Origin: an uncultured Lachnospiraceae bacterium
Lineage (GTDB): Bacteria > Bacillota > Clostridia > Lachnospirales > Lachnospiraceae
Reading direction: 5' to 3'
NCBI GenBank assembly: GCA_944376745.1
Contig: CALWDR010000039.1
Span: 1-32,905 of the forward strand
Length of the DNA: 32,905 bases
In this document: positions 1 to 32,905 of the stretch, piece after piece
Position numbering within the stretch: the first letter of the stretch is position 1
Layout: the number at the start of each line of letters is the position of its first letter
Position numbers and translations under genes: made by a program
The notes under the pieces: model-generated
Told to the model about the DNA's origin: nothing
Database searches by the model: none
What the model saw: only the letters and a program-made list of their open reading frames with translations

Positions 1-1746
1 GGAGAGCGAGCTGCCGGAACTGTTGGAGAGCGGGCTGCCGGAACAGCCGGAGAGCCGGACTTAAAAGGCCGTGGCCGGAATCGGGAGCCGGATAGGGCTT
101 CCCAGAAAGCAGATTTTATCTTAAACAGCGAGCAGCAGCGGATCGTGGATACCATAACCGCGGATTTCCGGGAGGGGGCTTACGGCACCTATCTGATTCA
201 CGGCGTTACCGGCAGCGGCAAGACCGCCGTCTATATCGAATTGATCGCCAGGGCTGTGGCCGAGGGCCGGCAGGCCATCGTACTCATACCGGAGATCGCC
301 CTGACCTATCAGACAGTGATGCGCTTTTATAAGCGGTTCGGTGACCGGGTCTCCATCCTTCATTCCAAAATGTCCCAGGGGGAGCGCTACGACCAGTTCC
401 TGCGGGCCAAAAACGGGGAGCTGGACGTGATGATCGGCCCCAGGTCGGCGCTGTTCACACCTTTTTCAAAATTAGGGTATATCATCATGGACGAGGAGCA
501 TGAGGCTTCCTACAAGAGCGAGACCGTTCCCCGCTACCATGCCAGAGAGGTGGCCATAGAGCGCGCCCGCAGGGCCGGGGCCAGCGTGGTCCTGGGCTCC
601 GCAACGCCCTCCCTGGAGAGCTATTACAGGGCGAAGAAAGGGGAATACCGGCTTTTGGAGCTTCGGACCCGCATTGAGGAGAAGCCCCTTCCCACCTGCG
701 AGATCGTCGATCTGCGGGAGGAATTAAGGCGCGGGAACCGTTCCATCCTAAGCGGACGCTTGCAGGAGCTGATGGAGGACCGGCTGAAGAAGGGACAGCA
801 GATCATGCTGTTTTTGAACCGCCGGGGGATCTCCGGCTTCGTCTCCTGCCGGGCCTGCGGCCATGTGTTCCGCTGCCCCCACTGCGACGTGTCCTTAAGC
901 CAGCACAACAACGGCAGGCTCATCTGCCATTACTGCGGCTATGAGGAGCCTGTCCCCGGAAGCTGTCCTAAGTGCGGCTCCGAATATGTGGGCGGCTTTA
1001 AGGCCGGCACCCAGAAGATCGAGCAGGTGGTGGGGAAGCGGTTTCCAAAGGCGCGTCTGCTTCGGATGGATTTTGACACCACCCGCAGCAAGGAGGATTA
1101 CGAGCGGATTCTCGCCGCCTTTGCCAACCGGGAGGCAGATATTCTGATCGGCACCCAGATGATCGTGAAGGGCCATGATTTCCCGGAGGTGACGCTGGTG
1201 GGAATCCTGGCGGCGGACCTGTCTTTGCATATCAGCGATTACCGGGGGCCGGAGCGGACCTTTCAGCTTCTCACCCAGGCGGCGGGCCGGGCGGGCCGGG
1301 GCCAGGAGCGGGGCCGGGTGGTGATACAGACCTACAGCCCGGATCACTACAGCATCCGGCTGGCGGCCCGGCAGGACTACGAGGCCTTTTATGAGCAGGA
1401 GATCGCCTACCGGAGGCTCATGAGGTATCCACCGGTATGGCATATGATGGTGATGCTGGCAGCCTCCGGGGATAAGGAGCTGGCGGAGGGCTCCGCCCGG
1501 CTCCTGGGACAGAAGCTTCGGCAGGCCCAGGAAAAAGGGAAAATTCAGGGGCTTGTCATGATCGGCCCCGCAGACCCGCCGGTGGCCAAGGTCAACGACA
1601 TTTACAAAAAAGTCATTTATTTTAAGCATGAGGATTATGCCATGCTGGTGCGCGTCAAGGATGTGCTGGAACAATTTGTGGAGAAGCACCGGGAATTTGA
1701 GGGCGTGACCATACAGTTTGATTTTGATCCCATGAACGGATTTTAG
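1..1746 (+). CDS. priA: Primosomal replication restart helicase PriA (5' truncated by window)
   Basis: PriA is the 3'-5' DNA helicase that rebuilds the replisome at stalled forks. The frame is open from base 1, so the N-terminal DNA-binding domain lies outside the window and the first in-window Met is not the start. Visible motifs are Walker A (GVTGSGKT, about nt 199-225), the DEEH Walker B, the SAT motif GSATPS, a zinc-binding insert with paired Cys (CRACGHVFRCPHC, then CHYCG and CPKCG, about nt 847-985) and the helicase motif QAAGRAGRG. Residues encoded by nt 1-60 form an 8-aa repeat (GERAAGT plus V or A) from a 24-bp tandem repeat, apparently a linker insert just before the helicase domain (LNSEQQRIV). 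It leads the conserved priA-def-fmt cluster. Identification is secure. Confidence 0.96.
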   Translation, partial: GERAAGTVGERAAGTAGEPDLKGRGRNREPDRASQKADFILNSEQQRIVDTITADFREGAYGTYLIHGVTGSGKTAVYIELIARAVAEGRQAIVLIPEIALTYQTVMRFYKRFGDRVSILHSKMSQGERYDQFLRAKNGELDVMIGPRSALFTPFSKLGYIIMDEEHEASYKSETVPRYHAREVAIERARRAGASVVLGSATPSLESYYRAKKGEYRLLELRTRIEEKPLPTCEIVDLREELRRGNRSILSGRLQELMEDRLKKGQQIMLFLNRRGISGFVSCRACGHVFRCPHCDVSLSQHNNGRLICHYCGYEEPVPGSCPKCGSEYVGGFKAGTQKIEQVVGKRFPKARLLRMDFDTTRSKEDYERILAAFANREADILIGTQMIVKGHDFPEVTLVGILAADLSLHISDYRGPERTFQLLTQAAGRAGRGQERGRVVIQTYSPDHYSIRLAARQDYEAFYEQEIAYRRLMRYPPVWHMMVMLAASGDKELAEGSARLLGQKLRQAQEKGKIQGLVMIGPADPPVAKVNDIYKKVIYFKHEDYAMLVRVKDVLEQFVEKHREFEGVTIQFDFDPMNGF

Positions 1747-1786
1747 AGAATCGTTTGATTTTGATCCGATGAATGGATTTTAGAGA
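1716..1786 (+). repeat. Tandem duplication of the priA 3' end including the stop codon
   Basis: The segment 1716-1749 (end of priA with its TAG) is repeated at 1753-1786 with 2 mismatches in 34 bases and a 37-bp period. The second copy lies in the gap before def and is not in the priA frame. Confidence 0.85.
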
Positions 1787-1837
1787 TAGATCGCATACAG
1801 TTTCGTTTCACGAGATAGAAGCAGGAGGAAAAAGAAA

Positions 1838-2317
1838 ATGGCACTGAGAAAAATTCGCATTATGGGCGATGAGGTTTTGACAAAACAATGCAGGGAAGTC
1901 AAGGGGATGAGTTTTCGTACCCGGCAGTTGATCGGAGATATGCTGGACACCATGTACGAGGCCAACGGCGTGGGTCTGGCGGCGCCCCAGGTGGGCATCC
2001 TGAAGCGCATAGCGGTGATCGATGTGGGGGAAGGCCCCATTGTTCTCGTCAATCCGGTGATCCTGGAGACCTCCGGGGAGCAGACCGGGGACGAGGGTTG
2101 TCTGAGCCTTCCGGGCAAGGCCGGGGAGGTGACGCGGCCCAATTATGTGAAGGTGCGGGCCTTTGATGAGAATATGAAGGAACGGGAGATCGAGGGCACG
2201 GAGCTTCTGGCCAGGGCCCTCTGCCATGAGATCGAGCATCTGGACGGCCACATGTATGTGGAGAAGGTCAACGGCGAGATCCATGATGTGGTATACGAAG
2301 AGGATGAGGAAGCATGA
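1838..2317 (+). CDS. def: Peptide deformylase
   Basis: This cytosolic metalloenzyme removes the N-formyl group from nascent proteins. At 159 aa it has the usual length, and all three family motifs are present: GVGLAAPQVG (motif I), EGCLSLPG (motif II, metal-binding Cys) and HEIEHLDG (motif III, two metal-ligand His and the catalytic Glu). The start is supported by AGGAGG at 1823-1828, nine bases before the ATG. The stop overlaps the fmt start (ATGA), so the enzyme adding the formyl group and the one removing it are probably translationally coupled. Motif III has Glu where many homologues have Asp (HExDHLxG), a conservative change. Confidence 0.97.
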   Translation: MALRKIRIMGDEVLTKQCREVKGMSFRTRQLIGDMLDTMYEANGVGLAAPQVGILKRIAVIDVGEGPIVLVNPVILETSGEQTGDEGCLSLPGKAGEVTRPNYVKVRAFDENMKEREIEGTELLARALCHEIEHLDGHMYVEKVNGEIHDVVYEEDEEA

Positions 2318-3384
2318 GGATTATTTTTATGGGAACCCCGGATTTTTCCGTGGGGACGATGGAAGCGCTGATCGAGGCAGGCCATGAGGTCGTGCTGGCG
2401 GTGACCCAGCCGGATAAGCCCAAAGGGCGGGGCAAGGCCCTGGCCTTCTCCCCGGTGAAGGAGGCGGCCCTGGCCCATGGAATCCCTGTTTACCAGCCGA
2501 GGAGGGTCCGGGAGCCGGAGTGCGTGGCGTATTTAAAGACCTTTGCCCCGGACCTGATCGTGGTGGTGGCCTTCGGGCAGATTCTGACAAAGGAGATCCT
2601 GGAAATGCCGAGATACTGCTGCGTCAACGTCCATGCCTCCCTGTTGCCCAAATACCGGGGCGCGGCCCCCATCCAGTGGGCCGTCATCAACGGGGAGACA
2701 GTGACCGGCGTCACCACCATGCGCATGGACGAGGGGATCGACACCGGCGACATGATTCTGAAGACGGAGGTACCCCTCTCGCCGGAGGAGACGGGGGGCA
2801 GCCTGTTTGAGAAGCTGGCAGAGGCCGGGGCCAGGCTCTGCGTGGAGACGGTTTTGGCCATTGAGACGGGAACGGCGGTGTACACGCCCCAGAACCATCA
2901 GGAGGCCACCCACACCACCATGATCAGGAAGCAGATGGGAGAGCTTGACTTCGCCAGACCGGCGGCAGAGCTGGAGCGCCTTGTGCGGGGCTTGAACCCC
3001 TGGCCCAGCGCCTACACTTACTGGGGCGGTAAGACCCTGAAGATCTGGAAGGCCTCCGTGGTGGAGTCTTCTTCAGAAGCCGGCACGTGTACCGCATCCT
3101 CAAAGGAGGAATCTTCTTCAGGTCCGGCCGGCGCGCGTACCGCATCTTCAAAGGAGGAGCCGGCCCTTCACGCAGCGCCGGAAAGCGATGATCAGGAAAC
3201 TGCCGGCCCGGCCCCCGGAACCGTGGTGAAGGCGGACAGAAGCAGCCTGCTGGTGCAGACCGGGAAGGGCCTTTTGTCCCTGGAAGAGGTGCAGCTGGAG
3301 GGCAAGAAGCGGATGGATATTGCCTCCTTCCTGCGAGGGTATCCCCTGGGGGAGGGAGCGCGGCTTGGAGCTCCCGCCCGCTGA
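2314..3384 (+). CDS. fmt: Methionyl-tRNA formyltransferase with a low-complexity insert
   Basis: Fmt transfers a formyl group from 10-formyl-THF to initiator Met-tRNA. The N-terminal hydrolase-like domain shows MRIIFMGTPDFS, the catalytic NVHASLLPKYRGAAP segment and GIDTGDM. The C-terminal OB-like domain contains GKTLKIWKA and later LEGKKRMDIASFLRG. At 356 aa it is about 40 aa longer than usual. The excess is a Ser/Glu/Ala-rich segment (about residues 249-300) between two beta strands of the C-terminal domain, encoded partly by a tandem duplication (about 3065-3156) that repeats TASSKEE. Such an insert probably sits on a surface loop. It overlaps def by 4 nt. Confidence 0.96.
   Translation: MRIIFMGTPDFSVGTMEALIEAGHEVVLAVTQPDKPKGRGKALAFSPVKEAALAHGIPVYQPRRVREPECVAYLKTFAPDLIVVVAFGQILTKEILEMPRYCCVNVHASLLPKYRGAAPIQWAVINGETVTGVTTMRMDEGIDTGDMILKTEVPLSPEETGGSLFEKLAEAGARLCVETVLAIETGTAVYTPQNHQEATHTTMIRKQMGELDFARPAAELERLVRGLNPWPSAYTYWGGKTLKIWKASVVESSSEAGTCTASSKEESSSGPAGARTASSKEEPALHAAPESDDQETAGPAPGTVVKADRSSLLVQTGKGLLSLEEVQLEGKKRMDIASFLRGYPLGEGARLGAPAR
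3065..3156 (+). repeat. Tandem duplication inside fmt
   Basis: Two imperfect copies of about 45-48 bp (roughly 3065-3109 and 3110-3156) encode the repeated Ser-rich segments ending in TASSKEE. They stay in frame and lie in the insert that distinguishes this Fmt from standard-length homologues. Confidence 0.75.
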
Positions 3385-3454
3385 TGCCGGAAATGCGGAG
3401 AGACGCGCGGCAGTCAGAATGTCTGGAAGCTCCCGCCCGCTGACGCCGGGAATG
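3370..3454 (+). repeat. Direct repeat spanning the fmt stop codon
   Basis: Segment 3370-3395, which contains the fmt TGA (3382-3384), recurs at 3429-3454 with 2 mismatches and a 59-bp period. The second copy keeps the TGA in the equivalent position. The remaining gap to the next gene holds a GGGGCC/GGCCCC hairpin (3519-3537) without a T-tract, so it is not called a terminator. Confidence 0.8.
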
Positions 3455-3559
3455 GCAGCCGCAGTTTCATAAAAATTCGCCAGATAACATTTCCCATATA
3501 AACATGAACAAAGAAGCAGGGGCCTTTCAGCGGCCCCGCAGAAAAAGGAGGAAGCAATC

Positions 3560-4273
3560 ATGCCATACGGGTTTTACACTTTTTGGGACCCCACCTATTT
3601 CCTGGTGATCATCGGGGCGGTGATCTGCCTGCTGGCCTCGGCCAGGGTCAGGACCACCTTCAACAAGTATCAGAGGGTCCGCAGCATGTCCGGCCTCACC
3701 GGGGCGGAGGCGGCGGAACGGATCCTGCGCTCCGCGGGCATCTACGACGTGGTGGTCCGCCACATTCAGGGGAATCTGAACGACCATTACGACCCCAGAA
3801 ATAAGACGCTGAGTTTGTCCGACAGCGTGTACAATTCCACCTCCGTGGCCGCCATCGGCGTGGCGGCCCACGAGTGCGGACATGCCATTCAGCACCAGAA
3901 GGCCTATGCACCCCTGGCCATCCGAAGCGCCCTGGTGCCGGTGGCCAACTTTGGTTCCATGCTGGCCTGGCCGCTGATCCTTATCGGGCTTTTATTTTCC
4001 AGAGGAAGCGGCAGCCTGCTGATCACCATCGGGATCATCTGCTTTTCCGCGGCGGTGCTGTTCCAGCTTGTGACGCTGCCGGTGGAATTTAACGCCTCGG
4101 GGCGGGCCGTCCGGATTCTGGGCTCCCTGGGCATCCTGGGGGATGAGGAGCTGCGGCAGACCAGAAAGGTATTGTCGGCGGCGGCTCTGACCTATGTGGC
4201 CAGCGCGGCGGCGGCCATTTTGCAGCTTCTGCGTCTGGTGATCCTGTTCGGAGGACGAAGAAGCGATGACTGA
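3560..4273 (+). CDS. Membrane zinc metallopeptidase, YugP family (Zn_peptidase_2)
   Basis: This predicted integral-membrane neutral zinc peptidase has 237 aa. The N-terminus has a membrane segment (YFLVIIGAVICLLAS), followed by a soluble part and the zinc motif AAHECGHAIQHQ (HExxH-type HECGH). Two strongly hydrophobic stretches follow (LAWPLILIGLLF and LLITIGIICFSAAVLF), then the FNASGRA segment typical of YugP proteins. The substrate is unknown. AAGGAGG at 3545-3551 precedes the ATG. It overlaps rsmB by 8 nt and sits between fmt and rsmB, as in other Lachnospiraceae-type clusters. Family assignment is confident; the biological role is not established. Confidence 0.9.
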   Translation: MPYGFYTFWDPTYFLVIIGAVICLLASARVRTTFNKYQRVRSMSGLTGAEAAERILRSAGIYDVVVRHIQGNLNDHYDPRNKTLSLSDSVYNSTSVAAIGVAAHECGHAIQHQKAYAPLAIRSALVPVANFGSMLAWPLILIGLLFSRGSGSLLITIGIICFSAAVLFQLVTLPVEFNASGRAVRILGSLGILGDEELRQTRKVLSAAALTYVASAAAAILQLLRLVILFGGRRSDD

Positions 4274-5633
4274 CAGGAAGGCGGCTCTGGCAAAAGGAAG
4301 CGTCTCCGGGCGGGAAGCGCCCCAGGATAAGGTGAATGTGAGAAATCTTGCCCTGGAGGTACTGCTGGCGGTGACCAGGGACGGCGCCTACAGCCATACA
4401 GCCTTAAAGGCCGTGCTGGACAAATATCAGTATCTGAGCAAACAGGAGAGAAGCTTTCTGACCCGGCTTAGTGAGGGAACGCTGGAACGGATGCTGTGGA
4501 TCGACTATGTGCTGGACCGGTTTTCCAGCGTCCCGGCTCGCAAAATGAAGCCGGTCATCCGCACCATTTTAAGAATGGGCGTCTATGAGCTCCAATATAT
4601 GGACGCGGTGCCTCCGTCGGCCACCATCAACGAGGCGGTGAAGCTGACGGAAAAAAAAGGCTTTCACAACCTGAAGGGCTTTGTCAACGGGGTGCTGCGC
4701 AGCATCAGCCGGGGAATTTCTTCGGTAAAGCTGCCGGACCGGGAAACGGAACCCGCGGCCTATCTGTCTGTGGCCTACTCCATGCCGGAGTGGATCGTGG
4801 AGGAATGGCTTGGGTGCTATGAGGTTCAGACAGTGGAGGAGATGCTGGCGGCTTTTCTGACAGAGACGCCCACCAGTATCCGGGTCAACATGGCAAGGAC
4901 CGACCGAAAGACGCTGGCAGAGCGGCTGCGGCAGGAGGGCGTCACCGTGGAGGAGAACCCGGAGCTGCCCTGCGGCCTTTACATTTCCGGCTACGACCAT
5001 TTGAGCGCTTTAAATACCTTCCGGGAAGGGCTGTTCTACGTGCAGGACGAAAGCTCCATGCTGGTGTCGGAGCTGGCGTCCCCGAAGCCGGGGGACTATG
5101 TGCTGGACGTCTGCGCCGCGCCGGGGGGTAAGAGCCTTCATATGGCGGAGCTTCTTAAGGGCACCGGCCTGGTGGAGGCCAGGGATCTGACCCCCGCAAA
5201 GGTGGAGCTGATCCGGGAAAATATAGCGCGCTGCCGGCTTACCAATGTCCGGGCCGTGCAGGCGGACGCCAGGAAATTTTACCCCGCGGATGAGGGACGG
5301 GCGGATATCGTGCTGGCCGACGTGCCCTGCTCCGGCCTTGGCACCCTGGGCAAAAAGACGGACATCAAATACAGGGTGACCCGGGAATCCATCGAAGAGC
5401 TGGCGGCGCTTCAGCGGGAGATCTTAAACACCGTGTCCCGCTATGTGAAGCCCGGCGGAACGCTGATGTACAGCACCTGCACGGTGAGCCGGCGGGAAAA
5501 TGAGGACAATGTGGCCTGGTTTTTGGCGGGACACCCGGAATTTACCCTAGCAATGCAGAGGCAGCTTCTGCCGGCAGCCGGACGCAGGGACGGATTTTTC
5601 CTGGCAAAGCTGATAAAGGAGAACCATGGATAA
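4266..5633 (+). CDS. rsmB: 16S rRNA (cytosine-5) methyltransferase RsmB
   Basis: RsmB methylates C967 (E. coli numbering) of 16S rRNA using SAM. The first about 150 residues form the NusB-like RNA-binding domain (VRNLALEVLLAV; YVLDRFS; FVNGVLRSI). The Rossmann methyltransferase domain contains the SAM motif DVCAAPGGKS, motif IV DVPCSGLGT and motif VI STCTVSRRENE, which carries the catalytic Cys. At 455 aa the length is normal. The ATG overlaps the yugP-like stop by 8 nt and the 3' end overlaps rlmN by 8 nt, so the three genes appear co-transcribed and coupled. Confidence 0.95.
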   Translation: MTDRKAALAKGSVSGREAPQDKVNVRNLALEVLLAVTRDGAYSHTALKAVLDKYQYLSKQERSFLTRLSEGTLERMLWIDYVLDRFSSVPARKMKPVIRTILRMGVYELQYMDAVPPSATINEAVKLTEKKGFHNLKGFVNGVLRSISRGISSVKLPDRETEPAAYLSVAYSMPEWIVEEWLGCYEVQTVEEMLAAFLTETPTSIRVNMARTDRKTLAERLRQEGVTVEENPELPCGLYISGYDHLSALNTFREGLFYVQDESSMLVSELASPKPGDYVLDVCAAPGGKSLHMAELLKGTGLVEARDLTPAKVELIRENIARCRLTNVRAVQADARKFYPADEGRADIVLADVPCSGLGTLGKKTDIKYRVTRESIEELAALQREILNTVSRYVKPGGTLMYSTCTVSRRENEDNVAWFLAGHPEFTLAMQRQLLPAAGRRDGFFLAKLIKENHG

Positions 5634-7395
5634 GACGGATATAAAATCATTGGACCTTGGGGAGTTGAAGGAACTGCTGGCCGGCATGGGGGAGAAGCCC
5701 TTCCGGGCCGGGCAGATCTATACCTGGCTCCACCGGCGGTTTGTAACCTCCTTTGAGGAGATGACGGACATTTCCAAAAACCTGCGGGAGGCGTTAAAAA
5801 GGGACTGTGAGCTGACGGCCTTGAAAAAAATGCAGATGCAGCAGTCCCGGCAGGACGGCACCAGAAAGTACCTCTTTGCCCTGAAGGACGGAAATATGAT
5901 CGAGAGCGTGTTCATGCACTACAGGCACGGGGACAGCGTCTGCATTTCCTCCCAGGCGGGCTGCCGCATGGGCTGCAGGTTCTGCGCCTCCACCCTGGAC
6001 GGACTGGTGCGGAATTTAACGCCCGCGGAGATGCTGGACCAGATCTACCGGATCCAGGCGGACACCGGGGAGCGGATCTCCAATGTGGTGGTGATGGGCA
6101 CCGGGGAGCCTCTGGACAACTACGACAATCTTTTAAAATTTATCCGGCTGCTTACGGACGAGAATGGCTTACATATCAGCCAGAGAAATATTACGGTATC
6201 CACTTGCGGAATCGTGCCGAATATGAGAAAATTAGCTTCGGAGAAGCTTCAGATCACGCTGGCTTTGTCCCTCCACGCTTCCAGCCAGGAGAAGCGCCGG
6301 GCCCTGATGCCGGTGGCGAATAAGTACGGGATCCAGGAGGTCATCGAGGCCTGCCGTGATTATTTTGAAGAAACCGGGCGGCGGATCACCTTCGAGTACG
6401 CGCTGGTGGGCGGAGTGAACGACAGCCAGAGGGACGCCCAGGAGCTGGCGCAGCTGATCAGAGGCTTAAATTGCCACGTAAATCTGATCCCCGTAAATCC
6501 CATCAAGGAGCGGGATTTTGTCCAGTCTGACGCGCCGGTGATACAGAATTTTAAAAATGTGCTTGAAAAATATGGGATAAATGTTACAATCAGAAGGGAA
6601 ATGGGCCGCGATATTGACGGGGCCTGTGGGCAATTACGGAAGAGATATGCAGAGAAAGGCGGTGGAAAAGGGATGAGAACTTTTTCCATTACGGATAAGG
6701 GAAGGATACGCCGGATGAACCAGGATTTTGTGTTTTCCTCGGAGGAGCCGGTGGGAAATCTGCCCAATCTTTTTATCGTCGCCGACGGAATGGGAGGCCA
6801 CAACGCGGGAGATTACGCCTCCAGGCGCGCAGTGGAGGTGATGGTGCGGGAGATCAGAGAGAGCCGGGCCGTGGAGCCGCCCGCGATTTTTGAACAGGCC
6901 ATCCGCAGCGCCAACCAGGAGCTGCTTGCAAGGGCCCGGGAGGACGTCCGTCTGGAGGGCATGGGAACCACCGCGGTGCTGGCAAGCCTTGCGGACCGCA
7001 AGCTTTGGGTGGCAAATGTGGGCGACAGCCGCTTATATGTGGTGAACGAGGACATGACCCAGGTGACCGTGGACCATTCCCTGGTGGAGGAGCTGGTGCG
7101 CATGGGCAAGATCGAGGAGGCCGAGGCCAGGGAGCACCCGGACAAAAATCTTATTACCAGAGCCATCGGTGCCAGTGAAGAGGTGACGGCGGATGTCTTT
7201 GAGGTGGATGTGAAGGAAGGCGACTTCATTTTGCTGTGCTCCGACGGACTGACCAATATGCTGAAGGACGAGGAGATACAGTCCATTGTGCGGAGCCAGA
7301 AAAATGTCAGGGAAAAAGTGGAAGAACTGGTGGCGGACGCCGATGCCAACGGCGGGAAAGACAACATTACGGCCATTTTGATAGAACCATATTAA
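5626..7395 (+). CDS. rlmN: RlmN (rRNA/tRNA m2A methyltransferase) fused in frame to PP2C-type phosphatase Stp
   Basis: This is one uninterrupted 589-codon frame. Residues 1-349 are a full-length radical-SAM RlmN, which methylates A2503 of 23S rRNA and A37 of some tRNAs. The 4Fe-4S ligands are C113, C117 and C120 (CRMGCRFC), and the two catalytic Cys are C106 (SVCISSQ) and C334 (GACGQL). Residues 350-589 are a complete PPM/PP2C phosphatase. No stop separates them: the RlmN C-terminus (RKRYAEKGGGKG) runs straight into MRTFSITDKG. In most genomes these are adjacent but separate genes. An internal ribosome site before codon 350 means Stp might also be made alone. Both domain assignments are secure; whether the fused protein accumulates is not shown by sequence. 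Confidence 0.93.
   Translation: MDKTDIKSLDLGELKELLAGMGEKPFRAGQIYTWLHRRFVTSFEEMTDISKNLREALKRDCELTALKKMQMQQSRQDGTRKYLFALKDGNMIESVFMHYRHGDSVCISSQAGCRMGCRFCASTLDGLVRNLTPAEMLDQIYRIQADTGERISNVVVMGTGEPLDNYDNLLKFIRLLTDENGLHISQRNITVSTCGIVPNMRKLASEKLQITLALSLHASSQEKRRALMPVANKYGIQEVIEACRDYFEETGRRITFEYALVGGVNDSQRDAQELAQLIRGLNCHVNLIPVNPIKERDFVQSDAPVIQNFKNVLEKYGINVTIRREMGRDIDGACGQLRKRYAEKGGGKGMRTFSITDKGRIRRMNQDFVFSSEEPVGNLPNLFIVADGMGGHNAGDYASRRAVEVMVREIRESRAVEPPAIFEQAIRSANQELLARAREDVRLEGMGTTAVLASLADRKLWVANVGDSRLYVVNEDMTQVTVDHSLVEELVRMGKIEEAEAREHPDKNLITRAIGASEEVTADVFEVDVKEGDFILLCSDGLTNMLKDEEIQSIVRSQKNVREKVEELVADADANGGKDNITAILIEPY
6673..7395 (+). CDS. stp: Stp/PrpC Ser/Thr protein phosphatase domain, possible independent translation start
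   Basis: This is the PPM-family Mn/Mg-dependent phosphatase that opposes PrkC, the next gene. Metal-binding and structural motifs are complete: RMNQDF, VADGMGGHNAGDYAS, GMGTTAV, VANVGDSRLY, LCSDGL and GGKDNITAI. The 240-aa length is normal for a stand-alone Stp. The upstream sequence AGGCGGTGG (6657-6665) lies 7 nt before this ATG and resembles a strong Shine-Dalgarno, so internal initiation is plausible. However, the upstream rlmN frame reads through without a stop. It is listed separately so that both readings are visible. Stop to prkC ATG is 15 nt. Confidence 0.75.
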   Translation: MRTFSITDKGRIRRMNQDFVFSSEEPVGNLPNLFIVADGMGGHNAGDYASRRAVEVMVREIRESRAVEPPAIFEQAIRSANQELLARAREDVRLEGMGTTAVLASLADRKLWVANVGDSRLYVVNEDMTQVTVDHSLVEELVRMGKIEEAEAREHPDKNLITRAIGASEEVTADVFEVDVKEGDFILLCSDGLTNMLKDEEIQSIVRSQKNVREKVEELVADADANGGKDNITAILIEPY

Positions 7396-7410
7396 GGTGA
7401 GGTGAAGACC

Positions 7411-9492
7411 ATGTTAGAAGGAATGTATATCGCAGACAGATATGAGATCGTCGGGAAGGTAGGAACCGGCGGGATGTCCGACGTTTACAAGGCGAAGGAC
7501 CACATTTTAGGACGGTTTGTGGCCGTTAAGGTGTTAAAGCCGGAATTTTCCGAGGACGTGAACTTTGTCACGAAGTTCCGCACGGAGGCTCAGTCCGCGG
7601 CGGGCCTGGAGCACCCCAATATCGTGAACATCTACGACGTGGGCAGCGAGAACGGGATGTACTATATCGTTATGGAGTACGTGGAAGGCATCACGCTGAA
7701 AACCTACATTGAGAAGAAGGGACAGCTCTCCTACAAGGAGGCCGTCAGCATTGCCATACAGGTGGGCCGGGGCATTGAGGCCGCCCACAACAAGCACATC
7801 GTGCACCGGGACATCAAGCCCCAGAACATCATCATTTCCACGGAGGGGAAGGTGAAGGTGACGGACTTCGGCATCGCCCGGGCCGCCAACAATCACACCA
7901 TTCATTCTGACGTGATGGGCTCCGTCCACTATACGTCTCCCGAACAGGCCAGAAATGGATTTGTGGACGGCAAGAGCGATATTTATTCTCTGGGGATCAT
8001 CATGTACGAGATGGTGACCGGGCGGGTGCCCTTTGACGGGGACAGCACCGTGGCCATCGCCATTCAGCATTTGCAGGAGGAGATGACGCCTCCCAGCGTC
8101 TACGCCCCCAACCTGCCCATCAGCATGGAAAAGGTGATCTTAAAATGTACCCAGAAGAATCCGGACCGCCGCTATGAGACCGTCAGCGATCTGCTGGTGG
8201 ACTTAAAGAAGGTGCTGATCAGCCCCGACGAGGATTTTGTGACCATTCTTCCCGTGGGGCAGGAAAGGACCAGGGTGGTGCCCAGGGAGGACCTGGAAAA
8301 GATCCAGCAGGAGACCAACGACTCCTATTACCGGGACCAGGAGGACGACGACTCCGGGGAAGGCGAGGAGGAGGAAAATGAGGAGGAGGGAGGCTTCCTG
8401 AATCCCAGGATGGAGAAGGCCGTGACCATTATGGGCATTGTGGCCGCCGTGATCATCGTGGCCATCATCGTGGTGATCATCGGAAGCATGACCAACTGGT
8501 TCCGTTTCAGCGGTGGAAACGATAAGGAGCCTGGGGAGCAGACGCAACAGGAGCAGGAGCCGGAGAAAGAGACCTACACCATGATCTCCCTGCTGGGCAT
8601 GACCGAGGAGGAAGCCCAGGACGCGCTGGATAAGGAAAAGATGGATATTGGAATCAAGGTGGTGGGTACGATCGCCTCCGAGGAGTACGAGGAGGGCCAG
8701 ATCGTGACTCAGAGCGTGGACGAGGGTGACGAGGTGGAAATCAATACCACCATTGAGGTAGAGATCAGCAGCGGCCCCGGAGAGTTTGAGGCGCCCAAGG
8801 TGGTGGGCCAGGATGAGGATACTGCGGCCCAGATGATCGAGGACGCCGGCCTGGTGGCCCAGCGGGATTTTGACTACAGCGATACGGTGCCCCAGGGCTA
8901 CGTCATTTCCCAGACGCCGGAGGCAGGAACCCCTGTGAAGGAGGGAGATACTGTCACCTACGTGGTCAGCCAGGGCGTTCAGACCGTCCGGGTGCCGGAT
9001 GTGACCGGAAGGACCGAGGCGGACGCCAGAGCGGAGCTGAACGCGGCGGGCTTTACCAATATTACGGTCACCACGGAGTATGACAGCACCGTGGCGGAGG
9101 GACTGGTGATCCGTCAGAGCTTTGCCGGGGAGTATAAGGAGCCAAGCACCACCATCAGCCTGGTGATCAGTCTCGGAAAGAGGCCGGAGTACTATTCCTT
9201 TAACCGTACTTATAATTATCCTGCGCTGATTAATGCGGATGCAGTCCAGAGTAAGGTTAAAGCAACGGTAGAGCTGACGTTGCCGGAGAGCGATGAGGTT
9301 GTGCCCACCATTGTGACGGACAACGGCAATAGTATTACCATATCCGCCTCTGATATTGTAAATTATAGTAGTGGAAACTTGTTGATTGAGTGGACTTGGA
9401 CAGAGACCGTCATTGCGGAGGATGGTACAGAAACATCCACACAGCAAAAAAAGACAGATACGTTTGATAACGTCAGCTTCCAGCCACAGTAG
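7411..9492 (+). CDS. prkC: PASTA-domain Ser/Thr protein kinase PrkC/StkP type
   Basis: This transmembrane eukaryotic-type kinase senses muropeptides or lipid II. The start is set at ATG 7411 (693 aa) because GAGGTG at 7399-7404 is well spaced; the GTG at 7402 lies inside that site. The kinase domain has GTGGMSDVYKA, the ATP Lys K40, the catalytic HRDIKPQN (D134) and DFG (D152). An acidic juxtamembrane stretch is followed by one TM helix (about 337-360). Outside are three PASTA repeats (about 388-455, 459-522 and 523-590) and a roughly 100-residue C-terminal extension of unknown fold. That extension (from about nt 9190) has visibly AT-richer codons than the rest. Its partner phosphatase lies immediately upstream. 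Confidence 0.95.
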   Translation: MLEGMYIADRYEIVGKVGTGGMSDVYKAKDHILGRFVAVKVLKPEFSEDVNFVTKFRTEAQSAAGLEHPNIVNIYDVGSENGMYYIVMEYVEGITLKTYIEKKGQLSYKEAVSIAIQVGRGIEAAHNKHIVHRDIKPQNIIISTEGKVKVTDFGIARAANNHTIHSDVMGSVHYTSPEQARNGFVDGKSDIYSLGIIMYEMVTGRVPFDGDSTVAIAIQHLQEEMTPPSVYAPNLPISMEKVILKCTQKNPDRRYETVSDLLVDLKKVLISPDEDFVTILPVGQERTRVVPREDLEKIQQETNDSYYRDQEDDDSGEGEEEENEEEGGFLNPRMEKAVTIMGIVAAVIIVAIIVVIIGSMTNWFRFSGGNDKEPGEQTQQEQEPEKETYTMISLLGMTEEEAQDALDKEKMDIGIKVVGTIASEEYEEGQIVTQSVDEGDEVEINTTIEVEISSGPGEFEAPKVVGQDEDTAAQMIEDAGLVAQRDFDYSDTVPQGYVISQTPEAGTPVKEGDTVTYVVSQGVQTVRVPDVTGRTEADARAELNAAGFTNITVTTEYDSTVAEGLVIRQSFAGEYKEPSTTISLVISLGKRPEYYSFNRTYNYPALINADAVQSKVKATVELTLPESDEVVPTIVTDNGNSITISASDIVNYSSGNLLIEWTWTETVIAEDGTETSTQQKKTDTFDNVSFQPQ

Positions 9493-9509
9493 TCGGACAT
9501 GAATGATAA

Positions 9510-9593
9510 GGCAGGGACAGAATTGTAAGGCTCCATTCCCTGCTGGCAGGGACAGAATCGTAAGGCTCCTGTTCCTGCCAGCAGGGAATGGAG
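9510..9593 (+). repeat. Composite direct and inverted repeat between prkC and rsgA
   Basis: Segments 9531-9555 and 9569-9593 are 25-base arms that pair completely if one G-U is allowed, around a 13-base loop. The left arm also takes part in a 25-base direct repeat (9510-9534 versus 9545-9569, 1 mismatch, period 35). No T-tract follows, so it is a strong hairpin rather than a classic terminator. It could be a REP-like element or an RNA-processing/stability structure. Confidence 0.8.
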
Positions 9594-9656
9594 AAGTCAG
9601 AGCGCAGGGCTGATTCAATTAGCGGAAGCTAGGTAGCCAGAGCGAAAACACGACTT

Positions 9657-9715
9657 ACAGGGGAACCGCTTGACAGAAAGAAAAAAGATTCACAGGAGAA
9701 CAGCTTGACAGAGGG
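9657..9715 (+). promoter_or_regulatory. Duplicated ribosome-binding/start region of rsgA with a 12-codon leader frame
   Basis: The ribosome site plus TTG start of rsgA (AGGAG then TTGACAGAG) has an upstream near-copy at about 9657-9680 (AGGGG then TTGACAGAA). Reading from the upstream TTG at 9670 gives 12 codons ending in a TGA (9706-9708) that overlaps the rsgA TTG as TTGA. This arrangement would permit translational coupling, but could equally be the by-product of a local duplication. Confidence 0.5.
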
Positions 9716-10583
9716 AAAGATCATCAAGGGAATTGCCGGTTTTTACTATGTGCACACCCCGGACAACCAGGTGTATGAGTGCAAGGCCAAGGGAATCTTT
9801 CGGAAGGAGAACATCAAGCCTCTGGTGGGGGACAATGTAAGGCTTCAGATTCTTGACCCGGAGGAAAAGACCGGCAATATCACGGAAATTTTAGAACGGA
9901 AAAATGAGCTGATCCGGCCCGCCGTGGCAAATATCGACCAGGCTCTGGTGATATTTGCCGCTGTCAGCCCCAAACCGAATTTTTATCTTCTGGATAAATT
10001 TCTGGTGAGCATGGAGTACCGGCAGGTGGAGACGGTCATCTGTTTTAACAAGCGGGATCTGGCCGGGGAGGGCTGGCTGAGAGAACTGGCCTGCCGCTAT
10101 GAGCACTGCGGCCATGAGGCGTTGTTTACCAGCGCCAAGAAGGAGCAGGGCCGGGAGGAGTTGCTGGCGCTTCTCGCCCACAAGACCACGGCGGTGGCCG
10201 GACCCTCCGGCGTGGGAAAATCCTCCCTCATCAATCTGCTGGCGCCCGGCACGGACATGGAGACCGGGGCCATCAGCGAGAAGATCGAGCGGGGCAGGCA
10301 TACCACCCGCCATTCCCAGCTGATCCATATCGCGGACACCACCTATATCATGGATACGCCGGGGTTCAGCTCCCTGTATGTGGACCGAATCCTGCCGGAG
10401 GAGCTGAAAGCTTATTTCCGAGAGTTTGCGCCCTATGAGAACTGCCGTTTTCTGGGGTGCAGCCACACCCATGAGCCCGGCTGCGGGGTGAAGGAGGCCG
10501 TAGAGCAGGGGAAGATTTCCCCGGGCCGCTATGAGAATTATGTTGCAATGTATCAGGAACTGAAAGAGATAAAGAGGTATTAG
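9705..10583 (+). CDS. rsgA: Small ribosomal subunit biogenesis GTPase RsgA
   Basis: RsgA (YloQ/YjeQ) is a circularly permuted GTPase that acts late in 30S assembly. An N-terminal OB fold (KIIKGIAGFYYV) is followed by G4 NKRD, G5 TSAKK, then G1 GPSGVGKSS and G3 DTPGF, the permuted order expected of this family. The C-terminal zinc module shows CRFLGCSHTHEPGC. The start is a TTG at 9705, preceded by AGGAG (9694-9698); this puts the N-terminus exactly where homologues begin. The TTG overlaps the stop of a 12-codon upstream frame (see 9657-9708). The rpe ATG begins 2 nt after its stop codon, indicating an operon. Confidence 0.95.
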   Translation: MTEGKIIKGIAGFYYVHTPDNQVYECKAKGIFRKENIKPLVGDNVRLQILDPEEKTGNITEILERKNELIRPAVANIDQALVIFAAVSPKPNFYLLDKFLVSMEYRQVETVICFNKRDLAGEGWLRELACRYEHCGHEALFTSAKKEQGREELLALLAHKTTAVAGPSGVGKSSLINLLAPGTDMETGAISEKIERGRHTTRHSQLIHIADTTYIMDTPGFSSLYVDRILPEELKAYFREFAPYENCRFLGCSHTHEPGCGVKEAVEQGKISPGRYENYVAMYQELKEIKRY

Positions 10584-10584
10584 C

Positions 10585-11238
10585 ATGAATTATTTGTCGC
10601 CGTCGATCTTATCGGCGGATTTTTCCAGGCTGGGCGAGCAGGTGAAGGCCCTTGATCAGGCCGGCGCCCAGTATGTGCATATCGACGTGATGGACGGGAG
10701 CTTTGTGCCCAGCATCAGCCTGGGGCTTCCGGTGATCAGCTCCATCCGTCCCTGTACGGAGCGAATCTTTGACGTGCATCTGATGATCGAGGAGCCGGGC
10801 CGCTATGTGAAGGAGTTTGCCATGGCCGGGGCCGACCTGATCACGGTCCACGCGGAGGCCTGCCGGCATCTGGACCGGACCGTGACAGCCGTCCGGGAGC
10901 TTGGCAAAAAAGTGGGAGTGGCGTTGAATCCGGCCACGGATCTAAGCTGCCTGAATTACATTCTGCCGGAGCTTGATATGGTACTTCTGATGACCGTGAA
11001 TCCCGGCTTCGGCGGACAGAAATTTATTCCCTACACCATGGAGAAGATCCGTGCCCTGCGGCGGATGGTGGAGCGCCGGGGGCTGTCCACGGATATTGAG
11101 GTGGACGGCGGCGTCACCCTTCAGAACGTGGAGGAGGTCCTTCTGGCCGGGGCAAACGTCATCGTGGCCGGAAGCGCGGTCTTTCAGGGGAATCTTGCGG
11201 AAAATGTGAGCGCCTTCCTGGAGAAGATGTGGCGGTAG
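10585..11238 (+). CDS. rpe: Ribulose-phosphate 3-epimerase
   Basis: Rpe interconverts ribulose-5-phosphate and xylulose-5-phosphate in the pentose phosphate pathway. The 217-aa TIM barrel carries family signatures in order: LSPSILSADFSRLGEQV, the metal-binding HIDVMDGSFVP, DVHLMIEEP, VNPGFGGQKF and the phosphate-binding VDGGV with VAGSAVF. The ATG lies 2 nt after the rsgA stop, with AAAGAGG at 10571-10577 as ribosome site. The rsgA-rpe-thiN order is common in Firmicutes. The other pentose-phosphate enzyme in the window is rpiB at 17779. Confidence 0.96.
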   Translation: MNYLSPSILSADFSRLGEQVKALDQAGAQYVHIDVMDGSFVPSISLGLPVISSIRPCTERIFDVHLMIEEPGRYVKEFAMAGADLITVHAEACRHLDRTVTAVRELGKKVGVALNPATDLSCLNYILPELDMVLLMTVNPGFGGQKFIPYTMEKIRALRRMVERRGLSTDIEVDGGVTLQNVEEVLLAGANVIVAGSAVFQGNLAENVSAFLEKMWR

Positions 11239-11321
11239 GCCTTATCCGTTCCGGAAAAGGGATGGCAGGAGATATCTGTTCTGATTGGATGGCATGATTT
11301 GAAATGGCAGCAGGTGAATTT

Positions 11322-12083
11322 ATGAGAGTTTTGATTGTGACGGGTGGATTTGTCGATGATGAATTCACCTTAGCTTATGTAAAGAGAGAAAATTATGACG
11401 CGGCCTTTGCCGTGGATAAGGGGCTTATGTTCTTCTACCGGAATCAGCTCACGCCGGATTACATTGTAGGGGATTTTGACTCCGTGGAGGAAACGACGCT
11501 GCAGTGGTACGAGACGGCAGGCTCCACGCCGCAGGGGGCTGAGGGCGCAGGAGCCGCCCGGCCGGAAGCGCGCTTTATGCTACCGGGGAGCGGTTCCGTG
11601 GAGGAGCGGGCCAATGGCGGGCCCAAGATCATAAGGTTAAATCCCAGGAAGGACGATACGGACACGGAGCACGCCCTTCAGATGGCTCTTGCGCTGGGAG
11701 CGGAGAAGATCGATGTATTCGGCGCCACCGGCACGCGGCTGGATCATGTGCTGGGCAATCTGCAGCTTCTGGGCTTTTGCCTGCGCAGGGGTGTGGAGTG
11801 CCAAATGATAGACCCCTGGAACCGGGTCCGGCTCATCCACGGGGAGACGGTGTTGGAGAAGGCGACCCAATTCGGCAGATATGTGTCGTTGATCCCCTAT
11901 ACGCCCCAGGTGACGGGCCTGACCCTCACGGGATTCGCGTATCCCCTGACAGATTACACCATGAGCAGCTTCTATGTGGAGGGGGCACAGACCATAAGCG
12001 GGGTCAGCAATGAGATTGCGGAGGAGACTGCGCGGATCACGCTGAAGGAGGGGATTCTGGTGTTGGTGGAGTCACGGGATTAG
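11322..12083 (+). CDS. thiN: Thiamine diphosphokinase (ThiN type)
   Basis: This enzyme pyrophosphorylates thiamine to the cofactor TPP using ATP. The start ATG 11322 is chosen over the Met 18 nt upstream because the protein then begins MRVLIVTGGF as in homologues, with AGGTG at 11312-11316. Conserved motifs are DYIVGDFDSVEE, NPRKDDTDTEHAL and GATGTRLDHVLGN. At 253 aa it is roughly 40 aa longer than usual. The excess is a Gly/Ala/Glu-rich segment (about nt 11515-11625) between the DFDS motif and the NPRKDDTD motif. No TPP riboswitch is visible upstream. Confidence 0.93.
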   Translation: MRVLIVTGGFVDDEFTLAYVKRENYDAAFAVDKGLMFFYRNQLTPDYIVGDFDSVEETTLQWYETAGSTPQGAEGAGAARPEARFMLPGSGSVEERANGGPKIIRLNPRKDDTDTEHALQMALALGAEKIDVFGATGTRLDHVLGNLQLLGFCLRRGVECQMIDPWNRVRLIHGETVLEKATQFGRYVSLIPYTPQVTGLTLTGFAYPLTDYTMSSFYVEGAQTISGVSNEIAEETARITLKEGILVLVESRD

Positions 12084-12122
12084 GTTGCAAATTGTACTTT
12101 GGGGGAAATGGAGGTGTGAGGA

Positions 12123-13706
12123 ATGGGAACTTATTTAAATCCGGGGAACAGTGGATTTGCGGAAATCCGAAGCAGCAGGTATGTGGACAAAACAGGATTG
12201 ATTGGGTTGATCAACAGAACCATCGGTACAAAATTGAAATTAACCTGTGTCAGCAGGCCCCGGCGCTTCGGAAAATCATTTGCGGCACAGATGCTGTGCG
12301 CGTATTATGACAGGACCTGTGATTCGTCCGCGTTGTTTGGGGATTTGGAAATTGCTTTAAACAAAGATTTTAACGAGGCCTATAAGAAGCATTTAAATCA
12401 ATATGATGTAATTTATCTTGATATGACGAATATTTTGGGGGAAACGGAGAAAAAAGAGGTTGTCGACTATATTAAGCGAAAAGTGACGGAGGAGCTTATA
12501 TCCGCATACCCGGCTTTGAAAGCGGATGAAGAATCCTTTTCCACCACATTGATTCATGCGGTGGAGCTTACCGGAAGCAAGTTTATTGCTATCATCGATG
12601 AGTGGGATGCTCCCATTCGGGAAGCTCCTGAAATAGAAAAAGAGTATCTGACATTTCTGCGTATGCTGTTTAAAAGCAGCGGTACGACGGACAAAATTTT
12701 TGCCGCCGCCTATATGACGGGGATCCTGCCCATCAAGAAGGACGGTTCGGAATCTGCCATTTCCGATTTTTGGGAGTATTCCATGCTGGAACCGGGGGAA
12801 TTTCAGAGATACGTAGGTTTTACGGAGGAAGATGTAAGAAAGCTCTGTCAGGAAAGCAGTCTGAGCTTTGCGGAGGCAAAACGGTGGTATGATGGTTATT
12901 CTTTTGATACAGTTACCTCCGTCTACAATCCTTATTCTATCATGAAGGCAATTACCATGAAGAAATTTAAGTCTTATTGGAGGATGTCTTCTGCCGCTGA
13001 CGCGCTGGAGGATTACATTGCCGGAGATTACGACGGGCTTTTCCAGGCTGTTCTGGAACTGCTGGGCGGTTTTCATATTCCTGTGGATACGGACGGGTTC
13101 AATAATGATATTGCCACTGTAAAAAACAGGGATGACGTGCTGACGCTTCTGATTCATCTGGGGTATCTGGCATATGATGAAAAAGAGGGAACGGTTCGGA
13201 TTCCAAACGAGGAGATAAAAATTGAATTTTCCAAGTCTGTCAGAGAGGTAAAAAGCAAGGAAGCTATCAAAAGAATGCGTGAGAGCAGCCAGTTGATCCT
13301 GGATACGGTTCAGATGAATGAAGATGCGGTAGCTGAACAAATTGAGAAGATTCACGGAGAGGTGTCAGACCCGCTGCATTATAGCAATGAGCAAGCTCTG
13401 AGAAGTGTTATTCAGATTGCTTACTACAGTTATCCAGATTATTATCTGAAATTTGAGGAGCTTCCCTCCGGGGAAGGGTATGCGGATATTGTATATTTTC
13501 CTAAGAGGACATCTCAAATGCCTGTGCTGATCATTGAGTTAAAGTGGAATCAATCGGCAGAGGGAGCAATTGCGCAGATTAAGAATAAGCGATATTTTGA
13601 TTCTTTGAAGGATTACGGAGGAGATATCCTGCTTGTGGGCATTAACTACGATAAAAATGCCAAAAAAGGACGGCGTAAGCATACCTGCAGGATTGAGAAA
13701 CTTTGA
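12123..13706 (+). CDS. AAA-ATPase-like protein with C-terminal PD-(D/E)XK nuclease-like domain
   Basis: This protein belongs to the AAA-ATPase_like plus PDDEXK_9 (DUF1703) class found in many copies in gut anaerobes; its function is undetermined. The N-terminus has the signature YVDKTGLI followed by the P-loop-like SRPRRFGKS, and the Walker B-like region is IAIIDEWDAPIRE. The C-terminus (about residues 450-510) has GYADIVYFP and IIELKW, matching a D-xn-ExK nuclease core. At 527 aa it is full length and intact. The ribosome site is GGAGGTG at 12110-12116. Codons are markedly AT-richer than in the flanking housekeeping genes, suggesting acquisition by transfer. A NUDIX gene follows after 61 nt. 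Confidence 0.88.
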   Translation: MGTYLNPGNSGFAEIRSSRYVDKTGLIGLINRTIGTKLKLTCVSRPRRFGKSFAAQMLCAYYDRTCDSSALFGDLEIALNKDFNEAYKKHLNQYDVIYLDMTNILGETEKKEVVDYIKRKVTEELISAYPALKADEESFSTTLIHAVELTGSKFIAIIDEWDAPIREAPEIEKEYLTFLRMLFKSSGTTDKIFAAAYMTGILPIKKDGSESAISDFWEYSMLEPGEFQRYVGFTEEDVRKLCQESSLSFAEAKRWYDGYSFDTVTSVYNPYSIMKAITMKKFKSYWRMSSAADALEDYIAGDYDGLFQAVLELLGGFHIPVDTDGFNNDIATVKNRDDVLTLLIHLGYLAYDEKEGTVRIPNEEIKIEFSKSVREVKSKEAIKRMRESSQLILDTVQMNEDAVAEQIEKIHGEVSDPLHYSNEQALRSVIQIAYYSYPDYYLKFEELPSGEGYADIVYFPKRTSQMPVLIIELKWNQSAEGAIAQIKNKRYFDSLKDYGGDILLVGINYDKNAKKGRRKHTCRIEKL

Positions 13707-13767
13707 GAGAAATTATGATCTCTTTCGAATGGTAGTGCAGAAAGATATGAATGGAGATAAAGATATT

Positions 13768-14247
13768 ATGAGTGCTCATACATTACCGGAAAAGCTTGAC
13801 AGAAAAATCATATATGAAAGCGACTGGGTATCGTTGTACTTGGACAAGGTAAGAATGCCGGATGGACGTATTTTTGACACCTATCATAAATTGCATTATC
13901 CACATGAATCTGTAAGCGTGGTCATTGTGAATGAGAAAAAGGAAATTTTAATGATACAGTCCAAAAGGTACGTCACTTCAAGGTTAGAATGGGAGATACC
14001 TGCGGGACGAATAGAGCATGGGGAGAGTAAAGAAAATGCGGCAAAGCGGGAATGTTTGGAGGAAACGGGATGTGCGTTAAAGGATTTGACATATTTATGC
14101 TGCCATAACCCCAGCAACGGGATGTCTGATTTAAAAATCCATGTTTTCGGTGCAAAAGTTGATACAGAGTCCATGGAAATAGATGAAAATGAAGTGAATG
14201 CGAAGAAATGGGTCCCGAAGGATAAAGTGCTGGAAATGCTGCGGTAG
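13768..14247 (+). CDS. NUDIX hydrolase (ADP-ribose pyrophosphatase-like)
   Basis: The intact Nudix box fits GX5EX7REUXEEXG: GRIEHGE, then seven residues, then RECLEETG. The preceding EWEIPAGRIEHGES and the overall 159-aa size resemble ADP-ribose or nucleoside-diphosphate-sugar pyrophosphatases; the substrate cannot be assigned. The frame is open further upstream and overlaps the AAA-ATPase gene, but ATG 13768, with GGAG at 13753-13756, gives a normal Nudix N-terminus. ATG 13729 or 13747 are alternatives. It shares the AT-rich codon use of the upstream gene. A weak 7-bp hairpin (14251-14270) lies after the stop. Confidence 0.88.
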   Translation: MSAHTLPEKLDRKIIYESDWVSLYLDKVRMPDGRIFDTYHKLHYPHESVSVVIVNEKKEILMIQSKRYVTSRLEWEIPAGRIEHGESKENAAKRECLEETGCALKDLTYLCCHNPSNGMSDLKIHVFGAKVDTESMEIDENEVNAKKWVPKDKVLEMLR

Positions 14248-14392
14248 AATGAGACGCAATGCGGCGTTTCCATGTTGGCTTTATTGTATGCAATGCAATT
14301 TTATATTTAAATTGGTCAAAGACAGCTTATCGCAAATAAGGTTTTGATTCAGAATAACATAAGAAATAAAAATAAAGGAGACATGAATTGAT

Positions 14393-15493
14393 ATGAAATT
14401 AGGAATCGTGGGACTGCCAAACGTGGGAAAAAGTACCCTTTTTAACTCGCTGACCAAGGCCGGCGCGGAGTCGGCCAACTACCCCTTCTGCACCATCGAC
14501 CCCAACGTGGGCATCGTGGCCGTGCCCGACGAGCGGCTGAAAAAGCTGGGAGATCTGTACCATTCCAGGAAGGTGACCCCGGCGGTCATTGAGTTTGTGG
14601 ACATCGCGGGCCTGGTGAAGGGCGCCAGCAAGGGTGAAGGCCTGGGCAATCAGTTCCTGGCAAATATCCGGGAGGTGGACGCTATTGTCCATGTGGTCCG
14701 CTGCTTTGAGGACTCCAATGTGGTCCATGTGGATGGTAGCGTGAATCCCGCCAGAGATATTGAGACCATCAATCTGGAGCTGATCTTCTCGGATCTTGAG
14801 ATTCTGGAGCGCCGTATCTCCAAGGTGGCCAAGCAGGCGCGCATGGATAAGACGCTGGCAAAGGAGCTGGAGCTATTGGAGGCCGTCAAGGCGCACCTGG
14901 AAAATGGACAGCTTGCGAAAACCTTTGAGGTCCCTGAGGATGAGGACGCCCAGGGCTGGTTCGCCTCTTACAATCTGCTCACGGCAAAGCCGGTGATCTA
15001 CGCGGCAAATGTGGGAGAGGAGGATCTGGCGGACGACGGCGCCGGCAACGCGCATGTGGCGGCAGTCCGCCAGATGGCCAAGGCGGAGAACAGCGAGGTG
15101 TTTGTGATCTGCGCCCAGATAGAGCAGGAGATCGCGGAATTAGAGGATGATGAGAAAATGATGTTTCTGGAGGACCTGGGACTTAAGGAATCCGGTCTGG
15201 AAAAATTGATCAAAGCCAGCTACAGCCTGCTGGGACTTATCAGCTACTTAACCTCCGGAGAAGATGAGACCAGAGCCTGGACCATCAGGAAGGGAACAAA
15301 AGCGCCCCAGGCAGCCGGCAAGATCCACTCCGATTTTGAGCGGGGCTTCATCCGCGCCGAGGTGGTAAACTATCAGGACCTTCTGGACTGCGGCTCCCTG
15401 GCGGCAGCCAAAGAAAAAGGCCTGGTAGGCCTGGAAGGCAAGGACTACGTGGTAAAAGACGGCGACGTAATTTTGTTCAGGTTTAATGTGTAA
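14393..15493 (+). CDS. ychF: Redox-regulated P-loop ATPase YchF/OLA1 type
   Basis: YchF is a universally conserved Obg-family ATPase that binds ribosomes. The 366-aa protein starts [17 protein letters not shown] (P-loop), then shows [12 protein letters not shown], the G3-like [17 protein letters not shown] and the non-canonical NVGEED in place of the NKxD guanine-specifying motif, which explains its ATP preference. The C-terminal TGS domain ([25 protein letters not shown]) is complete. AGGAG at 14376-14380 is rather far (12 nt) from the ATG, and a minimal ATG-AAT-TGA frame lies between them. GC content returns here to the chromosomal norm. Confidence 0.96.
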
Positions 15494-15499
15494 AGCATT

Positions 15500-15664
15500 G
15501 AGCCGTGCAAAATAACGGACAGTAAATATGTAAGGCCGTGCTAGCACGAGCCGCACATATTTGCTGGCAGTTATTTTATAGGGCGAAAGCCCGCAGCCGG
15601 AGGAACTTGTTTCCTCCGGCTGGCACGGCGGAGTAGAGGAAGGCAAGCCGTGCTTGCACGAGCC
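15500..15664 (+). repeat. Multi-hairpin REP-like intergenic element between ychF and ymxH
   Basis: Three dyads follow each other. Arms 15509-15531 and 15555-15577 are 23-base complements with 3 mismatches, and they enclose the perfect 12-base palindrome CGTGCTAGCACG (15537-15548). Next is GGGC-GAAA-GCCC (15581-15592), a GNRA tetraloop hairpin. Last is a perfect 12-bp stem (15594-15605 with 15611-15622). An 18-base segment at 15535-15552 recurs at 15647-15664 with one mismatch. No coding frame fits. It may be an interspersed REP/BIME-like repeat or a structured RNA. Confidence 0.75.
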
Positions 15665-15718
15665 CCAGGAACCTTTTCCCGTACTTTCGCATATCATAGT
15701 CCCAGGAGGGATTTTCAT

Positions 15719-15970
15719 ATGCGTCTTTGCGAGTTGAGGGAAAAAGAAGTGATCAACGTCTGCACCTGCCGCTGCATCGGCTTTGTCATGGACGTGGATA
15801 TCGACGAGTGCACCGGCTGCGTCCGTTCCCTGATCATTCCCGGTCCCTGTAAAATGTGGGGGCTGTTCGGGCGGGAGTTTGAGATCATCATTCCCTGGTG
15901 CGATATCAAGTGTATCGGCCCGGATGTGATTTTGGTGGAGGTCAGGGAGGAAGAAAAGAAAAAGCTCTGA
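15719..15970 (+). CDS. ymxH: YlmC/YmxH family PRC-barrel protein
   Basis: This is an 83-aa sporulation-associated PRC-barrel-like protein of unknown molecular function, found across endospore-forming Firmicutes. The start is MRLCELREKEVINV; AGGAGGG at 15704-15710 lies 8 nt before this ATG, so the longer frame from 15650 is rejected. The sequence contains GFVMDVDIDE and IIPWCDIKCIGPDVILV, matching the family barrel strands, and has seven Cys, which is unusually many for its size. It precedes nrdR, a common order in Clostridia. Confidence 0.88.
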   Translation: MRLCELREKEVINVCTCRCIGFVMDVDIDECTGCVRSLIIPGPCKMWGLFGREFEIIIPWCDIKCIGPDVILVEVREEEKKKL

Positions 15971-15995
15971 AAAGCTGGAAAAAAGCGACTTTTGG

Positions 15996-16024
15996 TTGAC
16001 AATAACCAGGAAATTCCATATACT
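15996..16024 (+). promoter_or_regulatory. Sigma-A type promoter for nrdR
   Basis: TTGACA (15996-16001) and TATACT (16019-16024) are separated by 17 bases. It lies 91 nt upstream of the nrdR ATG; the leader contains a short GC-rich hairpin. Confidence 0.8.
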
Positions 16025-16114
16025 GAAAGTGGTCCCGGCGTGCAGGCACAGGGGCCGCCGCAGTCTGCGGCAGCCGGGAACCCAATAGGCGAATACAGTG
16101 GGAGGGGTTACAAC

Positions 16115-16567
16115 ATGAAATGTCCGTTTTGCAGCAGCGATAATACCAGAGTGATCGATTCCAGGCCGGCAGATGACAACAGCTCCATCCGGCGCAGAAG
16201 GCTGTGCGACGAGTGCGGGAAGCGGTTTACCACTTATGAGAAGGTGGAGACGATTCCGCTGATCGTCATCAAGAAGGATAACAACCGGGAGCAGTATGAC
16301 CGTTCCAAGATTGAGGCCGGAGTGCTGAGGGCCTGCCATAAGCGCCCCATTTCCGTGGACCAGATCAAAAAGCTGGTGGACGAGGTGGAGACGGAGATCT
16401 TCAACCGGGAGGAGAAGGAGATCCCAAGCTCCGTCATCGGGGAGATCGTCATGGACAAGCTGAAGGACTTAGAGGCGGTGGCTTACGTGCGGTTTGCCTC
16501 GGTGTATCGGGAATTTAAGGATGTCAACACCTTTATGAATGAGTTGAAGAAAATATTGGATAAATAG
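16115..16567 (+). CDS. nrdR: Transcriptional repressor NrdR
   Basis: NrdR represses ribonucleotide reductase genes according to ATP/dATP level. The 150-aa protein begins with the zinc ribbon MKCPFC ... CDECGKRF and continues with the ATP-cone domain (PLIVIKKDN; YDRSKIEAGVLRAC; EIPSSVIGEIVMDKL). The start at ATG 16115 has GGAGGGG at 16101-16107; the upstream open frame overlaps the promoter and is rejected. It has its own consensus promoter. No nrd structural gene lies in this window. Confidence 0.96.
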   Translation: MKCPFCSSDNTRVIDSRPADDNSSIRRRRLCDECGKRFTTYEKVETIPLIVIKKDNNREQYDRSKIEAGVLRACHKRPISVDQIKKLVDEVETEIFNREEKEIPSSVIGEIVMDKLKDLEAVAYVRFASVYREFKDVNTFMNELKKILDK

Positions 16568-16649
16568 CCTGCCGTTGAGGGACCGGGCAGCGGAGAGCGC
16601 CTGTGACCGGACAGAGACGGCACAAAAAACATGAGTAAGGAGAATTTTT

Positions 16650-17189
16650 ATGCGTATCTTAGCAGAGAATACCAGTTGTCTGGTGATCGATTATCAGGAG
16701 CGGCTTGTGCCGGCCATGACAGGGAAGGAGACCCTGATTGCCAATTCCGTAAAATTGCTGGAGGGCCTTAAGGTTTTGGGCATTCCCATGACCATCACCG
16801 GACAGTACACCAAGGGGCTGGGGCTGAACCTTCCCGAGATTTTTAAGGCGGCGGGGACGGAGGAATATTTCGATAAGCTGTCCTTCAGCTCCTATGAGGT
16901 GGAGGGCGTTAAGAAAGCCCTTGAGAGCCGCGGACAATTTGTGATCCTCTGCGGCATCGAGGCCCATGTCTGCGTGCTGCAGACCGCCATTGATTTAAAG
17001 GAAGCAGGCTTTACGCCCATCCTTGTGACGGACTGCATTTCCTCCCGGAAGGAGAGCGATAAGGAGATTGCCCTGCTTCGGGCCCAGCAGGAAGGGATAC
17101 TTCTTACCACCAGCGAGGCCATTTTGTTTGAGCTCACAAGGCGGGCGGGCAGCGACGTGTTCAAGCAGATCTCCAAGCTGGTGAAATAG
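16650..17189 (+). CDS. Isochorismatase-family cysteine hydrolase
   Basis: The 179-aa protein has the alpha/beta fold of the isochorismatase superfamily. The Asp-Lys-Cys catalytic triad is visible: Asp in LVIDYQ (about D14), Lys in YFDKLSFS (about K77) and Cys in GIEAHVCVLQT (about C109). The family hydrolyses ethers or amides such as isochorismate, nicotinamide or N-carbamoyl compounds; the YcaC/ISOC1-like pattern here does not reveal the substrate. AAGGAG at 16637-16642 precedes the ATG. No siderophore or nicotinamide genes flank it, so a general housekeeping hydrolase is likely. Confidence 0.9.
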   Translation: MRILAENTSCLVIDYQERLVPAMTGKETLIANSVKLLEGLKVLGIPMTITGQYTKGLGLNLPEIFKAAGTEEYFDKLSFSSYEVEGVKKALESRGQFVILCGIEAHVCVLQTAIDLKEAGFTPILVTDCISSRKESDKEIALLRAQQEGILLTTSEAILFELTRRAGSDVFKQISKLVK

Positions 17190-17267
17190 CAGGGAGCGGC
17201 GTGCCAGAGCAGACTGGCGAAATGACGGGAAGCCGTGTGCTTCCTGGGCGGCATGTAAGGAGCGGCT

Positions 17268-17801
17268 ATGTTTCAGAGGTTTTATCCGGGGGAGTATGTG
17301 GATTCCACCTACGGGATTGATTTTGAAGGGCTGTACCGGGAAGGCTACCGGGGCATTATTTTTGATATTGACAATACGCTGGTGCCCCACGGGGCCGGGG
17401 CGGACGAGCGGGCCAAAGCGTTGTTTGGCAGGCTGAAGAAGCTGGGCTTTGGCTGCTGCCTTCTGTCCAACAACAAGGAAGCCCGGGTGAAAATGTTCAA
17501 CGATGATGTGCAGGTGGAGTATATTTATGACGCCCACAAGCCTTCCACTGCCAATTACCGGCGGGCCATGGAGCTTCTGGGCACGGACGAGACAAGCACG
17601 GTGTTTGTGGGCGACCAGATCTTCACGGACATTTACGGGGCCAATCGGGCCGGGATACGGACGATCCTGGTGAAGCCCATCCACCCCAGGGAAGAGATTC
17701 AGATCGTGTTGAAGCGGTATCTGGAAAAAATTGTTCTGTTTTTCTACAGAAGGAAGGTAAAGAAGGAGGAAATGAGCCATGAAGGTAGCAATGGGAAATG
17801 A
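17268..17801 (+). CDS. yqeG: YqeG family HAD-IIIA phosphatase
   Basis: This HAD-superfamily hydrolase has the nucleophile motif FDIDNTLV (catalytic Asp pair), motif II LLSNN, the Lys in DAHKP (motif III) and motif IV GDQIFTDIYGAN. The 177-aa size and the N-terminal FYPGEYV motif match YqeG of Firmicutes, related to phosphatidylglycerophosphate phosphatases; the physiological substrate is unproven. AAGGAG lies just upstream of the ATG. Its 3' end overlaps rpiB by 23 nt in a different frame, so the two are probably co-translated. Confidence 0.9.
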   Translation: MFQRFYPGEYVDSTYGIDFEGLYREGYRGIIFDIDNTLVPHGAGADERAKALFGRLKKLGFGCCLLSNNKEARVKMFNDDVQVEYIYDAHKPSTANYRRAMELLGTDETSTVFVGDQIFTDIYGANRAGIRTILVKPIHPREEIQIVLKRYLEKIVLFFYRRKVKKEEMSHEGSNGK

Positions 17802-18225
17802 CCATGCGGCTACGGATTTGAAGCTGGAGATCATGAAATATGTAGAGGAATTGGGCCACGAGGTGATAAACTTCGGCACCGACGGTTATGAGAGCTGTCA
17901 TTACCCGGAGTTCGGTGAGAAGGTGGGCCGGGCCGTGGCCGCCGGGGAGGCGGACTGCGGGATCGTGATCTGCGGGACGGGCGTGGGAATCTCCATCGCC
18001 GCCAACAAGGTCCGCGGCATCCGGGCCGGGGTCTGCTCTGACGCCACCACAGCCCGGCTGATAAAGGAGCACAACAACGCCAATATCCTGGCCTTCGGGG
18101 CAAGGATCGTGGGGCCGGAGCTGGCAAAGGATATTGTGAAAGCCTATCTTTCAGCCGAGTTTCTGGGAGGCCGCCATAAGACGCGGGTGGATATGTTTGC
18201 GCAGATCGAGAACCGCAATCCGTAA
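17779..18225 (+). CDS. rpiB: Ribose-5-phosphate isomerase B
   Basis: RpiB interconverts ribose-5-phosphate and ribulose-5-phosphate. The 148-aa protein shows MKVAMGNDHAA, the active-site segment CGIVICGTGVGISIAANK (catalytic Cys in VICGTG) and HNNANILAFGAR. The length is standard. AAGGAGG just before the ATG lies inside yqeG, and the two genes overlap by 23 nt. A rho-independent terminator follows the stop. With rpe it supplies the non-oxidative pentose phosphate branch. Confidence 0.95.
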   Translation: MKVAMGNDHAATDLKLEIMKYVEELGHEVINFGTDGYESCHYPEFGEKVGRAVAAGEADCGIVICGTGVGISIAANKVRGIRAGVCSDATTARLIKEHNNANILAFGARIVGPELAKDIVKAYLSAEFLGGRHKTRVDMFAQIENRNP

Positions 18226-18253
18226 CCGCTTGCCCTGGTCAGGGCGGATTTTT
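18226..18253 (+). terminator. Rho-independent terminator after rpiB
   Basis: GCCCT (18232-18236) pairs with AGGGC (18241-18245) around GGTC, followed by T5 at 18249-18253. It separates the yqeG-rpiB unit from efp. Confidence 0.75.
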
Positions 18254-18283
18254 GCCTGATTGCGGCTCCCTGATAAAAAAAGG

Positions 18284-18312
18284 TTGAAAAATATGGCATT
18301 TTATTATAGAAT
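18284..18312 (+). promoter_or_regulatory. Promoter for efp
   Basis: TTGAAA (18284-18289), a 17-base spacer and TAGAAT (18307-18312). The efp ATG lies about 50 nt downstream with AAGGAGG at 18350-18356. Confidence 0.7.
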
Positions 18313-18364
18313 AGAAAAAGCAAACGGCGCAGTGCGCTTTTCGTAGTTAAGGAGGAAGAATCGA

Positions 18365-18922
18365 ATGATTTCAGCAGGAGATTTCAGAAATGGTATAACC
18401 ATCGAGTTGGAGAATAACATATACCAGATCATTGAGTTTCAGCATGTAAAACCAGGTAAGGGCGCGGCTTTCGTGAGAACGAAGCTGAAGAACATCAAGA
18501 ACGGCGGCGTGGTGGAGAAGACCTTCCGCCCCACGGAGAAATGCCCCCAGGCCCGGATTGACCGTGCGGACATGCAGTATCTGTATTCCGACGGCGACCT
18601 GTTCCACTTCATGGATGTGGAGACCTACGAGCAGATTGCCCTGGATAAGGATTCTATCGGCGACGCTCTGAAGTTTGTGAAGGAAAATGAGATGGTGAAG
18701 ATGCTGTCCCACAACGGCAGCGTGTTCGCTGTGGAGCCCCCTCTTTTTGTGGAGCTTGCCATCACCGACACCGAGCCCGGCTTCAAGGGCGACACCGCAA
18801 CCGGAGCGACCAAGCCCGCAGTGGTGGAGACCGGAGCCACCGTATACGTTCCGCTGTTTGTGGAGCAGGGGGATGTGATCAAGATCGACACCCGGACGGG
18901 CGAGTATCTGTCCAGAGTGTAA
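18365..18922 (+). CDS. efp: Translation elongation factor P
   Basis: EF-P rescues ribosomes stalled at polyproline. The 185-aa protein begins [10 protein letters not shown], and the tip loop reads [13 protein letters not shown] with Lys32 as the modifiable residue. The C-terminal OB domain ends with [15 protein letters not shown], the family signature. No EpmA/EpmB or YmfI-type modification gene is seen in the window. It has its own promoter and a strong terminator, so it is monocistronic. Confidence 0.97.
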
Positions 18923-18949
18923 GCAGAATATTTTGGCGTATGCCTGCAA

Positions 18950-18983
18950 GAAAAAAAGCCTGGAGGATTCCAAGGCTTTTTTT
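18950..18983. terminator. Bidirectional terminator after efp
   Basis: A7 (18951-18957), a GCC-TGGA/TCC-AAGGC stem with one bulge, then T7 (18977-18983). The A-tract and T-tract on opposite sides make it functional on both strands, serving efp (+) and the minus-strand hicB-like unit. Confidence 0.85.
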
Positions 18984-18999
18984 GTCGCCGGCTCAGCGG

Positions 19000-19078
19000 C
19001 GCCCCGCCAGGACGTCCTGCCTGGGGCGGAAGGCTTTCGGCCAGCTACGCCCCGCCAGGCCCGTCCTGTCTGGGGCGG
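19000..19078. repeat. Two GC-rich direct repeats with internal dyad symmetry
   Basis: Two 30-base copies (about 19000-19029 and 19049-19078, period 48) each begin GCCCCGCCAGG and end TGGGGCGG. Copy 1 has the perfect inner palindrome AGGACGTCCT. The second copy overlaps the 3' end of the small minus-strand ORF at 19045-19224. Confidence 0.75.
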
Positions 19079-19224
19079 CTGGACTCGGGGAGAGGCTCCA
19101 CGTTTTCGTAATCCGGGGCTTTGCCCTGAGGGCCGGGTTTTCGAACATTTTTCATACTGTCCCTTGGCAGGTCGATCTCCGGAATATTTCCATCGTCATA
19201 TAAATTCTGTCTTTTATCCATCAT
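19045..19224 (-). CDS. Small hydrophilic protein (59 aa), hypothetical
   Basis: No family is recognised. On the minus strand a tandem ATG (19224/19221) is preceded by AAAGGA (19232-19237) and opens a 59-codon frame starting MMDKRQNLYDDGNIPEIDLP. The predicted product is charged, Pro/Gly-rich and without membrane segment. It ends inside a GC-rich repeat, so the last roughly 10 residues may be recent. It lies 63 nt downstream of the hicB-like gene on the same strand and ahead of a bidirectional terminator, which fits a short operon. The overlapping plus-strand frames look like shadows. Coding status is inferred from residue composition and ribosome site only. Confidence 0.45.
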   Translation of the reverse strand: MMDKRQNLYDDGNIPEIDLPRDSMKNVRKPGPQGKAPDYENVEPLPESSRPRQDGPGGA

Positions 19225-19287
19225 GCACCATCCTTTCGCAGATATTATGCGCCAAAAGGGGCAGGATATACGCGGCTTTGGAGCAGC

Positions 19288-19716
19288 TTATTTTGTGCTC
19301 TGTCCGGGTGAATTCAGGTGAAGATACTCCATAAGCGCATTTTGAAACAGACGGGAGCAGTTGACGCCATCCTCGTCAGCCTTAGCCGCTAGCCAGGCCG
19401 GGAGAGACAGTGTCTTTTTTACGAATCTGGTTTTGATACGTTCCCGAATCGGAGGCATAAACACCGCGATCAACGCAGGAATCTGATTTTTTTTCAGAGA
19501 AAATGCAGTGATTGGTCTTGGCGCGGGGAGAGGTTCTTTGTCCTGCTCTAATCCCCAGATATGGAGTCCCAGGGCTTCTTTTGCGTTTTTTAGGGCCATA
19601 GCGGTATCGTCCTTGTCCGCGCAGGGGCAGCAGCCCGGTAAATCCGGAAAATCAATGGAAATTCCGGTTTCTTCGTAGGTGAGCAATGCAACATAGGAAT
19701 AGCGGTCTTTTAACAT
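19288..19716 (-). CDS. HicB-like antitoxin/regulator without an obvious HicA partner
   Basis: The N-terminus has the HicB fold signature (YVALLTYEETG, ISIDFPDLPGC). The C-terminus has a ribbon-helix-helix-like DNA-binding segment (LSLPAWLAAKADEDGVNCS). HicB proteins neutralise HicA mRNA interferase and repress their own promoter. The start is set at ATG 19716, with GGAG about 10 nt upstream; a TTG at 19731 is possible. At 142 aa it is complete. No HicA-like gene adjoins it: upstream there is only a 36-codon frame that does not resemble HicA. It may be an orphan antitoxin or a stand-alone regulator. A second, complete hicAB pair lies at 30328-30931. Confidence 0.8.
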   Translation of the reverse strand: MLKDRYSYVALLTYEETGISIDFPDLPGCCPCADKDDTAMALKNAKEALGLHIWGLEQDKEPLPAPRPITAFSLKKNQIPALIAVFMPPIRERIKTRFVKKTLSLPAWLAAKADEDGVNCSRLFQNALMEYLHLNSPGQSTK

Positions 19717-19721
19717 GATCA

Positions 19722-19832
19722 TCAGCTCCAATCAAAAATGGTATGTGTCAGGGGAAGAAGATTCCCGATTGTCGGGAAATGCTTTTTAAAGTACCTGGTG
19801 GTATGTCTTTTTTGGGATGAGTAGTGTTTCAT
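19722..19832 (-). CDS. Small ORF (36 aa) upstream of the hicB-like gene
   Basis: The minus-strand ATG at 19832 is preceded by AAGGAG at ideal distance (7 nt) and sits behind a consensus promoter, so this is the first frame a ribosome would meet on that transcript. It encodes a basic, His-rich 36-aa peptide starting MKHYSSQKRH. Its TGA lies 5 nt before the hicB-like ATG. The position is that of hicA in a hicAB operon, but neither the size (HicA is 60-85 aa) nor the residues match HicA. It could be a leader peptide, a decayed toxin or a new small protein. Confidence 0.45.
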   Translation of the reverse strand: MKHYSSQKRHTTRYFKKHFPTIGNLLPLTHTIFDWS

Positions 19833-19850
19833 ATGAAGTTCTCCTTAACT

Positions 19851-19906
19851 ATTGTAATACATAATATATTACGTGTCAATAAAAATAAGTATTTTATTAC
19901 GTGTCA
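19851..19906 (-). promoter_or_regulatory. Promoter and direct-repeat operator of the minus-strand hicB-like unit
   Basis: On the minus strand TTGACA (19874-19879) and TACAAT (19851-19856) are 17 bases apart, a near-perfect sigma-A promoter. TATTACGTGTCA occurs twice on the plus strand (19867-19878 and 19895-19906, period 28). The first copy covers the -35 and the second lies just upstream, as expected for an autorepressor site. Confidence 0.75.
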
Positions 19907-19920
19907 GTGAATAATAAGGT

Positions 19921-20176
19921 TACTTTTCATGGGGTGGGGAAATCGGCAAAATTGTCAGCCTTTGTCTGGAATGCAGCCCTGGACAGCGATTTTGTTATAA
20001 GCAGACCATTGAAAGACGCCGGCACTTGGCGAACCGGCTGCTTGCGGGCGGTGAGTCTAGTACCGCTGCGTCTTTCGCTGAGCGGAAGCGTGTCTGCGTT
20101 AACAAAATCGCTGTCCAGGGCGTACTCCTGACAAAAACTGTCACCGGCTGAATATTTCCCCACCCCATGAAAAGTA
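19921..20176. repeat. 256-bp imperfect inverted repeat (cruciform/MITE-like)
   Basis: The outer 23 bases (19921-19943 and 20154-20176) are perfect inverted complements. An inner 22-base block (19976-19997 and 20100-20121) is also perfect and shares exactly the same centre of symmetry (20048.5). The 32-base stretches between them match partly with small offsets, and inner segments such as GAAAGACGC/GCGTCTTTC pair as well. There is no transposase and no convincing coding frame. No target-site duplication is evident at the edges. It fills most of the gap between the hicB-like promoter and the ABC transporter promoter. Confidence 0.85.
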
Positions 20177-20202
20177 TCTTTGCAGGTGAAGCGAATTTCC
20201 TC

Positions 20203-20230
20203 TTGCTTTTTTAAAAATAACTGCTATACT
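20203..20230 (+). promoter_or_regulatory. Promoter of the amino-acid ABC transporter operon
   Basis: TTGCTT (20203-20208), a 16-base spacer and TATACT (20225-20230), with TG one base before the -10 (extended -10). Transcription would start about 70 nt before the lipoprotein ATG. Confidence 0.65.
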
Positions 20231-20308
20231 AGTCTTTATGAATGAATATAAGCCTTTTGTAAGTTTTTATACATACCACAAGAAGGCGCAGAACAGGAAA
20301 GGGAGAGA

Positions 20309-21142
20309 ATGAAGATGAAGTACAATTTTGTAAAGAAAACGATAACACTGGCTCTGGCGGCTGGCATGGTGATGGGCCTTGCGGCCTGCGGCAGCAGCGC
20401 CCCGCCAAACACGGTATTTTCCCTGGATGACATGGCGGGAAAGACCATCGGCGTGCAGCTTGGCACCACCGGGGATACTTATGCCTCGGATTATAAGGAG
20501 GAGCAGGAAAAGGCCGGCGTGAAAGGCACCAAGGTAGAGCAGTACAGCAAGGGCGCGGACGCTGTCCAGGCCTTAAAGCAGGGCAAGATCGACTGCGTGA
20601 TGATCGACAGGCAGCCGGCGGAGGCCTTCGTGGAGAAAAACGACGATCTGACGATCCTGGAGGAGGATTTCACTGAGGAGGACTACGCCATCGCGATTTC
20701 CAAGGAGAATACGGAGCTGAAGGAGAAGATCAACGAGGCTCTGGCGGAGCTGAAGGAGGACGGCACTCTGGACGCCATCATGTCCAATTATATCGGCGAT
20801 GATACCAAGGGCAAGAACCCCTATGAGTCCCCGGCGGATGTGGACAGGAGCAACGGCACGCTGACCATGGCCACCAACGCGGAATTTCCGCCCTATGAGT
20901 ACCATGAGGGCGGCGAGATCGTGGGCATCGACGTGGATATGGCCCGGGCCGTCTGCGACAAGCTGGGCATGGAGCTTAAGATCGAGGACATGGCTTTTGA
21001 CGCCATCATCAACGCCGTGCAGTCCGGCAAGGCGGACATCGGCGTGGCGGGCATGACGGTTACGCCGGACCGTTTGGAAAATATTGATTTTACCGACAGT
21101 TATACCACCTCACAGCAGGTGATCATTGTGAGAAAGAAATAA
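20309..21142 (+). CDS. Amino-acid ABC transporter substrate-binding lipoprotein with circularly permuted SBP domain
   Basis: This 277-aa lipoprotein has a signal peptide with lipobox LAAC (Cys27). The family is the polar amino-acid (GlnH-like, SBP_bac_3) binding protein, but the halves are in reversed order. Residues 38-163 match the canonical second half (SLDDMAGKTIGVQLGTTGD; ALKQGKIDCVMID; the terminal LKEDGTLDAIMSNYIG). Residues 183-277 match the canonical first half (GTLTMATNAEFPPYEY; GIDVDMARA; GKADIGVAGMTVT; IDFTDSYTTSQQVI). A linker (about 164-182) joins old C-terminus to old N-terminus. Permease and ATPase follow directly, so it is probably functional. ATG 20315 is an equally good start by ribosome-site spacing. 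Confidence 0.92.
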   Translation: MKMKYNFVKKTITLALAAGMVMGLAACGSSAPPNTVFSLDDMAGKTIGVQLGTTGDTYASDYKEEQEKAGVKGTKVEQYSKGADAVQALKQGKIDCVMIDRQPAEAFVEKNDDLTILEEDFTEEDYAIAISKENTELKEKINEALAELKEDGTLDAIMSNYIGDDTKGKNPYESPADVDRSNGTLTMATNAEFPPYEYHEGGEIVGIDVDMARAVCDKLGMELKIEDMAFDAIINAVQSGKADIGVAGMTVTPDRLENIDFTDSYTTSQQVIIVRKK

Positions 21143-21154
21143 GGGGAAATCGTT

Positions 21155-21916
21155 GTGAGTGAAATTATGTCAGCCATCCAGCAGTGGTTTCTGGATTTTG
21201 GCGATTCCTTTCATCAGGCCTTTATCGAGGATGACCGCTGGCTGTATCTGGTACAGGGCCTGGGCAATACGCTGATCATCTCGTTCTTTGCGGTGCTCCT
21301 CGGTATTGTGCTGGGATTTCTCATCGCCATTGTGCGCTCCACCTATGACCGGGAGGGAAAGCTTAAAGCTTTAAACGGAAAGCATAAATTTTCAAACGGA
21401 ATCCTTAAATTTTTAAACGGGATCTGCAAAATTTATCTGACCGTGATCCGGGGCACGCCCATGGTGGTGCAGCTTCTGATCATTTATTATGTGATACTGG
21501 TGTCCGTCGACAACAAGATCTTTGTGGCGGCGCTGGCCTTCGGATTAAATTCCGCGGCCTACGTGGCGGAGATCGTCCGCTCCGGCATCATGTCCATCGA
21601 CGTGGGTCAGTTTGAGGCCGGGCGCAGCCTGGGGCTGAACTACCGGCAGACAATGGTACATATCATTATGCCCCAGGCTTTCAAGAATGTGCTGCCGGCC
21701 CTGGCAAATGAGTTCATCGTGCTGTTGAAGGAGACCTCCATCAGCGGCTATATCGGCCTGACGGACCTGACCAGAGGCGGCGACATCATACGGAGCGTCA
21801 CCTGGCAGCCCCTGCTGCCCCTGCTGGCGGTGGCGGCCATTTATCTGGTGCTGGTGATGGTGCTGTCCTTTGGCGTGGGCAGACTGGAGAGGAGGCTGAG
21901 AAATAATGAGCGGTAG
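21155..21916 (+). CDS. Amino-acid ABC transporter permease (HisM/GlnP family)
   Basis: This is the inner-membrane subunit of a polar amino-acid importer. Several hydrophobic segments are visible ([54 protein letters not shown]). The EAA loop that contacts the ATPase reads [20 protein letters not shown], and IRGTPMVVQ is typical of the family. The start is GTG 21155 with AAGGGG at 21141-21146. A charged 20-30 residue insert after the second transmembrane segment contains the repeat-like [12 protein letters not shown]. It overlaps the ATPase gene by 11 nt. Confidence 0.94.
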
Positions 21917-22649
21917 CGGAGAAGTACTCATCAGCGTGGATTCCCTGTGCAAATCCTTCGGGGAGCAGACGGTGTTGAACGGCATTACCATGGAGATACG
22001 CCGGGGAGAGGTGATCGCCATTGTGGGCCCCTCCGGCTGCGGGAAGTCCACCTTCCTGCGCTCCTTAAACCTCCTGGAGCAGCCCACCGGGGGCACCATC
22101 ACCTTCGAGGGTACGGACATCACCGACAAGTCCGTAAATATTGATAAAATGCGGCAGAAGATCGGCATGGTGTTCCAGCATTTTAATCTGTTCCCGAATC
22201 ATACCATCAAGGGGAACATCATGCTGGCCCCGGTGAAGACCGGCCTGATAAGTAAGGCGGAAGCCTCCCGGCGGGCCGACGGGCTGCTGGAGCGGGTGGG
22301 CCTTCTGGACCGGGCCGACGCCTATCCCAGCCAGTTATCCGGCGGGCAGAAGCAGCGGGTGGCCATTGTCCGGGCTCTGGCCATGAACCCGGACGTGATG
22401 CTTTTTGACGAGCCCACCTCGGCCCTGGACCCGGAGATGGTGGGGGAGGTCTTAGAGCTGATGAAGCAGCTTGCGAAGGACGGCATGACCATGGTGGTGG
22501 TGACCCATGAGATGGGCTTTGCCAGGGAGGTGGCCAACCGGGTGCTGTTCATCGATGACGGGCAGATCCAGGAGGAAAATACCCCGGCGGAATTTTTCGC
22601 CAATCCGAAGAATCCAAGGCTTCGGGATTTCCTGTCGAAGGTGCTGTAG
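21906..22649 (+). CDS. Amino-acid ABC transporter ATP-binding protein (GlnQ/HisP family)
   Basis: The cytoplasmic ATPase energises the importer. All ABC motifs are present in 247 aa: Walker [11 protein letters not shown]-loop MVFQHFNLF, signature [11 protein letters not shown], Walker [14 protein letters not shown], and H-loop [10 protein letters not shown]. The start overlaps the permease end by 11 nt, so stoichiometric coupled translation is likely. The LFPNHT and EMGFAREV segments place it in the polar amino-acid group, but the transported residue cannot be read from sequence. A strong terminator follows. Confidence 0.96.
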
Positions 22650-22695
22650 AAGCTGGTGAAAAGCGCGGGAAAGACAGCGAAGAGGTCAGAGAAAC

Positions 22696-22742
22696 GGGAG
22701 GGCGTTCTGGAAGCAGATCCGGGACGCCCTCCCTGAGTTTTT
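22696..22742 (+). terminator. Rho-independent terminator after the ABC transporter operon
   Basis: GGGAGGGCGT (22696-22705) pairs with ACGCCCTCCC (22724-22733), with further pairing inside, and TTTTT follows at 22738-22742. Confidence 0.85.
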
Positions 22743-22785
22743 GAGCGCTTGACCGGAGGGAGGGCCATTGTTGTTCATTTATTGG

Positions 22786-22814
22786 TTGCCAATGTTTCCA
22801 TATAAGGCTATAAT
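22786..22814 (+). promoter_or_regulatory. Promoter for the DUF4869-like gene
   Basis: TTGCCA (22786-22791), 17-base spacer, TATAAT (22809-22814). Confidence 0.8.
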
Positions 22815-22850
22815 AAGAATATCTCAGTGACAAAAAATGGAGGCAGCAGT

Positions 22851-23291
22851 ATGTTACAGATATATCTTGGCGCTATGGCGGACGCAATCTATCATCCTCC
22901 CACGTATTTTGACAATCAGTATGAGGATGAGTGGATCACGGATGAGCTGTCCGCAGCAATGATACAGGATGTGGACAGCTCAACAGTGGTGGGTCCGCAC
23001 CTGATCGAGAGCCCTGTGCTCGGGCCCATTTCTCCCAGAGAGCTTTCCGGCGGGGTAAAGACGCTGATGCTGATGGCTTTTGATGAGAGTGGAAATGTGT
23101 TCAATGCGTCGGCGTGTGGGGATAGCTGCGCAAAGTGGATTTTGAAGATGGGCCAAAAAAAGGATCTGACTATCAATTTAAGGCACATTATGAATTTTGG
23201 AACAGAGAGCTTTGAGGCACGGATTTTGAATACGGGCGAGATGGTTCATAATATGTCGGAATTTGTGGATATTGCGGTCAGGTATGTGTAG
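22851..23291 (+). CDS. DUF4869-like protein, function unknown
   Basis: The 146-aa protein resembles the DUF4869 family of Clostridia in the segments IYLGAMADAIY, YEDEWITDELS, LGPISPRELSGGVKTL and KKDLTINLRHIM. No catalytic motif, signal peptide or membrane segment is visible. The start ATG 22851 has GGAGG at 22839-22843. A consensus promoter stands about 37 nt upstream and there is no co-directional partner close by, so it looks monocistronic. Just after its stop, in the same frame, is a short run reading GATGKTTLMDML that may be the remnant of another gene. Confidence 0.75.
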   Translation: MLQIYLGAMADAIYHPPTYFDNQYEDEWITDELSAAMIQDVDSSTVVGPHLIESPVLGPISPRELSGGVKTLMLMAFDESGNVFNASACGDSCAKWILKMGQKKDLTINLRHIMNFGTESFEARILNTGEMVHNMSEFVDIAVRYV

Positions 23292-23366
23292 GGCGCAACA
23301 GGAAAAACGACGTTGATGGATATGCTCCATGGACGGAATTGACTGGTCCTGAAGCGGCAATTCTGG

Positions 23367-23395
23367 TTGAAACTTCAAAGCGCATATGCTAAAAT
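23367..23395 (+). promoter_or_regulatory. Promoter for galE
   Basis: TTGAAA (23367-23372), 17-base spacer and TAAAAT (23390-23395) preceded by TGC (extended -10). The leader contains a GGGG(T)CAAAA/TTTTGCCCC hairpin at 23411-23433 before the AGGAGG ribosome site. Confidence 0.65.
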
Positions 23396-23469
23396 CATCG
23401 TAGGTATCAAGGGGTCAAAATACCTTTTGCCCCTCTGCATCATAATATCTTGAATCAGGAGGATTTTTT

Positions 23470-24486
23470 ATGGCTATTTTAGTGACAGGCGGCGCCGGAT
23501 ATATCGGAAGCCACACATGTATCGAGCTGATCAACGCGGGCTATGAGGTGGTGGTGCTGGATAACCTCTGCAATTCCAGCGAGAAATCTCTGGAGCGGGT
23601 GGAGCAGATCACCGGGAAAAAGATTCCCTTCTACAAGGTGGATATCCTGGATAAGGAGGGCATGGATGCGGTTTTTGAAAAGGAATCCATCGACTCCGTG
23701 ATTCATTTCGCGGGCTTAAAGGCTGTGGGTGAGTCTGTGTCGAAGCCCCTGGAATATTATCACAACAATATCACCGGCACATTGCTTCTGTGTGACGTCA
23801 TGCGCAAACATAACGTGAAAAATATCATTTTCAGCTCCTCCGCCACGGTCTACGGCGATCCGGCTGTCATTCCCATCACCGAGGACTGCCCCAAGGGCAA
23901 GATCACGAATCCCTACGGTCAGACCAAATCCATGCTGGAGCAGATCCTGACGGACCTTCATGTGGCGGACCCGGAGTGGAACGTGGTGCTCCTTCGGTAT
24001 TTTAATCCCATCGGCGCTCATGAGAGCGGTCTGATCGGCGAGGACCCCAAGGGAATCCCCAACAATCTCCTGCCCTACATCGCCCAGGTGGCCGTGGGCA
24101 AATTAGAGTGTCTCGGGGTATTCGGCGACGATTACGACACCGTGGACGGCACCGGCGTGCGGGATTACATCCATGTGGTGGATCTGGCCAGGGGCCATGT
24201 GAAGGCCTTAAAGAAGCTGGAGGATCGATCCGGCGTCAACGTTTACAATCTGGGCACCGGCAAGGGGTACAGCGTACTCCAGGTGGTGAAGGCTTTTGAG
24301 AAGGCCTGCGGCAGGCCCATTCCCTATGTCATCAAGCCCCGCCGCCCCGGCGATATTGCGGCCTGCTACGCGGACGCCTCCAAGGCCAAGGCGGAGCTGG
24401 GCTGGGAGGCGGAGTACGACATTGAGCGCATGTGCGCCGACGCCTGGCGCTGGCAGAGCCAGAATCCCAACGGCTACGAGGCGTAG
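23470..24486 (+). CDS. galE: UDP-glucose 4-epimerase
   Basis: GalE interconverts UDP-glucose and UDP-galactose using bound NAD. The 338-aa SDR protein has the NAD motif [10 protein letters not shown] at the N-terminus, the catalytic SSATVYG serine region and the YxxxK pair in [11 protein letters not shown]. Downstream family signatures include [27 protein letters not shown] and [12 protein letters not shown]. The length is standard. AGGAGG lies just before the ATG, and a promoter with a hairpin leader is upstream. No galK or galT is nearby, so it may serve cell-surface polysaccharide synthesis as much as galactose catabolism. Confidence 0.96.
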
Positions 24487-24532
24487 GCTTTGCTTTTGCA
24501 GATACACTTTTGCGGGTCCGAAAAATTTCCAT

Positions 24533-24561
24533 TTGCAATATGCGTTCAGAAGCTGTATAAT
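24533..24561 (+). promoter_or_regulatory. Promoter for the DUF6465-like gene
   Basis: TTGCAA (24533-24538), 17-base spacer, TATAAT (24556-24561). It lies 67 nt before the ATG. Confidence 0.8.
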
Positions 24562-24627
24562 AGGGAGCTGGAAAAAATAATATTATGAAAAAGGATACGA
24601 AATGTCACGTATCACTGGAGGAAAATG

Positions 24628-25203
24628 ATGCCAAAAGCAAACGAAGGAAAGATCACAAAGACGACAGCAGAGGCAGACTTGAAAGAAGAAGTAAAGGTAC
24701 CGGAGGATAAGGCCCCGACAGCGGCGGCCCCTGCGGAGGAGACGTCCAAGGCAGCGAAGGAGACAGCCGCTCCTGCGGAGAAAAAGGCTCCTGCCAGAAA
24801 GAGAGCTGCAAGTACCGCCAAGAAGGCGGCGGCCAAGGGTGAAACCAAAGAGACAGCAAAGGAAGCAGCGACCAAGACCACCAGGAAGAAGACGCAGACA
24901 GCAGCGGCAGAGACAACCGGGAAGAAGACGCAGACAGCAGCGGCAGAGACAGCCGGGAAGAAGACGCAGGCAGCGGAAAAGAAGGCGCCGGCAAACGGGA
25001 AAACCGCAGCCAGCCGCAAAGCCAAGGAAGCCGTGTATCTTCAGTACGCAGGCAGGGAGCTTGAGATTTCGGACATCGTGGAGAAGGCGAAGAACGCATA
25101 CGGCGGCAGATCCATCAAGGAAATCAGAGTATACGTTAAGCCCGAAGAAAACATGGCCTACTATGTAGTCAACGGCAAAGAGACCGGAAGCGTACAGATC
25201 TAG
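24628..25203 (+). CDS. Lys/Ala-rich DUF6465-like protein with tandem repeats
   Basis: The protein has two parts. The first about 130 residues are Ala/Lys/Thr/Glu-rich and disordered, resembling the tails of histone H1-like or nucleoid proteins (KKAPARKRAASTAKKAAAK). They include a 12-residue repeat (GKKTQTAAAET). The last about 60 residues are a compact domain (VYLQYAGRELEISDIVEKAK; EIRVYVKPEENMAYYVVNG) like the DUF6465 domain of Lachnospiraceae. GGAGG at 24617-24621 favours ATG 24628 over 24625. It has its own consensus promoter. Nucleic-acid binding is only an inference from the basic tail. Confidence 0.8.
   Translation: MPKANEGKITKTTAEADLKEEVKVPEDKAPTAAAPAEETSKAAKETAAPAEKKAPARKRAASTAKKAAAKGETKETAKEAATKTTRKKTQTAAAETTGKKTQTAAAETAGKKTQAAEKKAPANGKTAASRKAKEAVYLQYAGRELEISDIVEKAKNAYGGRSIKEIRVYVKPEENMAYYVVNGKETGSVQI
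24880..24981 (+). repeat. 36-bp tandem repeat inside the DUF6465-like gene
   Basis: Copies at 24880-24915 and 24916-24951 differ by one base, and a third partial copy runs from 24952 to about 24981. The period is a multiple of three, so copy number can change without frameshift. Confidence 0.85.
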
Positions 25204-25234
25204 GCGATGCAATAGAAAAATGAGAGCAGAAGGG

Positions 25235-25272
25235 GCAGGGCCAGGAGAGACAGCATTCTCTCTTGGCCCTGC
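25235..25272. terminator. Hairpin between convergent genes (probable shared terminator)
   Basis: A 16-bp stem (25235-25250 with 25257-25272, one G-U/mismatch) around CAGCAT lies between the DUF6465-like gene (+) and the flippase gene (-). There is no clean T-tract on either side, so termination efficiency is uncertain. The rest of 25204-25357 shows nothing else. Confidence 0.55.
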
Positions 25273-25357
25273 AGCTTTCGCTTTGCCGGAAATTTTATTT
25301 TCCTCGGTCCTGTTTAGTTTTAACAGCTCTGGCCGAGCGGGTTACAGTCAGACTGTT

Positions 25358-26716
25358 CTACTGGGAGCGCCTCCACACAACATGCTTCAGGACCAGCACC
25401 GCCACCCCGGATTCTACAAGGTGGCTTACCAGCATCCCAAAGAGGTAAGCCTTAATTCCCAGGCCGGGAATCAGAAAGGCCACAAACAGGATGCGGATGC
25501 CGGAGCCGGTCAGATGGAGCAGGAAGGTGGTGCTGGTTCTGCCCAGGCCGTTTAAGATGCTGCTCAAGGTGGTGGTCAGGTACAAAAAGGGGCAGATCCA
25601 GCCAAGCACCACGAGGAAGGTGCCCGCCAGGCGGTTGGCGAAGACCAGCATGCCCAGCCAACGCCCGAAGATCAGAAAGCCCAGGGTGCAGCACAGGCCC
25701 AGAACCATGCAGTAGAGACAGCTTTTCTTTACTGCATTTTTTATGTAGGAGGAATCCGCCTTGGCGGCGGCCTCGGAGATGGCGGGCAGCAGCATGACGG
25801 ACACGGAGTTGGTGATGACCGAGGGAAAAAAGATCAGGGGCAGGGCCATGCCGGTGAGGACGCCGAACACGCTTAAGGCCTCGTCGGGGGCGTAGCCGAA
25901 GGACCGGAGCTTTGCGGGGATCAAAATGGCCTCCACGCTGCCGAAGAGGTTGACAAAGACCCGGTTGGCGGTGAGGGGCAGGGCCATGGTGAAGACCTGC
26001 TTTGCGGCCAGGGGCAGAGCATGGACGCGCGTTTCAAAGCGGGTGAAGCTGACGCTGTAGAGGACGGACACGATCTCCCCCAGGACCAGGCCCCAGACGG
26101 CCATCTCGATGGTTACCGGCTGGCCCCGCTCGGAAGCGATCCGGTATAAGAGCCACACGCCGCCCACCCGGGCAAGCTGCTCCAAGAGCTGGGACATAGC
26201 CGGGACGGCGGTTTTCTGAAGCCCGTAATAGTAGCCGTTGATGCAGGCGTGGACGGCCCCGAAGGGGACGGTCAGGGAGAGGATCTGAAGAAGCGGGGCG
26301 CAGCGGGCTTCTCCCAGAACCCGGACGGCCAGGACATCCGCGAAGCGATAAAGGATAAACGTGCATAAAAAAGAAAGAGACAGGGAGAGAAACAGCCCTG
26401 CGTAGAGGTAAGTAAAGCTTTGGGGGCGATTCCGGGAGGGACTGCCGCCCCGGGGAGCGGGAGCAAAGGCGGCGCTTCGGGCGGCGGCCTCGGCCACATA
26501 TTTGGAGATGGCAGTCTGGATCCCGGCCACGGTGAAGGAGAAGGTCAGGGCATAGATGGGAAAAATAAGCTGGTAAATGCCAAGCCCCTTGGCACCGATG
26601 GTATGCGACAGGAATATTCTATAGAAAAAGCCTATAATTCTGGAAAGAAGTCCGGCCAGGGTCAGTAAAAGCGTTCCGGTAAAAAGGGGATGGCGTTTCA
26701 GGGCTGCTTTGTTCAA
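25358..26716 (-). CDS. SpoVB/MurJ-type polysaccharide flippase (MOP superfamily)
   Basis: This 452-aa multi-pass membrane protein of the MATE/MVF-like exporter superfamily is closest in pattern to SpoVB. SpoVB moves lipid-linked peptidoglycan or polysaccharide precursors across the membrane in sporulating Firmicutes. Typical features are GLLSRIIGFFYRIFLSHTIG near the N-terminus, LGIYQLIFPIYAL, a dozen or more hydrophobic segments, and LNGLGRTSTTFLLHL near the end. A Pro/Arg/Ser-rich insert (AFAPAPRGGSPSRNRPQS, about residues 82-99) lies in a loop. The start is TTG 26716 with GGGAGAG upstream on the minus strand. It diverges from iscR; the exact lipid-linked substrate is unknown. Confidence 0.9.
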   Translation of the reverse strand: MNKAALKRHPLFTGTLLLTLAGLLSRIIGFFYRIFLSHTIGAKGLGIYQLIFPIYALTFSFTVAGIQTAISKYVAEAAARSAAFAPAPRGGSPSRNRPQSFTYLYAGLFLSLSLSFLCTFILYRFADVLAVRVLGEARCAPLLQILSLTVPFGAVHACINGYYYGLQKTAVPAMSQLLEQLARVGGVWLLYRIASERGQPVTIEMAVWGLVLGEIVSVLYSVSFTRFETRVHALPLAAKQVFTMALPLTANRVFVNLFGSVEAILIPAKLRSFGYAPDEALSVFGVLTGMALPLIFFPSVITNSVSVMLLPAISEAAAKADSSYIKNAVKKSCLYCMVLGLCCTLGFLIFGRWLGMLVFANRLAGTFLVVLGWICPFLYLTTTLSSILNGLGRTSTTFLLHLTGSGIRILFVAFLIPGLGIKAYLFGMLVSHLVESGVAVLVLKHVVWRRSQ

Positions 26717-26766
26717 GGATTTCTCTCCCGGGAGGGCATTTTTTTAAATATATGAAAATCCTGCCC

Positions 26767-26795
26767 TTGACAGAACCAAAATCCCATGGTATGAT
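26767..26795 (+). promoter_or_regulatory. Promoter of the iscR-nifS-nifU-mnmA operon
   Basis: TTGACA (26767-26772), 17-base spacer and TATGAT (26790-26795) preceded by TGG (extended -10). The iscR ATG follows 84 nt later. Confidence 0.85.
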
Positions 26796-26807
26796 ACGAG
26801 GGAGTCA

Positions 26808-26831
26808 ATACCCGACTAAAATACTCGGGAT
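26808..26831 (+). promoter_or_regulatory. IscR type-1-like operator
   Basis: This 24-base site contains the inverted repeat CCCGA/TCGGG around CTAAAATAC. It agrees with the E. coli IscR type-1 consensus (ATASYYGACT, AT-rich middle, AGTCRRSTAT) at nearly all positions. It lies about 6-30 bases after the predicted transcription start, well placed for roadblock autorepression by Fe-S-loaded IscR. Confidence 0.75.
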
Positions 26832-26879
26832 TAAAAATAAATGTCACAGCAGTGTCGCCGGACAAAAGAGGTGAGAGAG

Positions 26880-27314
26880 ATGAAGTTATCGACAAAAGGA
26901 AGATATGGTCTGCGGGCTTTTATCGATCTGGCAGTGCGGGGCAAGGAGGAGCCTGTCTCCTTGACCAGCATCGCCGCCAGACAGGAGATTTCCCTGAATT
27001 ATCTGGAGCAGCTGATGGCGAAGCTGAAGAAAGCCGGACTGGTGGAGAGTGTCCGGGGCTGCGGCGGCGGTTACCGTCTGGCGAGAGCGGCGGATGAGAT
27101 CTCGGTGGGGGATGTGCTTCGGGCCCTGGAAGGAGATTTAAAGCCCGTGGAATGCGCGGCCATTGACTCCGGCAGGGAGAGCCACTGCAGCGGGGCGGAT
27201 ACCTGTGTCAGCAAGATCGTCTGGAAGCGGATCAACGACAGCATCAACGAGACTGTGGACGGTATTTTTATCGGTGAACTGGTAAGAGAGAGTGAGACAG
27301 CAAATCAAAGCTAG
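26880..27314 (+). CDS. iscR: Rrf2-family Fe-S cluster regulator IscR
   Basis: This winged-helix repressor senses Fe-S cluster supply. It begins MKLSTKGRYGLRAFIDLA, the Rrf2 signature, with the recognition-helix region ISLNYLEQLMAKLKKAGLV. The three cluster-ligand Cys are present in VEC, SHC and DTC (about residues 93-111), though spaced wider than in E. coli IscR. The start ATG 26880 has GAGGTG at 26868-26873. The operator just upstream and the cysteine desulfurase 12 nt downstream support a role as autorepressor of Fe-S and sulfur-transfer genes. CymR, another Rrf2 member, lacks the Cys triad, so IscR is preferred. Confidence 0.93.
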   Translation: MKLSTKGRYGLRAFIDLAVRGKEEPVSLTSIAARQEISLNYLEQLMAKLKKAGLVESVRGCGGGYRLARAADEISVGDVLRALEGDLKPVECAAIDSGRESHCSGADTCVSKIVWKRINDSINETVDGIFIGELVRESETANQS

Positions 27315-27326
27315 AGGTGAAAGAAG

Positions 27327-28514
27327 ATGAAGAAAATGATTTATCTGGATAACGCGGCAACCACCCGGACGGCCCCGGAGGTTGTGGAGGCCATGCTTCC
27401 CTATTTTACAGAATATTATGGAAATGCTTCCAGCATTTACGAGTTCGGAGCAAAGAGCAAGGAGGCCATCACGAAGGCCCGGGAGACTATTGCCGGGGCC
27501 CTGGGGGCCAATGCGGAGGAAATTTATTTTACCGCCGGGGGCAGCGAGGCCGACAACTGGGCCATCAAGGCCGCAGCCGAAGCCTACCGAAGCAAGGGCA
27601 ATCACATCATAACCTCCAGGATCGAGCACCACGCGGTGCTGCATACCTGCCAGTACCTGGAGAAGCAGGGCTTTGAGGTGACCTACCTGGACGTGGACGA
27701 ACAGGGCGTGGTGAAGCTTGACCAGTTAAAGGCGGCCATCCGCCCCACCACCATCCTGATCACCATCATGTTTGCCAACAACGAGATCGGCACCATCGAG
27801 CCTGTGGCCAAGATCGGGAAGATCGCCAGGGAACACGGCATTCTGTTCCACACTGACGCCGTACAGGCCTTCGGCCAGGTGCCCATCGATGTGGATGCGA
27901 TGAACATCGACATGCTGAGCGCCAGCGGCCATAAGCTCAATGGCCCCAAGGGCATCGGCTTTCTCTACATCCGCAAGGGCGTGAAGATTCGTTCCTTCAT
28001 CCACGGCGGCGCCCAGGAGCGGAAGCGCAGGGCCGGGACCGAGAACGTCACCGGCATCGTGGGCCTGGGAAAGGCCGTGGAGCTGGCAGTCTCTCATATG
28101 GAGGAGCGCACCGCCGGGGAGCGGGAGCTTCGGGACTATCTGATCGGGCGCATTTTAAAGGAGGTTCCCTTCAGCAGGCTCAACGGTCCAAGGGAGCTGC
28201 GGCTTCCCAACAACGCCAATTTCTGCTTCCAGTTTATCGAGGGGGAATCCCTGCTGATCATGCTGGATATGGAGGGCATCTGCGGTTCCTCCGGCTCGGC
28301 CTGCACCTCGGGCTCCCTGGACCCCTCCCATGTGCTTCTGGCCATCGGCCTACCCCACGAGATCGCCCATGGTTCTCTGCGGCTGACCCTTGGGGAGGAT
28401 ATTACCCGGGAGGACATCGACGTGACCGTGGAGGCGGTGAAGCGGATCGTGGCGAAGCTGCGGGAGATGTCGCCCCTTTATGAGGACTTTATGAAGAAAA
28501 ACGCGAAAAGGTAA
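27327..28514 (+). CDS. nifS: Cysteine desulfurase NifS/IscS
   Basis: This PLP enzyme takes sulfur from cysteine and passes it as persulfide to the scaffold NifU/IscU and to MnmA. The 395-aa protein has YLDNAATTR at the start, the PLP-binding Lys in SGHKLNGPKG, and the catalytic Cys loop in GSSGSACTSGS. It starts 12 nt after iscR with AGAGGTG upstream, in the same operon as its scaffold and a tRNA-thiolation enzyme. Gene naming as nifS or iscS is arbitrary here; no nitrogenase genes are present. Confidence 0.95.
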   Translation: MKKMIYLDNAATTRTAPEVVEAMLPYFTEYYGNASSIYEFGAKSKEAITKARETIAGALGANAEEIYFTAGGSEADNWAIKAAAEAYRSKGNHIITSRIEHHAVLHTCQYLEKQGFEVTYLDVDEQGVVKLDQLKAAIRPTTILITIMFANNEIGTIEPVAKIGKIAREHGILFHTDAVQAFGQVPIDVDAMNIDMLSASGHKLNGPKGIGFLYIRKGVKIRSFIHGGAQERKRRAGTENVTGIVGLGKAVELAVSHMEERTAGERELRDYLIGRILKEVPFSRLNGPRELRLPNNANFCFQFIEGESLLIMLDMEGICGSSGSACTSGSLDPSHVLLAIGLPHEIAHGSLRLTLGEDITREDIDVTVEAVKRIVAKLREMSPLYEDFMKKNAKR

Positions 28515-28585
28515 CGGCCTGCTGCCGGCGAAGCATAGGGCGGCAGGAGGATCAATCGATAAACAGAGCGCAGGAGGAATTTGTT

Positions 28586-29023
28586 ATGTACAGCGAAAAA
28601 GTAATGGACCATTTTAAAAATCCCAGAAATATGGGTGAGATAGAGAACGCCAGCGGCGTGGGCACCGTGGGCAACGCAAAATGCGGCGACATCATGCGGA
28701 TGTTTCTTGACATCGACGACAACGGCGTCATCCAGGATGTAAAATTCAAGACCTTCGGCTGCGGCGCGGCGGTGGCTACCAGCAGCATGGCCACCGAGCT
28801 GGTGAAGGGCAAGACGATAAAAGAGGCCCTGGAGGTGACCAACAAAGCGGTGATGGAGGCGCTGGACGGGCTTCCCCCGGTGAAGGTGCACTGCTCCCTG
28901 CTGGCTGAGGAGGCCATTCATGCGGCCCTCTGGGACTACGCGGAGAAGAACGGCATCAAGATCGAGGGTTTGGAGAAGCCCAAGTCCGACATCAGCGAGG
29001 AGGAAGAGGAAGAGGACTATTAA
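28586..29023 (+). CDS. nifU: Fe-S cluster assembly scaffold NifU/IscU (N-terminal type)
   Basis: This is the scaffold on which [2Fe-2S] clusters are built. The 145-aa protein has MYSEKVMDHFKNPRNMG and the three conserved ligand Cys in GNAKCGD, TFGCGAA and VHCSLLAEEAI. The Asp after the first Cys (CGD) is typical. The C-terminus ends in an acidic tail (SEEEEEEDY) beyond the usual domain. AGGAGG lies before the ATG. The 71-nt gap after nifS holds a CCTGCTGCC/GGCGGCAGG stem without a T-tract. Confidence 0.95.
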   Translation: MYSEKVMDHFKNPRNMGEIENASGVGTVGNAKCGDIMRMFLDIDDNGVIQDVKFKTFGCGAAVATSSMATELVKGKTIKEALEVTNKAVMEALDGLPPVKVHCSLLAEEAIHAALWDYAEKNGIKIEGLEKPKSDISEEEEEEDY

Positions 29024-29107
29024 GGGTCCGTGTCAATTTTGGCCGGTTTGCGCGGCGGACGGCCTGCGCTCAGGAACGCCTGGGACGCCAGTCTGTGAGG
29101 AATTTGA

Positions 29108-30208
29108 ATGATGGAAAAGAAAAAAGTAGTGGTAGGCATGTCCGGCGGCGTGGATTCCTCGGTGGCGGCCTATCTTCTGAAGGAGCAGGGGTACGAGGTC
29201 ATCGGCGTCACCATGCAGATCTGGCAGGATGAAGAGGAAGAGGTCCTGGAGGAAAATGGGGGCTGCTGCGGCTTAAGCGCCGTGGAGGACGCCCGCCGGG
29301 TGGCCGCCTCCCTTGGGATTCCCCATTACGTCATGAATTTCAAACGGGAATTTCAGGAGCGGGTCATAGACTACTTCGTGGAAGAATATTTAAAGGGGCG
29401 GACGCCCAATCCCTGCATTGCCTGCAACCGTTATGTGAAATGGGAATCTCTCCTAAAGCGCAGTATGGACATCGGCGCGGACTACATCGCCACCGGCCAT
29501 TACGCCAGGATCGCGAAGCTTCCCAACGGACGCTACGCTCTGCGGGCCTCGGCCACGGCGGCCAAGGACCAGACCTACGCCCTCTACAATCTGACCCAGT
29601 TTCAGCTGGCCCACACCTTAATGCCCGTGGGAGAGTACACCAAGGAGGAGATTCGCGCTCTGGCGGAGCGAATCGGCCTTCGCACCGCCCATAAGCCGGA
29701 CAGCCAGGAGATATGCTTCATTCCCGACCAGGATTACGCCGGTTTCATTGACCGGGAGGCTCCGGGACGGGTGCCCCCGGAGGGAAATTTTGTCACGGCG
29801 GACGGAAGAGTCCTGGGACGGCATAAGGGAATCACCCACTACACCGTGGGACAGCGCAAGAAGCTTGGGCTTGCCCTGGGCCATCCTGTCTTTGTGACAA
29901 AGATCCGCCCGGAGACCAACGAGGTGGTGATCGGCGGGGATCAGGATGTGTTCGGGACTGTTTTAAGAGCGGACAGGCTGAATTTTATGGCCGTTGAGAA
30001 CCTTGATGCGTTCGGCCCGGACAGCCCGGGCCTTGCGGTGACCGCCAAGATCCGTTATAGCCACAGGGGCGCTCCCTGCCGGGTGCGGTTGGTCGGCGAA
30101 GATCTGGCGGAATGTATCTTTGACGAACCGGTGCGGGCCATCACGCCGGGCCAGGCTGTGGTGTTTTACCAGGGGGATATTGTGGTAGGCGGAGGAACGA
30201 TCCGGTAG
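29108..30208 (+). CDS. mnmA: tRNA-specific 2-thiouridylase MnmA
   Basis: MnmA thiolates U34 of tRNA-Lys, -Glu and -Gln using persulfide sulfur from the desulfurase. The PP-loop SGGVDSS is near the N-terminus. The two catalytic Cys lie in [12 protein letters not shown] and SQEICFIPD. The C-terminal domain has [17 protein letters not shown]. At 366 aa the length is normal; the early [18 protein letters not shown] segment is typical of the Clostridia form. Two ATGs (29108 and 29111) are possible starts after GAGGAA. Its position behind nifS-nifU links tRNA thiolation to Fe-S supply under IscR control. The terminator overlaps its stop codon. Confidence 0.96.
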
Positions 30209-30228
30209 GATGGGACCTCCGTTTTTTT
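30190..30228 (+). terminator. Terminator overlapping the mnmA stop codon
   Basis: CGGAGG (30190-30195) pairs with CCTCCG (30216-30221), enclosing ATCC-GGTA-GGAT, followed by T7. The mnmA TAG lies inside the stem-loop. Confidence 0.8.
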
Positions 30229-30279
30229 CATAACAGCAGAAAGTTCGGTTTTCTATTGTTGAATTTTCATACAAATAGT

Positions 30280-30308
30280 TGACACCAAATATGACACCAG
30301 TTATAATA
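30280..30308 (+). promoter_or_regulatory. Promoter and operator of hicAB
   Basis: Perfect TTGACA (30280-30285), 17-base spacer and TATAAT (30303-30308). TGACACCA occurs twice (30281-30288 and 30293-30300, period 12), overlapping the -35 and spacer, a likely HicB binding site. Confidence 0.85.
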
Positions 30309-30327
30309 GAAAAAAGGAGGAGGATAA

Positions 30328-30582
30328 ATGTCAAAGTGGGATAAACTGTTGTCCGAAATATGCTCTCTTTCCAAAGGGTTGAGATTTGATGAATTACGGA
30401 AAGTATTGGAAAGCTATGGTTATCAAATGCACGAACCAAGAAGTGGTAGCAGTCATTATACGTTTCGGAAACGAGGCTGCCAGCCCATTACAATACCAAA
30501 GCATGAACCTATAAAGAAAATTTATGTTGAAATGGTAAAACAAGTTGTGGAGAGTGAGGCTAAAAATGATGAAAACGCTTAA
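30328..30582 (+). CDS. hicA: HicA-type mRNA interferase toxin
   Basis: HicA is a small dsRBD-like ribonuclease that cleaves mRNA on the ribosome. The 84-aa protein has the family layout: FDELRKVLESYGY, then SGSSHYTFRKRG with the catalytic His (H43), then ITIPKHEPIKKIYVEMVKQVV. AAGGAGGAGG sits upstream of the ATG. It overlaps the hicB gene by 17 nt. All key residues look intact, so the toxin is probably active and held in check by HicB. Confidence 0.92.
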   Translation: MSKWDKLLSEICSLSKGLRFDELRKVLESYGYQMHEPRSGSSHYTFRKRGCQPITIPKHEPIKKIYVEMVKQVVESEAKNDENA

Positions 30583-30931
30583 TGAGTATATGGGGCTTCC
30601 ATACCGGATGGAGATAGTTGAAGATACTTCAGAAGGAGGATTTGTTGTTTCATTCCCGGATTTGCCGGGTTGCATTACCAGCGGTGAAACCATAGAAGAT
30701 GCGGTTAGAAATGCAAAGGACGCGAAATCTGCCTGGCTGGAGGCGGCGTTGGAGGATGGAATCTCCATTCCCGAGCCGGAAAGTCTGGAAGGTTACTCCG
30801 GGCAATTTAAAATTAGAATGCCAAGAAGTCTTCATCGCTCTCTTGCAGAGCATTCTAAGCGGGAGGGAATCAGCATGAATCAGTATTGCCTGTACCTGCT
30901 CGCAAAAAATGACGCTGTATATTTAAAATAA
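30566..30931 (+). CDS. hicB: HicB-type antitoxin
   Basis: The N-terminal HicB fold (YRMEIVEDTSEGGFVVSFPDLPGC, written here across two strands YRMEIVE and GGFVVSFPDLPGC) binds and masks HicA. The C-terminal ribbon-helix-helix (FKIRMPRSLHRSLAEHSKR; GISMNQYCLYLLAK) binds the operator. The start is ATG 30566 with GAGG at 30556-30559; ATG 30569 is an alternative. At 121 aa it is complete. The overlap with hicA ensures coupled expression. A terminator directly follows. Confidence 0.92.
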   Translation: MMKTLNEYMGLPYRMEIVEDTSEGGFVVSFPDLPGCITSGETIEDAVRNAKDAKSAWLEAALEDGISIPEPESLEGYSGQFKIRMPRSLHRSLAEHSKREGISMNQYCLYLLAKNDAVYLK

Positions 30932-30936
30932 CAAGT

Positions 30937-30969
30937 AACGCCCCGGTGGAAAACTTCCCGGGGCGTTTT
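30937..30969. terminator. Terminator after hicB (probably bidirectional)
   Basis: AACGCCCCGG (30937-30946) pairs perfectly with CCGGGGCGTT (30958-30967), followed by TTTT. It lies between hicB (+) and the PHP gene (-). Confidence 0.85.
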
Positions 30970-30989
30970 AAAAATCTTCTAGTCCCATG

Positions 30990-31790
30990 CTACAGCGGCA
31001 GAAACTGGGGCTTGCGCCCCTGAAATACCGTATAATACCGAAAACCCGCCTCCTTCAGGATTCCAGGCACCTTGTCAAAGGCGTACCCCACATGCTCCGG
31101 CGCGTGGGCGTCCGCGCCCACGGTGATGATCTCGCCCCCCAGCTCCCGGTACCGTTTTAAAATGGCCTCCGTGGGATTGGGATGGCCCAGTCCGGCCTTG
31201 AAGCCGCCGGTGTTGATCTCGATGCCCTTCCCCTTGTGGATCAAGGTCCTTAAAATCTCGTCAATGACGTCGGCAAATTTCTCATAAGAATAGAACCTGT
31301 TTTTGTTGGGGCCGTAGCGCACCACGTAGTCGATATGGCCGTAGACGTCAAAGCCGTCGAAGGCGGCGATATTTTCCAGGGTGGCGGTGAAATACTCCCG
31401 GTAGCCCTCCTCCTCCGTTCGGTTGTCGAAGTAGCCCGGATAGTAGGGGTCCAGACCATGGACCATGTGGGTGGAGCCGATGACAAAGTCAAAGTCGTAG
31501 GTATCCGCGATCTGCCCAAGCCGCGGCCCGAGCTGAGGCTGTAAACCCATCTCGATGCCGGTGCGGACAGGGAAGATCCCCTCATAGCGGGCGGCCAGCT
31601 CCCTCATTTTGGGTATATACCGGTCAAAATCCACAATGAACAGTTCCGAACCGTTTAAGTAGTCCAGATCTAGATGATCCGTAAAGCAAAGCCCCGCCAG
31701 CCCTTTTTCCCTGGCGGCCTCGATCATGGATTCCGGGGCGGCTTTGCTGTCCCCGGAGAAATGTGAGTGCATGTGCGTGTCCCAAAGCAT
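30990..31790 (-). CDS. PHP-domain phosphatase (HisJ-like histidinol-phosphatase)
   Basis: The 266-aa PHP-superfamily phosphoesterase has metal-binding motifs DTHMHSHFSGD (motif I), FTDHLDLDY (motif II), TGIEMG, GSTHMVHGLD (motif III), VYGHIDYV and GADAHAPEHVG (motif IV). This pattern matches HisJ/HisK histidinol-phosphatases, but no other his gene is nearby, so another phosphorylated substrate is possible. The ATG on the minus strand has TAGGAG upstream. It is downstream of the Rpn-like gene on the same strand with about 84 nt between them, including an imperfect hairpin. Confidence 0.88.
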   Translation of the reverse strand: MLWDTHMHSHFSGDSKAAPESMIEAAREKGLAGLCFTDHLDLDYLNGSELFIVDFDRYIPKMRELAARYEGIFPVRTGIEMGLQPQLGPRLGQIADTYDFDFVIGSTHMVHGLDPYYPGYFDNRTEEEGYREYFTATLENIAAFDGFDVYGHIDYVVRYGPNKNRFYSYEKFADVIDEILRTLIHKGKGIEINTGGFKAGLGHPNPTEAILKRYRELGGEIITVGADAHAPEHVGYAFDKVPGILKEAGFRYYTVFQGRKPQFLPL

Positions 31791-31834
31791 GTCAAAACTC
31801 CTATTCTAAAATGAAAAACAGTAACAGGTTTTCT

Positions 31835-31857
31835 CCGCCTCTCCATAGGGGAGACGG
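31835..31857 (-). terminator. Weak hairpin after the Rpn-like gene
   Basis: An imperfect 9-10 bp stem (31835-31844 with 31848-31857) is followed on the minus strand by AGAAAACC and later T5. It may act as a partial terminator ahead of the PHP gene. Confidence 0.4.
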
Positions 31858-31874
31858 AGGGAAATGGAATCGCA

Positions 31875-32735
31875 TTATGGCTGTTTTATTTTTTGTATCA
31901 GCTCCCGGATATGCTCCGGCGTCTCCTCCAGGGCCTCCGCGATCTGCTCTGGGCTCTGTCCCCTGGCAAGCTTGCGCCGGATGAGTTCCATCAGCTTCTG
32001 GTCCTGTCCCAGGGCGATGCCCTCCTTGATGCCCCTTTCCTGCCCTTCCTGCCGCAGATATTCCTCCCGGGCCATCTGGTCCCGCTTCTCCTTCAAACGC
32101 ATCTCATAGCGCAGGCGCATCCGCTTGCCGAAATTCATGACCTTTACCTCCCGGATGGCTTCCAGTACGCCCGGATCCTTCGTCCTTGTTTTGATCATAT
32201 TCAATTCCTCCTCGCTTGTGGCATTGAAGAACTGTATCCAGTCCTTCAGGGAATCCTCTTCTGTCAATTTCTTTTGAAGCTCGATGATGTGTACCTCAAA
32301 CACGTCGGAGAAGAGACGTCCCTTCTCGTCCCGCAGGCGGTACACCTTGTGGTTGTCCTCGTCCTCCGTCAGGTTGAAATCCAGGATGCTGATGTTGATG
32401 CAGCGCCGCAGCTTTCCGTAAGCCTCCCCGGAGCGCAGGTCCTCCACATACATTTTCGCCAGGTAAAACAGGCAGCGCCTGTCCCAGCCGGCGTACCGCA
32501 CGATCTGCATCTCGATGTTGATTTTGGCGTCGTCGTTTAACTCCACCAGCACGTCCACAATGCCCAGCTTGCGCTTCCGGTAGCGGCGGCGCAGGAAGGT
32601 GTTCATAAGCCGCACCAATCTGATCTCCTCCAGTGGGATACCGGTGACCTGGCTGATGAAATGCCTGCGGACCACCTCATTTTCCATCAGGTTCTTGAGA
32701 CATTCGTCTTCCTTTGGGGGTATGATTTTTCTCAT
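31875..32735 (-). CDS. Rpn-family recombination-promoting nuclease / PD-(D/E)XK transposase-like protein
   Basis: The 286-aa protein resembles Rpn (YhgA-like) proteins, which are nicking nucleases that promote RecA-independent recombination and act in phage defence in some bacteria. The catalytic core shows GIVDVLVELND and INIEMQ (Asp and ExQ of the PD-(D/E)XK fold) near residues 58-77, and the segment YAGWDRRCLFYLAKMY is typical. The C-terminal half is charged, with an alpha-helical tail (LARGQSPEQIAEALEETPEHI) like the short helical repeats seen in the family. A strong AGGAGG precedes the ATG. No terminal repeats frame it, so it is not called a mobile element. Confidence 0.88.
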   Translation of the reverse strand: MRKIIPPKEDECLKNLMENEVVRRHFISQVTGIPLEEIRLVRLMNTFLRRRYRKRKLGIVDVLVELNDDAKINIEMQIVRYAGWDRRCLFYLAKMYVEDLRSGEAYGKLRRCINISILDFNLTEDEDNHKVYRLRDEKGRLFSDVFEVHIIELQKKLTEEDSLKDWIQFFNATSEEELNMIKTRTKDPGVLEAIREVKVMNFGKRMRLRYEMRLKEKRDQMAREEYLRQEGQERGIKEGIALGQDQKLMELIRRKLARGQSPEQIAEALEETPEHIRELIQKIKQP

Positions 32736-32807
32736 AGGTACATTCCTCCTTCTCCTTTGGGAGGGAATGCCGTGAGACGAGAGAAAACCCCAAACTCTCT
32801 CAAATTA

Positions 32808-32837
32808 ATTATACCGCATTCCCGCCCAATTGCTCAA
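32808..32837 (-). promoter_or_regulatory. Promoter for the Rpn-like gene
   Basis: On the minus strand TTGAGC (32832-32837), an 18-base spacer and a perfect TATAAT (32808-32813), about 73 nt before the ATG. Confidence 0.65.
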
Positions 32838-32905
32838 CACATTTTTTGTCAAAAACGGAAAATCCCGCGAAAGCTGCGGATTTTGAGACGGCAAATGGTA
32901 CGCCG

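Follow-up and report, generated by a model that had tools for sequence, protein, structure and literature searches.

The window analyzed here, a stretch of 32,905 nucleotides from an uncultured Lachnospiraceae bacterium (G000; a 4.3-Mb assembly of 340 contigs, 96.6% complete), carries a tight cluster of forward-strand genes at positions 1838-11238: def, fmt, a zinc peptidase gene, rsmB, rlmN-stp, a PASTA kinase gene, rsgA, and rpe. Overlaps of 8 nt occur at 4266 and 5626; with junctions this tight and overlapping, coupled translation is likely across much of the def-rpe cluster. A protein with AAA-ATPase_like and PDDEXK_9 domains (PF09820/PF08011) was encoded directly downstream of this housekeeping cluster (12123-13706, forward strand).

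The rlmN and stp genes form a single open reading frame of 589 codons, running from ATG to TAA with no internal stop (Table 1). At the fusion junction, the peptide ending in GACGQLRKRYAEKGGGKG continues directly as MRTFSITDKG, which begins at the stp ATG. The first-pass annotation had described an rlmN frame lacking a stop before this ATG and reading through two complete enzymes; both the open reading frame and the profile matches agree, and its coordinates, as well as the Shine–Dalgarno-like sequence AGGCGGTGG that it placed at 6657-6665, were correct. The gene is confirmed as a genuine fusion, with two complete enzymes encoded in one frame. An alternative genetic code is not needed, since the junction holds no stop codon.

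Table 1. Features of the rlmN-stp locus (coordinates refer to the window).
Feature	Position	Strand	Remarks
rsmB	4266..5633	+	8-nt overlap with the rlmN start
Fused rlmN-stp frame	5626..7395	+	589 codons and TAA; also conserved in G005
RlmN domain, residues 1-345	5626..6660	+	TIGR00048, cysteines present; sole RlmN of the genome
Linker YAEKGGGKG, residues 341-349	6646..6672	+	amino acids differ in G005
Shine–Dalgarno-like stretch (AAAGGCGGTGG core), internal stp start	6653..6665	+	replaces AAAGGTAGG of the congeners (TAG inside the Shine–Dalgarno sequence)
stp ancestral start codon ATG	6673..6675	+	retained in both fused species
Stp domain, Stp1/PrpC-type PP2C phosphatase, residues 350-589	6673..7395	+	NF033484; metal-binding Asp387/540/579
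PASTA Ser/Thr kinase, PrkC/Stk1 type, cognate kinase, 3 PASTA repeats	7402..9492	+	6 nt past the stp stop; alternative ATG at 7411
RsgA (CpgA) ribosome-assembly GTPase	9705..10583	+	same cluster

Both halves scored above the curated NCBIfam equivalog cut-offs: the RlmN half matched TIGR00048 with 420 bits (cut-off 290) over residues 3-340, the Stp half matched NF033484 with 292 bits (cut-off 230) over residues 356-587, and Pfam agreed on the placement of RlmN and PP2C in the fused protein. In an alignment of 35 rows, where unfused relatives were translated through their stop solely to serve as alignment rows, the cysteines of the radical-SAM CxxxCxxC motif (Cys113/117/120), the catalytic Cys106 and Cys334, and the PP2C metal-binding residues D387, D540, and D579 were invariant. 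The roles of these radical-SAM and catalytic cysteines and of the PP2C metal ligands are well established for the two families. Fusion probably leaves the activity of each half unchanged: the RlmN half would methylate C2 of A2503 in 23S rRNA and A37 of some tRNAs, and the Stp half would reverse phosphorylation by the adjoining PASTA kinase. Solved relatives are available for both RlmN (PDB 6fz6, 3rf9, 5hr6) and Stp (PDB 2pk0, 1txo).

The AlphaFold2 model of the fusion had a mean pLDDT of 90.2, with both domains well formed and joined by a short flexible linker. Residues 346-348 of this linker were modelled with pLDDT below 50, and pTM was 0.60; for this reason, the orientation of the domains is not fixed in the model, according to which RlmN-Stp is two beads on a short string with no set arrangement.

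In G000, as well as in the second fused species described below (G005), the fused gene encoded the only RlmN above the profile cut-off and the only canonical Stp1 above the cut-off; further PP2C proteins of these genomes scored far under the Stp1 cut-off. A ribosome starting at rlmN would, unless it falls off, read on into stp and produce a two-domain protein. Since this is the only RlmN in both genomes and no stop codon follows it, we infer that RlmN can be produced only as a fusion, barring cleavage.

Five congeneric genomes (G001-G005) were compared with G000. The same open frame of 589 codons was found in G005, a separately assembled uncultured Lachnospiraceae MAG (CALWLN010000104.1), so the read-through proposed from the first sequence does recur in a relative. 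The two fused genes share 86% amino acid and 85% nucleotide identity and differ by 265 substitutions (dS of about 0.70). The window comes from a fragmented assembly of 340 contigs, and a stop lost through faulty assembly or sequencing was the main ground on which the first-pass annotation could have been overturned; however, the separately assembled G005 gene has equal length and an equally open frame with 265 differing bases, which excludes such an artefact unless independent errors struck both genomes, and leaves this explanation with practically no probability.

The rlmN-stp junction is labile inside this one genus, in which it occurs fused, with an in-frame stop, and out of frame. G001, G003, and G004 share the junction GAA AGG TAG GCG AGR CNA ATG: the two genes are in the same frame, and the TAG terminating rlmN lies 9 nt before the stp ATG, within the stp Shine–Dalgarno sequence. 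In G002 (L019/L044), rlmN also ends with TAG, and stp starts with TTG one base later in another frame. The junctions of the fused species are GAG AAA GGC GGT GGA AAA GGG ATG and GAG AAA GGC GGG CGA GAA AGG ATG; compared with the TAG congeners, these linkers are longer by one codon and free of stops, while the ATG persists together with the purine-rich ribosome site. In the tree of 35 proteins, G000 and G005 grouped together (support 100/100), and the three TAG congeners branched next to them. With the fused pair being one clade nested beside these congeners, one event suffices, and the most plausible history is that the stop was lost once: the in-frame TAG ending rlmN would have disappeared in the ancestor shared by this two-species clade.

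In unfused relatives (loci L004, L005, L006, L126, and L127), the rlmN TAG lies within the stp Shine–Dalgarno sequence (AAAGGTAGG), with no later stop before stp; readthrough of this TAG would likewise yield an RlmN-Stp fusion. Loss of RlmN was reported to increase readthrough in E. coli (PMC10838301), so a feedback would be conceivable in principle.

To survey its distribution, the fused protein was searched against about 60 relatives and 400 genomes each of the family, order, class, and phylum. Among the about 1,460 different Bacillota genomes sampled, no further RlmN-Stp fusion besides that of G005 was found with the E-value cut-offs applied, which distant sub-threshold fusions would escape. 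Among 80 named genome loci, only that of G005 carried the fusion; in a few of them, the junction motif could not be located, and these were left unscored. Apparent fusions in G006, G013, G040, G048, and G122 (open-frame values of 614-817, covering both halves) proved at the DNA level to be separate genes with at least one stop between them. In more than 200 other species, rlmN and stp are adjacent and in frame, with at least one stop between them in each of those listed. An in-frame arrangement is in itself nothing special, since the pair shares a frame in about one third of near relatives, the fraction expected by chance. The chance openness of a linker of about 12 codons is also unremarkable alone; what is notable is that all other listed in-frame pairs retain at least one stop. 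The open-access literature yielded no description of an RlmN-PP2C fusion; this domain pairing was found in no other sampled genome and nowhere in the literature searched, and within that scope it is new.

The loss of the stop left the signals for stp translation in place. The 9-nt gap of the unfused relatives falls within the range in which the second gene may be translated by coupling to the first or by initiation beside it (PMC10666635); judging from the fused sequence, the stp start is now left with independent internal initiation only. The duplex energy of the 22 nt upstream of the stp ATG was -16.6 kcal/mol in G000 and -13.7 kcal/mol in G005, close to the -14.5 at the stp site of the unfused congeners and stronger than the -9.1 at the rlmN start; these energies assume the canonical anti-Shine–Dalgarno sequence, and the canonical 16S 3' end had no exact match in the host assembly. 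The internal stp site ranked first of the 33 (G000) and 35 (G005) ATGs in any frame of the gene and was among the more accessible ones. Across codons 339-349, 6 of 11 residues (55%) are the same in G000 and G005, whereas the 10-nt Shine–Dalgarno core AGAAAGGCGG is identical. This identity alongside a diverged linker peptide suggests, within a short region, that the nucleotides rather than the linker residues are under selection at the junction. Because the stp ribosome site and ATG are retained, with the strongest Shine–Dalgarno sequence of the gene in both species, free Stp is probably also made by internal initiation in addition to the fusion, and the earlier proposal that a good internal site could yield it is strengthened by this first rank in both genomes.

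Substitution rates were compared between the fused pair and the unfused pair G001/G003. For the RlmN half, dN was 0.072 and dS 0.70 in the fused pair versus 0.067 and 0.69 in the unfused one; by this measure, the constraint on RlmN is equal with and without the fusion. For the Stp half, dN was 0.086 in the fused pair versus 0.022 in G001/G003 at similar dS; comparisons with G004 scatter, with omega of 0.07-0.11 among unfused species, and relaxed or altered constraint on Stp in the fused pair is only a hint. Omega values of 0.10 and 0.12 for the two halves indicate purifying selection on both. In a simple neutral substitution simulation, the linker remained stop-free with a probability of about 0.77 per branch; thus, sharing of the fusion by two species does not prove its usefulness, and neutral persistence is likely, with linker residues unconserved and RlmN constraint unchanged.

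Taken as a whole, the sequence data most probably reflect a tolerated, near-neutral fusion of operon genes by stop loss, with both halves functional and additional free Stp, and not a dedicated signalling device. Two points temper this: proteolysis could separate the halves, and the faster evolution of Stp in the fused pair could mean relaxed or altered constraint. A further possibility, to which we give somewhat less than even weight, is that the fusion is a by-product on the phosphatase side, an RlmN with a passenger domain, while nearly all physiological Stp derives from internal initiation, or else the fusion undergoes cleavage. The strength of the internal Shine–Dalgarno sequence, its retention in both species, and its identical core beside a diverged linker peptide all speak for it; however, the fused PP2C domain is intact and has a high-confidence model, and it should therefore be active, and evidence of a protease site was not found.

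The first-pass annotation had seen in the fusion a possible link between ribosome modification and cell-envelope signalling. In B. subtilis, PrkC and PrpC act on EF-Tu, EF-G, and CpgA, the RsgA homologue being a target of this kinase/phosphatase pair (PMC6213207), and RlmN modifies both rRNA and tRNA (PMC10838301). In a bifunctional enzyme, the RlmN half could take Stp to ribosomes and tRNA and deliver it to those substrates of the PASTA kinase that act in translation (EF-Tu, EF-G, RsgA/CpgA), tying their dephosphorylation to ribosome modification and maturation, while free Stp would serve the envelope kinase. The presence of RsgA within the same gene cluster, the retention of the fusion in two species, and the higher Stp dN in the fused pair are consistent with such a role. 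Nevertheless, we consider it improbable: only two sister species were found to carry the fusion, the linker lacks conservation, the constraint on RlmN is unaltered, neutral persistence of the open linker is to be expected, a strong internal start would supply free Stp regardless, and the domain orientation is not fixed in the model. A tolerated fusion remains the preferred reading, and its value lies in catching an operon junction as it turns into a fused gene: a single genus shows the fused state, the state with an in-frame stop, and the out-of-frame state. It also offers a natural construct with which to ask if a physical link exists between ribosome maturation and PASTA-kinase signalling, whose genes have long shared an operon.

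The locus has the same genes in the same order as the Bacillota arrangement rsmB-rlmN-prpC-prkC-rsgA(cpgA), with short or overlapping junctions; in S. aureus, the corresponding operon is def1-fmt-rsmB-rlmN-stp1-stk1 (PMC10788911). It differs in that the stop between rlmN and stp is gone, whereas the two genes are separate in all other sampled relatives besides G005. With stand-alone RlmN proteins (TIGR00048; structures cited above), the fusion shares the full domain and the catalytic residues, but it has an extra C-terminal PP2C domain beginning about 16 residues past the catalytic cysteine. With phosphatases of the Stp1/PrpC/PstP type (NF033484), it shares the full catalytic domain and the position adjoining a PASTA kinase; in contrast to them, Stp is joined at its N-terminus to RlmN, and its own start codon is now internal. 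The predicted pair of products resembles those of infB (IF2) and clpA, cited in PMC11005335 as genes yielding a long product and a shorter in-frame one from an internal ribosome site; here, the two products are deduced from sequence, and the frame that would encode them derives from two formerly separate genes.
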